Source: Pseudonocardiaceae bacterium YIM PH 21723
GTDB taxonomy: Bacteria > Actinomycetota > Actinomycetes > Mycobacteriales > Pseudonocardiaceae
DNA: 64,000 bases
Assembly (NCBI GenBank): GCA_003600225.1
Contig: QZFT01000039.1
Span: 1-64,000, forward strand
Direction: 5' to 3'
Shown: one piece after another, positions 1 to 64,000 of the stretch
Layout: the number at the start of each line of letters is the position of its first letter
Position numbering within the stretch: position 1 is the first letter of the stretch
Notes under the pieces: generated by a model
What the model was told of the DNA's origin: nothing
Databases searched by the model: none
Seen by the model: only the letters and a program-made list of their open reading frames with translations
Made by a program: the position numbers and the translations under genes

Positions 1-655
1 AACGCGGGATGCCCCGATCGGACATCGCCCACATGACGTGATGGGTGGCCTCGGTGTGCAGCGACACGAAGTCCCAGAAGGTGTCGTGCGCGGACTGTGC
101 CTGCGGGATTTCCCGGTCCGGATGCGGCTTGCCGGCATGGATGATGTCGGGGAACTTGATCCCGTCCTGGATGAAGAACACCGGCATGTTGTTGCCGACG
201 AGATCGAAGTTGCCCTCGTCGGTGTACATCTTGACCGCGAAACCCCGCACATCCCGGACCGTGTCCGCCGAGCCACGCGAACCCAGCACGGTGGAGAACC
301 GCACGAAAACCGGCGTGACCCGACCCTTCTGCAGGAACCCGGCGCACGTGACCGAGGCGGCGTTCCCGTAGGCCTCGAAGGTGCCGTGCGCGGCCGCTCC
401 CCGGGCGTGCACCACCCGCTCCGGAATGCGCTCATGGTCGAAGTGGGTGATCTTCTCCCGGAGATGGAAGTCCTCCATCAGCGTCGGCCCACGAGGCCCG
501 GCCTTCAGCGAGTGGTCGGTGTCCGGCAGCCGGAGCCCGTGGGCGGTCGTCAGATATCGCCCGGTCTGGGCTCTGGCCTCCCGGGGCTCTCCGCCCTGGC
601 CGGTGGGGCTCGCCGGTCTGGGGGCCGACTGGTCGCGTTGACGTTTCGGGGGCAT
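1..655 (-). CDS. katE: Large-subunit (HPII-type) catalase, N-terminal part, cut by window edge
   Basis: Heme catalase that breaks down H2O2 in the cytoplasm. About 218 N-terminal residues are visible; the C-terminus lies beyond base 1. After a polar tail of about 35 residues comes the conserved block of large-subunit catalases ([15 protein letters not shown], then [21 protein letters not shown]). The catalytic His is residue 83 in VVHARG, and the distal Asn sits in [12 protein letters not shown]. The ATG at 655 has GAGGAG just upstream, which fixes the start. The neighbouring gene block is rich in redox and stress functions, which fits an accessory stress catalase. The 'large' class is inferred from the N-terminal sequence, because the C-terminal flavodoxin-like domain cannot be seen. 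Confidence 0.9.
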
Positions 656-699
656 GCGAGGTCTCCTCAGTGATGAATGGTCTTGTGGCTGTCGCGCGT

Positions 700-2196
700 C
701 TAGGGGTCGCGTCGATCAAGCGGCCGGGTTGCTGGTCCTTCGAGCACCGTGCCGTCGACGTCGAACCGGGAACCGTGGCACGGGCAGTCCCAGCTGCGTT
801 CGGCGCCGTTGAACCGCAGCAGGCAGCCCAGGTGGGTGCAGCGCAGCGACACGGCGTGCACCATGCCGCTCTTGTCCCGGTACACGCCCTTCTTGCTGCC
901 GAGCCCATCGGGTAGCACCCGCGCGGTGTCCAGCGCGATCGTCTCGGGGGCGGCCCTGTCCGGCGGGACCAGGCGGTCCCCGACCAGGTCCGCGGCGACC
1001 TTCACGTTCTGTCGCAGCAGCGTCGGCACACTGGAAAGGCTGATCCGGTGCGGACTGAACAGGTCGGCGTGCGGGTTGTCGGCGCCGGCGATGCGATCGG
1101 CCAGGATCTGCCCGGCGACCGCGCCCATCGCCAGACCCCATTTCGCGAATCCGGAAGCCACCCACAGCTTCTCGGCGCCCGGTAGGTAGGTGCCGACCAT
1201 GGGCAGGGCGTCGTAGGCCTTCGGGTCCTGGGCCGACCACCGATGGGTGATCTCTGCGACGTCGAAATGGGCACGGGCGAACTCGGTCAGCCGGTCGTAA
1301 CGCTCGTGGTCCACCCCTCGATCACCGGCGGGGTGGCTCTGTCCGCCGACGATCAGGTGCTCGCCGTGATGACTGATCGACCAGGACGGGCTACCCGCAC
1401 TGATCACCAGATCCCGCGGTGGTACGCCGGTGGCCAGTCGCGTGGCGACACAGTAGGACCGCTCGGCCTCCAGCCGCGCGAAGAACAGGCCCCGATCCAG
1501 GATCGGGTAGTGCGTCGCCACCACGACATGTTCGGCCTCGATGGTCCCGCCGCTGGTCCGGATTCGATAGGGAGCGGTGACCGACACGTCACGCACCCTG
1601 CTGCCCTCGAAGATCTGCCCTCCGGCGGCGGTCACCGCAGCAGCCAGGCCACTGAGGTACTTGGCGGGGTGCATGACGATCTGCTCGGTCAACTGGACGG
1701 CGCCGTAGGTCGGAAACGGCAACTCCAGCTGGTCCACCCACCGAACCGGCAGGCCGGCGCGTCCGGCGGCTTCTGCTTCCGCGCGGACGGTGTCGAGTTC
1801 GGCGGTCGTGTAGGCGAAGGTCGCAGCCGGGGCGCGGTGCAGGTCGCAGTCGATCCCGGCGGCCAATTCGGCGACGAGTTCGACGCCTGCGGTGGCGGCC
1901 GTGGCGTAACGCGCGGCCACCGCGCCACTGTGCCGACGCTCCAGGGTCGAGTACATGCTCGACTGCAGGGCGGTGACCTTCGCGGTGTTGTTGCCGCTCA
2001 CCCCGTGGCCGACGCGTCCGGCTTCCAGGACGGTCACCTCCAGCCCCCGGCGGGCGAGTAGCAGAGCCGTGGTGAGCCCGGCGATACCCCCACCGATGAC
2101 CGCGACCTTGCTCCGCCTGCGGCCGGCGAGCACCGGATATCGCGGTCTGTCCGGGGTGGTGTCGAGCCACAGAGACTGCTCGGTGGTGGTCGTCAT
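700..2196 (-). CDS. FAD-dependent oxidoreductase with C-terminal Rieske [2Fe-2S] domain
   Basis: A 498-residue two-domain redox protein. Residues about 28-60 form an FAD-binding Rossmann fold ([21 protein letters not shown]) leading a DAO-type oxidoreductase domain to about residue 390. The last 50 residues are a Rieske domain: Cys453/His455 in CTHLGC and Cys471/His474 in CPCHGS ligate the cluster, and Cys458 and Cys473 can form the usual disulfide. The family is common in actinobacteria and Bacillus; its substrate is unknown. The start ATG overlaps the stop of the upstream DUF4383 gene (ATGA), so the two are probably translationally coupled. The function of the pair is inferred to be redox or stress related from context only. 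Confidence 0.88.
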
Positions 2197-2675
2197 GGGC
2201 GGACACCCGGCTTGGGGCCGGTAAGCAGGCCCAATCCGATCAGGGCGACCGCCAGACCGAAGTGCAGCCAGTTGTCAGCGGTGTTGACCGGCACGAAGTT
2301 CGCCGCGGAATCGTGGTCGATGACAAGGCCGTAGAGCCACAGCACCAGGTAGATCACTCCGCCGCCGATGAGGAATATGCGGGCGGAGCCGGGCGTGCGG
2401 GCCATGGCCAGGCCGGCGATACCGAAAGCCAGGTGCACGATGTTGTGCAGAACCGAGACCATGAACAACCCGAGCAGCAGCGCCATGGAATGGTGCCCGG
2501 CGAAGGTGAGCTGGTCATAATTGGTCGTCAGCCCGGGAATGAATCCGGCGATTCCCACGAGCAGGAATACGATTCCGAATACGGCTGCGGCCACCTGAAT
2601 GGATGAGGCGGCGGTGTCGCCGAAGAGAGGAAATCGCCTGGAGCGGCCGGCCTGGGGATTGAGTGAATTCGTCAT
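2193..2675 (-). CDS. DUF4383 family membrane protein
   Basis: A 160-residue integral membrane protein with four predicted hydrophobic segments (roughly residues 25-48, 62-82, 88-110 and 130-150) and conserved features of DUF4383: a HxxxLxxGL-like segment in the second helix and HNIVHLAFG in the third. ATG at 2675 is preceded by AAGGGG; the longer open frame to 2756 has no comparable ribosome site and was rejected. Its stop overlaps the start of the FAD-Rieske gene, which suggests they are expressed together. No biochemical function is known; co-occurrence suggests a membrane partner in a redox or stress process. Confidence 0.8.
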   Translation of the reverse strand: MTNSLNPQAGRSRRFPLFGDTAASSIQVAAAVFGIVFLLVGIAGFIPGLTTNYDQLTFAGHHSMALLLGLFMVSVLHNIVHLAFGIAGLAMARTPGSARIFLIGGGVIYLVLWLYGLVIDHDSAANFVPVNTADNWLHFGLAVALIGLGLLTGPKPGVRP

Positions 2676-2779
2676 GGCAGAAACCCCTTGTGGTGGGAGA
2701 ACGGTCGGTTTCGGGAGAAACCAGGGTGGGCGGGACGGCTGCCGGGGCCGGGGCACACGCCCGCCGGGGTGCAGAGAGG

Positions 2780-3247
2780 TCAGTGCTGGGCTGGGCGCTC
2801 GACATCACCGCGCCAGGAACCCGTCTCCTGAGCGCCGCGCTCCTCGATGAAGGCCTTGAACCGCTTCATGTCGCCCTTGACCTTGCGATCCAGGATGCCG
2901 AGCTTGTCGGCGGCGTTCTCGACGAACCCCTCGGGATCGATGTCCATCTGCGCGGTGACCCGGGTGGTGCTGTCATCGATGCGGTGAAAGGTGATCACCC
3001 CGGCGTGCGTGGGGCCCGAATCCGAGGTCCACGCGATCCGCTCGTCCGGGTGCTGCTCGGTGATGGTCGCGTCGAATTCCCGGCTCACTCCGGCGACATT
3101 GATCTTCCAGTGAGTATGGGTTTCATCGAGTTGACGGATCTCTTCGACACCGTCCATGAAATGCGGAAAAGACTCGAACTGGGTCCACTGGTTATATGCG
3201 GTGGTTACCGGGACTTTGACATCAATCGATTGGGTGACGGTACTCAT
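2780..3247 (-). CDS. SRPBCC (START-like) family protein
   Basis: A 155-residue protein of the polyketide cyclase/dehydrase-like SRPBCC fold: an N-terminal strand (VTQSIDVKVPVTTAYNQW), the FESFPHFM segment, a central sheet with DERIAWTSDSG, and a long C-terminal helix (ENAADKLGILDRKVKGDMKRF). Members bind hydrophobic ligands in a deep cavity, but this subgroup has no assigned ligand. ATG at 3247 has AGGGAG upstream. It is transcribed divergently from the alcohol dehydrogenase gene at 3429, leaving a shared 180 bp promoter region in which I see no clear operator. Confidence 0.82.
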   Translation of the reverse strand: MSTVTQSIDVKVPVTTAYNQWTQFESFPHFMDGVEEIRQLDETHTHWKINVAGVSREFDATITEQHPDERIAWTSDSGPTHAGVITFHRIDDSTTRVTAQMDIDPEGFVENAADKLGILDRKVKGDMKRFKAFIEERGAQETGSWRGDVERPAQH

Positions 3248-3428
3248 CAGAAATAACTCCCTGGTAGTCGGGCGTAGTTGTGGCATACCCGGGCTCAGGG
3301 GTTCCAAACAACGCCCACGGTCGGGCTACCAGGCCGGAAACTGCCGGGCGCGCGTCGTTTCAGACGACCGCGGGCGGGTATCGCCAGACCAGGGCAATCA
3401 CCAGCTGAACAGAATCCGAGGAGTCACC

Positions 3429-4625
3429 ATGAAAGTTCTGACCTGGCAGGGAAACCAGAACGTGGAAGTCACCGAGGTCCCGGACCCCCGCATCCAGGAA
3501 CCCACCGACGCGATCATCAAGGTCACCTCGACCGCGATCTGCGGTTCCGACCTGCACCTGTACGGCGTGCTCGGGCCGTACCTGAAGCCGGGCGACGTGC
3601 TCGGTCACGAGGCGATGGGCATCGTCCAGGAGGTGGGCGCGGGTGCCGCGAACCATCTGTCCGTGGGCGACCGGGTCGTGGTGCCGTTCAACATCTCCTG
3701 CGGGCACTGCTGGATGTGCGGCCACGGCCTGTTCGCTCAGTGCGAGACCACCCAGGTGCGCGACGAGGGCAAGGGGGCGAGCCTGTTCGGCTACACCTCG
3801 CTCTACGGTTCGGTACCCGGCGGCCAAGCCGAGTATCTCCGCGTGCCGCAGGCGCAGTTCGGCCCCATCGTCGTCCCGGACGGCACGCCGGACGAGCGGT
3901 TCCTGTTCCTGTCCGACATTCTGCCGACCGCCTGGCAGGCCGTCCGCTACGCCGGCGTGCCGCCCGGCGGCACCGTGGCCGTCTTCGGCCTCGGCCCCGT
4001 CGGACAGCTCGCGGTCCGGATCGCCGCGCACCTCGGAGCCGGGCGGATCATCGGCATCGACCGGGTTCCCGAGCGGCTCGCACTGGCCGAGAAATACGGC
4101 GCCGAAACGATCAATTTCGGCGACCTCGACGGTGTCGACGACGTGGCGACCACCTTGATCGATATGGTCGACGGTCGCGGCCCAGACGCCACCATCGACG
4201 CGGTCGGCATGGAAGCCCACGGTTGGACGCTCGCCGCCGCGGCGCAGAAAGCCACCGGTCTGCTGCCCGACGCACTGGCCCAGAAAGTGACGGACAAGTT
4301 CGCTCTGGATCGGCTCGATGCCCTGTATACCGCGATGAAGGGCGTGCGCCGGGGCGGCACCGTGTCGGTGTCCGGCGTGTACGGCGGTGAACTCGACCCG
4401 CTGCCGATGATGGAGATGTTCGACCGGGGCATCCAGCTGCGGATGGGCCAGGCCCACGTGCGCCGGTGGACCGACGACATTCTGCCGCTGGTCCTCGACC
4501 CGGCCGATCCCCTCGGCACCCTGGATCTGACCACGCACCGACTGCCACTGGCGGAGGCCGCCCGCGGGTACGAGATGTTCCAGGCCAAGAGCGACGGCTG
4601 CGTCAAGGTCGTGCTCAGCCCGTGA
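3429..4625 (+). CDS. Zinc-dependent alcohol dehydrogenase (formaldehyde-dehydrogenase-like)
   Basis: A 398-residue medium-chain dehydrogenase. Catalytic zinc ligands are visible at Cys38 (AICGSD) and His60-Glu61 (GHEAMG). The structural zinc site is Cys91, Cys94, Cys97 and Cys105 (CGHCWMCGHGLFAQC). The NAD-binding motif GLGPVGQLAV follows near residue 190. The subgroup is commonly annotated as glutathione-independent formaldehyde or threonine-type dehydrogenase; the true substrate cannot be read from sequence. ATG at 3429 follows GAGGAGTC; upstream in-frame Met codons lack a ribosome site. Its stop overlaps a GTG start of the next gene (GTGA), so it forms an operon with the SDR. Confidence 0.88.
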   Translation: MKVLTWQGNQNVEVTEVPDPRIQEPTDAIIKVTSTAICGSDLHLYGVLGPYLKPGDVLGHEAMGIVQEVGAGAANHLSVGDRVVVPFNISCGHCWMCGHGLFAQCETTQVRDEGKGASLFGYTSLYGSVPGGQAEYLRVPQAQFGPIVVPDGTPDERFLFLSDILPTAWQAVRYAGVPPGGTVAVFGLGPVGQLAVRIAAHLGAGRIIGIDRVPERLALAEKYGAETINFGDLDGVDDVATTLIDMVDGRGPDATIDAVGMEAHGWTLAAAAQKATGLLPDALAQKVTDKFALDRLDALYTAMKGVRRGGTVSVSGVYGGELDPLPMMEMFDRGIQLRMGQAHVRRWTDDILPLVLDPADPLGTLDLTTHRLPLAEAARGYEMFQAKSDGCVKVVLSP

Positions 4626-5563
4626 GCGGGCGGGTCGTGCTCGTGGTCGGCGCGAGCAGCGGGATCGGGCTGGCGACCGCCCTCGCCTTCGCCGCCCACG
4701 GGGACGACCTGATGCTCGTCTCGCGCAGTGAGGAGGCCCTCCGGACCGCTCAGGCGGCGTGCCGCTCCGCCGGGAGCAGCGAGGTGGACATCGCCACTGA
4801 GGATATCGGCGATCCGGCCGCGGCGGGTCGGATCGTCGAGCGGATCCTGGACCGACATGGACGCCTCGACATAATCGTGCACACCGCGGCGGTGATGGGC
4901 TACGGCACCATTGAGGCGATGCCGGCGGACGTATTCACCACCATCGTCAACACCGCGGTGCACGGCACGCTCCATCTCGCACAGGCGGTGCTACCGGTCC
5001 TGCGCCGCCAGCACGCGGGCGTGTTCATCGGCGTGAACTCGCTTCTCGGCTCGGTCACCGTCCCGCAGATGGGTGCGTACGCGGCGTCGAAATGGGGTCA
5101 GCGTGCCATTCTGCGCACCCTGCAACAGGAAAACCGGGACAAACCGGGTGTACACGTCTGCATCGTGAGTCCCGGCAGCATCAACACGCCGATCTATTAC
5201 CAGGGCGCCAACTACACCGGGCAGGCCACTCGGCCGCCGTCGCCGGTCCTGTCCCCGGAGCGGGTGGCCACGCAGATCGTGCGCCTGGCAGACCGGCCCC
5301 GCGCCCATGTATCGGTTCCGGTCGGTCCGGGCAATCCGCTCGTCATCGCCGGATTCCGGCTGCTGCCGTTCGTCTACGACCGACTCGTCGGTGTCCTGTT
5401 CAGGCTCGCAGCGCTGACCCGCACGACCGTCCCGCCGACCCCGGGCAACGTTCACCGGCCCATTCCCGATCAGGAGCAGGTGCACGGGCACTGGCCGGAG
5501 AGCCTCGGCGATGCCCGGTCAGTCGCCGCGCCGCTGCATGCCCGACGACGTTTCCGGCATTAG
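4622..5563 (+). CDS. Short-chain dehydrogenase/reductase
   Basis: A 313-residue classical SDR. The NAD(P)-binding motif is VGASSGIG at residues 8-15; catalytic Tyr-Lys appear as YAASK in GAYAASKWGQ; a catalytic Ser lies in the GVNSLLGS segment. A C-terminal extension of about 60 residues with hydrophobic character (AGFRLLPFVYDRLVGVLFRLA) resembles the membrane-associated SDRs often paired with other dehydrogenases. The GTG start overlaps the alcohol dehydrogenase stop by four bases, so both are probably translated in tandem on linked substrates. Its 3' end overlaps the convergent ANTAR gene by 45 bp. Confidence 0.87.
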   Translation: MSGRVVLVVGASSGIGLATALAFAAHGDDLMLVSRSEEALRTAQAACRSAGSSEVDIATEDIGDPAAAGRIVERILDRHGRLDIIVHTAAVMGYGTIEAMPADVFTTIVNTAVHGTLHLAQAVLPVLRRQHAGVFIGVNSLLGSVTVPQMGAYAASKWGQRAILRTLQQENRDKPGVHVCIVSPGSINTPIYYQGANYTGQATRPPSPVLSPERVATQIVRLADRPRAHVSVPVGPGNPLVIAGFRLLPFVYDRLVGVLFRLAALTRTTVPPTPGNVHRPIPDQEQVHGHWPESLGDARSVAAPLHARRRFRH

Positions 5564-6268
5564 GTCGTCGGTGCCACGCTCCCCGGTGACGATCGACTGG
5601 GCGTAGGTACCGAGCCTGATGCTGTGGCGGCGAGCATAGTTCCGCAGCGCGGCGAACGCGTCCGCCATGTCCAGGTTGAATCGTTCGGCGATCAGACCCT
5701 TCGCCTGTTCGATGATCACCCGGCTGCTCAACGCGGCCTGGAGTTGCTCGGTGAGAACTTCCTTACTGCGAATCGATCGCTCGTGCAGCAGGCCGATGGT
5801 GGCCACGTCGACCAAGGCCTGGGTCATTCGCCCCGCCCTGGGATCCAGGTCGCCTGGATGCGCTCGGAACAGGCTCAGTACACCGATCACCTCGGTGCGA
5901 AGCCGCATCGGGAACGCATCCACGGCCGCGAACCCGCCTAGCACGGCGGCGGGCGCGAACCGCGGCCAGCGGGCCTGTGCAGTGGACAGATCCGGATGGC
6001 TCATCACGACGCCGCACGCGAACGCGTCCAGGCAGGGACCCTCATCGTTCTGCAGGAGGAACAACTCCAGCAATTTGACCTGTTCATCGGATGCGGCCAC
6101 GAGCTGAAGCCGGCCTCTCCGGTCCTCCAGCAGGATGCCGACGGCATCGACGCCGAGAAGTTCTACACACCTGTCCACCAGCAGGTGCAGAAAATCCATG
6201 ACCTCGAAGTCATCGATCAGCGTGTCCGCAAGCTCAACGATGGTGTCGAGAAGACGTTCATCGCTCAT
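5519..6268 (-). CDS. GAF-ANTAR RNA-binding antiterminator-type regulator
   Basis: A 249-residue regulator. Residues about 20-165 form a GAF domain (DRCVELLGVDAVGILLEDRRG, NDEGPCLDAF, AFPMRLRTEVIGVLSLFR). Residues about 178-235 form an ANTAR domain (SRVIIEQAKGLIAERFNL...ALRNYARRH), which in this family binds paired hairpins in nascent RNA and prevents termination. The signal sensed by the GAF domain is unknown. ATG at 6268 is preceded by a strong AGGAGG. The next gene upstream on the same strand (6312-6776) is a second, shortened GAF-ANTAR protein, so the two may have arisen by duplication. Confidence 0.88.
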   Translation of the reverse strand: MSDERLLDTIVELADTLIDDFEVMDFLHLLVDRCVELLGVDAVGILLEDRRGRLQLVAASDEQVKLLELFLLQNDEGPCLDAFACGVVMSHPDLSTAQARWPRFAPAAVLGGFAAVDAFPMRLRTEVIGVLSLFRAHPGDLDPRAGRMTQALVDVATIGLLHERSIRSKEVLTEQLQAALSSRVIIEQAKGLIAERFNLDMADAFAALRNYARRHSIRLGTYAQSIVTGERGTDDLMPETSSGMQRRGD

Positions 6269-6311
6269 CGGGTTCCTCCTGTGATGTACGCACCTGGCAA
6301 GAGTCGGAGCT

Positions 6312-6776
6312 CTAGTCCCCGGCCAGGTCGAAGCGCAAATGTCGGGCGACCACCTGGTCCGCGAGCTCTGCCAGCGGACGGTGATCGGCGAAGGCTTTGG
6401 CCCGGAGCCGGATGAAGGCCTCGGACATCGGCACACCGAGCTGCGCGGCAATCATGCGTGCGCAGCTTGCGGACGTGGTCAGATCCGAGATCAGCACCGG
6501 ACCATGGCCTCGCCGCGCGTCCATGCTCGGCCCCTCACCGACGGTCAGCTGCGACTCGGACAGCTGCGCACCCAGTCGATTCGTCGAGTGCCATAGCTCC
6601 AGCCAGGAACCCGCATGGACCGGTCTACCCACCTCTACAGCGCAGCCGGCCACACCCAATCTGCCTGCGGCGGCCTCGCACAACGAAGACGGGGAGACCG
6701 GTACCCCGAGATGGGCCGCCTGCTGCGCGACCACCGCGCGTACCTGACTGAATCGGCTCGCAGAGCTGCCGGTCAC
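6312..6776 (-). CDS. Shortened GAF-ANTAR protein lacking the second half of the GAF domain
   Basis: About 154 residues from a GTG at 6776, where the sequence VTGSSASRFSQVRAVVAQQ matches the usual start of GAF-ANTAR proteins. An ATG at 6905 would add 43 unlike residues. The N-terminal GAF half is normal up to GEGPSMDARRGHGPVLISDL, but the chain then passes directly into the end of the first ANTAR helix (ARMIAAQLGVPMSEAFIRLRAKAFA). About 80 residues seen in full-length relatives are missing, including the rest of the GAF sheet and part of the ANTAR coiled coil. The frame is intact, so this is an in-frame internal deletion; the product may not fold or dimerise normally. Confidence 0.7.
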   Translation of the reverse strand: MTGSSASRFSQVRAVVAQQAAHLGVPVSPSSLCEAAAGRLGVAGCAVEVGRPVHAGSWLELWHSTNRLGAQLSESQLTVGEGPSMDARRGHGPVLISDLTTSASCARMIAAQLGVPMSEAFIRLRAKAFADHRPLAELADQVVARHLRFDLAGD

Positions 6777-7025
6777 CACGTTCGCCCCGTGGATCCAGGC
6801 GTAACGCGGGGCGGCGCCCGGAGGGCGGGTGCTGAGCGGAAAATGCTCCGGCCACCCTGGGGAACCAGATCGGAAAAAACCATCGCCAACTCCGGCCACT
6901 GTCACAGGCGCGCCGGGGTCTGGGGCGGTACCAGGTCACGAAGATCGCGACCCAGGCCTCACGATACACAGGCCGCGAACACCTGGCCGCTCACTGGACA
7001 GTGTGCGGCACGTGCCATGACCGGT

Positions 7026-8129
7026 TCAGGCCTTGTCCTGTAGCTGCTCCCGCACCGACGCGGTGAGCTCGTCCCACGCGTCGGAGAACTTCTGCACGCC
7101 TTCCTCTTCGAGTACCCGGAACACGTCGTCGAGATCGACACCCGCGTCGGCCACCGCTTCGAGGACAACAGCAGCGTGACCATAATTCTCGGAAATTGGG
7201 CTGCCGAGCTCGCCATGATCGGCGAAGGCCTCCATGGTCTTCTCCGGCATGGTGTTCACCGTGTCCGGTGCGACCAGCTCGGACAGATAGAGCGTGTCGC
7301 TGTACTCGGGATTCTTCACCCCGGTCGATGCCCACAACGGGCGCTGTTTCCTCGCACCCCGTGCTTCGAGAGACTTCCACCGGCTGGAGGAGAAGACCTC
7401 CTGGTAAGCCTGATAGGCCAGTCGCGCATTGGCGACCCCGGCCTTGCCTTTGAGCGCGGGGGCCGCATCGAGGTCGTCCAGGCGCCTGTCGATCTCGGTG
7501 TCCACCCTGGACACGAAGAACGACGCGACGATCTCGATGCCCTCGAAGGTGGCTTCGGGATCCTCGGCGCGCTGCTCCAATCCGGTGAGATAGGCATCCA
7601 TCACCGCCCGGTAGCGCTCCAGGCTGAAGATCAGCGTGACGTTGACGCTGATCCCGTTGGCGACGGTCTCGGTGATGGCCCGCAGGCCCTCGACGGTGGC
7701 CGGGATCTTGATGAACAGGTTCGGCCGGTCGACGAGCCACCACAGGTGGGCGGCCTCGGCGGCGGTCGCGTCGGTATCGTGCGCGAGTCCGGGGGCGACC
7801 TCCAGGGAGACCCGGCCGTCCCGGCCGGTTCGCGCGGCGACCGGGGCCAGCAGGTCACAGGCGTCCCGGACATCGGCAGCCGTGATCACCCGCAACGCCT
7901 CCTCGACAGCCACCCCGCGGACCGCCATGGCATGCAACTGGTCGTCGTACGACGTCGAACCGCTGATCGCGGCCGCGAAGATCGAGGGGTTGGTGGTCAC
8001 GCCGACCACCGAACGCTCGTCGACCAGGGACTGGAGGTTCCCACCGCGAATACGATCACGGGAGAGGTCGTCGAGCCATACGGCGACACCGGCCTTCGAC
8101 AGATTCGCCAGCTTCTCGTTCTGAGTCAT
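7026..8129 (-). CDS. tal: Transaldolase
   Basis: A 367-residue transaldolase of the actinobacterial type: N-terminal [17 protein letters not shown], the TTNPSIF signature at residues about 46-52, and the Schiff-base Lys in [12 protein letters not shown]. It moves a dihydroxyacetone unit between sugar phosphates in the non-oxidative pentose phosphate pathway. ATG at 8129 was chosen; a GTG codon immediately before it at 8132 is equally possible. In most actinobacteria tal lies in the tkt-tal-zwf-opcA-pgl operon. Here it stands alone, and a tkt copy lies 10.5 kb away on the same strand (18685-20835), so these are probably accessory copies. Confidence 0.92.
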
Positions 8130-8171
8130 CACGTGGCGTACCCGCCGACGGCCGGCGCAAACGAACTGGGC

Positions 8172-8615
8172 TCACCGCGCCCGTTCATCCGGAGCCGCTT
8201 CGTGGCCGGGCCGCCGCCGGGAACGCCGCGCGCGTTTCAGCTCCGCTTCATGCAGATGCCGAAGGCCCCCCACCAGCTCACGTGACTGCTCTTCGAAGGC
8301 CTGAAACGGCCGGTAGTAGGTGGCCTCGTACTCCTCCACGATCTGAAAAGTCCATCGGCCCGGCAACACGTTGCGGCCGATCAACTCCTGTTCCAATCGA
8401 TCTGCCAGGTCGTGGTGACCGGCGCCGCGCAGCAGCTCAGCGGCCCGTTCAACAGCGAAATCCGCTGTACCGCTCATCCGATGGAATTCGTACAGGTGGC
8501 CGCGCGCCACCTCGGCGACCTCCATGGCCTCGGTCAGCTTGCCCACCGCCTCCACGGTCTTCGCGTCGAAGGAGCCGGCAGCCGGAGCATCGTCGTCAAG
8601 TCGCGCATCACTCAT
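8172..8615 (-). CDS. Conserved actinobacterial hypothetical protein
   Basis: A 147-residue soluble, mostly helical protein with a charged C-terminus (ELKRARRSRRRPGHEA). Segments such as KLTEAMEVAEVARGHLYEFHRMSG and ADRLEQELIGRNVLPGRWTFQIVEEYEATYY look conserved rather than random, but I do not recognise a characterised domain. ATG at 8615 begins the frame. It is divergent from the SRPBCC gene at 8709, and lies upstream of tal on the same strand with 42 bp between them, so co-transcription with tal is possible. Confidence 0.7.
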   Translation of the reverse strand: MSDARLDDDAPAAGSFDAKTVEAVGKLTEAMEVAEVARGHLYEFHRMSGTADFAVERAAELLRGAGHHDLADRLEQELIGRNVLPGRWTFQIVEEYEATYYRPFQAFEEQSRELVGGLRHLHEAELKRARRSRRRPGHEAAPDERAR

Positions 8616-8708
8616 GCCCCCGGGTACCCGCTCCGGCGGTTACGACCCAGCGGTCCGGGTACCTGTCGATGAGGCCGCGAGGCGGCCCGGACCTGACAGG
8701 AGGGGACC

Positions 8709-9161
8709 ATGACCGAGACGAAGTACGTCATCCGGACAAGTCCGGACAGTGTGTTCGCGGTGCTGGCGGACGGTTGGACCTACGCGGGCTGGGTGGTCGG
8801 CAACTCGCATATCCGGGATGTGGACGCCGGCTGGCCGGCGGTCGGTTCCCGCATCCACCACAGCGCCGGGGCCTGGCCGCTGCAGATCGAGGACTCCACC
8901 GAGGTCACCGCCGTCGAGGCCGGACGACTGCTCGAGTTGAAGGCCCGGCTCTGGCTGTTCGGCTCCGCCAGAATCCGGATCATCCTGACCCCGCGCGACG
9001 GTGGCGCCGCGACCGAGGTGTCCATGCTCGAAGAGATCGTGAGCGGCCCGGCTCAGCTCATTCCGAGCCTGATCCAGGGCCTGCTGTTCCGCCCCCGGAA
9101 TGTGGAATCCCTCGCTCGGCTGGGCGATATAGCGGTAGGTCGCGAGGTGGTACGCCCATGA
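8709..9161 (+). CDS. SRPBCC family protein
   Basis: A 150-residue SRPBCC/polyketide-cyclase-like protein: N-terminal strand (TKYVIRTSPDSVFAVLADGWTY), a central sheet (VTAVEAGRLLELKARLWLFGSARIRIIL) and a C-terminal helix. ATG at 8709 has AGGAGG eight bases upstream. The stop overlaps the start of the downstream FAD-dependent desaturase-like gene (ATGA at 9158-9161), so the two are translationally coupled. Small SRPBCC partners of carotenoid-type oxidoreductases may hold a hydrophobic substrate, but that is inference from pairing. Confidence 0.85.
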   Translation: MTETKYVIRTSPDSVFAVLADGWTYAGWVVGNSHIRDVDAGWPAVGSRIHHSAGAWPLQIEDSTEVTAVEAGRLLELKARLWLFGSARIRIILTPRDGGAATEVSMLEEIVSGPAQLIPSLIQGLLFRPRNVESLARLGDIAVGREVVRP

Positions 9162-10753
9162 CGGCCCCCGCGGCGACGGTGGACGCGGTGGTGATCGGCG
9201 CGGGCCCGAACGGGCTCGTGGCGGCGAACCTGCTGGCCGACGCCGGCTGGGATGTCCTCGTGCTGGAAGCCGCCGAGGAGCCCGGGGGCGCCGTCCGTAC
9301 CGCCGAGCTGATCGAACCGGGATTCCGCAACGACCTGTGCAGCTCCTTCTATCCGCTGGGCGCCGCATCCCCGATTCTGCGCGGACTGGAGCTGGAACGC
9401 CATGGGCTGCGCTGGGTGCACGCGCCTGCCGTGCTCGCCCATGTCCTACCCGACGACCGGTGTGCCGTGCTGTCGCGCGACCTCGACGAAACGGTCGCGT
9501 CGCTGGCCTCGTTCGCGCCGCAGGACGCGGATGCCTGGCACGCCGAGGCCACGATGTGGGCGCGCATCCGCGAGGAACTGCTGAGCTCGCTGCTCACCCC
9601 GTTTCCACCCGTGCGATCGGCCATCCGGCTCGGGCGGAAGCTGGGGGCCGGCGACGCCCTGCGGATGGCCCGGATGCTGACCATGCCGGCGCGGACCCTG
9701 GGCGAGGAACGCTTCGCCGGTGAGGGTGCTCGACTGCTCTTGGCGGGCAATGCGCTGCACTCGGACCTCGGCCCGGGTCAGGCCGGCAGTGCCGTGTTCG
9801 GCTGGCTGCTGTGCATGCTCGCGCAGGACGTGGGCTTCCCGGTCCCCGAAGGTGGGGCCGGGGAGCTGACCGCGGCGCTGGCGCGCAGGCTGACCGCCAG
9901 GGGTGGTCGGGTCGAATGCGGGCGTACGGTGACCAAGGTGCTGGTCGCGCGTGGCCGGGCCGTTGGGGTCACCGACAGCGGCGGCGAGCGGGTGCGGGCA
10001 CGCCACGCGGTGCTGGCCACCGTCCCCGCGCCCGTGCTCTATCGGCACATGGTGGAGCCGGACCAGTTGCCCGCCCGGCTGCTGGCGGATCTGCGGACCT
10101 TCCACTGGGACGACAGCACCATCAAGGTGGACTGGACCCTCTCCCGGCCTATCCCCTGGAACAACCCGGCGGCAGGCCGGGCAGGCACCGTACATCTGGA
10201 CTCCGATATGGACGGCCTCACCGGCTTCGGTTCAGCGCTGGCGGGCGGACGAGTCCCCCCGCGCCCGTACCTGCTACTCGGCCAGATGACGACGTCCGAC
10301 CCGACCCGCTCTCCCACGGGTACCGAAACCGCGTGGGCCTACACGCATGTCCCTCGCGACGCGCAGTGGAACCCGGACAAGGTCCGCCGCTACGCCGATC
10401 GCATCGAGAAGGTCATCGAAAGTCATGCCCCCGGTTTCACCGCCGCGATCCGCGGACGGCAGGTCGCCGGTCCCGGGGATCTGGAACTGCACAACGCGAA
10501 CCTGGTCGGCGGTGCGATCAATGGCGGTACCTCGGCCATCCACCAGCAGCTGATATTTCGCCCGCTGCCCGGCATGGCACGAGCCGACACCCCGATCGAC
10601 CGGCTCTACCTGGCAGGCGCCTCGGCGCATCCCGGTGGGGCGGTGCACGGCGGACCAGGCGCCAACGCCGCGCGGGCCGCACTGGCGAGAGCCGGTGCAG
10701 GCGGCGCGCTCTACGGCAGAGCGATCCAGGCCGTCAACGGCCTCATTTACTGA
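9158..10753 (+). CDS. Phytoene desaturase-like NAD(P)/FAD oxidoreductase
   Basis: A 531-residue flavoprotein. Residues 8-40 carry the dinucleotide-binding motif (AVVIGAGPNGLVAANLLADAGWDVLVLEA), and the C-terminus has the FAD-closing segment LYLAGASAHPGGAVHGGPGANAARAAL typical of the CrtI/amine-oxidase-like superfamily. The protein has no membrane helix or signal peptide. Members of this actinobacterial subgroup are annotated as phytoene dehydrogenase-like, yet no carotenoid gene (crtB, crtE) is present here, so the substrate is unknown. It is coupled to the SRPBCC gene through an ATGA overlap. Confidence 0.87.
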   Translation: MTAPAATVDAVVIGAGPNGLVAANLLADAGWDVLVLEAAEEPGGAVRTAELIEPGFRNDLCSSFYPLGAASPILRGLELERHGLRWVHAPAVLAHVLPDDRCAVLSRDLDETVASLASFAPQDADAWHAEATMWARIREELLSSLLTPFPPVRSAIRLGRKLGAGDALRMARMLTMPARTLGEERFAGEGARLLLAGNALHSDLGPGQAGSAVFGWLLCMLAQDVGFPVPEGGAGELTAALARRLTARGGRVECGRTVTKVLVARGRAVGVTDSGGERVRARHAVLATVPAPVLYRHMVEPDQLPARLLADLRTFHWDDSTIKVDWTLSRPIPWNNPAAGRAGTVHLDSDMDGLTGFGSALAGGRVPPRPYLLLGQMTTSDPTRSPTGTETAWAYTHVPRDAQWNPDKVRRYADRIEKVIESHAPGFTAAIRGRQVAGPGDLELHNANLVGGAINGGTSAIHQQLIFRPLPGMARADTPIDRLYLAGASAHPGGAVHGGPGANAARAALARAGAGGALYGRAIQAVNGLIY

Positions 10754-11026
10754 CCCCGAGCGTTCAGGTCCGGTCCGGGCGGACCTCGCCCTGCACCTGG
10801 CACGTGCCAAGAGGACCAGCGCACACAACCACGTGCACACCGATCTATTGCCGGGCCTCTACTGCGGCAAGCCGCAGAAACCGCAACGCGGCCCCTCCTG
10901 ACCAGGCCCTGGGCACGAGGCCTACTCCACTTGGCGCAAGGGTGTACTAAACGTGGCAATGACCACGACTAAAAGCGCTCAAAGGTGGTTACTTCTCCCC
11001 CAAGCACCAACCAGGAGGTTCCTTCC

Positions 11027-11185
11027 ATGCCGTTGATCATCGCTGTCCTGCTGCTGGCCCTGTTGCTGGGCGGTCTGGGCTTCGCCGTCAAAGCTCTCTG
11101 GTACGTGGCCGTCGTGGTCCTCATTCTGTGGGTTCTGGGTTTCGTATTCCGTGGTGCGGAGGGCAAACGCTGGTACCGGTGGTAG
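11027..11185 (+). CDS. Small hydrophobic membrane peptide
   Basis: A 52-residue peptide with two closely spaced hydrophobic segments (about residues 3-22 and 25-43) ending in a basic tail (GAEGKRWYRW). ATG at 11027 follows a strong AGGAGG at 11013-11018, which supports translation. Similar 50-residue 'hydrophobic proteins' are frequent in actinobacterial stress regulons; their role is not known. The 270 bp upstream contain a 12 bp palindrome, TGGCACGTGCCA (10798-10809), and otherwise nothing I can assign. Confidence 0.7.
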   Translation: MPLIIAVLLLALLLGGLGFAVKALWYVAVVVLILWVLGFVFRGAEGKRWYRW

Positions 11186-11271
11186 CCGACCCTGAAGCGG
11201 TGACGGCAGCGCCTCAGGCCCTGCCGCCACCGCCACCCCGGTTCAGAACGCCGGACGTGGGAGCCTGGGGT

Positions 11272-11535
11272 ATGACCGAAGCACCTGAGCAGCTGCGAGA
11301 GACGATCCTCTCCCTCGCCTCGGCACGGGGTCCGGACAGCAGCCTGTGCCCGTCCGAGGTGGCCAGGGCGGTGGCCGATGACTGGCGGCCGCTGCTCCCC
11401 CAGGTCAGGAACGAGGCCAGGGCCCTCGCCAGGGCAGGCCGGGTGCGGCTGACCCAGCGGGGCCGCGAACTCGATCCGGACGGTGAGTGGGAGGGGCCGA
11501 TCAGGATTCACCTTTCGCGGGGCACGGATGGCTGA
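11272..11535 (+). CDS. DUF3253 domain protein
   Basis: An 87-residue protein matching DUF3253: SSLCPSEVARAVADDWRPLLPQVRNEARALARAGRVRLTQRGRELDP. The pattern is that of a compact helical, winged-helix-like module, but no function has been established. ATG at 11272 was chosen because conservation begins there. Its end overlaps the next gene (start 11528) by eight bases, so the two small genes form a cotranslated pair. Confidence 0.8.
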   Translation: MTEAPEQLRETILSLASARGPDSSLCPSEVARAVADDWRPLLPQVRNEARALARAGRVRLTQRGRELDPDGEWEGPIRIHLSRGTDG

Positions 11536-11827
11536 GCCGGAACGGACACCCGACGGTCACTTCATCGTGGTGAACGGCAGGCGTTGGCGGGCCACTGATC
11601 CGGAGATTCCGGCTGACATCGAGGCCCACCTGCGCAGCCTGCTCATGCGGGCCCGACGGGACGTGGGCGCCGCGCTGCGCACCGCAGATGTCGAGGCCGA
11701 GCGTGCTGCCCGGGCACGCGTCCACACCGCCAAGACCGCGTTGGGCGAACGCGGCACTCCGTGGTGGGAGCAGAGTGCCGCCGAGCGGCGGAGACGGTGG
11801 GAACACGGGCTGGGCGCCCTGGGGTGA
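11528..11827 (+). CDS. Conserved small hypothetical protein paired with DUF3253
   Basis: A 99-residue protein. The N-terminus (DGHFIVVNGRRWRATDPEIP) looks like a short beta-structured module and the rest is helical and strongly charged, ending in WWEQSAAERRRRWEHGLGALG. The same partner commonly accompanies DUF3253 genes in actinobacteria, where some databases carry a misleading 'biopolymer transporter' label. No enzymatic motif is visible. It overlaps the DUF3253 gene by eight bases. Confidence 0.72.
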   Translation: MAEPERTPDGHFIVVNGRRWRATDPEIPADIEAHLRSLLMRARRDVGAALRTADVEAERAARARVHTAKTALGERGTPWWEQSAAERRRRWEHGLGALG

Positions 11828-11853
11828 GAGCGGCGTGAAAGCCGGGAGAGTGG

Positions 11854-13152
11854 TTACTCGGACCTCGTTCCAGGGGCAGGAGGCGAGTCGGTGTCCAGCG
11901 GTACCGCGCCGGACCGAACGAGCCCGAGCTGCACGGTCTGCCTGCCGATCAGCGCGTCCAGGGTCCAGTCCACCGCTGTCCGGACCCGGTTACCGGGCAT
12001 GGCCAGCAGGTGATAGCCGCGGGTCACCACCTTCGCCACCCGCCCGGACAGCGGGATGTGCAGCGGATTGGCCGCGGCGGCGTGTGCGCCCAGGTCGACG
12101 ACGAAGCCGAGGTCGTGATGGCGGTAGGTACCCACGCGGCCGAGACCGAGCGAAGCCGCGACGTTACGGCCGGCCAGCTGTCCCTGGCGTTGCGCGTGCT
12201 GAGCAGTCATGGCGGTGCACTCACCCGGCCGGGTCAGGTCGGGGACGGCGGCCGCGTCACCGCAGGCGAACAACTCTGTGCGACCGGGCACGGTCAGCTG
12301 CTCGGTCACCCTCAGCCGCCCCTGCGTCGTGGGCAGGCCGAGGTCGGCGACCAGTGGGTCCGGCCGCACGCCGACACACCACACGAGCGTGCGACTCGGC
12401 ACCGATTCACCACTGGTCAGCGTGACTCCCTGGGCGTCTGCGGAGTCGATCGAGGTCTTCATGAGTACCTCGACGCGGCGGTCCCGGAGCACCTTGTCAG
12501 CCGCCCGGCCCAGGCGGTGGTCCAGCTCGGGCAGCACCCGATCGGCGAGGTCGAGCAACAGCCAGCGGATGGGTTGTCCGGCGAGCTCGGGATGACGCCG
12601 GGCCAGCGCCGCGGTGAATCCGGGGCCCTGGGCGGCGACCTCGGTGCCGGTGTAGCCGGCGCCGACGACCACGAAGGTACAGCGGGCATTCCGCTCGGCT
12701 GGGTCGTCGGTCGCGGCGGCCAGCTCGATCTGCCGGGTGATGTGGTCCCGAAGATAAAGCGCCTCGGAGACCCCGCGGAAACCATGCGCGTGTTCGGCGA
12801 CCCCGGGGATCGGCAGCAGTTTGTTGACGCTGCCCGTGGCCAGCACCAGCCGGTCATAGCCGAGGCGATGTTCCCTGTCCTCGGGATCGGTGTACACCAC
12901 GGCCCGGCCATCCAGGTCCACGGCACTCGCGGTGCCCAGCACCAGGCGGACACCGGGCAGCGTCTGCGGGAGCGACACCGTCACCCGTCGCGGATCGATG
13001 ATGCCCGCCGCCACCTCCGGCAACAGTGGGAGATAGAGGAAATAGTCGGTGGGATTCAGAATCACCACCTCGACGTCTTCGCCGGTGCGCTCCCGCAGGC
13101 TCTTGGCAGCGTGGTATCCGGCGAAGCCGCCACCCACGATCACGACACGCAT
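11854..13152 (-). CDS. NADH dehydrogenase-like (NDH-2 type) FAD oxidoreductase
   Basis: A 432-residue two-dinucleotide-domain flavoprotein. FAD is bound by VVIVGGGFAGYHAAKSL at the N-terminus; the second Rossmann motif is FVVVGAGYTGTEVAAQ near residue 160; the FAD-contacting LFACGDAAAVPDL segment is near residue 310. This layout is that of type II NADH:quinone oxidoreductases. The C-terminal region (RGYHLLAMPGNRVRTAVDWTLDALIGR) is the amphipathic membrane-associating part. ATG at 13152 with GAGGGGAG upstream was preferred over an ATG at 13194, which would overlap the upstream gene and add 14 unlike residues. Confidence 0.85.
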   Translation of the reverse strand: MRVVIVGGGFAGYHAAKSLRERTGEDVEVVILNPTDYFLYLPLLPEVAAGIIDPRRVTVSLPQTLPGVRLVLGTASAVDLDGRAVVYTDPEDREHRLGYDRLVLATGSVNKLLPIPGVAEHAHGFRGVSEALYLRDHITRQIELAAATDDPAERNARCTFVVVGAGYTGTEVAAQGPGFTAALARRHPELAGQPIRWLLLDLADRVLPELDHRLGRAADKVLRDRRVEVLMKTSIDSADAQGVTLTSGESVPSRTLVWCVGVRPDPLVADLGLPTTQGRLRVTEQLTVPGRTELFACGDAAAVPDLTRPGECTAMTAQHAQRQGQLAGRNVAASLGLGRVGTYRHHDLGFVVDLGAHAAAANPLHIPLSGRVAKVVTRGYHLLAMPGNRVRTAVDWTLDALIGRQTVQLGLVRSGAVPLDTDSPPAPGTRSE

Positions 13153-13186
13153 CTGCGCTCTCCCCTCAGTAGGGCGGACGGACCGG

Positions 13187-13696
13187 TCAGCCATGCGGCA
13201 CCGCTGTCACGCCGAAGGCCGCCGTCCCCGCCGCGAGCCGCACCGGCTCCATGTCCGCCCGTTGCCGCTCGGCGCGGTGGATCAGCTCAGCGAAGTCGAT
13301 CTCCGGCAGCCGGTCGGCCAGCCCGATCAGGTCCCGCAAGGTCGCCCACAGCTGTTTCCTGCCATCGATGCCCATGGCGAGGAACTCCAGCTCCTCGAAT
13401 CTGCTCAACGGCGAGAGCGACAGCAGCCTGCCATTGGGTTTCACCCGCCCTAATCGCTCGGCGACCGCTGCCAGGCCGAGCTTGATCCGGCTGGTGGGGA
13501 TCCCCAGGAGGGCCATGATCTTTTTATGGGTCTCCAGGTCTTCGGCGATTCCGTCCGCGACCCTGCGCAGGATCTCGCGCTCGGGGCCGGCCCGGCCATG
13601 GCCCGCGGTGCGCCTCGCCAGCTCACGCCAGGCCACCCCCATGGCCAGCTGGTCGTTCAGGTAGATCGCGGCGAATCGCCACGGGTCGGTTACCAC
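13187..13696 (-). CDS. Conserved hypothetical protein, all-helical
   Basis: A 169-residue predicted helical protein starting at a GTG (VTDPWRFAAIYLNDQLAMG...) with GGAGGAG six bases upstream; an ATG 15 bases earlier lacks a ribosome site. The central segment EILRRVADGIAEDLETHKKIMALLGIPTSRIKLGLAAVAERLGRVKPNGRLL is conserved in a family found beside stress genes in actinobacteria. The helical pattern is reminiscent of ferritin-like proteins, but I cannot see a complete metal-binding set, so no function is assigned. It lies upstream of the NDH-2-like gene with 34 bp between them. Confidence 0.7.
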   Translation of the reverse strand: MVTDPWRFAAIYLNDQLAMGVAWRELARRTAGHGRAGPEREILRRVADGIAEDLETHKKIMALLGIPTSRIKLGLAAVAERLGRVKPNGRLLSLSPLSRFEELEFLAMGIDGRKQLWATLRDLIGLADRLPEIDFAELIHRAERQRADMEPVRLAAGTAAFGVTAVPHG

Positions 13697-13797
13697 AGGT
13701 GTCTCCTCCATCGTGCGGATCGGCCCGGTCGACGGCAGTTCAGTCGTGGCGACCGCACCCTCGGGGTACCCGGCCTGCGCAACTGCAGTCGGGCTGC

Positions 13798-14769
13798 TCA
13801 GCCCGCTGCCCGCCGGAGGGCAGGCAGCAACTCGCTCCCGGCGAAGTCGAGGAACTCCCGCTGGTGCTCTCCGCCGATCTGGACGAGGGCGATATCGGTG
13901 AAACCCGCCTTCCAGAAGCCCGACACCGAATCCACGATCCGGTCCACATCCGGCCCACAGGCGATCGACTTCCCGACATCCTCCGGCCGCACGAACTGGG
14001 TCGCTCCGGCGAAGGCGGCGGGGCCGGGCAGCTCGGCGTTGACCTTCCAGCCCCCGCCGAACCAGCGGAATTGGTCGTGTGCCCTGGCGACGGCCGCCTG
14101 CTCGTCGCGATCGAAGCAGAGCGGAATCTGCCCAATGAACCGTCGTGCCTCCTCGGTGCGACCGCGCCACGCGGTGACCAGATCGGCATCGGGTTCGACG
14201 GCGACCATCGCATCCGCCAGCGGGGCGAATCGCTCGATGGACTGGTCTCCCGACACCGCGACGGCCACCGGGACCCGCCTGTCCGGCAGATCCCACAGCT
14301 TGGCCGAATCAACCTGGTAGTGCGTGCCGGCGTAGTTGACATAGCCCCCGCCGAACAGGGCGTTGATGATCTCCAGGGCCTCAGACAGCATTTCGTGCCG
14401 GACATTGGCGGGCGGCCACCCCTGGCCGACGACGTGTTCGTTGAGGTTCTCCCCCGCCCCCAGCCCCAGCGTGAACCGCCCCTCGGACAGCAATTGCATC
14501 GTCGCGGCCTTCTGCGCGATCACGGCCGGGTGGTACCGGATGGTCGGGCAGGTCACGTAGGTCATCAGCTCGGTGCGCTCGGTCGCCTGCGCGACCGCGC
14601 CAAGCACACTCCAGGCGTACGGCGCGTGCCCCTGCTCGGACAGCCAGGGCGAATAGTGATCACTCATCACCTGGAAGTCGAATCCGGCCTTCTCGGCCTC
14701 GATCGCATGATCCACCAGGGCCCGGGGGCCCGCCTGCTCGGTCATCAACGTGTATCCGAAGCGCACCAT
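13798..14769 (-). CDS. LLM-class F420-dependent oxidoreductase
   Basis: A 323-residue luciferase-like (TIM-barrel) oxidoreductase. The start MVRFGYTLMTEQAGPRALVDHAIEAEKAGFDF and the segments SDHYSPWLSEQGHAPYAWSVLGAVAQAT and GRFTLGLGAGENLNEHV are typical of the TIGR03557-type F420 family related to F420-dependent glucose-6-phosphate dehydrogenase. The substrate is not predictable. ATG at 14769 is preceded by GAGGAGG. A membrane protein gene lies 13 bp upstream on the same strand, suggesting an operon. Confidence 0.88.
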   Translation of the reverse strand: MVRFGYTLMTEQAGPRALVDHAIEAEKAGFDFQVMSDHYSPWLSEQGHAPYAWSVLGAVAQATERTELMTYVTCPTIRYHPAVIAQKAATMQLLSEGRFTLGLGAGENLNEHVVGQGWPPANVRHEMLSEALEIINALFGGGYVNYAGTHYQVDSAKLWDLPDRRVPVAVAVSGDQSIERFAPLADAMVAVEPDADLVTAWRGRTEEARRFIGQIPLCFDRDEQAAVARAHDQFRWFGGGWKVNAELPGPAAFAGATQFVRPEDVGKSIACGPDVDRIVDSVSGFWKAGFTDIALVQIGGEHQREFLDFAGSELLPALRRAAG

Positions 14770-14782
14770 GTGCCGTCCCTCC

Positions 14783-15385
14783 TCAGTCCCGTGCGGGGTC
14801 GTCCTGGGGAACCTGTCGGTAGGCGCGATCCCTTTCCTGGGCGGCCCGCTGCTCCCGGTCCTCACTGACCAGGTGCTGCTGCCGCGCCGTGGGCTCGCCC
14901 TCGGCCACCGCGTGCTCGGCCTTCGCGATCTCGTCGATATCGCTCAACCGCTCGCGGACGGCACGTTCCTGCCGATCGGACAACCCATCCCGGCCAGGCG
15001 CCCAACGGACGAAGGCGAGTGCCGACACCAGCACACCTGCGCCAAGGCTGATCACGATGTTCTGCCACCGACCGGCGAAGACGACCAGATCGGCGATACC
15101 GAAAAGCACGAGCAGCAGGCCGAATATCCCGCACAGGGTCGAAGGCACCACACCGGCGAACGCCGACACGATCAGCAATCCCCCGGCCACCATGCACAGC
15201 GAACCGAGTACCGCGGCACTGGGCAGCCCCACCAGGAGGCCGTCATCGGCGAACGGCACCGCACGGGTGATGCTCAGCAGTCCGAACACCAGCAGCCCTG
15301 CGCCGAGCACCCCGAGAACCGCCCGGGCCGGTGTACTCATCAAACGGCCGGAACCTGGACCGCGGACCTGCTGGGAGTACGTCAT
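14783..15385 (-). CDS. Hypothetical membrane protein with charged C-terminal tail
   Basis: A 200-residue protein with about four transmembrane segments between residues 20 and 120 (LGVLGAGLLVFGLLSI, AVLGSLCMVAGGLLIVSAF, LCGIFGLLLVLFGIADLVVFA, NIVISLGAGVLVSALAFV). A hydrophilic helical tail rich in Glu, Arg and Gln follows, ending in RQVPQDDPARD. ATG at 15385 (directly after a GTG) has AAGGCGAGG upstream. No family is recognised. It precedes the F420-type oxidoreductase gene by 13 bp and is probably cotranscribed. Confidence 0.68.
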   Translation of the reverse strand: MTYSQQVRGPGSGRLMSTPARAVLGVLGAGLLVFGLLSITRAVPFADDGLLVGLPSAAVLGSLCMVAGGLLIVSAFAGVVPSTLCGIFGLLLVLFGIADLVVFAGRWQNIVISLGAGVLVSALAFVRWAPGRDGLSDRQERAVRERLSDIDEIAKAEHAVAEGEPTARQQHLVSEDREQRAAQERDRAYRQVPQDDPARD

Positions 15386-15547
15386 CACCCTCGCCTTTCA
15401 CCTGGATATCGCACCTCATCGGCATTCGCGGAGTACCCCGTGTCCACTCGCCCAATCAGAACGCCGGGTCATCCCCGACACGGCGAGGCGGTGGCGGCCC
15501 TCGAAACAGGCACGCCACCGCCACCCCTCACGTACGTCAACCGACCC

Positions 15548-16294
15548 CTACCTCTTGCGCTCGTCGCGGTCATCCACGTCGAACTTTTCCTTGCGCACCT
15601 TGCCTGAAACCGTCCGTTGCTCGGTCACTGTCTCCTTGCCCAGCCTGACCCGCTCGACCGGAACCGCCTCGGTGGTCACCACGGGCTTTTCGGCGCGCAG
15701 CACGACCTCCTGCTGCTCCTCGCCGATCGACGCGTCGGCGATCGAGTCCGGATCGGTGATCGGTTCCCGCTGAATGCGCACTTCTTCGTGGCTGACCGGC
15801 ACGGTCACCTGCTGCTCCTCGGTGACCACGTACTTGCGCAACCGGAACCGGCCGGCCTCCTCGGACTGGGTACCGACACGCAGACGCTCCTCGGAGCGCG
15901 TCATCGCCTGACCGCGATCCTCCTGTCCCTGGCGGCCACGCTGTCCGCCGTGCCCCAGGTCGTCATGTCCTGCGGACCTGGGCATCGGCATCCCGTAGTA
16001 CTGGTACAGCCGCTCGGCCTCAGCGGCGGACATCTGACCATCGGCGTCGATACGTGGTGCGTCCGAGACCTGGTCCTTGGCAATGGTGACGTGCAGCCCG
16101 TCCTCGTGCATGGCGGCGCCGGCGAGCGGCACGAAGGTCTCCTTGGTGCCGAACAGCCCGGTCTTCACCGTGATCCACTCGGGGCGCTTCGTGTCTTCTG
16201 CGAGGTAGACGGTTCCTACTTTGCCGATCTTTGATCCGGAGTGGTCGATGACGTTGTGGTCAATGAGATCGTTGGGATTCACCGTACGAGCCAT
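15548..16294 (-). CDS. PRC-barrel and DUF2382 (YsnF/AvaK) domain stress protein
   Basis: A 248-residue protein. Residues about 10-85 are a PRC-barrel (LIDHNVIDHSGSKIGKVGTVYL...GLHVTIAKDQV). A Gly/Gln-rich linker follows. Residues about 130-235 are a DUF2382 domain (RSEERLRVGT, RLRKYVVTEEQQVTVPVSHEEVRIQREPI, VERVRLGKETVTEQRTVSGKVRKEK). The combination is typical of general-stress proteins in actinobacteria, deinococci and bacilli; molecular function is unknown. ATG at 16294 with GAGGAG upstream was chosen over an earlier start at 16363 that has none. Confidence 0.88.
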   Translation of the reverse strand: MARTVNPNDLIDHNVIDHSGSKIGKVGTVYLAEDTKRPEWITVKTGLFGTKETFVPLAGAAMHEDGLHVTIAKDQVSDAPRIDADGQMSAAEAERLYQYYGMPMPRSAGHDDLGHGGQRGRQGQEDRGQAMTRSEERLRVGTQSEEAGRFRLRKYVVTEEQQVTVPVSHEEVRIQREPITDPDSIADASIGEEQQEVVLRAEKPVVTTEAVPVERVRLGKETVTEQRTVSGKVRKEKFDVDDRDERKR

Positions 16295-16614
16295 GGAGAT
16301 CAATCTCCTCGGAGTTGCGAGAATTTCTGACACCATCCGTGCTGGAATCAACCTTCCTCGCAATTACCGGGGCCGCAATTTGGCGCCACACCGGTGAGTG
16401 TTACCGCAAAGTGTGTGGTTAGGATCGGGAAAAACGGTTAGTACACAACGAACAATTGTTGCGGATTCTGGAACCGATATCCGCCCGCGGGATTTTGCGA
16501 TCGGCCTTTCCGTGGAATACGGCCGCAGATACACAGGCGGCAAGCCGATCCAGGTTATCGACCCTGACCGGCAGTCCGGGGTTTTGCGCCTTGGCCGGCG
16601 GGTAAACGGGGCGC
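16295..16614. other. Divergent intergenic region, locally AT-rich
   Basis: A 320 bp gap between the divergent PRC-barrel and FUSC genes. Bases 16370-16510 are noticeably more AT-rich than the surroundings and should hold both promoters. It contains a perfect 10 bp palindrome, AACAATTGTT (16451-16460). I see no RNA gene and no open frame with a ribosome site, and I could not fix a -35/-10 pair with confidence. Confidence 0.45.
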
Positions 16615-17736
16615 ATGTCCAGCTATACGTGGAAACAAGCTGCCCGGCGAACGGAGCGTTCCGTCCGGTCGCCGCTCCGGTGGCTTCGTCGCGCGCAACG
16701 TGAGAACGGCCCTGAGCGGGGCGTTCTGCTCCAAGCGGCGAAGGCCGCGCTGGCCGCGGTCTTGTCCTGGTTGGCCGCCGCGGAACTCTTCCAGCTGGCT
16801 CAGCCGTACCTCGCGCCATGGGCGGCGATCTTCATCGTGGAGGCGACGGTATTCCGGTCGGTGCGTTCGGCGGGACAGCAGGTCGCGGCGGCCACCACCG
16901 CCGTATTGCTCGCGACGGTGGTCGAGTCGATCGTCCCCTGGCAGATGCTCGGAATCGCCGTCGTCGTGTTCGCCGGATTGTTGATCGGCCAGTCGCGGCT
17001 CTTCGGTGACAGTGGCCCGTGGGTCGGTATCACCGCGCTGCTGCTCATCACCTGGGGAACGGTCACCCAGAGTCCGCTCCTGGTGGACCGGTTGATCGAA
17101 ACCGTGCTCGGGGCCGGAATCGGACTGCTGGTCAACACCCTGGTCTTTCCGCCGACCTATGAGCTCAAGGCGAGGAAGGCGAACGAGCGGCTGGCCGCGG
17201 ATATGGCCGCCTTAATCCAGGAGATGGCCGACGTGATGCGCGGCGACGCCCCGCTCCAGCGCACAGAGAACTGGAGCACCCAGGTGACGGCGACGGCCGC
17301 CCTGGTCACGGCCGCGGAGCAGGCGACCAGCCTGCGTCAGGAGAGCCGCAGACTGAACCTCCGCCGGTCGACGGTCTCCATCAGTCCTCCCGACGACCGG
17401 AACCGATCGGTCGCGACCACCCTGCGGGACGCGTGGCCGCACATGGTCGAGCTGAGTCAGGTCGTCCGCACCTCGGCCGGTCGCACAGGTCCATTCACAT
17501 CGCCCGACACGCCCTCGCTCCAGCTCACGGCGGTACTGCTCGACCGGCTGGCCGCCGTGGTGCGATCCCTCGGGCGGAGCGGCATCACCCCTGCAGAACT
17601 GGATTTCGCCGCCCGCCAGGCGAGCGAAGCCCTGGCCGACATGAACGACCGGCTGCAGGACACCCAGTCGTTCGGGCTGGCCGGAATGGTACTTCCGGCC
17701 CGTCATGCCTTGCGGGAACTGAGCCCGACGATGTGA
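16615..17736 (+). CDS. FUSC / aromatic acid exporter family membrane protein
   Basis: A 373-residue protein of the FUSC/ArAE type. The N-terminal half has about five or six hydrophobic segments (for example AALAAVLSWLAAAELFQLA, FVEATVFRSV-type loop, AAATTAVLLATVVESIVPW, LGIAVVVFAGLLIG, WVGITALLLITWG, VLGAGIGLLVNTLVFPP). The C-terminal half is cytoplasmic and helical (KANERLAADMAALIQEMADVMRG...). Full-length family members often have two such repeats; this is a single-repeat form. Members export small aromatic acids or polyamines, but the substrate is not known here. The ATG at 16615 has only a weak GGGGC ribosome site. Confidence 0.8.
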   Translation: MSSYTWKQAARRTERSVRSPLRWLRRAQRENGPERGVLLQAAKAALAAVLSWLAAAELFQLAQPYLAPWAAIFIVEATVFRSVRSAGQQVAAATTAVLLATVVESIVPWQMLGIAVVVFAGLLIGQSRLFGDSGPWVGITALLLITWGTVTQSPLLVDRLIETVLGAGIGLLVNTLVFPPTYELKARKANERLAADMAALIQEMADVMRGDAPLQRTENWSTQVTATAALVTAAEQATSLRQESRRLNLRRSTVSISPPDDRNRSVATTLRDAWPHMVELSQVVRTSAGRTGPFTSPDTPSLQLTAVLLDRLAAVVRSLGRSGITPAELDFAARQASEALADMNDRLQDTQSFGLAGMVLPARHALRELSPTM

Positions 17737-17788
17737 AGCCGACAAAGATCGAGGTGTGACAGGGCGTCGCCCGGGGCAGCCTCCGCCC

Positions 17789-18658
17789 ATGTTCGAGGAC
17801 TTCGTCAGCGAGACGGTGGACGGCGGCGATCTGCCGATATTCGTCCGGCACGCGGGCACCGGGCCGCCGGTGTTGCTGCTACACGGGCATCCGCGCACCT
17901 CGTCCACCTGGCATGAGGTGGCTCCCTCCCTCGTGGATCAGGGTTTCACCGTGGTGTGCGCCGATCTGCCCGGCTACGGCCGGTCCGCCAAGCCGAGGCC
18001 CACCGATGATCACGAACCGCATTCCAAACGCGCCGCGGCCCGGCGGCTACTGACCGCCATGGGATCACTCGGACACGACCGATTCGCCGTCGTCGGGCAC
18101 GACCGGGGCAGCTATGTCGCCCTGAGATTGGCGCTCGACCATCCCGAGCACGCGGTCAGGGCCGTGCTGGCGGACTGCCTGCCGATCAGCGAACACCTCA
18201 AGCGGATCACCCCACGGTTCGCCACCGAGTGGTGGCACTGGTTCTTCTTCGCCCAGCCGGGAACCCCGGAGCGGGTGATCAACGCGGATCCTGAGGCCTG
18301 GTACCGCGGTGACCCCGAGTTGATGGGCCGGGAGAACCATACGGAGTGGCGGGCGGCGATTAGGGATCCCCACGTGGTGCGCGGCATGCTCGAGGACTAC
18401 CGCGCTGGGCTGACCGTCGACTACCGGGACGAGAAAGCCGATCGCGCCGCCGGGCACCGGCTGCACCAGCCGGTGCTCGTGCTGTGGTCGCTGCGGGACG
18501 ATCTCGAACAGCTCTACGGCGACCCTTTATTGATCTGGCGGGACTGGGCCACCGATCTGGCCGGGTACGGCATCGATTCCGGACACCACATGGCCGAACT
18601 CGCCCCGGCCGAGTTCACCGCCGCCATCGCCGGCTTCCTTCGTTCCCGGAGCTGGTAG
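17789..18658 (+). CDS. Fluoroacetate dehalogenase-like alpha/beta hydrolase
   Basis: A 289-residue alpha/beta hydrolase closely following the fluoroacetate dehalogenase pattern: HGHPRTSSTW oxyanion loop, nucleophile Asp in GHDRGS, acid Asp in VLADCLPI, the His-Trp halide pair in WHWFFFAQ, the Tyr of LEDYRAG, and catalytic His in DSGHHMAEL. The first substrate Arg (after the nucleophile) is kept, but the second Arg three positions on is Tyr here (DRGSY). The enzyme may therefore act on a different haloacid or ester. ATG at 17789 fits the family start; a GTG at 17756 would add 11 residues. Confidence 0.8.
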   Translation: MFEDFVSETVDGGDLPIFVRHAGTGPPVLLLHGHPRTSSTWHEVAPSLVDQGFTVVCADLPGYGRSAKPRPTDDHEPHSKRAAARRLLTAMGSLGHDRFAVVGHDRGSYVALRLALDHPEHAVRAVLADCLPISEHLKRITPRFATEWWHWFFFAQPGTPERVINADPEAWYRGDPELMGRENHTEWRAAIRDPHVVRGMLEDYRAGLTVDYRDEKADRAAGHRLHQPVLVLWSLRDDLEQLYGDPLLIWRDWATDLAGYGIDSGHHMAELAPAEFTAAIAGFLRSRSW

Positions 18659-18684
18659 CGCCCGGCCGACCAGCGTCAGGCCAC

Positions 18685-20835
18685 TCACTGATCGGCGGTC
18701 CGGGCTTCCAGACCGCCGACGACGTCGCGGCCCGACGCCGGACCGGCGCCCCTTCCGGCCGCGCGCACGCTCTCCACAGCCGCCGCCACAACGGCGTCCG
18801 CGGTCAGCCCGAATTCCTCGTACAGCACGGTGTAGGCGGCGCTGGCTCCGTAGCGATCCAATGCGATGATCCGGCCGGCGTCGCCGACGAACTCGCGCCA
18901 GCCCTGGGCGACTGCGGCTTCGATGCTGACTCTGGCACGGACCGACGGGGGCAACACCTCGTCGCGATAAGCCTGGTCCTGATCGGCGAACCATTCCTGA
19001 CAGGGCATGGACACCACCCTGGTGGGTGTGCCCGCGGCCTCCAGCCGTGCCTGGGCGGCGACGGCGATCTGTACCTCGGACCCGGTGCTCATCAAGATGA
19101 CCTCGGGCTCCCCGGCGCCGGCTTCGACCAGCACATAGGCGCCCTTGGCCGTGCCTGCGGCCGAGCCCATCCCCGACCGGTCGAAGACCGGCAGGTTCTG
19201 CCGGGACAGAACGAGCCCGGCCGGACGTTCGTTGTGTTCGAGGATCGTGCGCCACGCGACAGCGGTCTCGTTGGCGTCGGCCGGGCGGACGACATCCAGG
19301 CCGAGGATCGCCCGCAGCGCGGCCAGCTGCTCGATCGGCTGGTGGGTCGGGCCGTCCTCCCCCAGCCCGATGGAGTCGTGGGTCCATACGTAGGTGACCG
19401 GGATCTGCATGAGTGCGGCCAGCCGGACGGCCGGACGCATGTAGTCGGAGAACGTCAGGAACGTGCCACCGTAGACGCGAGTGCCACCGTGCAGGGTGAT
19501 GCCGTTCATGATCGAGCCCATGGCGTGCTCGCGGACACCGAAGTGCAGCGTGCGGCCGTAGGGTCCGCCGCGCCATGCCTTGGTCTGGTTCACCGCAGGC
19601 AGGAACGACGGCTCGCCCTCGACGGCGGTGTTGTTGGATTCGGCCAGGTCGGCCGAACCACCCCACAGCTCGGGGATCGCCGGATAGAGCGCGGCGAGTA
19701 CCAGGCCGGACGCCTTGCGGGTCGCCATACCCTTCGGATCAGGGTCGAACACCGGCAGTCCGTCGAACGCGCCCTCCGGTAGCCGGCGCTCCCGCATCCG
19801 TTCGAGCAGCGCGGCCTGCTCAGGATGTGCGGCATGCCAGGCATCGAAGCGGGGCTGCCATTCCGCGTGTGCCGCTCGCCCCCGCTCCCTGACTTCGCGG
19901 GTGTGCTCGATGATCTCGGGCGAGACCTCGAAGGTCTTGTCCGGATCGAACCCGAGCAGCTTCTTGGTCGCCCGGACCTCCTCCTCGCCGAGCGCGGAGC
20001 CGTGTGCAGCGCCGGTGTTCTGCTTGGTCGGCGCGGGCCAGCCGATGATCGTGCGGAGCACGATGAGCGAGGGGCGGCCAGTCTCCGCCTTGGCGACGGC
20101 GATGGCCGTGTCGAGCGAGGCCAGGTCCTCGCCGTCATCCACGTGCTGGACATGCCAGCCGTAGGCCTCGAAGCGCTTGCCGACGTCCTCGGTGAAGGCG
20201 ACGGTCGTGTCGTCCTCGATGGAGATGTTGTTGTCGTCGTAGACCAACACCAGATTGCCCAGCTGCTGGTTACCTGCCAGCGACGCGGCCTCGGCGGAGA
20301 CCCCCTCCTGCATGTCGCCATCGGAGGCGAAGACCCAGATGGTGTGGTCGAACAGGCTCTCGATGCTCGGCTCCGAGTGGGGCTCGAACAGGCCGCGCTC
20401 CCGGCGGGCGGCCATGGCCATGCCGACCGCGTTGCCGACTCCCTGACCGAGCGGTCCGGTGGTGGTCTCCACCCCGGTGGTGTGCCCGACCTCGGGGTGA
20501 CCCGGAGTCTGGGAGCCCCAGGTGCGCAACGACTCCAGGTCGGCGAGTTCGAGGCCGTAGCCGGAGAAGTACAGCTGGATGTAGAGGGTCAGCGCCGAGT
20601 GGCCCATGGAGAGCACAAAACGATCCCGGGCAACCCAGCCGGGATCCGACGGGTCGTGCCTGAGCCATTTCTGGAAGAGCAGATAAGCCAGTGGTGCCAA
20701 ACTCATCGCGGTTCCCGGGTGACCGTTCCCCGTCTTCTGCACCGCGTCCATCGCCAGCACCCGGGCGGTGTCGATGGCCCTGCGGTCGACATCGGTGAAA
20801 CCCGCGGGCAAGGTCCGGTCAGGCATGTAGTCCAT
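18685..20835 (-). CDS. tkt: Transketolase
   Basis: A 716-residue transketolase, close to the usual 690-700. It carries the N-terminal GNGHPGTAMSLAPLAYLLFQ, the thiamine diphosphate motif beginning ASDGDMQEGVSAEAASLAG and closing at LVYDDNNISIEDDT, and the pyrimidine-domain segments GVREHAMGSIMNGI and THDSIGLGEDGPTHQPIE. It interconverts pentose and hexose phosphates in the cytosol. ATG at 20835 (MDYMPDRT) was taken; ATG at 20826 is an alternative, and neither has a good ribosome site. It is not in the usual tkt-tal-zwf operon, which suggests an accessory copy working with the separate tal gene at 7026-8129. Confidence 0.94.
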   Translation of the reverse strand: MDYMPDRTLPAGFTDVDRRAIDTARVLAMDAVQKTGNGHPGTAMSLAPLAYLLFQKWLRHDPSDPGWVARDRFVLSMGHSALTLYIQLYFSGYGLELADLESLRTWGSQTPGHPEVGHTTGVETTTGPLGQGVGNAVGMAMAARRERGLFEPHSEPSIESLFDHTIWVFASDGDMQEGVSAEAASLAGNQQLGNLVLVYDDNNISIEDDTTVAFTEDVGKRFEAYGWHVQHVDDGEDLASLDTAIAVAKAETGRPSLIVLRTIIGWPAPTKQNTGAAHGSALGEEEVRATKKLLGFDPDKTFEVSPEIIEHTREVRERGRAAHAEWQPRFDAWHAAHPEQAALLERMRERRLPEGAFDGLPVFDPDPKGMATRKASGLVLAALYPAIPELWGGSADLAESNNTAVEGEPSFLPAVNQTKAWRGGPYGRTLHFGVREHAMGSIMNGITLHGGTRVYGGTFLTFSDYMRPAVRLAALMQIPVTYVWTHDSIGLGEDGPTHQPIEQLAALRAILGLDVVRPADANETAVAWRTILEHNERPAGLVLSRQNLPVFDRSGMGSAAGTAKGAYVLVEAGAGEPEVILMSTGSEVQIAVAAQARLEAAGTPTRVVSMPCQEWFADQDQAYRDEVLPPSVRARVSIEAAVAQGWREFVGDAGRIIALDRYGASAAYTVLYEEFGLTADAVVAAAVESVRAAGRGAGPASGRDVVGGLEARTADQ

Positions 20836-21058
20836 AGAGGGGAGTTACCCACTCCCCGCACCGGAAACCTCGAAGGCGCAGGAGCAGAAGTGCCCCTCAT
20901 GAGCCGGGACCCCGGCTCCCGGAGCCATTCGGGTGATAGATCGGACGCGCATACGGTGGCTGTGGCACTCTCGCGAGTGGTCGGGCTACAGCACCCGGCC
21001 GCTCTGCCCGAGACCCCGGCGGATGACCTGTACACCCGGCATCTGCAAGGGACCAAAG

Positions 21059-21445
21059 ATGGGCACACCCGAAATCAGTAGTGCGGGTAATGGTGATATC
21101 AGCCTTTCCCTCCGTCACACGGGCAATGCCATCGTGCTCACCATCCGTGGCGACATCGATCTGGAGACCGCTCCTCTCTTTCGCCGGCATCTGCACACTG
21201 CTCGCGACATCGCCGACCCGCATCGCAGCCTGTTAATCGATCTGCGGGACGTGCGGTTCTTCAATTCCAGCGGCATCGCGGAATTGATCACCGTTCATGA
21301 ACATTGCCGGAAACGAGGGGTGGACTTGATCATCCTCGCGGACGGTCCCGCTGTGCTGCGGCCCCTTCAAGTCACCGGTCTGGCGGAGGTCTTCGATATC
21401 CGGTCCTCCTTCGACGCGGCACCGGACGCCGGGCTTCAAGGCTGA
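21059..21445 (+). CDS. STAS-domain anti-sigma factor antagonist
   Basis: A 128-residue single STAS domain: VLTIRGDIDLETAPLFRRHL, then LLIDLRDVRFFNSSGIAELI with Ser70/Ser71 as the probable phosphorylation site, then LQVTGLAEVFDI. Such proteins bind anti-sigma kinases when unphosphorylated and so free a SigB-type sigma factor. No sigma factor or RsbW-type kinase gene is present in this window, so its partner is elsewhere. ATG at 21059 with AAGGGA upstream marks the start of conservation. Its presence supports regulation of the surrounding block by general stress. Confidence 0.86.
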   Translation: MGTPEISSAGNGDISLSLRHTGNAIVLTIRGDIDLETAPLFRRHLHTARDIADPHRSLLIDLRDVRFFNSSGIAELITVHEHCRKRGVDLIILADGPAVLRPLQVTGLAEVFDIRSSFDAAPDAGLQG

Positions 21446-21499
21446 TCGGCTGCCCTGCCCAGGTATCCATCCAACCGGCACTCAGCTGAAGGAGTCCCC

Positions 21500-22639
21500 A
21501 TGCGCGTGTCCCTCGTCGGCGCGGATGGCATCCGGAGAACCGACTCTGATCCCACCACACCGTCGAGCACCGGATTGGCCACCGCCCTGGCGTATGCCGG
21601 GCACGAGGTCACCGTGCTGGTCCGTGCCGAGCGACCGGGACAACGGAGCAGGCTCACCAGCGAATCCGGCTACCAGCTGCGACGAATCGCCGGCACACGC
21701 TTGGATGCCCCGCATCTCGCCGAACTCACCCAAGCGCTCAAGGAACACTGGAATCGTCAGCGTCCCGATGTGGTCCATGTCCGGTCCCGGGCCTTCGGAG
21801 ACGCGGCGCAGCAGGCGGCCGATGACCTGGAGTTGCCCTTGGTGCAGAACGTCGACGCACTGGGGGCGACCGATTCGCCGAGCTCGCGACGACAGGCGGA
21901 CAACTACTTCGAACTGGCCGCTCGCGCGGACCGGGTGATCGTGCCGAGCTCGGTGGTCAAACAGCAGATCACCACAGAGGGCATTCCCCGGCTGAAGATC
22001 GACCTCGTGCCATCCGGGATCAACCTGACCCTGTTCGACCCGAAGGTGACACCGATACCCGCCGACCCGCCGACCCGGCTACTCGCCTTCGCCGCGCTCA
22101 CGCCGCAGGACGGGATCGACACGCTGATCGAGGCGCTCATTCACCTGCCGGACGCCCGGCTGGTGATCGGTGGCGGCCCATCCGCCGCTCGCCTTCCACA
22201 GCACGCCGAGGCACAGCGACTCAGGGCCCATGCCCGTCGCTGCGGCGTTGCCAACCGGGTGAAACTGCTCGGTCGGATCAGCGAGGCGAAGATGCCCGCA
22301 TTGTTCGCCGCTGCGGACATCGCGGTCTGCGTGCCCTGGCACGACGCTTACGGTCAGACGGCCATGCGGGCCATGGCCTGCGGCCTGCCCGTCGTCGCCA
22401 CCTCCGTCGGAGCCCTCGCGGACATCGTCGTCCCGACCGCCACCGGTGTGCTGATCCCGCCCGGTCAGGTCAGCGCGACGGTCGCCGCGCTTCGCTCCTT
22501 GATCAGGCATCCCTTCCAGGCACAGGCTTTCGGTGTCTCCGGACAGGTACGAGCCGCGACCCGATACGGCTGGGACCGGGTCTGTTGGGAGACGGCGCGG
22601 TGCTACGAGCAGACGATCACCGGCAAGGGGCGGGTTTAG
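21500..22639 (+). CDS. GT4-like glycosyltransferase with altered E-x7-E motif
   Basis: A 379-residue GT-B glycosyltransferase: N-terminal acceptor domain (MRVSLVGADGIRRT...GLATALAYAGHEVTVLVR) and C-terminal nucleotide-sugar domain (ADIAVCVPWHDAYGQTAMRAMACGLPVVATSVGAL, RYGWDRVCWETARCYEQ). In GT4 enzymes the donor site carries two Glu seven residues apart; here the equivalent positions are Asp (HDAYG) and Arg (MRAMACG), so donor binding may differ. AAGGAG precedes ATG 21500. The gene stands alone after the STAS gene; a role in stress-related glycosides is possible but unproven. Confidence 0.8.
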   Translation: MRVSLVGADGIRRTDSDPTTPSSTGLATALAYAGHEVTVLVRAERPGQRSRLTSESGYQLRRIAGTRLDAPHLAELTQALKEHWNRQRPDVVHVRSRAFGDAAQQAADDLELPLVQNVDALGATDSPSSRRQADNYFELAARADRVIVPSSVVKQQITTEGIPRLKIDLVPSGINLTLFDPKVTPIPADPPTRLLAFAALTPQDGIDTLIEALIHLPDARLVIGGGPSAARLPQHAEAQRLRAHARRCGVANRVKLLGRISEAKMPALFAAADIAVCVPWHDAYGQTAMRAMACGLPVVATSVGALADIVVPTATGVLIPPGQVSATVAALRSLIRHPFQAQAFGVSGQVRAATRYGWDRVCWETARCYEQTITGKGRV

Positions 22640-22833
22640 CCAGGCGGCGCGGTACGCAAGGTCGAGATCATCCGTCTTGTCGCGTTCATCCCCATGTGAG
22701 CGTGAGGCGTCTCGTCACTGAGCACCTTGCCCCGTCGCTCCATCTGGAGCTGGGTCTGCACACGAATTACCAGGTCACGGCGCTGCGAACTTGGTGTGGT
22801 TGCTGTGCACCGGTCCTGTGGCATGCACTCACG
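22640..22833. other. Short non-coding stretch beside a recombination scar
   Basis: About 190 bp between the glycosyltransferase stop and the helix-turn-helix remnant. A minus-strand frame of 62 codons (22636-22824) has no ribosome site and no recognisable domain. Codon use here looks less regular than in neighbours, and I cannot assign anything. It may be part of the same decayed insertion as the remnant on its right. Confidence 0.35.
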
Positions 22834-23013
22834 CTAGGCAACACTGCGAATGCGTTTGACTAGAACTCGCGCCTGATCTGAGCCGATGCCCATCTGAAGT
22901 CGCAAGGTGTCGGCCGAGATCGGTCGACCAAAACGCACAAGGTGTTGAGCGTTGAGTTCAACCGCTTGACGCTCACGATTGTCGCGCTCCACCACGGACA
23001 ACCGTATCGGCTT
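22834..23013 (-). pseudogene. Remnant of a helix-turn-helix protein (C-terminal end only)
   Basis: In this minus-strand frame the last 55 or so codons read as a sensible protein tail: RDNRERQAVELNAQHLVRFGRPISADTLRLQMGIGSDQARVLVKRIRSVA, ending in a stop at 22834. The segment RPISADTLRLQMGIGSDQARVLVKRIR is a helix-turn-helix of the type found at the C-termini of actinobacterial integrative-element and plasmid proteins (my recollection of the pattern, not a search result). Upstream of about 23,013 the frame turns into shadow sequence of the VOC-like gene. No N-terminal part or start remains, so this is a fragment left by recombination. Confidence 0.55.
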
Positions 23014-23555
23014 TGGCTGTCCTCGGAGAGGTACACCCGGAACTCCGGCTGGGTGGTCAGCGGCGGGAAGCCGAACATGTCGAACTGTTCCCAGATCTGC
23101 GAGCTGAACCCGCCGGGGAAGCGGATCACCGCCTCGCGGCCGACGGGGCCGGTCCACGGCGCCACCGGCGCGGTCGCCCCGGATCGGCGGGCCACCGCGA
23201 CCGCGCTGTCCGGGTCGTGGACGCCGAATCCGGTCTGCTCGGAACCGAACGGGAACGGCACCGGGGTCTGGTAATCGTAGGCCGCCAGCAGCCCGACCGG
23301 CGAATGGATGATCGACGCCAGGGCCTTGCTCGGGGTCGGCGTGATGCCGAAGACCGTCGGCGGGTTGTGCGTGCCACCGAACGTGCCCTCCCAGCTCGCG
23401 ATGAAGTCCGGCAGCTTTCCGTGCTCCACGTACACGTGCGAGGCGTCGTACTGCACTCCGTACGCGCGGGCCGGGCCGTCGATCCCGGCGGCGCCGCTGG
23501 CGGGCACCGCCAGCGCGAGCACGGCGACAAGTCCGATGATGGCTGCTCGCTTCAC
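22860..23555 (-). CDS. Secreted VOC/glyoxalase-like protein, 3'-truncated and fused to foreign sequence
   Basis: A 231-residue frame starting at GTG 23555, which overlaps the stop of the isochorismatase gene (GTGA). It begins with a signal peptide (KRAAIIGLVAVLALAVPASGAAG). Residues 35-178 match one half of a two-repeat VOC-like fold (YDASHVYVEHGKLPDFIASWEGTFGG, FPFGSEQTGFGVHDPDSAVAVARRSGA, WTGPVGREAVIRFPGGFSSQIW). The second repeat starts (PEFRVYLSED) and breaks at about residue 180 (near 23,015). The rest is the wrong frame of a helix-turn-helix gene. The product is probably nonfunctional; function of intact relatives is unknown. Confidence 0.6.
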   Translation of the reverse strand: MKRAAIIGLVAVLALAVPASGAAGIDGPARAYGVQYDASHVYVEHGKLPDFIASWEGTFGGTHNPPTVFGITPTPSKALASIIHSPVGLLAAYDYQTPVPFPFGSEQTGFGVHDPDSAVAVARRSGATAPVAPWTGPVGREAVIRFPGGFSSQIWEQFDMFGFPPLTTQPEFRVYLSEDSQSRYGCPWWSATIVSVKRLNSTLNTLCVLVDRSRPTPCDFRWASAQIRREF

Positions 23556-24181
23556 GATGCCGGTCCCTTCGCGGCGAAGATCTGGCCGACGAGCACGGCG
23601 AACGGCATATCCAGCGCCGCGTACACGTCCCCGGCGAGCGGGTCGGCGTTGTCGGCCAGCACCTCCACCACGGCGGTGGCGTAGTCGACCGGGATCACTC
23701 CGGCCTGCTGCATCCGGAGCAGCCCGGCCTCCCGTTTCGTCTGCCAGAACGTGCCGGAGGCGTCGATCGCCGCGTAGGTGTCGAACCCGTCCGCGGTGGC
23801 CGCGATCGCCGGGAACGCCAGGCACACCTCGGTGGACACACCCGCGATGATCAGCTTCGTCCGGCCGGTCGCCCGGATCGCCTCGCGTACCCGGTCGTCG
23901 TCCCACGCGTTGACCGTCGACCGGTCGATGGCGTCGAAGCCCGGCGGCAACACCTCGGCCAGCTCCGGGATCAGCGGGCCCCACAGCCCGTCGGCGCCGG
24001 TGGTCGTCACCACGAGCGGCAGGCCGAGCACCTGCGCCGCCTTCGCCAGGCCGACCACGTTGTGCTTCAGCTCCCCGACGGAGATGTCGCGGACGCCGCT
24101 GTACAGCCCGACCTGGTGATCTACCAGCAGTACCGCGGCGTTGTCCCTGGTCAGCCGCTCGGTGAACCTGCTCGCAGCCAT
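23552..24181 (-). CDS. Isochorismatase-family (YcaC-like) hydrolase
   Basis: A 209-residue cysteine hydrolase of the YcaC group: catalytic Asp21 in LLVDHQVGLYSG, the NAWDDDRV segment, and nucleophile Cys120 in IIAGVSTEVCLAFPA. YcaC-like enzymes have no settled physiological substrate. It heads a two-gene unit with the truncated VOC-like gene (overlap of four bases) and is divergent from the ABM-hydrolase fusion gene. The 70 bp between them hold two inverted repeats (24204-24239), so both directions are probably controlled by one repressor, most likely the MarR protein at 25368-25841. Confidence 0.85.
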   Translation of the reverse strand: MAASRFTERLTRDNAAVLLVDHQVGLYSGVRDISVGELKHNVVGLAKAAQVLGLPLVVTTTGADGLWGPLIPELAEVLPPGFDAIDRSTVNAWDDDRVREAIRATGRTKLIIAGVSTEVCLAFPAIAATADGFDTYAAIDASGTFWQTKREAGLLRMQQAGVIPVDYATAVVEVLADNADPLAGDVYAALDMPFAVLVGQIFAAKGPAS

Positions 24182-24203
24182 CTGCAGCCCCTCTTCTCAG
24201 ATT

Positions 24204-24240
24204 TAGTAAGAATCTATTACTATCACGATTAGTGACTAAA
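24204..24240. promoter_or_regulatory. Operator-like inverted repeats in divergent promoter
   Basis: Two perfect inverted repeats in an AT-rich 40 bp island: TAGTAA-N7-TTACTA (24204-24222) and TTAGT-G-ACTAA (24229-24239). They lie between the divergent isochorismatase and ABM-hydrolase genes. Repeats of this size and base composition fit MarR-family binding sites, and a MarR gene lies immediately downstream of the fusion gene. Binding is inferred. Confidence 0.6.
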
Positions 24241-24253
24241 TGAGGAGCGGATG

Positions 24254-25384
24254 ATGTCCGTCATCGAGATGACCACCTTCACCGTGCGGCCGGGCCGCAC
24301 CCAGGCGATGCTGGACGCTCGCCCGGCCATGGTGGCGGCGTTCCGGCAGGACCGCCGCGGCTTCGTCTCCGCGCGCCTGATCCGGGTCGGTGACGACACC
24401 TGGCTCGATCTCGTCGAGTGGATCGACGACAGCGCCTGGGACGAGTCGAAGGCCAAGGGCGCGAACCTGCCGGCCATCGCCGCGTTCTTCGACACCATCG
24501 AGGAGCTGATCGGCGCCGAACGGGGCGTGCGGTACGACGACGCCCAGGATGGATCGCGGGCGGTGCGCACGATCGCCTACGGCCCGGAGCCGGCACAGGT
24601 CGGCGAGCTGTATCTGCCCGAGGGCGACGGGCCGTTTCCCGTCGTGGTGCTCATCCACGGCGGCTACTGGACGGCCATGTGGGACCGCCGCCAGGTCACC
24701 GCCCTCGCCGACGACCTGGTGCGGCGCGGCTACGCCGTGTGGAACGTGGAGTACCGGCGCGTCGGCGATCCCGGCGGCGGCTGGCCGGGAACCTTCGACG
24801 ATATCTCCGCCGCGATCGATGCCGTGGACGGGCTGGACGCCGCACTCGACACCGGCGACGTGACGCTGGTCGGCCATTCCGCGGGCGGGCATCTCGCCGC
24901 CTGGGCCGCACACCGCGACGCTCCGAAGATCACCCCGGTCGCCGTGGTCACCCTCGCCGCGGCGCTCGACCTGGAAGCCGCCGACGCCACCGGATTCGGC
25001 TCGGTGCTCACCGATCCGGACGCCGAACCGCCGAAGGACGCGCCCGAGCCGAGCCGTCCCGAAGCGTGGCGGGCGATCGCCTCAGCAGCGGGCGGCGGGA
25101 TCGTGGCCCTGCTCCTCGGCGGCCACCGCGCCGAGCGGCCGGAGCGCTATCGCCGGGCCTCCCCGCTCGAACTGCCCGGCACCGGCATCCCGGTCCTGGC
25201 CGTACACGGCACCGCCGACGAGGCCGTACCCGCGGAGTGGAGCCGGCGCTACGTCGAGAAGCTCACCGCCAACGGCGGGGACGCCCGGTACGCCGAGGTC
25301 GACGGTGCCACCCATTTCGACCTGGTGAATCCGGCCCACTCCGGCTGGCGCACGGTGATCGACTGGCTCAGTCGGCGTCGGTAG
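24254..25384 (+). CDS. Fusion protein: ABM (dimeric barrel) domain plus alpha/beta hydrolase
   Basis: A 376-residue fusion. Residues 1-80 resemble an antibiotic-biosynthesis-monooxygenase/dimeric alpha-beta barrel domain (IEMTTFTVRPGRTQAMLDARPAMVAAFRQDRRGFVSARLI). Residues about 95-376 form an esterase/kynurenine-formamidase-like hydrolase: HGGYWTAMWDRR oxyanion motif, nucleophile Ser209 in GHSAGGH, acid Asp in VHGTADEAVP, and His in ATHFDLV. GAGGAG sits six bases before ATG 24254 (three before ATG 24251). The barrel may generate or bind the ester that the hydrolase cleaves. It ends 17 bp inside the convergent MarR gene. Confidence 0.82.
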   Translation: MSVIEMTTFTVRPGRTQAMLDARPAMVAAFRQDRRGFVSARLIRVGDDTWLDLVEWIDDSAWDESKAKGANLPAIAAFFDTIEELIGAERGVRYDDAQDGSRAVRTIAYGPEPAQVGELYLPEGDGPFPVVVLIHGGYWTAMWDRRQVTALADDLVRRGYAVWNVEYRRVGDPGGGWPGTFDDISAAIDAVDGLDAALDTGDVTLVGHSAGGHLAAWAAHRDAPKITPVAVVTLAAALDLEAADATGFGSVLTDPDAEPPKDAPEPSRPEAWRAIASAAGGGIVALLLGGHRAERPERYRRASPLELPGTGIPVLAVHGTADEAVPAEWSRRYVEKLTANGGDARYAEVDGATHFDLVNPAHSGWRTVIDWLSRRR

Positions 25385-25841
25385 CGCGCACGTACTGGCG
25401 CTGGTGTTCGGTGATGTCGGTGAACATCTCCTTGAACCGCCGGTAGTTCTGCTCGCCCAGCCGTTGGGCGTGCCGTAGCTGCATCGCGGCCATGATGGCG
25501 TCGGCGGCGCTCATCTGGGCGAGGCCACGCTCGGTCGGGCAGACCAGTTTCGCCCGGCGATCACTCGGGTCGGGCCGTCGCTCCACGTATCCGAGCTCCT
25601 CCAGTTCGTCGACGAGCATCCCGACGATCTGCTTGTGCTGCCCGGACAGCCGGGAGAGCTCGGTCGCCCGGACGCCGTCCCGCTCCAGGTAGGCGAGCAC
25701 CGCGCCGTGCCGGTGCTTCAGGTCCCCGAACCCCTGGTCGGCTAGCGTGGTGAAGAGTTCCCGCTGAGCCGCGAACAGCAGTCGCCCCGCCAGAACCCCC
25801 AGGTCGGGGTCCGTCGCGTTGCGCTCGGCTCGCGTGCTCAT
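25368..25841 (-). CDS. MarR family transcriptional regulator
   Basis: A 157-residue winged-helix regulator: RHGAVLAYLERDGVRATELSRLSGQHKQIVGMLVDELEELGYVERRPDPSDRRAKLVCPTERG holds the recognition helix and the wing with the conserved DPSDRRAK. ATG at 25841 has GGGAGAG upstream. It is convergent with, and overlaps by 17 bp, the ABM-hydrolase gene. It probably represses the divergent isochorismatase/hydrolase promoter, whose inverted repeats lie at 24204-24239. The effector is unknown, although a phenolic or hydrolase substrate would be usual for the family. Confidence 0.87.
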   Translation of the reverse strand: MSTRAERNATDPDLGVLAGRLLFAAQRELFTTLADQGFGDLKHRHGAVLAYLERDGVRATELSRLSGQHKQIVGMLVDELEELGYVERRPDPSDRRAKLVCPTERGLAQMSAADAIMAAMQLRHAQRLGEQNYRRFKEMFTDITEHQRQYVRATDAD

Positions 25842-25910
25842 CGATCTCTCCCATCACCACCAAGCCCAATCCCGCCAACCTTAACGACCCCTTCACCGAC
25901 CACCACCGGT

Positions 25911-25965
25911 CTTCATCATACTGAAGGAATCGTTGACATAGTGATGACTGTCACTACACTGATGG
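25911..25965 (+). promoter_or_regulatory. xdhA promoter with two inverted repeats shared with 32616-32670
   Basis: A sigma-70-type promoter: TTGACA at 25933-25938 and TACACT at 25955-25960, with 16 bp spacing. Two inverted repeats flank its elements: CTTCA-N6-TGAAG (25911-25926), just upstream of -35, and TAGTGA-N6-TCACTA (25939-25956), filling the spacer. The 55 bp block is 47/55 identical to the promoter of the XRE-cupin regulator at 32616-32670. Both repeats are placed to block RNA polymerase, so repression is likely. The AGGGG ribosome site of xdhA follows. Confidence 0.8.
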
Positions 25966-25989
25966 TCTAATGACTTCAGGGGTGTCCAT

Positions 25990-27416
25990 ATGACTATTCC
26001 GCAGGTCAACGTCAACGGCCGATGGCTCGCGCTGAGCGATATTCCGGTGCACACCACGCTGCTGGACTTCGTTCGGGATAGCGGGCTCACCGGAAGCAAA
26101 GAGGGCTGCGCGGAGGGCGAGTGTGGCGCGTGCGCGGTGCTGGTGGCGCAGCCCGGAATCACCACCCCCACCGAGTGGGTCGCCGTCAACGCCTGCCTGC
26201 TGCCCGCAGCTTCCGTGGACGGGCAGGAAGTGATCACCGCCGAGGGGCTGGGCCGGGCGGACGCGTTGCATCCCGTGCAGGAGGCGATGGCGGTACGCGG
26301 CGGCTCGCAGTGCGGCTACTGCACACCGGGCTTCGTCTGCGGCATGGCCGCCGAGTACTACCGCGCCGATCGCGACTGCACCCACGCCGGCCAGGACCAC
26401 GGTCCGAACGGCTTCGACCTGCACGCCCTGAGCGGCAACCTCTGCCGATGCACCGGCTACCGACCGATTCGCGACGCCGCCTACTCACTCGGCACTCCCC
26501 CGGCCGAAGATCCACTCGCCACCCGCCGGGACGAGCCGGCAGCCGCGCCCGTGGCCACCGAGGTCACCCGCGACGGCCGCACCTACCTCCGTCCCCGCAC
26601 GCTGCCCGACGCACTGCGGGTGCTGGCCGAGCAGCCCGAGACGGCTCCGGTCGCCGGGTGCACGGACTGGGGCGTCGGGGTCAACATCCACGGCCGCCGC
26701 GCCGATCGGGTCCTGGCCATCGACCGGCTGGCGGAACTCCGTGAACTGGAGGTCCACGCGGACGCCATCGAGATCGGCGCGGCCCTGTCGCTGACCGAGA
26801 TCGAGCGCAAGCTCGACGGCAGCGTGCCATTGCTCGCGGAACTGTTCCCGCAGTTCGCCTCCCGGCTGATCCGGAACCGGGCCACCCTGGGCGGCAACCT
26901 CGGCAACGGCTCACCGATCGGCGACGCGTCCGCCGCGCTGCTCGCGCTGGGCGCCGAGGTCCTGCTGATGGACAGCGCGGGACGGCGAACCGTGCCACTG
27001 GCCGACTACTTCACCGGATACCGGGAGAGCGTGCTGCGGCCGGGCGAACTGATCACGTCGATCCGCATCCCGCTGCCGCTCGCCCCGGTCACCGCGTTCC
27101 ACAAGATCGCCAAACGCCGGTTCGACGACATCTCCTCGGTCGCCATCGGTTTCGCGCTGGACATCACCGGCGGCGTGGTGCGCCGGGCGCACATCGGTCT
27201 CGGCGGGGTCGCCGCGACTCCCCTACGGGCCTACGCGACCGAGGCGGCGCTGCTGGACCGGCCGTGGACGGCGGACACCGTCGCCGCGGCGCAGCAGGTG
27301 CTGCGGGCGGAGGGCACTCCGATGGACGATCATCGGGCCTCCGCCAGGTACCGCGCCGCGATGCTCGGGCAGAGCCTGGCGAAACTGCATGCCGAGACCA
27401 CCGAGGGGGCAGTCGG

Positions 27417-27420
<4 letters not shown>
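25990..27420 (+). CDS. xdhA: Xanthine dehydrogenase small subunit (2x[2Fe-2S] + FAD)
   Basis: A 476-residue electron-transfer subunit. Ferredoxin-type cluster Cys40, Cys45 and Cys48 (EGCAEGECGAC), then the second cluster in GGSQCGYCTPGF and SGNLCRCTGYRPIRDA. Residues about 190-470 form the FAD-binding domain of the CO-dehydrogenase flavoprotein type (AGCTDWGVGVNIHGR, FASRLIRNRATLGGNLGNGSPIGD). Electrons from the molybdenum site pass through the clusters to FAD and NAD+. The gene opens the xdhABC operon and overlaps xdhB by four bases. The promoter block at 25911-25965 suggests control by the XRE-cupin regulator encoded 7 kb downstream. Confidence 0.93.
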
Positions 27421-29745
<2,325 letters not shown>

Positions 29746-29753
<8 letters not shown>

Positions 29754-30579
29754 CAGCACCTGGATCGACGCGGTCGCCCGGCTGCGAGCCGGCCGAGAAG
29801 CGGGCGTGCTGGTCACGGTGATCGAGGTACGCGGCCACGCGCCCCGGAAGGCGGGCGCCAAGATGGTCGCCTCGGCGGATCGGACCTGGGGTTCGATCGG
29901 CGGCGGCAACCTGGAGGCCGTGGCCATCGAGCGGGCCCGGGAACTGATCTCCTCCGGTGCCACGGAGCCCGAGACGATCTCCGCGCAGCTGTCGGACAAG
30001 GCGCCGTACCAGCACGGGGTGCAGTGTTGTGGCGGCGAGGTCCGGATACTGCTCGAACCGCTGCCCGTGGTCCCCGCCGTGGCGATCTTCGGGCTGGGTC
30101 ACATCGGCCTGGAACTGGCCCGCATCCTGGCCCGGCACGAGCTCGATCTCCATCTGATCGACAGTCGCGCCGACCAGCTCACGGCGGAGCGGCTCGCGGT
30201 CCTGGACGACGCGGTGGCCCGGATCCAGGTGCACGCGGTGCCGCTGCTGCCGGAGATCGTGCTGGGCGAACTACCGCCGCACACCCACGTACTGATCATG
30301 ACCCACGACCACGCCGAGGACGCGGCCCTGTGCGACGCGGTGCTGCGGCACGGTGAATTCGGCTCGATCGGGTTGATCGGCTCGGCCGCCAAGAAGGCGC
30401 GGTTCCGGCATCGCCTGGTGACGGAGGGCGGCCACGACGAGGCCGCGATCGACCGCATCACCATCCCCATCGGCTTACCCGGCCTGTCCGGCAAGGAACC
30501 GGCGACGATCGCGGTCAGCGTCGCGGCCGACCTGCTGGTCAAGTTCGAACTGGCCGGCTCACCGGACCTGCGCCGGTAG
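29746..30579 (+). CDS. xdhC: XdhC/CoxI family molybdenum cofactor insertion factor
   Basis: A 277-residue XdhC. The N-terminal domain has RGHAPRKAGAKMVASADRTWGSIGGGNLEA and the Cys pair of QHGVQCCGGEVRILLE; the C-terminal Rossmann domain has VAIFGLGHIGLELARIL and MTHDHAEDAALCDAVL. XdhC binds and sulfurates molybdenum cofactor and inserts it into XdhB. The ATG at 29746 overlaps the xdhB stop by eight bases. Its own end overlaps the convergent transporter gene by 21 bp. Confidence 0.92.
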
Positions 30580-32169
30580 CAGGTGCCGGCCGTCGCGGTC
30601 GGTGCTCAGGCACAGCGAGCAGATCGTGCCGCCCAGGGCGCTCGCGGTCATGTCTGGCCGCTCGTAGGCCTGGTCGCACACCACGCAGTCGTAGGTGGTG
30701 CCGCTCGGGTTGCCGTCCGCGTCCAGTAGCGGCTCGGCGATGCCGTCATCGGTGCGGCGCAGGGAGAACCGGCCCCGGGTGAGCACTGCCAGCAGCGGCG
30801 TCAACGCGAACGCGATCACCACGGCGACGAGGGCCGAGTAGGGCTGGAGCGCGCTACCGAGGAGTCCGAAGTAGACGGTGATGGACAGGACGGACGACGC
30901 CAGGAAGGACAGCACGCCGACCGGGTTGACCGGGTACAGCAGGCCGCGCCGGAACTCCGGCTGCTTCGGCGAGAGGCCGAGCAGGAACTTGTTGACCGCG
31001 ATGTCGGTGGAGACGGTGACGACCCACGCCACCGCGCAATTGGAGTAGAAGCCCAGCACGTTGTTGAGGAGGCTGAACATGTCCGCCTCCATCAGCACCA
31101 GGGAGATCGCCAGGTTCACCAGCACGAACACCAGCCGGCCCGGGTAGCGCCTGGTGACGCGGGTGAACGAGTTCGTCCAGGCCAGCGAACCGGAGTAGGC
31201 ATTGGTCACGTTGATCTTCACCTGGCTCAGCACGACCAGCAGCAACGCCAGCGGCACCACCAGCCACGGCGGCATGAGCCGGCGGAACACCCCGGTGAAC
31301 TGCTCGATCGGCTCGACGGCGGCCACGGCGCCGACAGCGCCCAGGACGTAGACGGCCATGAAGACGCCGAGCGCCTGTTTGACCGCGCCGAAGAGCACCC
31401 AGCCCGGACCGGCCAGGATCACCGACGTCCACCACGCGCGCCGGTTCGCGGCGGTGCGCGGCGGCATGAACCGCAGATAGTCGATCTGCTCGCCGATCTG
31501 CCCCATGAGCGACAGGCAGACGCCCGCCCCGAGCATCACCGCGGCCGTGCTCACCCCCTGCGAATTACCGGGGTAGGACAGCCAGCGCTGCACCGAGCTC
31601 GGGTCGTGAATGACCAGGAAGGCCAGCGGCGCGACCATCAGTACCAGCCACAGCGGGTTCGTCCAGGACTGCAGCTTGGCGAGGGCCCGCATCCCGTAGA
31701 CCACCAGCGGGATGATCACGACCGTGGACACCAGGTAACCGAGCCACAGCGGCAGGCCCACCGCGTACCGCAGCCCCTGGGCCATGATCGAGCCCTCGGT
31801 GGCGAAGAAGATGAAGGTGAAGCTGGCGAAGATGACGCTGGTGAGCACCGAGCCGTAGTAACCGAACCCGGCGCCGCGGGTGATCAGGTCGAGGTCGATG
31901 TTGTAGCGGGCGGCGTAGTAGGCGAGCGGGAATCCGGTGACGAAGATGACGATCGCCGCGACGCCGATGGCCAGCAACGCGTTGGCGGTGCCGTGCGCCA
32001 GGCCGATCCCCGCTCCGATGGAGAAGTCGGCCATGTACGCGATCCCGCCCAGCGCGGACGCGCCGACGACCGACGGGGTCCAGCGCCGGTAGGTCCGCGG
32101 CGCGAACCGCAGCGTGTAGTCCTCGAGCGTCTCCGCCGACGCCTCCGGCCTGCGTGTCGCGACGGTCAT
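30559..32169 (-). CDS. NCS1 family nucleobase:cation symporter with C-terminal zinc-knuckle tail
   Basis: A 536-residue transporter with about 12 hydrophobic segments. NCS1 features include GASALGGIAYMADFSIGAGIGLAHG, the DLITRGAGFGYYGS loop, and KINVTNAYSGSLAWTNSFTRV. Substrates of the family are purines, pyrimidines, allantoin and hydantoins; its place against xdhC makes a purine likely. The last 60 residues form an unusual cytoplasmic tail with two CxxC pairs (CVVCDQAYERPD and CSLCLSTDRDGRHLLP), which could bind zinc. ATG 32169 is preceded by GAGGAG. Its convergent end overlaps xdhC. Confidence 0.87.
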   Translation of the reverse strand: MTVATRRPEASAETLEDYTLRFAPRTYRRWTPSVVGASALGGIAYMADFSIGAGIGLAHGTANALLAIGVAAIVIFVTGFPLAYYAARYNIDLDLITRGAGFGYYGSVLTSVIFASFTFIFFATEGSIMAQGLRYAVGLPLWLGYLVSTVVIIPLVVYGMRALAKLQSWTNPLWLVLMVAPLAFLVIHDPSSVQRWLSYPGNSQGVSTAAVMLGAGVCLSLMGQIGEQIDYLRFMPPRTAANRRAWWTSVILAGPGWVLFGAVKQALGVFMAVYVLGAVGAVAAVEPIEQFTGVFRRLMPPWLVVPLALLLVVLSQVKINVTNAYSGSLAWTNSFTRVTRRYPGRLVFVLVNLAISLVLMEADMFSLLNNVLGFYSNCAVAWVVTVSTDIAVNKFLLGLSPKQPEFRRGLLYPVNPVGVLSFLASSVLSITVYFGLLGSALQPYSALVAVVIAFALTPLLAVLTRGRFSLRRTDDGIAEPLLDADGNPSGTTYDCVVCDQAYERPDMTASALGGTICSLCLSTDRDGRHLLPAQVR

Positions 32170-32424
32170 GGGCCTGCGCTCCTCGGGGTCGGTCTGCGGA
32201 TGTCAGGGTGCCGGTAGATCACCGACCGCGCCCGCCGACGGTAGGGGCGCCGGGTTTCCGCTGGTGCGTCGCGAGATGACCGGGGTGTTTCGGCGAGTTG
32301 CGTCTGGTGGTTGTCGAAGGATGGCTTTGGAGGGGGGAGACGGGTGGTGGGGCGGGTCTTTCCTGCCTGCGTGTTGGGTGGGGGCACGCCGGTCCGGTGG
32401 GGATGGGCCGCTTCCGCGGGGGAC

Positions 32425-32501
32425 CTGAAGGACGCCATCGTTTACTTGAGCGCACTGAAGGCGTCCTTCATTTACCTCAGGTAAACGAAGGACGCCTTCA
32501 G
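32425..32501. repeat. REP-like intergenic palindromic repeat (three related copies)
   Basis: Three copies of a unit related to CTGAAGGCGTCCTTC-N-TTTAC: direct copies at 32425-32450 and 32455-32477, and an inverted copy at 32479-32501. The last two form a hairpin with 23 bp arms (one mismatch) around a single centre base. The block lies in the gap between the divergent transporter and regulator genes. It could act as a transcription terminator, a REP-type element or the trace of a miniature transposon; repeats with a GAAGGACGCCTTC core are, to my recollection, frequent in Amycolatopsis-like genomes. Confidence 0.7.
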
Positions 32502-32615
32502 GTACTCACCATCCACAGTGGACGTCCACATCGCGGGAACCACAGCCTGAAAGCCACGTTCAGGCGCCCCCGCGTCACGCAAGGCACCCCAGGTGAACAC
32601 TGAGCGCCACTACCC

Positions 32616-32670
32616 CTTCATGATATTGAAGGAATCGTTGACATAGTGACCGCTACCACTAGACTGATGG
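32616..32670 (+). promoter_or_regulatory. Promoter of the XRE-cupin operon with repeats shared with xdhA
   Basis: TTGACA at 32638-32643 and TAGACT at 32660-32665 with 16 bp spacing. Inverted repeats CTTCA-N6-TGAAG (32616-32631) and TAGTG-N8-CACTA (32644-32661) occupy the same positions as in the xdhA promoter. Their spacers differ, while arms and promoter hexamers are kept, as expected for selected operator sites. Autoregulation by the XRE-cupin protein is inferred. The rest of the 530 bp gap (32170-32698) holds the palindromic repeat at 32425-32501 and no gene I can support. Confidence 0.8.
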
Positions 32671-32698
32671 AAGCATCACTTCGGTGAAGGAAGTGACC

Positions 32699-33298
32699 GT
32701 GGCAACAGACGAGCAGTCGAACGACATCCCCGTCGGGTCCATGCTGGCCTCGATCGGGGTCAAGGTCCGCGCCCTGCGCAAGGAGCGGGCCCTGTCCGTA
32801 GAACGGCTGAGTGAACTGGCCGGGCTGTCCACCGGCATCATCAGCCAGATCGAACGCGGCAAGGGCAATCCGTCGTTCGTGACGCTCGTCCAGTTAGCCC
32901 ACGGTCTCGACATCTCCATAGCGCGCCTGCTGCCGACCGAGGAGCACAGCTCACCGGTGGTACGGAAATCCGAGCGCAGGCGCCTGGACGGTCACGGGCT
33001 CAGCAGTGAAGGCCACGCTTGCTACGAACTGCTGACCCCCGACGTGGAAGGCGCACTGGAAGCGACCTGGGTGGAGACCCCACCCGGTCACGACACGAGC
33101 GCCACTCCGTACAGCCACCGCGGCGAAGAATTCGGCATCGTGCTGTCCGGCGAGAAGGACGTCTACCTCGACGGTGTACGCCACCACCTGGAGGCCGGCG
33201 ACTCGATTCGCTACGCCTCCACCATCCCGCACTGGTACGTCAACAACGGTTCCGAAACCTGTGTCTCCGTCTGGGTAATCACGCCACCCACCTGGTGA
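32699..33298 (+). CDS. XRE-cupin transcriptional regulator
   Basis: A 199-residue regulator. Residues about 22-80 form an XRE helix-turn-helix (KVRALRKERALSVERLSELAGLSTGIISQIERGKGNPSFVTLVQLAHGL); residues about 115-195 form a cupin barrel (HRGEEFGIVLSGEKDVYLDGVRHHLEAGDSIRYASTIPHWYVN). The cupin domain senses a small ligand, often an intermediate of the pathway controlled. GTG at 32699 was chosen because GAAGGA lies seven bases upstream. It is the first gene of the catabolic operon. The repeats at its promoter recur at xdhA, so it is the best candidate controller of both. Confidence 0.88.
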   Translation: MATDEQSNDIPVGSMLASIGVKVRALRKERALSVERLSELAGLSTGIISQIERGKGNPSFVTLVQLAHGLDISIARLLPTEEHSSPVVRKSERRRLDGHGLSSEGHACYELLTPDVEGALEATWVETPPGHDTSATPYSHRGEEFGIVLSGEKDVYLDGVRHHLEAGDSIRYASTIPHWYVNNGSETCVSVWVITPPTW

Positions 33299-33400
33299 TA
33301 ACGGCACCGTAGCCACACAACCCGACTTAACCGGGCCCCCTTCCCGTGGGGTGCCGGCGTGATGACGCATGCCCCTTTTCGCATCCCGCGGAGGTGGATC

Positions 33401-34690
33401 ATGACATCGACGAAGTTACCGGGTGAAACTCCCATCACACCGACCGCTAGCCGCAGGGCGATGCTGGGCCTCGGGCTCGGCAACACCCTGGAATGGTTCG
33501 ACTGGATGGTCTTCGGCCTCCTGTCGTCCTACATCGGCGCCAACTTCTTCCCCCCGCAGGATCCGATCGCCGCGACCCTCGGCGCACTCGCGATCTTCGG
33601 CGCGGGGTTCGCCGCCCGTCCCCTGGGCGGCGCCTTTCTCGGGCTGCTCGCCGACCGGGTGGGCCGCCGCGCGGTGATGCTGCTGTCAGTGACGATCATG
33701 ACGGTGGGCACGCTGGTCATCGCGCTGATTCCGACCTACGCGGACATCGGCGTCACCTCGACCCTGATCCTGCTGGTCTGCCGCCTGTTGCAGGGGATCG
33801 CGGTCGGCGTCGAAGCCCCGCTGGCCACCTCCTGCGCCATCGAGCTCTCGCCTCCCGGCAGGGAGGGCAAGGCGGCCGGCTTCGTCGGCTTCTACGTCAA
33901 CCTCGGCATCCTGGCGGCCGCGGTGGCCAGCTTCTGCACCAGCCTGGCCGTCAGCAACGAGACGATGCAGGACTGGGGCTGGCGGGTGCCGTTCGCCGTC
34001 GGCGCGGTACTCGGCATCTTCGTCATCCAGCTGCGCCGGTCGCTGCCGGAGACACTGCGGGTGAAACCGGATCGGGCGGCCGCCAAGGAGAGCATCTGGG
34101 GCGAGCTCCGCAGGCACTGGCTCTCCGTGCTCGCCATCATCTTCGTCTGCGGCGCGGCCCAGGCCTTCAACTACGCGTGGACGACCGGCCTGCCGAACCT
34201 GGCCCGCAGCGGGTTCCACGAACCACCCACCGCGGTCTTCGCGATCACCGCGTTACTCGGCCTGATCCAGCTCATCGGCTCGCCGCTGACCGGGATGCTC
34301 GCCGACCGGAAACGGCTGTCCCGCACCTTCGTGGTGACCAGGCTGCTGTCGGTACCCGCGGGGTTCCTGGCACTGGCCTACAACGGTCCGGGTCTGGGCC
34401 TGTTCACCCTCGTGATGCTCGTCGGCGGGGTCGTGCTCGTGCTGAACCTGACCCTCTACAACGTCGTGTCGCTGTCCCTGCTGCCCGAATCCTGCCGGGT
34501 CACCGGCGTCGGCTTCGGCTATGGGATCGGCGTGGCCGTGTTCGGCGGTACCGCCTCCTACCTGGTCGTCTGGCTGCAACAGATGCACCTGCCCTGGGCT
34601 TTCCCCCTGTACACCGCAGTGCTGTCCGCGCTCAGCGTGGTGCTGTACCTCGCCGCGCGGCGGTCCCGAGGCACCTATGCCGGTGAGTGA
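33401..34690 (+). CDS. MFS transporter, metabolite:proton symporter type
   Basis: A 429-residue permease with about 12 hydrophobic segments and the MHS-family signatures: GLGNTLEWFDWMVFGLLSSYIGANFFP at the first helix, LGGAFLGLLADRVGRRAVML in loop 2-3, and GIAVGVEAPLATSCAIELSPPGREGKAAGF in the middle. MHS transporters import organic acids such as citrate, ketoglutarate or shikimate. It is therefore likely to bring in the acidic substrate of the operon. GGAGGTG precedes ATG 33401. Ten bases separate it from the next gene. Confidence 0.88.
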   Translation: MTSTKLPGETPITPTASRRAMLGLGLGNTLEWFDWMVFGLLSSYIGANFFPPQDPIAATLGALAIFGAGFAARPLGGAFLGLLADRVGRRAVMLLSVTIMTVGTLVIALIPTYADIGVTSTLILLVCRLLQGIAVGVEAPLATSCAIELSPPGREGKAAGFVGFYVNLGILAAAVASFCTSLAVSNETMQDWGWRVPFAVGAVLGIFVIQLRRSLPETLRVKPDRAAAKESIWGELRRHWLSVLAIIFVCGAAQAFNYAWTTGLPNLARSGFHEPPTAVFAITALLGLIQLIGSPLTGMLADRKRLSRTFVVTRLLSVPAGFLALAYNGPGLGLFTLVMLVGGVVLVLNLTLYNVVSLSLLPESCRVTGVGFGYGIGVAVFGGTASYLVVWLQQMHLPWAFPLYTAVLSALSVVLYLAARRSRGTYAGE

Positions 34691-34700
34691 AGGAGATTCG

Positions 34701-36056
34701 ATGAACAGCGAGTTGGCGATCGGCTCCGACGAGTTGCCGGGCCCCGTGGTCCGCAGGTCCGATGTGGTGGTGGTCGGCGGTGGTCCGGCCGGCGTCAGTG
34801 CCGCCGTCGCGGCGGCGCGGACGGGTGCCTCGGTCACCCTGCTGGAGCGCTACGCCGCGCTGGGCGGTCTCGCGTCCGGCGGCATGGTGCTGGTGCTCGA
34901 CGACATGTGCAACGGCGACGAGATCTCGGTGGACGGCATCGTCGCCGAGTACATCGACCGGATGCACTCGATGGGGCTGGCCGTCTACCCGCCGCCGGAG
35001 GACCGGATCTCCTCGCCGGAGATGTGGAACCGCTGGAGCAGGTGGGGCGCCTTCGACTTCCACTCCCACCAGAGCCCCAAGCCGGTCTGCTACGCGGTCG
35101 CCTTCGACCCGGACGCCTGGAAGCGGGCGTCCAACGACCTGGTGCGTGAGGCGGGCGTGAATCTCCGGCTACACAGCTGGTTCTCCCGGCCGGTAGTGGA
35201 CGACGGCCGGCTGCGCGGCGTCGTCTGCGAGACGAAGGCCGGCCCGCAGGCGATCATGGGTGACGTCGTCATCGACACCACCGGCGACATCGACGTGGCC
35301 TCCCGGGCCGGCGCCGACTTCAGCCACGACCGCTACCTGGTGACCCTGGTGTTCCGGCTCGGCGGCATCGACACGGACGCGGCGGAGCGGTTCGAGCAGG
35401 CGGAGCCCGCGCAGGCCAGGGCGATCAACCGCAAGGTCAAGCGGATGCTCGGCGGGGCCTGGGAACTGTGGTGGCTGAAGACCCCGGTGCCCGGTGTCGT
35501 CTGGTGCAACTGCCCGCACCTGACCGGCTACGACGGCGCCGACCCGGAATCGCTGACCGCGGCCGAGTTCGACGCCCGCGCCCGGATCTCGGCGGTGCTG
35601 GACTACATCCGGGATAACCTGCCCGGCTTCGAGCGGGCCTACCTGCTCGACGTCGCCGAGCAGATCGGTGTCCGGCAGACCCGGCTGCTGCGCGGTGAGT
35701 ACGTGGTGACCAAGGACGACATCACCCAGCGGCGGCACTTCGCCGACTCGGTGGCCCGCGGCCGCGACTACTACACGCCGTACCGCGCACTGCTCCCCCG
35801 CGACGTGGACCAGCTGCTGGTCGCGGGGCGGCACTACTCCGCGACCCCGGACGCACAGCGGATCTCCCGGGAGATCCCGCCCTGCATGGCGATGGGCCAG
35901 GCGGCCGGTATCGCCGCCGGTATCGCGGTCGACAAGGGCATCACGGTGCGCGAGGTGGATGCGGCGGACATCCAGCGCCTGATGCGCGATCAGGGCGCCG
36001 ACCCCGGCGACGTGCCGGCCGCCAACGCCACCATCGACGAGGAGGTCTCCGCATGA
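34701..36056 (+). CDS. FAD-dependent oxidoreductase of the catabolic operon
   Basis: A 451-residue flavoprotein of the FAD-oxidoreductase (PF12831-like) group. The N-terminal Rossmann motif is VVVVGGGPAGVSAAVAAARTGASVTLLER, followed by GGLASGGMVLVLDDM; the C-terminal cofactor segment is LLVAGRHYSATPDAQRISREIPPCMAMGQAAGIAAGIA. No signal peptide or covalent-flavin motif is apparent. AAGGAG precedes ATG 34701; the longer upstream frame lies inside the MFS gene and is a shadow. The stop overlaps the CoA-transferase start by four bases. It probably oxidises or reduces the imported acid; the reaction is unknown. Confidence 0.85.
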   Translation: MNSELAIGSDELPGPVVRRSDVVVVGGGPAGVSAAVAAARTGASVTLLERYAALGGLASGGMVLVLDDMCNGDEISVDGIVAEYIDRMHSMGLAVYPPPEDRISSPEMWNRWSRWGAFDFHSHQSPKPVCYAVAFDPDAWKRASNDLVREAGVNLRLHSWFSRPVVDDGRLRGVVCETKAGPQAIMGDVVIDTTGDIDVASRAGADFSHDRYLVTLVFRLGGIDTDAAERFEQAEPAQARAINRKVKRMLGGAWELWWLKTPVPGVVWCNCPHLTGYDGADPESLTAAEFDARARISAVLDYIRDNLPGFERAYLLDVAEQIGVRQTRLLRGEYVVTKDDITQRRHFADSVARGRDYYTPYRALLPRDVDQLLVAGRHYSATPDAQRISREIPPCMAMGQAAGIAAGIAVDKGITVREVDAADIQRLMRDQGADPGDVPAANATIDEEVSA

Positions 36057-37225
36057 GGGCACTGGACGGGATCACCGTCATCGACTTCACCCAGGTCTAC
36101 CTGGGACCGAGCTGTACCCAGCTGCTCGGCGACTACGGCGCCGACGTGATCAAGATCGAACGGCCCGGATCCGGTGACCTGTCCCGGACGTCCATTGTGG
36201 ACCGGGACGGCCTGGACAACCCGATCTTCCTGTCCATCAACCGGAACAAGCGCAGCGTCGCGCTGGACACCCGGACCGAGGAGGGCAAGCAGGTCATCCG
36301 GGACCTAGTGCGGGACGCCGACGTCGTGGTCAGCAACTTCCGCTCCGGGGTGATGGACCGGCTGGGCTTCGGTTACGAGGCCTGCCGGGAGATCAACCCG
36401 CGGATCATCTGGGCGTCCGGTACCGGCTTCGGCGACCAGGGCCCGTACAGCCACAAGGGCGGCCAGGACGTGATCGCACAGGCGTACTCCGGGGTCATGT
36501 GGCGGCGGTCCTCCGCGGACCTGCCGCTGTCGATCTACCCGACCACGCTGTGCGACTACACCACCGGCATGCACCTGTTCCAGGGCGTGCTGATGGCGCT
36601 GCTCGCCCGGAACACCACCGGCGAGGGCCAGCGGGTCGACGTCACCATGTACGACTCGATGCTGCACATGCAGATGCAGGAGGCCTGCATGCAGCTCAAC
36701 CGCGGTCACGAGATCAACTGGGCGGCCATGCCGCTGTCCGGCGTGTTCGAGACGACCGACGGCGCGGTGTGCATGGTCGGCGCGTTCAAGGAGAACCCGC
36801 TGCGGGACATCAGCACCGCGCTCGAACTGGACCGCGATCTCTCCCTGGAGTTCCCCACCACCGAGCAGCAGTTCGAGCACCGCCCCCACCTGCAACGGAT
36901 CTTCCGCGAACGGTTCGCCGCCAACACCACGGACTACTGGATCAAGCGCCTGGAGGAGCAGGACATCCTCAGCGCGCCGGTGCGCACGATGGCCGAGGCC
37001 CTGGAGGACGAGCAGACCGTCGTCAACCGGATGGTCCTCGAAGTCGAGCACCCGACCGCCGGGCCGGTGCGGATGCTCGACGCGCCGATCCGGTTGTCCG
37101 CCACGCCCGCCGAGGTCCGCCGGGTGCCGCCGCGGCTCGGTGAACACGGCGCCGAGGTGCTCGCCGAGCACGGCTACACCGAGGACGCGATCGCCGCACT
37201 CACCGACAAGGGGGTGCTGCGATGA
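36053..37225 (+). CDS. Class III CoA-transferase (CaiB/BaiF family)
   Basis: A 390-residue family III CoA-transferase. Conserved segments: LDGITVIDFTQVYLGPSCTQLLGDYGADVIKIERPG, FLSINRNKRSVALDTRTEEGKQVIRDLVRDADVVVSNFRSGVMDRLG, and GQRVDVTMYDSMLHMQMQEA, whose Asp is the expected catalytic carboxylate. It would activate the operon's acid as a CoA thioester by exchange with another acyl-CoA. Both ends overlap neighbours by four bases (ATGA), so it is translated together with the flavoprotein and the crotonase. Confidence 0.9.
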   Translation: MRALDGITVIDFTQVYLGPSCTQLLGDYGADVIKIERPGSGDLSRTSIVDRDGLDNPIFLSINRNKRSVALDTRTEEGKQVIRDLVRDADVVVSNFRSGVMDRLGFGYEACREINPRIIWASGTGFGDQGPYSHKGGQDVIAQAYSGVMWRRSSADLPLSIYPTTLCDYTTGMHLFQGVLMALLARNTTGEGQRVDVTMYDSMLHMQMQEACMQLNRGHEINWAAMPLSGVFETTDGAVCMVGAFKENPLRDISTALELDRDLSLEFPTTEQQFEHRPHLQRIFRERFAANTTDYWIKRLEEQDILSAPVRTMAEALEDEQTVVNRMVLEVEHPTAGPVRMLDAPIRLSATPAEVRRVPPRLGEHGAEVLAEHGYTEDAIAALTDKGVLR

Positions 37226-38004
37226 GCGAGGTGCGCTTCGAGGTCGACAAGCACATCGCCCGGGTCACCATCGACCGGCCCGCGGTGCTCAACGCCGTGG
37301 CGCCGGAGACCCAGCGGCGGCTGATCGAGATCTGGGACGCGATCGAAGCCGACCCCGACGTCCGGGTCGTGGTGCTCACCGGAGCCGGTGAACGCGCGTT
37401 CTGCGTCGGCGCCGATATGTCGGCGTCCGCCGTGGACAAGACCGGCCTGCAGTTCTGGGCCGACGAACCGGAGACCGGGTTCGGCGGCCTCTGTCTGCGC
37501 ACCACCCTGGACGTCCCGGTGATCGCCCGGGTGAACGGCTACGCCCTCGGTGGCGGCATGGAAATGGTGCTGGGCTGCGACATCGTGATCGCCGCCGAGC
37601 ACGCGAAGTTCGGCCTGACCGAGCCCCGGGTGGGCCGGCTGCCGCTCGGCGGCGGCATCCCGCAACTCGTGCGCCGGCTGCCGCACACCCAGGCGATGGG
37701 TCTCCTGCTGACCGGTCGCCGGGCGGAGGCCGCCGAACTGCAGCGGATGGGCCTGGTCAACGAGGTGGTACCCGCCGAGGAGCTGGACGCGGCCGTCGAC
37801 CGCTGGGTCGCCGACATCCTCGCCTGCGCGCCCACCTCGCTGCGCGCGATCAAGCAGATCGTGCAGCGGACCGGCCAGCTGACCGCGCGAGAGGCCTGGG
37901 CCGCCCGGCTGCCCGCGCTCATCACCGCCCTGGACAGCGAGGACGCCGTCGAGGGAGTTCGTGCCTTCCAGGAGAAACGGCCACCCGTGTGGCCAGGACA
38001 GTGA
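37222..38004 (+). CDS. Enoyl-CoA hydratase/isomerase (crotonase) family protein, second Glu missing
   Basis: A 260-residue crotonase. The oxyanion and CoA-binding segments are present: GERAFCVGADMSASA and NGYALGGGMEMVLGCDIVIAAEHAKFGLTEPRVG. The first catalytic Glu is kept in GLTEPRVG. At the usual place of the second (AMExxLTG) the sequence is AMGLLLTG, so Gly replaces Glu. A classical two-Glu hydratase mechanism is therefore unlikely; isomerase, dehydratase or C-C cleaving reactions fit better. It overlaps the CoA-transferase gene by four bases and precedes the DapA-type gene. Confidence 0.86.
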   Translation: MSEVRFEVDKHIARVTIDRPAVLNAVAPETQRRLIEIWDAIEADPDVRVVVLTGAGERAFCVGADMSASAVDKTGLQFWADEPETGFGGLCLRTTLDVPVIARVNGYALGGGMEMVLGCDIVIAAEHAKFGLTEPRVGRLPLGGGIPQLVRRLPHTQAMGLLLTGRRAEAAELQRMGLVNEVVPAEELDAAVDRWVADILACAPTSLRAIKQIVQRTGQLTAREAWAARLPALITALDSEDAVEGVRAFQEKRPPVWPGQ

Positions 38005-38018
38005 AAGGAACCCAGCAG

Positions 38019-38921
38019 ATGACGCATGACCCACTCGCCCCGGGCGTATGGGGGGTCGTGGCCACGCCGTTCGCCGGCACCGCCCTGGCCGTCGACGAGC
38101 CCAGCCTGGGCCGCCTGGTCGAGCACTACGAACGGATCGGCGTCACCGGACTCACCGTGCTGGGCGTGTTCGGCGAGGCCGCGGCGCTCACCACCGACGA
38201 GCGCCGAGCCGTGCTGGAGACCGTCACCGACACCGTCGGCCTCCCCCTGGTGGTCGGCGCCACCTCACTGGCCACCGGGCCGGTGATCGACGAGGTAAGG
38301 CTCGCCCAAGAGGTCGTCGGCGACCGGCTGGCCGGGGTGATGGTCCAGGTGAACTCGCCGAACCCCGAGGTGCTCGCCAAGCACCTGACCACGGTGCACC
38401 AGGCCACCGGCGCGGGCATCGTCGTGCAGGACTACCCGCTGATCTCCGGTGTCAACATCGGAGCATCGGTGCTGGCCGGCGCGCTGAAATCGGTGCCCGG
38501 CGTGGTGGCGATCAAGGCAGAGGCTCCGCCGACGACCCTGGGCGTGGCCACGCTGACCGCGGCCTTGTCCGTCCCGGTGTTCGGCGGGCTCGGCGGGCTG
38601 GGACTGCTCGACGAACTGGCCGTCGGCTCGGCGGGCGCGATGACCGGGTTCTCCTTCCCCGAGGGCCTGATCAGCTGTGTCCGGGCCTTCCAGGAGGGCG
38701 GCTACGCGGCCGCCCGCGAGGCGTTCCTGCCCTACCTACCACTGGTGAACTTCGAGCAGCAGGCGAAGATCGCGATGGCCATCCGGAAGGAGTGCCTGCG
38801 CCGCCGGGGGTTCATCGGAGACTCCGCGGTGCGCCCACCGGCCACCGCGCTTCCCGAGGTGCTCGTCGAGCAACTGCACCGCCACCTGGACGCGACGCCG
38901 GCGAAGGCCGAGGTGGCGTGA
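38019..38921 (+). CDS. Dihydrodipicolinate synthase (DapA) family lyase/aldolase
   Basis: A 300-residue class I aldolase-fold protein. Schiff-base Lys166 lies in GVVAIKAEAPP and the catalytic Tyr139 in IVVQDYP; the N-terminal APGVWGVVATPFAGTALAVDEPSL matches the family. The Gly-Thr-Thr-Gly loop of true DapA is replaced by VFGEAAALT, so lysine biosynthesis is not its role. Relatives cleave or dehydrate 2-keto acids (pyruvate lyases, hydratase-aldolases). It is part of the catabolic operon and its stop overlaps the SDR start by one base (TGATG). Confidence 0.87.
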   Translation: MTHDPLAPGVWGVVATPFAGTALAVDEPSLGRLVEHYERIGVTGLTVLGVFGEAAALTTDERRAVLETVTDTVGLPLVVGATSLATGPVIDEVRLAQEVVGDRLAGVMVQVNSPNPEVLAKHLTTVHQATGAGIVVQDYPLISGVNIGASVLAGALKSVPGVVAIKAEAPPTTLGVATLTAALSVPVFGGLGGLGLLDELAVGSAGAMTGFSFPEGLISCVRAFQEGGYAAAREAFLPYLPLVNFEQQAKIAMAIRKECLRRRGFIGDSAVRPPATALPEVLVEQLHRHLDATPAKAEVA

Positions 38922-39694
38922 TGGATCTCGGACTCACCGGCCGGACCGCCCTCGTCTGCGCCTCCACCGGCGGACTGGGCGAAGCCGTCGCCCGGGCCCT
39001 CGCGGCGGAGGGCGCCAACGTGGTCGTCTCCGGTCGCCGCGGCGACCGGGCCAAGGAGATCGCGGCCGAACTGCCGCACGCGGTCGGCGTCGAGGTCGAC
39101 CTCACCGCCGAGGACGGCCCGGCACAGCTGGTAGCGGCGGCCACCGAGGCGTTCGGGCCGCCGGACATCCTGGTGCTCAACGGACCGGGCCCGAAACCCG
39201 GCCCGGCCGCGGACATCGGCGTCGAGGACGCCGGCACCGCGCTGAACGCGCTGGTCAACCAGCAGATCCGGCTCGTCTCCGCGCTGCTGCCCGGCATGCG
39301 GGAGCGCGGCTGGGGCCGGATCCTGGCGATCGGTTCCAGCGGCGTCGCCGCGCCCATCCCCAACCTGGCGCTGTCCAACCTCGGCCGCGCCGCGCTCGCC
39401 GGCTACCTCAAGACCCTCGCCGGCGAGGTCGCCGCCGACGGGGTCACCGTGAACCTGCTGCTACCAGGCCGGATCGCCACCGACCGCACCGCGGCGCTCG
39501 ACCAGGCCAACGCCACCCGAACCGGCCGCGAGGTCACCGAGGTGCAACGCCAATCCGCCGCGACCATTCCCGCCGGCCGCTACGGCACACCGGACGAGTT
39601 CGCCGCCGCCGCGGCATTCCTGTGTGGCAGCCCGGCCTCCTACATCACCGGCACCGCCCTGCGCTGTGACGGCGGCCTGATCCGCAGCCTGTAA
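38921..39694 (+). CDS. SDR-family protein lacking the YxxxK catalytic pair
   Basis: A 257-residue SDR. The cofactor motif is CASTGGLGEAVARALA rather than TGxxxGIG; the NAG-like segment reads LNGPGPKPG; the end IPAGRYGTPDEFAAAAAFLCGSPASYITGTALRCDGG is typical. At the active-site position where Tyr-x3-Lys is expected the sequence is LSNLGRAALAGYLKTLA, giving Ser and Arg. This is the known divergent SDR subclass, whose chemistry is unclear. It lies within the operon, one-base overlap upstream and 14 bp before the aldehyde dehydrogenase. Confidence 0.85.
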   Translation: MDLGLTGRTALVCASTGGLGEAVARALAAEGANVVVSGRRGDRAKEIAAELPHAVGVEVDLTAEDGPAQLVAAATEAFGPPDILVLNGPGPKPGPAADIGVEDAGTALNALVNQQIRLVSALLPGMRERGWGRILAIGSSGVAAPIPNLALSNLGRAALAGYLKTLAGEVAADGVTVNLLLPGRIATDRTAALDQANATRTGREVTEVQRQSAATIPAGRYGTPDEFAAAAAFLCGSPASYITGTALRCDGGLIRSL

Positions 39695-39708
39695 CCAAGG
39701 AGTCAGTA

Positions 39709-41139
39709 GTGACGACGACTGTCCAACATCTCATCAACGGCGTCTGGGTCGGTGACCCGGAGACCGAGCGGCGCAATCCGGCCGACCCGGGCGAGGTGGC
39801 GACGATCTCCGCGCGCGGTGACGAGTCCACCGTGCAGGACGCGATCAGCGTCGCGGCCCAGGCGCAGCGGGCGTGGGCCACGACCCCGGGACCGGCCCGC
39901 GGCGCGATCCTGATGGACGCCGCGGACCTGCTGCGCCAGCGGCACGCCGACGTCACCCGCGACCTGGTGCGCGAGGAGGGCAAGACCCTCGCCGAGGCCA
40001 CCGGCGAGGTGCGCCGCGCCATCGACGTGCTGCGGTTCTTCGGCTCCCACGGCTGGCGGTTACCGGGGCAGACGTTCCCCAGCTCGTTGCCGGACACCAC
40101 CGTCCTCAGCCGGGCCGAGCCGCTCGGCGTGGTCGGGCTGATCACCCCGTGGAACTTCCCGATCGCCATCCCCGCCTGGAAGATGGCACCCGCCCTGATC
40201 AGCGGAAACGCGGTCGTGATGAAGCCGGCCGAACTCACCCCGGCCTCGGCCACGCACCTGGCCACCGCCCTCGTCGACGCCGGCCTGCCCGCGGGCGTGC
40301 TCAACGTGGTGCACGGCAAGGGATCCGTCGTCGGTGCCGCCATCGCCCGTGATCCGCGGGTGGCGGCGCTGTCCTTCACCGGTTCCACCCAGGTCGGGCT
40401 CGGGCTGCACGAGGTCCTGTCGAGCAGGCGGGCCAGGGTGCAGCTGGAGATGGGCGGCAAGAACGCCTACGTGATCCTCGACGACGCCGACCCGGTCACC
40501 GCGGCCCGGATCGTGGCGGCGGGCTCGTTCAGCCTGACCGGGCAGGCGTGCACCGCCACCTCCCGGGTCTACTGCACGCCGGGGATCCGCGAAGCCTTCC
40601 TCGCCGCGCTGGCGAAGGAGGCCGAGCGGTTCGCGCCCGGCAACGGCCTCGAATCCGGTACCGGCATGGGACCGGTGGTCAGCGAACAACAGCTGGCCAC
40701 CGACCTCGCCGCGATCAAGCGCGCCCAGGAACAGGGCGCGCAGGTCGTCACCGGCGGCGCGGCCGACGGGGCGTTCCTGTCGCCCACCGTGCTCACCGAT
40801 GTCGAACACCACCACGACGTCGCCCAGGAGGAGGTCTTCGGACCGGTGCTCGCGGTGCTCGACATCGCCGACTACGAGGAGGGCCTGGCCCGCGTCAACG
40901 ATTCCGACTACGGGCTCACCGCGGGCCTGTGCACGACGAACCTGGTGCACGCCCACCACTTCGCCGCCAACGCCCAGGTCGGCGTGGTCAAGATCAACCG
41001 TCCGACCACCGGGCTGGACCTGAACGTCCCGTTCGGCGGCGTGAAGGACTCCTCGTCGAACACCTTCCGCGAGCAGGGCCCGGGCGCGGTCGACTTCTAC
41101 ACGTGGTCCAAGACCGTCTACATCGGACACGACAGCTGA
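39709..41139 (+). CDS. NAD(P)-dependent aldehyde dehydrogenase
   Basis: A 476-residue aldehyde dehydrogenase. Asn149 (TPWNFP), general base Glu247 (QLEMGGKN) and nucleophile Cys281 (GQACTATS) are all present, as is the C-terminal PFGGVKDSSSNTFREQG. The pattern fits the succinate/2-ketoglutarate-semialdehyde dehydrogenase branch, which would suit a semialdehyde made by the DapA-type enzyme upstream; this is inference. GTG start at 39709 with AAGGAG upstream. It is the last gene of the operon and is followed by a strong hairpin at 41148-41175. Confidence 0.91.
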   Translation: MTTTVQHLINGVWVGDPETERRNPADPGEVATISARGDESTVQDAISVAAQAQRAWATTPGPARGAILMDAADLLRQRHADVTRDLVREEGKTLAEATGEVRRAIDVLRFFGSHGWRLPGQTFPSSLPDTTVLSRAEPLGVVGLITPWNFPIAIPAWKMAPALISGNAVVMKPAELTPASATHLATALVDAGLPAGVLNVVHGKGSVVGAAIARDPRVAALSFTGSTQVGLGLHEVLSSRRARVQLEMGGKNAYVILDDADPVTAARIVAAGSFSLTGQACTATSRVYCTPGIREAFLAALAKEAERFAPGNGLESGTGMGPVVSEQQLATDLAAIKRAQEQGAQVVTGGAADGAFLSPTVLTDVEHHHDVAQEEVFGPVLAVLDIADYEEGLARVNDSDYGLTAGLCTTNLVHAHHFAANAQVGVVKINRPTTGLDLNVPFGGVKDSSSNTFREQGPGAVDFYTWSKTVYIGHDS

Positions 41140-41147
41140 TCGACCGG

Positions 41148-41175
41148 GTGATGGGCGCCGACCGGCGCCCATCAC
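41148..41175. terminator. Bidirectional hairpin between convergent genes
   Basis: A perfect 13 bp stem, GTGATGGGCGCCG (41148-41160) and its complement (41163-41175), around a two-base centre. It lies between the aldehyde dehydrogenase stop and the convergent hypothetical gene whose stop it touches. No T-run follows, so it would act as an actinobacterial hairpin-only terminator. Confidence 0.7.
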
Positions 41176-42158
41176 CTGGCCGTTCGCAGCGCGGCCCCAT
41201 ACCGGTCGGTGAGCTTGAGCTCCGTCACCGGTCCCGGCTCCTGCGGCCAGCACTGCACCAGGTAGTGCTCCACACCCGCATCCCGCCCCCGGACGTGGAT
41301 CCGGAAGCGGTAGTGACCGGGTCCCTGCCGGGTGAGAACCGGAAACCCCTCGTCGGCCCCGCCGTCGACCGAATCGGGCGCCACCCGGCCGACGGGGGCG
41401 TACATGCTGACCTCGACCACGTCCTCCCACCGATCCAGGTCGGTATCCGGTGCGCGGACATGCGCCTCCGTGCGCAGCCGCATCATGCCGGTGTGCCTGC
41501 CGGTGAACACCTGGACCAGGCCGTCCTGCGCCATGGCCAGCCCATTGCTGTGATCAGTGCGGACACTCAGATCATGGTCGTGCAGGTCGGCGAGGTAGAA
41601 GAGGTGGTACCTGGCCAGAATGGTGCCCTGACCGACGGCCACCGACCGGTCCGGCTCCTCCTCGTCCTCCTCCTCGTCGAAGAAGTCGCCGGTGCGCCAG
41701 AGGTGGACCTGATAGCGCTCGGTACCCGCCCACGACTCCACCAGCTCGTCGATGTCCTCGTCGTCGAGCCGCCGGATGTACTGCTGTGCCCGGTCGCGGG
41801 CCTCCTCACGGCCCGAATAGGTCACCGCCACGGCGTACCGCCCGGGTCCGGCCGGCAACCCGAGCGCGTACGCCTCCCCGGTGGGCGAGCCGAGCACCAG
41901 TTCCCCGGTCGGGCACTCCAGCTCGAAGCGGAGCACTCCGTCCTCAAGGGAGGGCTCCTTCTCCCACATCCGCACGGTCGTCGACACGGGTAACTCGTCC
42001 TGTTCACACAGGATGACCAGCTCATATCCCGTCGAGGCCGCCACATCGCGCCGCGCCCTGTCCAGCGCCTCATCAATGCCGGAGCCGGCGTCGCACTCCC
42101 GGTCCCGCAGCGTGATGATCCGGTAGTCCGGGCAGTACAGGTAATCGTGCTGCTTCAT
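41172..42158 (-). CDS. Hypothetical protein with two related beta-rich halves
   Basis: A 328-residue soluble protein without a signal peptide. Two halves appear related: GPGRYAVAVTYSGREEA...RYQVHLWRTGDFF near residue 105-160 and GPGHYRFRIHVRGRDAGVEHYLVQCWP near residue 280-310. Each follows a segment on the theme 'VLRFELECPTGE...' or 'VVEVSMYAPVGR...'. An acidic run (DEEEDEEEPD) links the halves. This suggests a duplicated domain, but I do not recognise the family. ATG at 42158 has GAGAGGGAA upstream. It is 13 bp downstream of the HIBADH-like gene on the same strand and is probably cotranscribed. Confidence 0.7.
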   Translation of the reverse strand: MKQHDYLYCPDYRIITLRDRECDAGSGIDEALDRARRDVAASTGYELVILCEQDELPVSTTVRMWEKEPSLEDGVLRFELECPTGELVLGSPTGEAYALGLPAGPGRYAVAVTYSGREEARDRAQQYIRRLDDEDIDELVESWAGTERYQVHLWRTGDFFDEEEDEEEPDRSVAVGQGTILARYHLFYLADLHDHDLSVRTDHSNGLAMAQDGLVQVFTGRHTGMMRLRTEAHVRAPDTDLDRWEDVVEVSMYAPVGRVAPDSVDGGADEGFPVLTRQGPGHYRFRIHVRGRDAGVEHYLVQCWPQEPGPVTELKLTDRYGAALRTAR

Positions 42159-42171
42159 CCCCAGTTCCCTC

Positions 42172-43062
42172 TCAGCCGGCGTTCGGCGTACCGGGCGGCA
42201 GCTGCCGCCGGGTCACCTCGGCGACGCTCGCCCAGTCCAGCTCGGATCCCACCTGGTCGACCGCCGTCTCGAAGACGTCCCGCAGCACGGCTCCGGTGGG
42301 CAGCCGCACCCCGAGCTGCTCGGCCAGCCCCAGCACCAGGTTCACGTCCTTGAGCCCGAGCCGCGCGGTGAACCCCGGCGGCGTGTAGCTGCTCGTCGCG
42401 ATGGCTTGGCCATACCCGCCGTACACCGCGCCGGGGAACAGCGAGTCATTGATCATCTCGACGAACCGGCCGGCATCCAGCCCGGACTTCTCCAGCAGGG
42501 TCACCGACTCCCCCAGCGCCTGCAGCGCGTGGATGATCAGGTAGTTCACCGAGAGCTTCACCGCGTTCGCCGCCTGCGGCTCCGGCCCGAACTCCCACAC
42601 CCGCCTGCCCATCGCCTCCAGGATCGGCGTCAGCCCGGCAGCCAACGCAGGGTCTCCTGACGCGAGGATGACCAGCTTCCCGGCCACGACCGCAGGAGGC
42701 CTGCCGAGCACCGGCGCCGCGAGGTACCGGCCATCGTGCGACGCGTGGAACTCGGTCGCCGCCTCCGGACTGATGGTGGCGTGGTTGACGTGCACGAACT
42801 CCGCCGGAGCCGCGGCGAGGCGCTCGGCGGTGAAGACCTGCCGCACGGCGTCCTCATTGCTCAGCATCGAGCACACGGTTCCGGTGGCGATCGCCTCCTC
42901 CGGACCGGCCGCGCGGATGGCTCCCCGGTCCACCAGCTCGTCGGCACTGCTCGACGTCCGGCTCCAGACGGTGACCTCGTACCCGGCGTCGAGCAACCTG
43001 CCCGCCATCGCCGAACCCATGTTCCCCAGCCCGATGAATCCCACTCGCTGCTTCGCTCCCAT
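42172..43062 (-). CDS. 3-hydroxyisobutyrate dehydrogenase-like NAD(P) oxidoreductase
   Basis: A 296-residue beta-hydroxyacid dehydrogenase-family protein: cofactor motif VGFIGLGNMGSAMAGRLLDAGYEVTVWSR, substrate loop HVNHATISPEAATE, and the catalytic Lys of ANAVKLSVNYLI. The chosen ATG at 43062 matches the family start; an ATG at 43110 has a better ribosome site (AAGAGGG) and would add 16 residues, so the start is uncertain. Its substrate may be a small hydroxy acid or an imine. It is divergent from the CBS-HEPN gene. Confidence 0.85.
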   Translation of the reverse strand: MGAKQRVGFIGLGNMGSAMAGRLLDAGYEVTVWSRTSSSADELVDRGAIRAAGPEEAIATGTVCSMLSNEDAVRQVFTAERLAAAPAEFVHVNHATISPEAATEFHASHDGRYLAAPVLGRPPAVVAGKLVILASGDPALAAGLTPILEAMGRRVWEFGPEPQAANAVKLSVNYLIIHALQALGESVTLLEKSGLDAGRFVEMINDSLFPGAVYGGYGQAIATSSYTPPGFTARLGLKDVNLVLGLAEQLGVRLPTGAVLRDVFETAVDQVGSELDWASVAEVTRRQLPPGTPNAG

Positions 43063-43188
43063 GGCCTCCAGCCAACCAGAGATGCACAACAGCGACCCGA
43101 TGCAACGCATCGGGCCCTCTTCGTTACAGGACCGAGTCAAGATCACGGTTACCCTGAGTGCTCCCTTCGATGGAATGCGACGGCAGGT

Positions 43189-44016
43189 GTGACCGAACTC
43201 GACCAGCAACCCAGCCCGGCGGTGCTCCTCGATCCCGCCGCGCTGAAGTTCGTCTGCGTCGGCGAACTCGTTCCCGACGATCAGGAGATGCACACCGTGC
43301 CGCCCGGTACGAGAGCCGACGAGGCGCTCGCGCTCATGCAGCGGCACCGGTTCGACCGGTTACCCGTGGTGACCGCCAACGGGCGGGTCATCGGCGTGTT
43401 CACCTACCGGTCGTTCGCGCAGAACCTGCACACCGTCCGCCCGCAGGACAACCCGCTGACGCTGCCCGTGGAGGATTTCGTCGAGGACCTGCTGTACGTG
43501 CGGTCCTCCGAGGGCGTCGGCGAGGTGCTGGACGACATCGAGGCCGACGGCGCCGTTCTGGTCGGCCACGAGGACGCCCTGAACGCGATCGTCACCGCAT
43601 CGGACATCAGCCGGTTCCTCTGGAGCCTGACCCGCCCGTTCGTCCTGCTCCGCGACATCGAACTGGCGATCCGCGGCCTGATGAAGTCCTGTTGCACCGA
43701 GGAGCAGCTGACCACGGCGGCCGCCCAGGTGTCCCTGGTGGACATCCCGGGCCGGGCGGTACTCAGCAGGCTGGAACACCTCACCCTCGGCGAGCTGCTG
43801 TCGGTGCTGCTGCACGGCCCCAACTACGGGCTGCACTTCCGGCACGCGTTCGGCGCGAACCGGACCTTCCTGCACAACCTCCTGGAGCCCATCCGGGAGA
43901 TCCGGAACAAGGTCTTCCACTTTCGCGACGAGGTCACCGAGGCGGATATCCAGCAACTGGCGGATGTACGCGTGTGGCTGCGGCGGAAGGTGTCGATCAG
44001 AGGCGGATGCTCATGA
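43189..44016 (+). CDS. CBS-pair protein fused to a HEPN (Swt1-like) domain
   Basis: A 275-residue two-domain protein. Residues about 30-147 carry two CBS motifs (TRADEALALMQRHRFDRLPVVTANGRVIGVFTYRSF and GEVLDDIEADGAVLVGHEDALNAIVTASDI), which in other proteins bind adenine nucleotides. Residues about 150-270 are helical: VLLRDIELAIRGLMKSC, LEHLTLGELLSVLL, then EPIREIRNKVFHFRDEV. The last has Arg239-Asn240-x3-His244, the RNxxxH catalytic motif of HEPN ribonucleases. GTG at 43189 is the probable start. The stop overlaps the next gene by four bases. A nucleotide-gated RNase is inferred; alternatives are a noncatalytic HEPN or a metabolic sensor. Confidence 0.75.
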   Translation: MTELDQQPSPAVLLDPAALKFVCVGELVPDDQEMHTVPPGTRADEALALMQRHRFDRLPVVTANGRVIGVFTYRSFAQNLHTVRPQDNPLTLPVEDFVEDLLYVRSSEGVGEVLDDIEADGAVLVGHEDALNAIVTASDISRFLWSLTRPFVLLRDIELAIRGLMKSCCTEEQLTTAAAQVSLVDIPGRAVLSRLEHLTLGELLSVLLHGPNYGLHFRHAFGANRTFLHNLLEPIREIRNKVFHFRDEVTEADIQQLADVRVWLRRKVSIRGGCS

Positions 44017-45152
44017 ACCAGTTGGCTCGCCTGCACGACCGTCTGACGCGCGCCCTGCGATCTCCTTCGCGCCCGGACCATTCCCGCATCGCGTCGGTCA
44101 TGGGCGCCGGACTGCGCACGGTGCTGGAGTCCTTCGCCCAGGAACGCGCCCTCTCCGGCCACGTCCTGGTGCTGACAGCGGACCGGGCACAGTCCCAGCA
44201 GTGGGCACAGCGGCTGCCGCGCCGGGGGAACACGGTCGTCCGGCTGCTCTCGACCACCGACGCGCTGCACATCCTGGAGCAGCAACCCGCCCGCGCCGAT
44301 CAGATCCTGGTCAGCAGCTATCAGACGATCGCCCACGGCCCGGGGGCACGTGTGCTGGACGACCTGGGCTTCGATCTCGTGGTGCACGATCAGCCTCGCG
44401 TCCAGGACGCCGGACTCGTCCGGAGTCTCGCCGGCAAGACCGCGCACAGCGTCGTCCTTCATCATCTGCGTGAGCAGCCCGCGGTGCCGGAGTGGCCGCT
44501 CCTCTTCGGGCTGACCAGGGAGGACATCGGCGGCATCTCCGCGCAACTACAGATCCAGGAGTGCTCGTACACGGCCGAGCCCGAGGAGCGGGAACTGCGC
44601 ACGGCCGCCTGGCGGGTGCTCTCCGAGATGGGCAGGCCCACCGGTCAACGGGAGATCCCCCAGCTGGTCCGGGCACTGCTCGGCGCCATCTCGGTCAGCC
44701 TGCCCGTGGAGCCCTGGAGCCAGCCGCACCGGATCTGGGAACTCATCGACAAGTTCGAGTCGCTCACCGTCGACGAATCCCGGTTGAAGGCGTTGTCCGA
44801 GACGCTACGCAAGGAGGCCGCCGTCCGGGACCGGGCGGTGATCGTCGTGGACAAGGTGCAGGACGCGCACTACATCGCCCAGTACCTGGAGCGCTGCGGG
44901 TTTCCGGTGCGCAGCATCCTGAGCTCGCGGATCTCCGACGACGTCCGGCGGGCCGAGTTCTCCTGCCTGCGCGCCGGCGAAACGGTGGTGGCGACCGCCG
45001 CGACCTGCGGCGCGCAGGACAACTGGCTACCGAAGACCACCCTCATCTGGTGGCCACATCAGGCGAATGCCTTCATGGACCGCATCCTCGACGCGGCGAA
45101 CAGCACGGAGGGGGTGAAGCTGGTCAAGTTCCACGAGCAGGATCAGTCCTGA
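44013..45152 (+). CDS. Helicase-like (SF2 fold) protein with degenerate ATPase motifs
   Basis: A 379-residue protein that follows the layout of an SF2 core but has lost its motifs. Where Walker A is expected it reads MGAGLRTVLESFA (residues 30-42, no GKT). Where DEAH is expected it reads FDLVVHDQPRV (Asp126-Gln-Pro-Arg). The second RecA-like half (RAVIVVDKVQDAHYIAQYLERCGFPVRSILSSRI...ETVVATAATCGAQDNWLPKTTLIWW) lacks QxxGRxGR. It is probably a structural or RNA/DNA-binding partner. The start at 44013 (AGAGGCGG six bases upstream) overlaps the CBS-HEPN stop, so the two are made together. It overlaps the convergent OhrR-type gene by 10 bp. Confidence 0.72.
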   Translation: MNQLARLHDRLTRALRSPSRPDHSRIASVMGAGLRTVLESFAQERALSGHVLVLTADRAQSQQWAQRLPRRGNTVVRLLSTTDALHILEQQPARADQILVSSYQTIAHGPGARVLDDLGFDLVVHDQPRVQDAGLVRSLAGKTAHSVVLHHLREQPAVPEWPLLFGLTREDIGGISAQLQIQECSYTAEPEERELRTAAWRVLSEMGRPTGQREIPQLVRALLGAISVSLPVEPWSQPHRIWELIDKFESLTVDESRLKALSETLRKEAAVRDRAVIVVDKVQDAHYIAQYLERCGFPVRSILSSRISDDVRRAEFSCLRAGETVVATAATCGAQDNWLPKTTLIWWPHQANAFMDRILDAANSTEGVKLVKFHEQDQS

Positions 45153-45583
45153 GCGGAGACGTTCGCGGTCAGCTGCCGCAGGATCCGCCTCACTTCGGCG
45201 AAGTCCCGCTCCGGCAGCGCCATGGCGTCCCCGATCGCGTCCGGCACCGACCGTGCCCGCTCCCGCAGCTCCTCGCCCTGCTCGGTGAGCCCGACCAGCA
45301 CCGTCCGCTCGTCCTCCGGATCGCGTTCCCGGCAGACCAGCCCGGCCGCCTGCAACCGCTTGAGCAGCGGAGTCAGCGTGCCGTAGTCGAGCTGCAACGC
45401 GGCGCCGACGTCCTTGACCGGCACCGTCCCGTGCTCCCACAGCACCAGCAGGACCAGATACTGCGGGTAGGTCAGCCCCAGCTCGTCCAGCAGCGGCCGA
45501 TAGCGCTGGGTCACCGCACGCGAGGCGGCGTACAGCACGAAGCACAGCTGGTCGTCGAGCTCTAGCGAGTACTTGGCGCTCAT
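45143..45583 (-). CDS. OhrR-type MarR family redox regulator
   Basis: A 146-residue MarR protein with the OhrR signature LELDDQLCFVLYAASRAVTQ; Cys14 is the peroxide-sensing residue of that family. The winged helix is VKDVGAALQLDYGTLTPLLKRLQAAGLVCRERDPEDERTVLVGLTEQG. OhrR repressors release DNA when the Cys is oxidised by organic peroxides. No ohr gene is adjacent: the divergent gene is an esterase. ATG at 45583 fits the family start; the frame runs further upstream without conservation. An operator-like repeat lies at 45637-45653. Confidence 0.86.
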   Translation of the reverse strand: MSAKYSLELDDQLCFVLYAASRAVTQRYRPLLDELGLTYPQYLVLLVLWEHGTVPVKDVGAALQLDYGTLTPLLKRLQAAGLVCRERDPEDERTVLVGLTEQGEELRERARSVPDAIGDAMALPERDFAEVRRILRQLTANVSAQD

Positions 45584-45636
45584 CCGATCAACATACGTCC
45601 CCAATCGGACAATTTCAACGCCCACGTTTACCTTGT

Positions 45637-45653
45637 GCACGAGCTAATCGTGC
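45637..45653. promoter_or_regulatory. Operator-like inverted repeat between OhrR-type and esterase genes
   Basis: A perfect inverted repeat, GCACGA-N5-TCGTGC, in the 109 bp divergent gap and 40 bp before the esterase start. It is the natural candidate site for the neighbouring OhrR-type repressor. It is more GC-rich than the AATT-based sites of Bacillus OhrR, so assignment rests on position. Confidence 0.55.
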
Positions 45654-45692
45654 CATAGTGTTCTCGGCAGACCGACGACGAAGGAGAACGCG

Positions 45693-46643
45693 ATGACCGA
45701 GTACACGCCGACCGCCCCGGTGCTCGAAGCGGCAGCGGCCGAGTTCGCGCAGGCGACTGCGCAGGCGCCGTTCCTCTACCAGCTGCCACCGGCCGAGGGC
45801 CGCAAGGCGGTCGACGAGGTCCAGTCCGGCGAGATCACCAAGCCGGCGGTCGACGAGGAATGGGTGGACGTACCGGGGGCGGTGCGGACCCGCATCATCC
45901 GACCGGCCGGCGCCACCGGAACCCTGCCGGTGATCATCTACATCCACGGGGCGGGCTGGGTCTTCGGCAACGCCCACACCCACGACCGCCTGGTCCGGGA
46001 ACTCGCGGTCGGCACCGGGGCCGCGGTGGTCTTCCCGGAGTACGACCTCTCCCCGGAAGCCCGGTACCCGGTCGCCATCGACCAGAACTACGCCGTGGCC
46101 CGCTGGGTGATCACCGAGGGCGCCGGCAAGGGCCTGGACGCCACCCGGGTCGCCGTGGCCGGGGACAGCGTCGGCGGCAACATGACCGCCGCGCTCACTC
46201 TGCAGGCCAAGGAGCGCGGGGATCTCCCGCTGCTGGCGCAGGTGCTGTTCTACCCGGTCACCGACGCAGCGTTCGACACCGGTTCCTACCAGCAGTTCGC
46301 CGAGGGCTACTTCCTCACCCGCGAGGCGATGAAGTGGTTCTGGGACCAGTACACGACCGACGAGTCCGAGCGGGCGCAGATCACCGCGTCACCGCTGCGG
46401 GCCACCGTGGACCAGCTCACCGGACTACCCTCTGCCCTGGTCATCACCGGTGAGGCCGACGTACTGCGCGACGAGGGCGAGGCCTACGCCAACAAGCTCC
46501 GGCAGGCGGGCGTGCCGGTCACCGCCACCCGCTACCAGGGCATCATCCACGACTTCGTCATGCTCAACGCCCTGCGCGAGACCCACGCCGCGGGGGCGGC
46601 CATCGGCCAGGCGATCGCCTTCCTGCGCGACGCCCTGCGCTGA
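45693..46643 (+). CDS. Hormone-sensitive-lipase family esterase (alpha/beta hydrolase)
   Basis: A 316-residue HSL-type esterase: oxyanion motif YIHGAGWVFG (the usual HGGG is HGAG), nucleophile Ser159 in AGDSVGGNM, acid Asp in VITGEADVLRDEGE, and His in GIIHDFVML. It would hydrolyse short acyl esters in the cytoplasm. GAAGGAG lies before ATG 45693. It is divergent from the OhrR-type gene, and an inverted repeat between them suggests induction by organic peroxide or electrophiles; detoxification of an ester or lipid oxidation product is a reasonable guess. Confidence 0.9.
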   Translation: MTEYTPTAPVLEAAAAEFAQATAQAPFLYQLPPAEGRKAVDEVQSGEITKPAVDEEWVDVPGAVRTRIIRPAGATGTLPVIIYIHGAGWVFGNAHTHDRLVRELAVGTGAAVVFPEYDLSPEARYPVAIDQNYAVARWVITEGAGKGLDATRVAVAGDSVGGNMTAALTLQAKERGDLPLLAQVLFYPVTDAAFDTGSYQQFAEGYFLTREAMKWFWDQYTTDESERAQITASPLRATVDQLTGLPSALVITGEADVLRDEGEAYANKLRQAGVPVTATRYQGIIHDFVMLNALRETHAAGAAIGQAIAFLRDALR

Positions 46644-46730
46644 TCCGCGGACACCACATGGCCGACCGCCATAACCAGTTCCCATAGCGGCCGGTTATGT
46701 GGTGTTTCCCGTCCCCATATCGATACTAAA

Positions 46731-46744
46731 GTGGTCCAGACCAC
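46731..46744 (+). promoter_or_regulatory. DasR-type (dre) operator upstream of chitinase gene
   Basis: The 14 bp palindrome GTGGTCCAGACCAC matches the Streptomyces dre consensus (core TGGTCTAGACCA, one base different). It lies 54 bp before the chitinase start, where DasR represses chitin and N-acetylglucosamine genes in streptomycetes. A dasR gene is not in this window. Confidence 0.75.
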
Positions 46745-46797
46745 CTGCTCCGCGGTTTCTGAACACCCCTGCCCCTGTTCACGAACAAGGAGTCTCC

Positions 46798-47490
46798 ATG
46801 TTCCTTCGGCATGCCCTGAAGCTGGTCATCGCGGCCGCCCTGCTCCTGGCGGGCACCCCGGCGACCGCCGCCGCCTTCCCGGTCAGCGAGGCCCAGTTCA
46901 ACGAGATGTTCCCCAGCCGGAACGCCTTCTACACGTACAACGGCCTGGTCGACGCGATCAACGCCTACCCGGCGTTCGCGAACACCGGCAGCGAGACGGT
47001 ACGCAAACAGGAGGCCGCTGCCTTCCTGGCCAACGTGAATCACGAAACCGGCGGGCTGAAGTACATCGTCGAGCAGAACACCGAGAACTACCCGCACTAC
47101 TGCGACGCCTCCCAGCCCTACGGCTGCCCGGCCGGTCAGGCCGCCTACTACGGCCGCGGCCCCATCCAGCTGAGCTGGAACTTCAACTACAAGGCGGCCG
47201 GCGACAACTTCGGCATCGACCTGCTGAACAACCCGTACCTGGTGGAACGGGACGCGTCGGTGTCCTGGAAGACCGGGCTCTGGTACTGGATGACGCAGAA
47301 CGGCCCCGGCACCATGACCGGGCACAACGCCATGGTCAACGGCAAGGGGTTCGGCCAGACCATCCGCAGCATCAACGGTTCGCTGGAGTGCGACGGCAAG
47401 AACCCGGCCCAGGTGCAGAGCCGGGTGGACGCCTACAAGCGGTTCACCGCCGCCCTCGGCGTGCCCACCGGTGACAACCTCAGCTGTTGA
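46798..47490 (+). CDS. Secreted GH19 chitinase
   Basis: A 230-residue secreted chitinase. Signal peptide about residues 1-26 (LKLVIAAALLLAGTPATAAA). The GH19 catalytic domain starts at FPVSEAQFNEMFP. Acid Glu83 is in NHETGGL and base Glu92 in IVEQNT; YYGRGPIQLSWNFNYK and the terminal GDNLSC are typical of Streptomyces ChiC-type enzymes. It consists of the catalytic domain alone, without a chitin-binding module. AAGGAG precedes ATG 46798. The dre-like palindrome upstream suggests control by DasR and N-acetylglucosamine signals. A hairpin follows at 47504-47539. Confidence 0.93.
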   Translation: MFLRHALKLVIAAALLLAGTPATAAAFPVSEAQFNEMFPSRNAFYTYNGLVDAINAYPAFANTGSETVRKQEAAAFLANVNHETGGLKYIVEQNTENYPHYCDASQPYGCPAGQAAYYGRGPIQLSWNFNYKAAGDNFGIDLLNNPYLVERDASVSWKTGLWYWMTQNGPGTMTGHNAMVNGKGFGQTIRSINGSLECDGKNPAQVQSRVDAYKRFTAALGVPTGDNLSC

Positions 47491-47503
47491 CCACCTCCCC
47501 TCG

Positions 47504-47539
47504 GCCGAGCGGACCGGTCCCACAGCCGGTCCGCTCGGC
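47504..47539 (+). terminator. Hairpin terminator after chitinase gene
   Basis: A perfect 14 bp stem, GCCGAGCGGACCGG (47504-47517) with its complement at 47526-47539, and an eight-base loop. It begins 13 bp after the chitinase stop and ends just before the promoter of the next gene, so it insulates the two units. Confidence 0.75.
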
Positions 47540-47542
47540 ACA

Positions 47543-47571
47543 TTCACCTGATGACGTACTGGTCCTACACT
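47543..47571 (+). promoter_or_regulatory. Promoter for a probable leaderless transcript
   Basis: TTCACC (47543-47548) and TACACT (47566-47571) are separated by 17 bp. The GTG start of the downstream gene lies nine bases after the -10 element, where transcription should begin. No ribosome site is visible, so the message is probably leaderless, as is common in actinobacteria. Confidence 0.6.
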
Positions 47572-47579
47572 CGGCGTCC

Positions 47580-48527
47580 GTGACGGAAGCGCCGCGGGTT
47601 CTCGTGATCACCATGCTGGACGACGACGCGAGCGGAGACGCAGGCGAAGCCCGCCGCTGGGCCACCGGCCTGACGCGCTCCATCCCCGTTCCCGGACTCC
47701 CGGCCCACGCACCCGAGGTGCGGCTGGACGACCGCGGCCTGGCCCTGGTGACCACCGGCATGGGTGAGGCCGGCATCGCCGCCTCGCTCAGTGCCCTGAT
47801 CCACGGTGGCCTGTTCGACCTGACCAGCACCTATCTGTTGATCGCCGGGATCTGCGGCATCGACCCGGCGCAGGGCACCGTCGGCACCGTGGTGTGGACC
47901 GACTTCGCCGTGCACGGCGGGCTGGCACACCACATCGACGCCAGGGAGATCCCGGCGGACTGGCCCAGCGGTTACGTGGCGCTGGGCGCGGACCGGCCGG
48001 GCGTCCTGCCCGGGATCCGGCTGACCGTGGGTAACGAGGTGTTCCAGCTGAACGCGGACCTCGTCCGGGCCGCGTACGAGATCACCGCGGACACCGAGCT
48101 GGCCGACGACACGGAGGCCCGGGAACTGCGGGCCGGTTTCCCGGCGGCGCCGGCCAACGCGGCGCCGGCGGTGCGGATCGGCTCCAGCCTGTCGGACAAC
48201 ACCTTCTGGGCCGGGGCCCTGCTCAACGCCCGGGCCCGGCAGTGGGTGAACATGTTCACCGAAGGCCGGGGTACGTACTGCACGACGCAGATGGAGGACA
48301 ACGGTGCGCTGCTGGTGCTGCGCCGGGCCGCCGACGCGGGTCTGCTGAACTTCGATCGCATAGCCATCCTTCGCTCGGGTTCCAACTTCGACCAGCCCGC
48401 ACCCGGCGGACGCCCGCAGGACGATTTCGCCGAGTACCGGGGCTGGGCGGTCGGCGCGGAGAACGCGTACCGGGTGGGCTCTCGCTTCGCCGACCACATC
48501 CTGACCCACTGGGACGACTGGTCCTGA
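47580..48527 (+). CDS. Purine nucleoside permease-like (NUP family) protein
   Basis: A 315-residue protein of the NUP family (PF06516-like): VLVITMLDDDASGDAGEARRWA, LVTTGMGEAGIAASLSALI, LLIAGICGIDPAQGTVGTVVWTDFAVHGGLAHHIDAREIP, and RTYCTTQMEDNGALLVLRRAADAG-like segments. The fold resembles nucleoside phosphorylases more than membrane permeases, and no transmembrane helix or signal peptide is present, so the 'permease' label taken from fungal work may not hold. GTG 47580 sits at the expected transcription start. Its link to the purine genes at 25-32 kb is only thematic. Confidence 0.82.
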   Translation: MTEAPRVLVITMLDDDASGDAGEARRWATGLTRSIPVPGLPAHAPEVRLDDRGLALVTTGMGEAGIAASLSALIHGGLFDLTSTYLLIAGICGIDPAQGTVGTVVWTDFAVHGGLAHHIDAREIPADWPSGYVALGADRPGVLPGIRLTVGNEVFQLNADLVRAAYEITADTELADDTEARELRAGFPAAPANAAPAVRIGSSLSDNTFWAGALLNARARQWVNMFTEGRGTYCTTQMEDNGALLVLRRAADAGLLNFDRIAILRSGSNFDQPAPGGRPQDDFAEYRGWAVGAENAYRVGSRFADHILTHWDDWS

Positions 48528-48531
48528 CGCT

Positions 48532-48559
48532 CTGTCCACAGGCCTCGCGGTTGTCCACA
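48532..48559 (+). promoter_or_regulatory. Two DnaA-box-like 9-mers
   Basis: CTGTCCACA (48532-48540) and TTGTCCACA (48551-48559) lie 19 bp apart in the gap before the SNF2 helicase gene. The second equals the high-GC actinobacterial DnaA box and the first differs at one base. They could bind DnaA as a regulator or titration site; oriC-type gene order is absent. Confidence 0.5.
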
Positions 48560-48611
48560 GACCCGGAGACCCGCGTCCCCGGTCCTCCGCGTGCTCACTA
48601 CGTTGTGCTGC

Positions 48612-51600
48612 ATGGACCTCACCCCGCTGCGCAACATCGACCTCGACGAGATCCGGCACTCCGCCGGATCCGCCTCGTACGGTCGCGGGCAGGACTACGC
48701 GCAGAGTGGCGCGGTGACCCAGGTGAACTGGCATCCCGCGGACCTGGTGCTGTCCGGCGAGGTCATCGGCAGCTCCCACACCCCGTACCGGACGAGGGCC
48801 TACTTCTGTCAGGTCGGCCGCAACCTGGTCTTCGAGGACGGCGAATGCAGCTGCCCGGTGAGCGCCAACTGCAAGCACGTCGTGGCCACGGTGATCACCG
48901 CCAAGGAGATCGCCCAGCAACACCGGCCGAGTGAGCCGCAGGCCCCGGTCTGGGAGCAGGTACTGGGATCGATGCTGACCGATCCGCCCGGTCGCCGGTC
49001 CTCCGGCGAGGTCCCGCTGGCCATGGAGCTGACGGTGATGGGCCGCGATCCGTCCGCTCCGCAGCTGGGCCTGCGGCCCGTCCGGCCGGGCAAGAACGGC
49101 TGGGTGGCCGGCGGGCTCACCTGGCCCAAGCTGGCCAGGTACGGCGGCTACGCCGAGGAGTTCCGGCCCGACCACGTCCAGCTGCTGTCGGAGCTGTACT
49201 CGCTGTATCGCTCCGGCAAGCCCGGGGCGGGCTTCTACTACGGCGACGACCGCAGCCTCTCCCTGGCCGAGTTCGACAGCCGGCTGTGGTGGCAGTTGCT
49301 CGATCAGGCCAGGTCCCTGGATCTGCGCCTGGTACACGGTCGCAAATCCCTCGGCGACATCGATCCGTACGTCACCGCGGAGCTCAGCCTGGACCTGACC
49401 CGGGCCGACACCGACGCGCCGCTGGTACTCACCCCGGTGATCCAGGTGGACGGCGCCGGCATCGATGCCCGGCCGGTGCAGTTCATCGGGGCCGAGGCCC
49501 ACGGACTGGTGTACGTGGACGGTGCCCAGCCGTCGGCCTTCCAGGACCTCAAGGCCTGCCGGCTACACCTCGCCCGGCTCGGCAAACCGGTGCCGCCGGC
49601 CGTGCAGGAGCTGGTCAGGGGTGGGCACCGGCTGGAGATTCCGGCCGCGGAAAGTTCGCGTTTCCGAGACGAGTACTTCATGCCGCTCCGGCGCAGGACC
49701 TCGATCACGTCCTCGGACGGATCGTTCACCGCCCCGGTGATCGGGGAACCCACACTCATCGTGCACGCGCGATACCGGGACGGGCATCGGTTGTCCCTGG
49801 ACTTCGACTGGGAGTACCGGGTCGACGGGCGAGCGGTGCGCGCCCCACTGGTACCGGACCACACCGATCAGGGCTTCCGGGACCAGGACCGGGAGCACCA
49901 CATCTGGCGGGAGCTGGTCGTACCGGTCGGTGGCCGGTTGCCGACCGCTGAGCTGACCGGGTTGGAGACGCTCCGATTCAGCACCGAGGTCCTGCCGCGG
50001 TGGGACGCCCTGCCAGGCGTCGCGGTCCGGCTGGAGGGAACGGCGGCGGACTATCGCGAGGTCGGCGACCAGCTCGCCATCGAGGTGTCCACCTCGGAGA
50101 TCCCCGGCCAGACGGACTGGTTCGACCTCGGGGTGACCATCACCGTCGAAGGGCGGCCGGTGCCGTTCGTCGACGTCTTCACCGCGCTGCACAACGGGCA
50201 GACGCACATGCTGCTGCCCGACGGCGGCTATTTCTCCCTGCACAAGCCGGAGCTGGATCAGTTGCGCCGGCTGATCGAGGAGGCCCGGCGGCTGAGCGAC
50301 GGTCCGGCCGACGAGCTGCGGATCAGCCGGTTCCACGCGGACCTGTGGGACGAGCTGAGCGCACTCGGCGTGGTGACCCGGCAGGCGGAGGCCTGGCAAC
50401 GCCAGGTCCAGGGCCTGCTGACGATCGACTCGATCGCGGGCATCGATCCGCCGGCGACACTGAAGGCGGAACTGCGCCCGTACCAGGTGGATGGTTTCCG
50501 CTGGCTGTCCTTCCTCTGGGAACAGCGGCTCGGCGGCATCCTGGCCGATGACATGGGTCTGGGAAAGACACTGCAGACCCTGGCGCTGATCTGCCATGCC
50601 AGGCAACAGGAACCGGCCGCCGCACCATTCGTCGTGGTCGCGCCGACCAGCGTGGTGGCCGGCTGGGCATCGGAGGCGGCGAGGTTCGCCCCGGGCCTGC
50701 GCGTGGTGACAATCACCGACACGCTGAAGCGCCGGGGACAGCAGCTACCCGAGGTCATCGCCGGGGCCGACATCGTGGTCACCTCGTACACGCTGCTGCG
50801 GCTCGACTTCGAGCACTACGCGTCGCTGCCCTGGTCCGGCCTGATCATGGATGAGGCCCAGGCGGTGAAGAACCACCAGTCGAAGATCTACCAGTGCGCC
50901 CGGCGGATGCCCGCTCCGGTGAAGATCGCGATCACCGGCACTCCGATGGAGAACAACCTGATGGAGCTGTGGTCGCTGCTGTCGATCACCGCCCCGGGCC
51001 TGTATCCGGTGCCGGCGAGGTTCCGTGAGGACTACGCGGGACCCATCGAGAAGAACAAGGACGCCGAACGACTGGGCCGGCTACGCCGACGGATCAAGCC
51101 ACTGATCAAGCGGCGGACCAAGGAACAGGTCGCCGCCGACCTGCCGGCCAAGCTGGAGCAGGTGCTGGAGGTGGAACTGCACCCGGCGCATCGCACGGTG
51201 TACCAGACCCAGCTGCAACGCGAGCGGCAGAAGATCCTCGGCCTCATCGACGATCTGGACAAGAACCGGTTCACCATCCTCACCTCGCTGACCCTGCTCC
51301 GGAGATTGAGCCTGCACGCCGGCTTCGGCGACGAGAAGGACCTGGACGTCCCCTCCGCCAAGATCACCGCCCTGCTCGAACACCTGACGGAGGTGGTCGA
51401 AGGCGGCCACCGCGCCCTGGTGTTCAGCCAGTTCACCGGCTTCCTCGAACTGGTCCGAGCAGGCATGGCCGCTCGCGGAATCGAGCACTGCTACCTGGAC
51501 GGGAAGACCAGGAACCGCGCCGAGGTGATCACCCAGTTCAAGGACGGTTCCGCCCCAGTGTTCCTGATCAGCCTGAAGGCCGGCGGATTCGGCCTCAACC

Positions 51601-51857
51601 TGACCGAGGCCGACTACTGCTTCCTGCTCGACCCCTGGTGGAACCCCGCGACCGAGGCCCAGGCGGTGGACCGCACCCACCGCATCGGCCAGACCCGCAC
51701 CGTCATGGTCTACCGACTGATCGCCAAGGACACCATCGAGGAGAAGGTCATGGCCCTCCAGCACCGGAAGGCCGAACTGTTCACCAGCGTCATGGACGAC
51801 GGCGCCATGTTCGACAGCACCCTCAGCGCCCAGGACATCCGTGAACTCCTCACCTAA
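48612..51857 (+). CDS. SWIM zinc finger and SNF2-family DEAD/DEAH-like helicase
   Basis: A 1081-residue helicase-like ATPase. The SWIM finger CSCPVSANCKH lies near residue 78-88. A long middle region of beta-rich character (about 100-600) has no recognised motif. The SNF2 core starts near residue 610: LRPYQVDGFRWLSFLWEQRLGGILADDMGLGKTLQTLAL (Walker A Lys near 649), IMDEAQAVKNHQSKI (motif II near 746), ITGTPMENNLMELWSLL, and the C-terminal half with VFSQFTGFLELV and DRTHRIGQTRTVMVYRL. SWIM-SNF2 proteins probably remodel or translocate on DNA in repair or RNA polymerase recycling. ATG 48612 was chosen over an upstream in-frame codon at 48591. Confidence 0.92.
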   Translation: MDLTPLRNIDLDEIRHSAGSASYGRGQDYAQSGAVTQVNWHPADLVLSGEVIGSSHTPYRTRAYFCQVGRNLVFEDGECSCPVSANCKHVVATVITAKEIAQQHRPSEPQAPVWEQVLGSMLTDPPGRRSSGEVPLAMELTVMGRDPSAPQLGLRPVRPGKNGWVAGGLTWPKLARYGGYAEEFRPDHVQLLSELYSLYRSGKPGAGFYYGDDRSLSLAEFDSRLWWQLLDQARSLDLRLVHGRKSLGDIDPYVTAELSLDLTRADTDAPLVLTPVIQVDGAGIDARPVQFIGAEAHGLVYVDGAQPSAFQDLKACRLHLARLGKPVPPAVQELVRGGHRLEIPAAESSRFRDEYFMPLRRRTSITSSDGSFTAPVIGEPTLIVHARYRDGHRLSLDFDWEYRVDGRAVRAPLVPDHTDQGFRDQDREHHIWRELVVPVGGRLPTAELTGLETLRFSTEVLPRWDALPGVAVRLEGTAADYREVGDQLAIEVSTSEIPGQTDWFDLGVTITVEGRPVPFVDVFTALHNGQTHMLLPDGGYFSLHKPELDQLRRLIEEARRLSDGPADELRISRFHADLWDELSALGVVTRQAEAWQRQVQGLLTIDSIAGIDPPATLKAELRPYQVDGFRWLSFLWEQRLGGILADDMGLGKTLQTLALICHARQQEPAAAPFVVVAPTSVVAGWASEAARFAPGLRVVTITDTLKRRGQQLPEVIAGADIVVTSYTLLRLDFEHYASLPWSGLIMDEAQAVKNHQSKIYQCARRMPAPVKIAITGTPMENNLMELWSLLSITAPGLYPVPARFREDYAGPIEKNKDAERLGRLRRRIKPLIKRRTKEQVAADLPAKLEQVLEVELHPAHRTVYQTQLQRERQKILGLIDDLDKNRFTILTSLTLLRRLSLHAGFGDEKDLDVPSAKITALLEHLTEVVEGGHRALVFSQFTGFLELVRAGMAARGIEHCYLDGKTRNRAEVITQFKDGSAPVFLISLKAGGFGLNLTEADYCFLLDPWWNPATEAQAVDRTHRIGQTRTVMVYRLIAKDTIEEKVMALQHRKAELFTSVMDDGAMFDSTLSAQDIRELLT

Positions 51858-52405
51858 CCGCCCAGCTCCCCGTTCAGCGTGCTCCGGGCGACCAGGATGA
51901 AGTCCTCCGTAGTGGCGAACCGGGCCTTGACCGCGGCCGAACGCCCCACCGAATCCAGCTCGGCGGGCGACAGATCACCGGATTCGTGCTCCACAGCCGT
52001 CCGCTCCACCAGCCGGAATTCCTTACCCACACTCTTCACCACGGCCGCCGCGCTCGCCGCCACCTCGGCCGGCCCCTCCAGCTGGACGCGCACATACGTC
52101 TCATCCATCACCCGCCGGGCGACGAACCCGGCTTCCCAGTTCGGGTGATCGGTGAACGGAGCCGACTGCCACGCCTGATCCAGCAGTCGATAGGCCGCAT
52201 CGACCTGGGCAAGGAACTGCTCGTAGGCCTCCCGCCGATGCTGCCGCTGCTGGGAACTCCGGTCATGCAACCGCTGATCCTGAGCCAGACCTCGCTGATG
52301 GCGGAGTTGCCTGCTGGTCAGCCACGCGGAGCTCAACGCGGTCAACGCGGAGCCGAACAGCGCGGCTCCAGCGGAGATCAAAGCCACGGAGACGGTGACA
52401 TTCAT
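51854..52405 (-). CDS. Hypothetical membrane-anchored protein
   Basis: A 183-residue protein with one N-terminal hydrophobic segment (VSVALISAGAALFGSALTALSSAWLTS). A helical, basic, Gln-rich region follows (RQLRHQRGLAQDQRLHDRSSQQRQHRREAYEQFLAQVDAAYRLLDQAW), likely a coiled coil, then a mixed C-terminal part. The layout is common to actinobacterial hypothetical proteins of unknown role. ATG 52405 is the likely start; earlier codons lack membrane-like context. Its stop overlaps the convergent SNF2 gene by four bases. Confidence 0.7.
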   Translation of the reverse strand: MNVTVSVALISAGAALFGSALTALSSAWLTSRQLRHQRGLAQDQRLHDRSSQQRQHRREAYEQFLAQVDAAYRLLDQAWQSAPFTDHPNWEAGFVARRVMDETYVRVQLEGPAEVAASAAAVVKSVGKEFRLVERTAVEHESGDLSPAELDSVGRSAAVKARFATTEDFILVARSTLNGELGG

Positions 52406-52475
52406 GCTCACATTGTGGCGGCTACGCTCGTCGCCACCGCCGGAAGCCCAGGCGAAGGCACACATCGGCTGAGCC

Positions 52476-53090
52476 ATGGACACCTCAGGACTGGACCGGC
52501 TGTGCACCCGCTGGCCTGCCGGGGAAACCAAGCTGCACGTGTACTTCGTCCCCGACCCGGCACAGATCACGCCGCTGGCGCATGCCTGCCGGCCGGTCAT
52601 CGACGAGCTCCCTTGCCTGGCACGGCAACCGGACGTCTGGCTCCACGCCACGATGATGGCGGTGGACGGCACGCCGGGTTCAGCCCTCACCGGAGCGGAT
52701 CACGCTGATCTGGCGGGCCGACTGCACCGAGCTCTCGCCGGAGTCGAATCGTTCGAGGCGACCTGCGACCCGGCAACTGTCGGACCCAGCAGCGTCTCGG
52801 TGCGACTGGTTCCAGAAAATGACTTCGCCATGCTGAGTGGCCGGGTGTGATCGGCAGCGGCAACGGTGTTCGGCGAAGCGTCGGTCCGGTATGTCAACGG
52901 CCCGCCCCACATCACCCTGGCCTACGCCACCACCGACGGCGATTCGGACCTCATCCACCAGCGATTGGACGCTGACGTAGCACCGCGGGTGCGGCTGACG
53001 GTGGCCTCGGTCCGGCTGGTCGATGTGCTGTTCGACGAACAAGCGTGCCAGTTCAGCTGGACCGAACTGGCAACACTGCCACTGCACTGA
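52476..53090 (+). pseudogene. 2H phosphoesterase (2'-5' RNA ligase-like) gene interrupted by one in-frame TGA
   Basis: Two pieces in the same reading frame make one normal protein of 204 codons: 52476-52850 with the first 2H motif (LHATMM) and, after TGA at 52848-52850, a second part with PPHITLAYA. Read through the stop, the chain continues smoothly (GRV-stop-SAAATVFGEASVRYVNGPP). Family proteins often have Arg at such a place, so CGA to TGA by one C-to-T change is the simplest origin. No selenocysteine or recoding signal is evident. An internal start could give a 74-residue fragment with only one catalytic motif. Confidence 0.75.
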
Positions 53091-53097
53091 CAGGGCT

Positions 53098-53133
53098 GCG
53101 CCCCGGTGAGAGAGGAGACTCTCACCGGGGCGC
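53098..53133. terminator. Strong hairpin between convergent units
   Basis: A perfect 15 bp stem, GCGCCCCGGTGAGAG and its complement, with a six-base loop AGGAGA. It lies eight bases after the broken 2H gene and 40 bases beyond the fasciclin gene on the opposite strand, so it can end transcription from both sides. There is no T-run. Confidence 0.8.
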
Positions 53134-53173
53134 TGGTTTACCTCTTAGCTACCCATCTCCGAGCGAGCGGAGA

Positions 53174-53818
53174 TTAGGCGGCCGGCGGGGACAGAACGGT
53201 GTCGATCAGGTACACGGTGGCGTTGGCGGTGTGCACGCCGCCGCAGATGACCTTGGAGTCGTTGACCTTCAGGTCGTTACCGGAACCGGTGACCTTGACC
53301 GAACCCTTCTCCAGGGTGACGTGGTCGCCGGCGATCTTGTTCGGGGCGATCTGGCCGGCCACAACGTGGTAGGTCAGGATCTTCGACAGCAGAGCGTCGT
53401 CGGTCTTCAGCTTCTCGATGACGGCCGGGTCGAGCTTGGCGAAGGCGGAGTCGACCGGCGCGAAGACGGTGAACTCGCTGCCGTTCAGGGTCGAAACCAG
53501 GTCGACCTTCGGGTTCAGCTTGCCGGAGACCGCCGCAACCAGGGTCTTCAGCAGCGGGTTGTTGCTGGCGGCCACGGCGACCGGGTCAGCGGACATGCCG
53601 GCAACGGAGCCGGGGCCGTTCGGGACCTGCTCGGCGTAGCCCTTGCAGCCCTCGCCGACCAGGTCGGCGCCAGCGTCGGCCTTCGCGGAGCTGGTGGGGG
53701 CGGCGCTGGACGAGGAGGACGGGGAGGCGGACTCGTTGGAGTTGCAGGCCACCGCGCCGAACAGGGCGAGGGAAGCGGCGCTAACGGCCAGAATGGTGCG
53801 GGTCAGCTTGCTGGTCAT
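53174..53818 (-). CDS. Fasciclin-domain lipoprotein (MPT83/MPT70-like)
   Basis: A 214-residue exported protein. The signal peptide ends in LFGAVAC with probable lipid anchor at Cys25, followed by a Ser/Pro/Ala linker. The fasciclin (FAS1) domain covers about residues 85-214 ([78 protein letters not shown]), as in mycobacterial MPT70/MPT83. FAS1 proteins act in surface adhesion. ATG 53818 has AGGGAG upstream. It is divergent from dipZ, which parallels the mpt83-dipZ-mpt70 locus of mycobacteria. Confidence 0.9.
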
Positions 53819-54041
53819 GGCGAAAAATCTCCCTGTATGCGGGGCACCCGGGCTGGGTTGCCCGAGTGTCTGAGTCCCAAGTGGACTCTCGGTGGAGCAA
53901 CACCCGGTCTTCGCCGCCACGGGTTCGATCGGTTCGGGAGAAGTTTTCTTCGTTACCGTTCCGTTATCTTTCGTCGATTGTGTTCGATGAACTTGCCGTA
54001 CTCACCGAACCGTTAGCAGGGGTTACTTCGAAGTAAGGTGC

Positions 54042-55733
54042 ATGACCCTCGCATTGATCGGACTGATCGGCGGCCTGGTCACCGGTATATCTCCGTGCAT
54101 CCTTCCGGTGCTGCCCGTCATCTTCTTCTCTGGCGGCGCCCAGAGCGCCGCGTCACCTTCACGGTGGCGCCCATACCTGGTGATCTCCGGGCTGGTGGTC
54201 AGCTTCACGCTGGTCACCCTGTTCGGATCGCTTCTGTTGTCGGTCCTCGGGCTCCCGCAGGACGTCCTGCGCTGGGCCGGTCTGATCGTGCTGGCACTGA
54301 TCGGCATCGCGTTGATCGTGCCGCAGTTCGAGCACATCCTGGAGAAGCCGTTCTCCTGGCTCCCGCAGCGCAACCCCGACCCGAACAAGGGCGGCTTCGC
54401 GCTCGGCCTGGCCCTCGGCGCCGTGTACGTACCGTGCGCCGGTCCGGTCCTCGCGGCGATCACCGTCGCGGGTGCCACCGGGCAGATCGGCTGGGACACG
54501 GTGATCCTCACCGCGAGCTTCGCCATCGGTGCCGCGTTGCCACTGCTCATCTTCGCCCTGGCCGGCCGTCGGGTCGCCGAGCGGGTGGCTGCCTTCCGCA
54601 AGCGTCAGCGGGGCATCCGCATCGCCGCCGGTGTCGTGATGATCGCCCTCGCGATCGGCCTGGTCTTCAACCTGCCGCAGCTGCTGCAGCGGGCCATCCC
54701 GGACTACACCAGCGCGATCCAGGACCGGGTCAACAACTCCGAACAGGTCAAGAAGGCGCTGAACCTGGGCGGTCTGGTGAACGACCAGAACAAGGACCTG
54801 GACAAGTGCACCGACGGTGGCAAGGAGCTGGAAAGCTGCGGCACCGCGCCGGACATCAAGGACATCCAGCAGTGGCTGAACACCCCCGATGGTGCTGCGG
54901 TGACCCTGCAGCAGCAGAAGGGCAAGGTCGTCCTGCTGGACTTCTGGGCCTACGCCTGCATCAACTGCCAGCGCTCGATCCCGCACGTGGTCGGCTGGGA
55001 CAAGGCCTACCGGGACGCGGGCCTCGAGGTCATCGGCGTGCACTCCCCGGAGTACGCCTTCGAGAAGGAGCCGGGCAACGTCGCCACCGCGGCGAAGAAC
55101 TTCGGCATCACCTACCCGGTGGCGCTGGACAACAACCTCGGCACCTGGACCAACTACCGCAACCGGTACTGGCCCGCGCACTACCTGATCGACAAGGACG
55201 GCACCGTCCGCCACATCAAGTTCGGTGAAGGCGACTACCAGGGCACCGAGAAGCTGATCCGCCAGCTGCTGACCGAGGCCAAGCCCGGCGTGCAGTTGCC
55301 CGCCGCGACCGAGCTGACCGACGACACCCCGGACACCGCGAAGATCACCCAGGAGACCTACCTGGGCGCGTCGAAGCGGGTCAACTTCGCCGGCAAGGAG
55401 AAGTACGACAGCGGCGACAGCAGCTTCGCCTTCCCGCAGGACCAGGGCGACAACACCTTCGCCCTGGACGGCAACTGGACGCTGACCAGCCAGAACATCA
55501 CGCCGAACGGCGGCGATGGGCGGATCAGGCTGAACTACAAGGCCAAGGAAGTCCGGATGGTGCTGTCCGGCAAGGGCACCGTGACCTACTCGGTGAACGG
55601 CCAGAACAAGACCATCGAGGTCGACGGAACGCCCAACTCCTACCAGGTCCTCTCCACTTCGGACATCCAAAGTGGATCGGTCACGGTCACCGTGAGCGGC
55701 GGCGTGCAGGCCTTCTCCTTCACCTTCGGCTGA
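54042..55733 (+). CDS. dipZ: DipZ: CcdA-type membrane domain fused to extracytoplasmic thioredoxin domain
   Basis: A 563-residue redox transporter. Residues 1-215 form the CcdA/DsbD membrane domain with redox Cys in [11 protein letters not shown] (Cys19) and YVPCAGPVL. Residues about 285-420 form a redoxin domain with active-site CINC near residue 305-308 ([17 protein letters not shown]). Residues about 430-563 form the beta-sandwich C-terminal domain seen in mycobacterial DipZ. It carries reducing power from cytoplasmic thioredoxin across the membrane for cytochrome c maturation or disulfide control. A thioredoxin gene follows 15 bp later, very likely its electron donor. Confidence 0.92.
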
Positions 55734-55748
55734 TAAGGAATCGTTGAC

Positions 55749-56069
55749 ATGGCTCTGAATGACGTCACTACCGCAACCTTCGACACCGAGGTGCTGGGCA
55801 GTTCCCAGCCCGTGCTCGTGGACTTCTGGGCACCGTGGTGTGGCCCGTGCAAGGCGCTGTCCCCGGTTGTCGAGAGCATCGCCACCGAGCACGCGGACAA
55901 GATCACCGTGGTCAAGGTGGACATCGACGCGAACCCGGAGATCGCCCAGCGGTACAGCGTGCTGAGCATTCCCACGCTGAAGCTCTTCGTGAACGGCGAG
56001 CCGGCCGCCACCATCGCCGGTGCCAAGAAGCGCCCGGACATCGTCAAGGCGCTGTCCAGCTGGCTGTAG
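55749..56069 (+). CDS. trxA: Thioredoxin
   Basis: A 106-residue cytosolic thioredoxin with WCGPC active site (Cys32/Cys35 region), the buried Asp in VDFWAPWC, and cis-Pro in LSIPTLKLF. ATG 55749 follows AAGGAA; the gene is 15 bp after dipZ and surely cotranscribed, which makes it the likely reductant of DipZ. The junction contains the 16-mer AAGGAATCGTTGACAT (55735-55750), identical to a stretch of the xdhA and XRE-cupin promoters. A rho-independent terminator at 56091-56132 ends the unit inside the convergent TetR gene. Confidence 0.95.
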   Translation: MALNDVTTATFDTEVLGSSQPVLVDFWAPWCGPCKALSPVVESIATEHADKITVVKVDIDANPEIAQRYSVLSIPTLKLFVNGEPAATIAGAKKRPDIVKALSSWL

Positions 56070-56070
56070 T

Positions 56071-56622
56071 TCAGTTCCGCTGCAACAGAACCCGCAGCAG
56101 GCCTTCGAATTCGGAGGCCTGCGGCGGGTTTTCCATCAGTAGCGCCTGCAACATCAAGCCGTCGAAGGCTCCGACCACCAGCAACACCCGCAGCGGATCG
56201 TCCAGGTAGCGCCGGGCGAACTCGCTGATCACGTCCATCCAGCCCCGCACGGCCGGCAGCAGCGCGGGCTTACGGGCGGCCAGCAGGTACAACTCGAACT
56301 CGGCCACCAGCCGGCCGGAATCACGCACCACGTCGGCCATCGACTCGGCCATCCGGCGAATCGCGGCATCGGGGTCGGGATCCGCGGCGATCTCCCGTAT
56401 CTCGGCGATCGCGATGTTCATCGCCTCGGTCAGCGCCGCGGCCAGCAGATCGTCGATGCCGTCGAAGTGATAGGCGGCAGCGGTGGCGGGCAGGCCGGCC
56501 TCCTTGGCCACGACCCGGTGACTGACCCCGGCAACCCCCTGGTCGGCCACCACCTTCAGGGTGGCCGCGATCAGTTCCCGCTTGCGCTGCTCGCCCTTGA
56601 GCCGCCTGCCATCACTCTCCAC
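56071..56622 (-). CDS. TetR family transcriptional regulator
   Basis: A 183-residue TetR regulator: helix-turn-helix in KRELIAATLKVVADQGVAGVSHRVVAKEAGLPATAAAYHF, ligand domain in the rest. GTG at 56622 is the probable start. It overlaps the end of the upstream MFS gene by 11 bp, so the two form an operon. A TetR-type palindrome lies in front of the MFS gene (57838-57863), consistent with autorepression of both genes and induction by the exported compound. Confidence 0.86.
   Translation of the reverse strand: MESDGRRLKGEQRKRELIAATLKVVADQGVAGVSHRVVAKEAGLPATAAAYHFDGIDDLLAAALTEAMNIAIAEIREIAADPDPDAAIRRMAESMADVVRDSGRLVAEFELYLLAARKPALLPAVRGWMDVISEFARRYLDDPLRVLLVVGAFDGLMLQALLMENPPQASEFEGLLRVLLQRN
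56091..56132 (+). terminator. Rho-independent terminator of dipZ-trxA
   Basis: Stem with outer arms CCCGC/GCGGG and inner arms CAGGCCT/AGGCCTG (56091-56128), followed by TTTT. It begins 22 bp after the trxA stop and lies inside the 3' coding end of the convergent TetR gene. Confidence 0.75.
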
Positions 56623-57820
56623 GGTGCGATCGTACGAGGCCCGCCGGAGCCGGGATCCGGGTCGTGGCCAGCACAGCGAGCGCCAGTGCGAGGAGCCCTG
56701 CACCGATCGCGACACCGACCCCGCCGCGGGCGCCGAGCTGGTCGATGAACCGTCCGGCGAGCGCGGCGCCGAGCGCGACACCGACGGCCAGACCGGTGAT
56801 CGCCCAGGTCATCCCCTCGGTGAGCTGGGCGGCGGGCACGGACTGCTCGATCAAGCGCATCACCACGATCATCGTCGGCGCGAAGAACAGCCCGCTGACG
56901 AACATGGTGATCGCCAACAAGGCGATGCCGTTCACCAGGAGCAGCGGCAACGTGGTCACCGCGGTGCCCGCGACGGTCAGCACCAGTAGCCGACGGAGGG
57001 ACAGCCCCGATTTCCAGGCCCCGAACGCCAGGCCACCGACCGCCGATCCGGCGGCGTACAGGGACAGCACGATCCCGGCCGCGGCGGGCGTGTTCCGCTG
57101 CGTCGCGAAGGCCACGCTGACCACGTCGATCGTGCCCACGATGGTTCCGCCGGCCACCAGGAGCAGGACGAACAGGGGCATCACCCCGCCGGTCAGAACC
57201 GATCCGCCCGCGCCTGTCTGTCGCGGTTGGACCATGGGCTCGGTATCACGCTGCGCGGCGAACAACACCACGCCGACAAGCAGCAGCACACCCGCGATGA
57301 GCGGTCCGGCCTGCGGGAACAACACGGTGCTGAGCGCGACGGAGAGCGCGGGCCCGATCACGAAGCTGAGTTCGTCCACAACGGACTCGAAGGAGAACGC
57401 GGTATCCAGCCGGTCGGGTTCCCGGTACAGCCCGGCCCACCGGGCACGGCCCATGGCGGAGATGTTCGGCAGGAAACCGGCGAGGGCCGCGAAGACGAAG
57501 TATGTCCATAGTGGACCGTCCAGCCAGACACTCAGCAGCAACGCGCCCAGCGCCGCCACGGAGACCCCCATGGCGGGCACGAGAACCCGGCCCTGCCCCC
57601 GGCGGTCCACGACCCGGGAGACCTGCGGCCCGAGCAGGGCCAGCGAGACGGTGAAGGTGGCGGACACCGCGCCGGCCACTGCGTATCCACCCTGTACTTG
57701 CGCGAGCATCGTCAGGATGCCGATCCCGATCATGGACAACGGCACCCGGGCGATGAATCCGGCGAGCGTGAACGCCAGCGCCCCAGGCGCGGCGAACAGC
57801 TCCCGATAAGCCTTGAACAC
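56612..57820 (-). CDS. MFS efflux-type transporter
   Basis: A 402-residue permease with about 12 hydrophobic segments. Drug-efflux-like features include LSMIGIGILTMLAQVQGGYAVAGAVSATFTVSLALLGPQVSRVVDRRGQGRVL (motif A region) and a central loop rich in Gln and Thr. GTG 57820 has GGGAGGG five bases upstream. The frame extends to an ATG at 57874, but that would translate through the palindromic operator, so it was rejected. It is encoded with the TetR gene and is probably induced by its own substrate. Confidence 0.86.
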   Translation of the reverse strand: MFKAYRELFAAPGALAFTLAGFIARVPLSMIGIGILTMLAQVQGGYAVAGAVSATFTVSLALLGPQVSRVVDRRGQGRVLVPAMGVSVAALGALLLSVWLDGPLWTYFVFAALAGFLPNISAMGRARWAGLYREPDRLDTAFSFESVVDELSFVIGPALSVALSTVLFPQAGPLIAGVLLLVGVVLFAAQRDTEPMVQPRQTGAGGSVLTGGVMPLFVLLLVAGGTIVGTIDVVSVAFATQRNTPAAAGIVLSLYAAGSAVGGLAFGAWKSGLSLRRLLVLTVAGTAVTTLPLLLVNGIALLAITMFVSGLFFAPTMIVVMRLIEQSVPAAQLTEGMTWAITGLAVGVALGAALAGRFIDQLGARGGVGVAIGAGLLALALAVLATTRIPAPAGLVRSHRGE

Positions 57821-57837
57821 CAAACCCTCCCACGTCA

Positions 57838-57863
57838 GAAACTTGAACGATCGTTTCACTTTC
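57838..57863. promoter_or_regulatory. TetR-type palindromic operator
   Basis: A 26 bp palindrome centred between 57850 and 57851, with a perfect AACGATCGTT core and 10 of 13 base pairs matching in each arm. It lies 18 bp upstream of the MFS start. Size and position fit the site of the TetR protein encoded at 56071-56622. Confidence 0.65.
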
Positions 57864-58142
57864 CAACGCGGCACTCTCTCTGGTTATGCCCGATGCGTCC
57901 CAACCCACCCCGATCAGCCGATTCCACCGATTTCCACCCACCCCAGCGACCGACCCACTCCCAGCTCCACACGCTCAGTCGCCCAACCGACCGGCCTCTC
58001 ACCCCTCACGACAACGCGCCCACCCAGGAGACCCTCGATGCTCACTGTCGGCCAGCACCCGCCGGCAACCCGATTTCCACTGGTCACCGCCCACTGCTAA
58101 GAACGAGGCCTGCCGCCTGAACCCGATCACTTTGGAGCAGTC

Positions 58143-58433
58143 ATGAACAAGCGCGCCGCAGCCCTGGCCGTCCTGGCCACCGGTGCGAGCCTGATGGGTC
58201 TGGCCGGCAACGCCTCCGCCGACGACATCCACGCGGGTGGCACGGACAACACCAGCCTTCTCGGGCCTGTCATGGTGCCGGTCCACGCCCCTGGCGTCGC
58301 GGGCAACGCGGCTCAGAACGTCCCGGTCACGCTCTGCCACACGAACCTGCCGATCCTCGGCGTCGGCCTGCCCGCCAACAACACCGGCGGCTGCAGCACG
58401 TCCATCACCAACGGCAACACCTTCAACGACTAA
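58143..58433 (+). CDS. Small secreted protein, chaplin-like
   Basis: A 96-residue secreted protein. Signal peptide about residues 1-26 (AAALAVLATGASLMGLAGNASA), then a short Gly/Asn-rich chain with two Cys (VPVTLCHTNLPILGVGLPANNTGGC) and an Asn/Thr-rich end. The arrangement VPVHAPGVAGNAAQNVPVTLC...C recalls chaplins, hydrophobic surface proteins of aerial hyphae that use two Cys, but spacing differs, so this is a weak family call. GGAG lies before ATG 58143. The 320 bp upstream (57821-58142) hold the TetR-type operator and otherwise no feature I can support. Confidence 0.7.
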   Translation: MNKRAAALAVLATGASLMGLAGNASADDIHAGGTDNTSLLGPVMVPVHAPGVAGNAAQNVPVTLCHTNLPILGVGLPANNTGGCSTSITNGNTFND

Positions 58434-58538
58434 CACTTTCGGGTGAGTACTCCGCTGACCTGACCGGAAACGCTGTTACGGCCCCTCTGCTTCATTGCAA
58501 GCAGCCCCCGCCGAAGCGCCGAAGGGCAGGTCAGCGGC

Positions 58539-58985
58539 ATGACTCTGTGGTACGTAGCGAATCTGGGAGATCAGGCGATCCATCTCGGTGACAGCACCGG
58601 ATGCGACGACCTGGTGTGCGCGGCATGCGTGCCCCACCTGTTCCGCCCCCTGGCCCGGTTGACCGGCCACCCACCGCGCCTGGACCGGGTGTGCCCGCAG
58701 TGCCTGAATCTCCCGGCCACGGCCATCACCCACACCCGCCGCCCAAGCGAGCTGGAACAACGCCAGCGGGTCCGGGACCTCGTCGCCATCGGCAGGCCGC
58801 TACCCGGCTTCGAACCGGTCTGCCGGCTGGTCCGCGTCCGCCCCCGCCGCCCCCAGCGCCGGGGCGTAGTGCCCGGACCGTCCACTGTGGTCTATCCGCT
58901 CAACGCCAGCCTGCCCGGACGGTTCGATGCGCACGCACCCGTCGCCCGTCGCACCCCGGATCTGACCCTCTGGATGTCCACCTGA
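58539..58985 (+). CDS. Hypothetical Cys-rich small protein
   Basis: A 148-residue frame. The first 55 residues carry paired cysteines (GCDDLVCAACVPHLF and RVCPQCLNLP), possibly a zinc site. The last half is basic and proline-rich and may be disordered. No family is recognised, and the ribosome site before ATG 58539 is weak (GGGCAGG nine bases upstream). The frame shows normal high third-position GC, so it is probably real, but function is unknown. Confidence 0.5.
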   Translation: MTLWYVANLGDQAIHLGDSTGCDDLVCAACVPHLFRPLARLTGHPPRLDRVCPQCLNLPATAITHTRRPSELEQRQRVRDLVAIGRPLPGFEPVCRLVRVRPRRPQRRGVVPGPSTVVYPLNASLPGRFDAHAPVARRTPDLTLWMST

Positions 58986-58995
58986 CATCGAGCGC

Positions 58996-59026
58996 TTGAC
59001 CTCCAGCGCGCTGGAGGTACCAGGAT
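58996..59026 (+). promoter_or_regulatory. MerR-type promoter with 20 bp perfect palindrome
   Basis: TTGACC (58996-59001) and CAGGAT (59021-59026) are separated by 19 bp, the long spacing typical of MerR-regulated promoters. The spacer holds the perfect palindrome ACCTCCAGCGCGCTGGAGGT (58999-59018). The start codon lies seven bases after -10, so the transcript is probably leaderless. No MerR gene is adjacent. Confidence 0.7.
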
Positions 59027-59033
59027 CGGGACC

Positions 59034-59468
59034 ATGACTCAGGGACGGCCCGTGTTCGGGGATATATCGGTGGATCACACCGCGGACATCGCGCGGATCA
59101 CGGAGATCATCGCGGAGGCTCAGCGGGCGATGAACTCCAACGACGCCGAACTGCTCGTCCGCCGGTTCGCCGCGAACGGCAGTTCGGTGGGCGCGCCGGG
59201 GAAATTGGTCACCGGGTACGCGGCCATGCTGGCGTCGGCGAAGGCGGCCTTCGGCGGATTCCTGGGCGACCGCTACGCGCGATACGAGCCCATCGAGATC
59301 AGCTTCCTGCGTCCCGATGTGGCGTTGGCGCGCAAGCATGCGTTCGAGGCCACTGTGGACGGTGTCGCGGTGACGGATCAGCCGGCGATGATCGGGTTGT
59401 ACGTGCTGGTGAAGGAGGGCGGGGAGTGGTGGATCGCCACTCGGCAGAACACCCTCATTCCCGAGTGA
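59034..59468 (+). CDS. SgcJ/EcaC-like NTF2-fold protein
   Basis: A 144-residue protein of the SgcJ/EcaC (NTF2-like, SnoaL-related) family: ITEIIAEAQRAMNSNDAELLVRRFAANGSSVGAPGKLVTGYAAML and the terminal GGEWWIATRQNTLIPE. Members bind hydrophobic ligands in a cone-shaped cavity; some act with enediyne or antibiotic genes but most have no assigned role. Its MerR-type promoter suggests induction by a drug or redox signal. A hairpin at 59489-59522 ends the unit before the convergent parC. Confidence 0.82.
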   Translation: MTQGRPVFGDISVDHTADIARITEIIAEAQRAMNSNDAELLVRRFAANGSSVGAPGKLVTGYAAMLASAKAAFGGFLGDRYARYEPIEISFLRPDVALARKHAFEATVDGVAVTDQPAMIGLYVLVKEGGEWWIATRQNTLIPE

Positions 59469-59488
59469 TCACGCGGGCGTGAGCCACC

Positions 59489-59522
59489 GCCCATTCCGGG
59501 CTCTGGGGGTCCCGGAATGGGC
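59489..59522. terminator. Bidirectional hairpin terminator
   Basis: A perfect 12 bp stem, GCCCATTCCGGG and its complement, with a 10-base loop. It lies between the SgcJ/EcaC-like gene and the convergent parC, ending both. Confidence 0.8.
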
Positions 59523-59533
59523 AGTGGTCGCGA

Positions 59534-62017
59534 TCAGTCGCGCTCGACCAGGTGGCCGACGACCTCGGGGCCGGGATGTGCGTGCCCGGATCCGTCGCGG
59601 CGCTGGTCGATCTCGGGGAGTTCGACGGCGGTCCCGCTCTGGGTGGCGCCCGCGGGGCGGGAACCGATCCAGGCGAGGGCCAGCTGGGTCTCGCCCTTGA
59701 GGAACCGATGGGTGCGCACACCGCCGGTGGCGCGACCCTTGGCGGGGTAGAGCGTGAATGGGGTGACCTTGACGCTCTGCCCGGTAGAGGTGACCACCAT
59801 CGGCTCACCGTGGTCGGTGTCATCGGTGCGGATGGCGCCGAAGAACACCACATTCTGCTCCGCGGCCAGGTTGATGCCCGCCATGCCGCCGCCCTTGAGG
59901 CCCTGCGGCCGGACCAGCGACGCGGAGAAGCGCAGCAGCGAGGAATCCGAGGAGACGAAGGCCAGGGTCTCGTTGCCGTCGGTGAGCCAGACGGCGCCGA
60001 TCACCTGGTCGCCGTCCTTGAGGCCGATGACCTCGAACTCGTCCGAGCGGACCGGCCATTCGGGGGCGCAGATCTTCACCTGGCCATGGCGGGTTCCCAG
60101 TGCCAGGCCGGGCGATCCTTCGGTGGCCACCAGCGGGGCGATGCCGATCACCCGCTCGCCGGCTTCCAGCGGGACCAGTTCGCTGGCGGCCATACCGCCG
60201 GCCAGGGAGACCGTGCCGGTCTGGTCCGGGAGTACCGGCAGCGGCAACACGTCGGTCTTGAACGCGCGGCCGGTGTTGGTGATCAGCAGGACCTGGCCGC
60301 GCGCTGTCGAGTGCACGGTGGCCGCGATCGCGTCGTGTTTGCTGCGACCGGCTTTCCGGCGGGCCTCGGTGGATTCCTCGGACTCCGCGGCGGTCCTGGC
60401 GACCAGGCCGGTGGCCGAGAGCAGCACCTGACACGGGTCGTCGGCGACTTCGAGGGGACCGGCCGGCTGGGAGGCGGCGAGGACCTCCTTGAGGTCACCG
60501 TCGATCAGCGTGGTGCGGCGCGGGGTGGCCAGATCTTTGGCCACTGTGGACAGTTCGGTGGAGACCAGCTTCTTGAGGACCGAGTCGTTCTCCAGGATCT
60601 CGGTGAGCTCGTCGATCTCCTTGCGCAGCTTGTCCTGCTCGTCGCCGAGTTCGATCCGGTCGTACTTGGTCAGCCTCCGCAGTGGAGTGTCCAAAATGTA
60701 CGTTGCCTGGATCTCCGAGAGCTCGAATTCGCTCATCAGGCCGTCCTTGGCGGCCTGGGCGTTGTCGCTCTCCCGGATCAGCCGGATGACCTTGTCGATG
60801 TTCAGCAGGGCCTTGAGCAGACCCTCGACCAGGTGCAGTCGCTCGGCACGCTTGCGGCGGCGGAACTCGGTCCGGCGGGTCACGACCTCGTAGCGGTGCT
60901 TCAGGAATACTTCCAGCAGCGCCTTGAGACCCAGGGTCTGCGGCTGGCCGTTCACGAGCACCAGGTTGTTGATGCCGAACGACTGCTCCATCGGGGTCAG
61001 CCGGTACAGGTCCGCGAGCAGTGCCTGCGGATTCACGCCGACCTTGCACTCGATGACCAGGCGGGTGCCGTTCTCCCGGTCGGTGAGGTCCTTGACGTCC
61101 GCGATTCCGGTGAGCCGCTTGGACTTGTTCACCTCGTCGGTGATCTTCTCGATGATCTTCTCGGGGCCGACGCCGTAAGGCAGCTCGACCACGTTGATCG
61201 CCTGGCGGCCGCGGCTGCCCTCGAGCAGGCCGATCTCCACCTTGGCCCGCATCCGCACGACGCCGCGACCGGTCTCGTAGGCCTTGCGCACCTCATCGAG
61301 GCCGAGCAGGGACCCCGCGGTGGGCAGGTCGGGACCGGGCACGAACTCCATCAGCTTGTCCAGCGAGGCGTCCGGATGGTTGATCAACCACCGCGCCGCG
61401 GCGATGACCTCGCCGAGGTTGTGCGGGATCATGTTGGTCGCCATACCGACGGCGATGCCCGCCGTGCCGTTGACCAGCAGGTTCGGGAACGCCGCCGGCA
61501 GCACCGACGGCTCGGTGAGCGAGCCGTCGTAGTTGGGGCGGAAGTCGACGGTGTCCTCGCCGAGCTCACCGACCAGCAGCATCGCGGCCTGCGACATGCG
61601 CGCTTCGGTGTACCGGGAGGCCGCCGGGCCGTCATCCGGGGAACCGAAGTTGCCGTGCCCGTCGATCAGCGGCGTGTTCAGCGAGAAGTCCTGCGCCAAC
61701 CGCACCATGGCGTCGTAGATCGCGCTGTCGCCGTGCGGGTGGTACTTGCCCATGCAGTCGCCGACCACACGCGAGGACTTCACGTAGGCCGAATTGGGCC
61801 GGTACCCGTTCTCGCTCATGGAGAACAGGATTCGGCGGTGCACCGGCTTCAGACCGTCCCGGGCGTCGGGCAGCGCGCGGGAATGGATGACCGAGTAGGC
61901 GTACTCCAGATAGGAGTCCTCCATCTCGGTCTTCAGCGGGTTCTCGAAGACGTTCGCGCCCGCCTGGTCGAAAGCGGCCGGATCGATCCGCGTCTTGGGG
62001 GCCTTGCTGCGTGCCAT
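59534..62017 (-). CDS. parC: DNA topoisomerase (ATP-hydrolysing) subunit A, ParC type
   Basis: An 827-residue type IIA topoisomerase breakage subunit. Catalytic Tyr near residue 136 lies in AASRYTEARM; the quinolone-resistance region reads GKYHPHGDSAIYDAMVRLAQDFS with the sensitive-type Ser and Asp in place. The C-terminal half forms beta-pinwheel repeats (for example GRAFKTDVLPLP, GQVKICAPEWP). It lacks a complete GyrA box that I can see, which supports topoisomerase IV rather than gyrase. ATG 62017 is 14 bp after the parE stop, so the two form an operon. Confidence 0.9.
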   Translation of the reverse strand: MARSKAPKTRIDPAAFDQAGANVFENPLKTEMEDSYLEYAYSVIHSRALPDARDGLKPVHRRILFSMSENGYRPNSAYVKSSRVVGDCMGKYHPHGDSAIYDAMVRLAQDFSLNTPLIDGHGNFGSPDDGPAASRYTEARMSQAAMLLVGELGEDTVDFRPNYDGSLTEPSVLPAAFPNLLVNGTAGIAVGMATNMIPHNLGEVIAAARWLINHPDASLDKLMEFVPGPDLPTAGSLLGLDEVRKAYETGRGVVRMRAKVEIGLLEGSRGRQAINVVELPYGVGPEKIIEKITDEVNKSKRLTGIADVKDLTDRENGTRLVIECKVGVNPQALLADLYRLTPMEQSFGINNLVLVNGQPQTLGLKALLEVFLKHRYEVVTRRTEFRRRKRAERLHLVEGLLKALLNIDKVIRLIRESDNAQAAKDGLMSEFELSEIQATYILDTPLRRLTKYDRIELGDEQDKLRKEIDELTEILENDSVLKKLVSTELSTVAKDLATPRRTTLIDGDLKEVLAASQPAGPLEVADDPCQVLLSATGLVARTAAESEESTEARRKAGRSKHDAIAATVHSTARGQVLLITNTGRAFKTDVLPLPVLPDQTGTVSLAGGMAASELVPLEAGERVIGIAPLVATEGSPGLALGTRHGQVKICAPEWPVRSDEFEVIGLKDGDQVIGAVWLTDGNETLAFVSSDSSLLRFSASLVRPQGLKGGGMAGINLAAEQNVVFFGAIRTDDTDHGEPMVVTSTGQSVKVTPFTLYPAKGRATGGVRTHRFLKGETQLALAWIGSRPAGATQSGTAVELPEIDQRRDGSGHAHPGPEVVGHLVERD

Positions 62018-62031
62018 GTCTCCAGTGCCTT

Positions 62032-64000
62032 CTATGCGTCAATCGCGTCTTGGTCGACCCGGGAGGCGGATTCCACCAGCCAGTTACGGCGCGGCTCCAC
62101 TTTCTCCCCCATCAACAGCTCCAGCGCGCCCTCGGCGGCTTCCACGTCATCCATGGTGATCCGCCGGACCGACCGGGTCGCCGGGTTCATCGTGGTGTCC
62201 CACAACTCGTCCGCGTCCATCTCGCCAAGACCCTTGAACCGGGGCACCGGCTTCACGATCTGCTTGCCCGCCTTCTCCAGCCGGGCGACCGTGGTCTCCA
62301 TCTCCTTCTGGGTGAAGGTGAAGATGGTCTCCGAGCCGCGGCCCTTGGTGACCACCTTGTGCAGCGGCGGCATCGCGGCGAACAATCGTCCGTCCTCGAT
62401 GACCGGCCGCATGTACTTGGCGAACAAGGTGATCAGCAGCGTTCGGATGTGTGAACCGTCCACATCGGCGTCGGCCATCAGGATCACCCGGCCGTAGCGC
62501 ATGGTGCTCAGGTCGAAGGTGCGGCCGCTGCCTGCGCCGAGTACCTGCACGATGGACGCGATCTCCGCGTTGCGCAGGGTGTCGGCCAGGTTGGCCTTCT
62601 GCACGTTGAGGATCTTGCCGCGCAGCGGGAGCAGCGCCTGGTACTCGGAAACCCGTGCCATCCGGGCGGATCCGAGCGCGCTGTCACCCTCAACCAGGAA
62701 CAGCTCGCTGCGCGAGATGCCGGTGCTGCGACAGTCCACCAGCTTCGGCGGCATGGCCGCGCCTTCGAGGGCGGTCTTGCGCCGGGCGGCGTCCTTCTGC
62801 TGCTTCTGGGTCAGTCGCACCCGGGCGGCGTCGACCACCTTCTGCAGCACGATCTTGGCCTCGGACTTGGTCTTCCGGTCCTCGGTCCACGCCTTCACGT
62901 GCTGTTCCACAATGGACTGGATCACCTTGGTGATACCCGCCGTGGACAGCTCGTCCTTGGTCTGCGAGGTGAACTGCGGCTCCGGGATCCGCACGTGGAT
63001 CACCGCCGTCATGCCCTCGGACACGTCGTCCAGGGTGGGCGGATCCTCCTTGGGCTTGAGCAGGCCGCGGGTCTTGCCGATGGCGTCCTGCACCGCCTTC
63101 AGCACCGCGCGGTCGAAGCCGCGCTTGTGCGTGCCGCCGTGCACGTTGCGGATGGTGTTGGTGAAGCACTCGACGGTGCGCTCGTAACCGGTTCCCCAGC
63201 GCAACGCCACCTCGACCTCGGCCCGGCGCTCCACTTTGGACTGCATGACACCGTTGGCATCGGCGGCGTTCTCCCGGTAGACGCCCTCACCGGTGGCCAT
63301 GATCGTCATGGACACCGGCTTGTCGCTGGCGGGGGCCAGGAAATCGACCATGTCCACCAGCCCCTTGGGGTAGTGGAAGGTCTCGTCGGCGATCTCGCCG
63401 CCGGTGCAGTCGCGCAGCACGTAGGTCAGGCCGGGCACCAGGAACGCGGTGTTGCGCAGCTTGGCGCGCACCAGATCCACGTTCAGCACGGCGCCGTTCT
63501 CGAAGTACCGGACGTCGTACCAGTACCGGATCGAGGTGCCGCTGGACTCGCCGCGCTTCATCTTGCCGACGATGTTCAGCCCGCTCTGCCGGGTGAACTT
63601 GGCCTTCGGGCCCGGACCGTCGAACACCCCGGAAACGCCGTGGGCGAAGGAGATCTGGTGCACCTTGCCGTCGCGCTTCACGGTGACGTCGAACCGCAGC
63701 GAGAGCGCGTTCACCGCTGAAGCGCCGACGCCGTGCAGCCCGCCGGAGGTCTTGTAACCGGAACCGCCGAACTTGCCACCCGCGTGCAGCCGGGTGAGCA
63801 CTAGTTCCACACCGGACAACCCGGATTTGGAGTGCACATCGGTCGGAATGCCGCGGCCGTCGTCGTCCACCTGCACGCTGCCATCCGCGTGCAGCGTGAC
63901 GATCACCTTGCCCGCGTGGCCGGCGACTCCCTCATCGGTGGAGTTGTCGACGATCTCGGCGAACAGGTGGTTGATACCCCGGCTATCGGTGGACCCGATG
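62032..64000 (-). CDS. parE: DNA topoisomerase (ATP-hydrolysing) subunit B, ParE type, cut by window edge
   Basis: The last 656 residues of the ATPase subunit; the start lies beyond base 64000. Visible motifs: IGSTDSRGINHLFAEIVDNSTDE (ATP-binding Asn), VDDDGRGIPTD, the lid GGLHGVGASAVNAL, the Toprim Glu in EGDSALGSARMARV with LLPLRGKILNV, and the metal-binding DADVDGSHIRTLL. The protein pairs with ParC, whose gene follows 14 bp downstream. Together they decatenate chromosomes. The first residues read from 63999 downward and are in frame with the Met at 63906, which is internal and not the start. Confidence 0.92.
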   Translation of the reverse strand, partial: IGSTDSRGINHLFAEIVDNSTDEGVAGHAGKVIVTLHADGSVQVDDDGRGIPTDVHSKSGLSGVELVLTRLHAGGKFGGSGYKTSGGLHGVGASAVNALSLRFDVTVKRDGKVHQISFAHGVSGVFDGPGPKAKFTRQSGLNIVGKMKRGESSGTSIRYWYDVRYFENGAVLNVDLVRAKLRNTAFLVPGLTYVLRDCTGGEIADETFHYPKGLVDMVDFLAPASDKPVSMTIMATGEGVYRENAADANGVMQSKVERRAEVEVALRWGTGYERTVECFTNTIRNVHGGTHKRGFDRAVLKAVQDAIGKTRGLLKPKEDPPTLDDVSEGMTAVIHVRIPEPQFTSQTKDELSTAGITKVIQSIVEQHVKAWTEDRKTKSEAKIVLQKVVDAARVRLTQKQQKDAARRKTALEGAAMPPKLVDCRSTGISRSELFLVEGDSALGSARMARVSEYQALLPLRGKILNVQKANLADTLRNAEIASIVQVLGAGSGRTFDLSTMRYGRVILMADADVDGSHIRTLLITLFAKYMRPVIEDGRLFAAMPPLHKVVTKGRGSETIFTFTQKEMETTVARLEKAGKQIVKPVPRFKGLGEMDADELWDTTMNPATRSVRRITMDDVEAAEGALELLMGEKVEPRRNWLVESASRVDQDAIDA

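Follow-up and report, generated by a model that had tools for sequence, protein, structure and literature searches.

A conserved actinobacterial pair of a CBS-HEPN protein and a pseudo-helicase: a DS-11-like two-gene variant of predicted function

As judged from sequence comparison, a CBS-HEPN protein and the pseudo-helicase encoded directly downstream of it make up a genuine and conserved gene pair, a variant of the kind of anti-phage protein known as DS-11; its function is predicted. They occur together in every close locus examined, a pattern that suggests a phage alarm whose sensor may be the dead helicase. Among the papers searched, none describes a CBS-HEPN and helicase pair, and the two-gene form, with a pseudo-helicase tied to an RNase effector, appears to be undescribed.

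The gene pair and its conservation

The window analysed is a 64,000-nucleotide stretch of DNA from Pseudonocardiaceae bacterium YIM PH 21723. Both open reading frames of the pair and their overlap were present exactly where an earlier note on this DNA had placed them. Gene 1 (43189..44016, plus strand) runs from a GTG start to a TGA stop and encodes a protein of 275 amino acids with a CBS pair and a C-terminal HEPN region. Gene 2 (44013..45152, plus strand) runs from ATG to TGA and encodes a 379-residue partner with an SF2 helicase fold. The two share the four nucleotides ATGA (44013..44016, plus strand), an overlap of the kind that goes with translational coupling.

A census of public genome contigs and 1,959 genomes (those drawn repeatedly being counted each time) yielded a close subfamily of 15 distinct loci, or 14 with two near-identical Micromonospora loci merged. 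It spans several actinobacterial families and includes Kutzneria, Micromonospora, Georgenia and Nocardioides. The partner profile matches directly downstream on the same strand in all 15 loci. A 4-nt ATGA or GTGA overlap is available in 12 of the 13 loci compared and an 11-nt overlap in the thirteenth. Four strong matches to the partner profile came from 278 genomes of the window's family, every one beside a CBS-HEPN gene; the weak matches include large SF2 helicases, TOTE proteins among them. Another homologous neighbour is common to only 5 of 91 locus pairs, which rules out shared regional ancestry as the source of the adjacency. Pairwise distances of gene 1 and gene 2 are closely correlated (Pearson 0.97, Mantel p 0.0002). 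The earlier note had thought a standalone two-gene module plausible and had proposed the adjacency of the genes in other genomes as a check; the pair is indeed kept together. One of the records concerned, JOAA01000007.1 (L035/L149), is titled Rhodococcus rhodnii NRRL B-16535, a title that looks wrong, as the genome is placed in the window's family.

The CBS-HEPN protein

The CBS pair of gene 1 (residues ~33-144; 43285..43620, plus strand), read from the letters in the earlier note, is borne out by Pfam (CBS, E 2.8e-14), and the assignment is certain. T136 and D139 of the CBS2 motif T136xxD139 are invariant among relatives. The helical HEPN region that follows (residues ~149-275; 43633..44013, plus strand) contains the catalytic signature R239-N-K-V-F-H244 (Rx4H; 43903..43920, plus strand). 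The note had taken this RNxxxH for a HEPN signature and had named beforehand a lack of Arg/His conservation in homologues as a finding that would speak against it. All CBS-HEPN relatives covering these positions, 14/14 close and 54/54 distant, have R239, N240, H244 and F245 unchanged, and this invariance rules out a chance Rx4H.

Three different HEPN-containing models, all below threshold, match at the RNKVFH motif: HEPN_Swt1 (E 0.036) and DUF4145 (E 0.079) of Pfam, and the Cas13a model of PADLOC (E 0.0028). A HEPN-only profile, searched with the search-space size set to 100,000, recovers 39 of 52 distant relatives at E <=0.01, so the kinship of gene 1 to these proteins is not due to the CBS domains only. 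The structure of gene 1 was predicted poorly (mean pLDDT 65), with helices at residues 200-209, 215-221, 225-244 and 251-273 in this model. Fold searches with it matched the CBS part alone to solved folds and are neutral on the HEPN fold, because CBS matches were all they gave. Taken together, gene 1 is probably an adenine-nucleotide-gated RNase.

DS-11 is a one-protein anti-phage system that has been experimentally validated in E. coli; its defence is lost on the CBS mutation Y157A or on mutation of the HEPN catalytic residues, and its controlling ligand is still unknown (PMC13092281). A 2013 paper (PMC3710099) had already recorded HEPN fusions to CBS domains as well as to SF2 helicases. The earlier note had spoken of an undescribed RNase system. 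Because of this published work the word does not apply to the CBS-HEPN half; for the two-gene form it appears to hold.

Like gene 1, DS-11 has a CBS pair followed by a C-terminal HEPN domain with RNxxxH, and a TxxD motif in CBS2. Residues 24-264 of gene 1 match positions 75-305 of the NCBIfam model NF053863 ("CBS domain-containing anti-phage protein", DS-11) with an E value of 5.1e-30. The score of 104.6 bits is below the curated cutoff of 260; three other members of the window subfamily score 95-119 bits, and an E. coli protein (L152) 404.9 bits. Y157 of DS-11, found in HDYSQLPV of the E. coli member, aligns with F55 of gene 1, which places F55 of CBS1 opposite the adenine-contact residue, with an aromatic side chain in both. 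Of 13 window-subfamily members, 11 have Phe at this position; the other two have Ile and, in a frame-broken member, Tyr. DS-11 differs in having an extra N-terminal domain (model positions 1-75), which the window protein lacks, and in being a single protein, whereas the window form has a pseudo-helicase as second gene in 15/15 loci. By these scores the window protein is a remote relative of DS-11 and falls outside DS-11 by the curated definition.

Plasmid searches gave matches that are 23-31% identical to gene 1, so there are no close plasmid copies among them; the E. coli and Rhizobium proteins from this search that were scored are true DS-11. No plasmid match was found for gene 2, and no phage or viral-contig copy for gene 1. 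At L152 (5626-6723; NZ_CP141089.1) no feature is annotated for the DS-11 protein; the record, listed as an E. coli plasmid, has the size of a chromosome.

The pseudo-helicase partner

Pfam has no significant match to gene 2 itself, and some of its relatives match ResIII/DEAD. The predicted model (pLDDT 79) shows a full two-lobe SF2 fold, with two RecA lobes and no accessory domain, and resembles SNF2, Hef and XPB at VIA Z 15-18 over ~340 residues. The earlier description of an SF2-like protein devoid of ATPase motifs proved accurate, and the loss is family-wide. GAGLRT (residues 30-35; 44100..44117, plus strand) and the D126-Q-P-R that replaces DExH (residues 126-129; 44388..44399, plus strand) occupy the aligned places at which active helicases have Walker A and DECH motifs. 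When 13 partners are compared with active TOTE helicases, the Walker-A lysine is present in 2, the DExH glutamate in one and the histidine in none. A SAT-like motif III is gone and motif VI is unrecognisable. Motif Ia, in gene 2 Q63-W64 (44199..44204, plus strand), is kept (Gln 12/13, Trp 13/13), as is the motif II aspartate (12/13). Two Micromonospora members of the 13 have an intact Walker A, GSGKT. As judged by these residues, the partner is a pseudo-helicase throughout the family. Its nearest active helicases by sequence, among the genomes searched, are the TOTE ResIII/DEAD helicases, which share the N lobe and the QW of motif Ia. In contrast to the partner, these helicases are joined to an archaeo-eukaryotic primase domain and their Walker A and DECH motifs are intact.

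In three close pairs of loci dN/dS is 0.07-0.08 for gene 1 and 0.22-0.37 for gene 2 (a fourth, near-identical pair being uninformative). Gene 2 thus evolves 3-5 times faster than the CBS-HEPN gene, yet is under constraint. Since the residues are lost family-wide and both genes are constrained, the state of gene 2 is not the decay of one copy. A degenerating pseudogene is ruled out: nearly every member has lost the ATPase residues, yet the frames are open in 13/15 loci, and all dN/dS estimates obtained for gene 2 are below 0.4.

Recognition domains of other CBS-HEPN proteins

According to a domain profile, an N-terminal domain of ~75 amino acids, which in E. coli reads SVREFISWFGAERRG...GVKTEPDF, is present in 52/52 distant relatives and in E. 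coli DS-11, and in 0/15 of the paired subfamily. RAMA occurs in 29 of the 52 distant CBS-HEPN relatives, and Helicase_C in one member. RAMA-containing actinobacterial proteins (e.g., L069 and L002) have the CBS-HEPN effector part in common with the window pair, but carry their recognition domains in cis (RAMA and the ~75-aa domain); the pseudo-helicase profile found no match in the searched flanks of these proteins.

A single ORF of ~900 residues (L164, G1318:C118:50500-57500, minus strand 2393-5092) joins a helicase, a RAMA-like stretch (assigned by eye in this one protein), the ~75-aa domain, CBS and HEPN. Its SF2-type helicase has motifs I (GFGKT) and VI (QMLGRGTR) that look intact, and is distantly similar to gene 2 (hhalign probability 47%). 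The fusion thus links helicase lobes to CBS-HEPN as the window pair does, but in one chain, with GFGKT and QMLGRGTR preserved and with the RAMA-like and ~75-aa domains added. Motif II of the fused helicase reads YESQ. The simplest reading of these architectures is that one shared CBS-HEPN effector part is combined with interchangeable recognition modules, and that the module of the window subfamily is a separate protein.

Genomic surroundings

The window copy is flanked by a divergent NAD-binding dehydrogenase gene on one side and a MarR gene on the other. Its GC3 is host-like (0.91 and 0.89; neighbours 0.88-0.94). The neighbours are ordinary genes, as the earlier note had described. In an empty-site comparison, one relative (L157) has the MarR gene next to an alpha/beta-hydrolase gene; of the two sides of the module, only this one was recovered in it. 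In ten other copies the GC3 of gene 1 is 0.63-0.82, often lower than that of the flanks. Near these copies lie integrases, transposases, Vsr and MTES_1575 nuclease matches, C5 methylases and a PDC-M01A/PtuA-like ATPase. The module is also rare and patchy, occurring in 4/278 genomes of the window's family. Mobile elements and low GC3 around the other copies would fit accessory, defence-type genes. In two Micromonosporaceae genomes (L143, 10608-13819; L144, 10345-13529) a conserved block of three genes, one of them for a C5 cytosine methylase, lies directly upstream of the module.

Predicted mechanism and alternatives

We propose a two-gene defence-type module, composed of a CBS-gated HEPN RNase effector and a pseudo-helicase that senses nucleic acid in trans, and consider the chances of this reading to be about even. 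An adenine nucleotide in the CBS pair would either restrain or activate the HEPN endoribonuclease of gene 1, as proposed for DS-11. For the catalytically dead SF2 helicase of gene 2 we infer an association with gene 1 and the role of its recognition subunit, which would probably bind the nucleic acid of an invader and hydrolyse no ATP. Nucleic-acid binding together with the CBS ligand may then let two HEPN domains pair, cut RNA and stop the infected cell. Gene 2 would stand in for the recognition domains that all other CBS-HEPN relatives examined carry N-terminally on the same chain: the ~75-aa domain, in some accompanied by RAMA, and once a helicase.

A more specific version, which we hold tentatively and a little short of even, is that an ATPase-dead helicase has become a dedicated immune sensor: it would recognise the nucleic acid of an invader with no need of hydrolysis and license the HEPN RNase together with an adenine nucleotide bound by the CBS pair, in a two-gene branch of the DS-11 superfamily whose recognition was swapped from cis to trans. 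If true, dead helicases are reused as immune receptors. A sister branch with recognition in a separate, fast-evolving protein would make sensing and RNA cutting testable apart, and the ~75-aa domain, RAMA, the helicase fusion and the pseudo-helicase in trans offer a natural series for finding the CBS-HEPN trigger. In such a mechanism gene 1 would work like the CARF-HEPN ribonucleases of the Csm6 type, which are also ligand-gated HEPN RNases; these have a CARF ligand domain, whereas the window protein has a CBS pair (Pfam and structure).

A rather unlikely but serious alternative is a toxin-antitoxin pair, in which the pseudo-helicase, as antitoxin or inhibitor, ties up the HEPN RNase until infection causes the pseudo-helicase to be lost or titrated away. 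Strict pairing and the 4-nt overlap would suit such a pair. Among known systems, HEPN-MNT toxin-antitoxin operons also have a closely linked partner gene, although theirs is a nucleotidyltransferase and not an SF2 fold. It is mildly in keeping with an antitoxin that no locus was seen with gene 1 intact and gene 2 broken. The reverse occurs at L104 (gene 1 frame-broken beside an intact gene 2), and both genes are broken at L041. However, these broken loci number only two, and the frame changes may reflect decay or sequencing error. The single-protein relative DS-11 works without an antitoxin, which argues mildly the other way, and the recognition-type N-terminal domains of the distant relatives point to a sensor. 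By sequence the partner could equally well restrain the RNase; it is the comparative architecture that favours a sensor role over an antitoxin role.

CBS domains generally sense the energy state of the cell. It is conceivable, if improbable, that the pair is a nucleotide-responsive regulator of RNA decay or stress in actinobacteria that has nothing to do with defence, and the window copy, amid ordinary genes and with host-like codon use, would fit such a role. The rare and patchy occurrence is hard to reconcile with it, as are the low-GC3 surroundings with mobile elements elsewhere, the fast-evolving partner and the validated anti-phage function of DS-11. That the partner, for all its degenerate motifs, is still an active motor, driven by NTP hydrolysis and able to load onto or translocate along nucleic acid, is very unlikely: the whole-length two-lobe fold and the GSGKT of two members would allow it, but nearly all of the 13 partners lack the Walker-A lysine and the DExH glutamate, none has the histidine, and motifs III and VI are gone or unrecognisable.

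The GSGKT-bearing Micromonospora partners (L038, L039 and L040) would be useful for testing residual nucleotide binding; their GSGKT is intact and their DExH glutamate is lost. At a further locus (L032, complement 718-2637, G102) the C terminus of the partner is lengthened by near-identical TPR-like repeats (DELRVLGPDHPDTLSSRNNLA).
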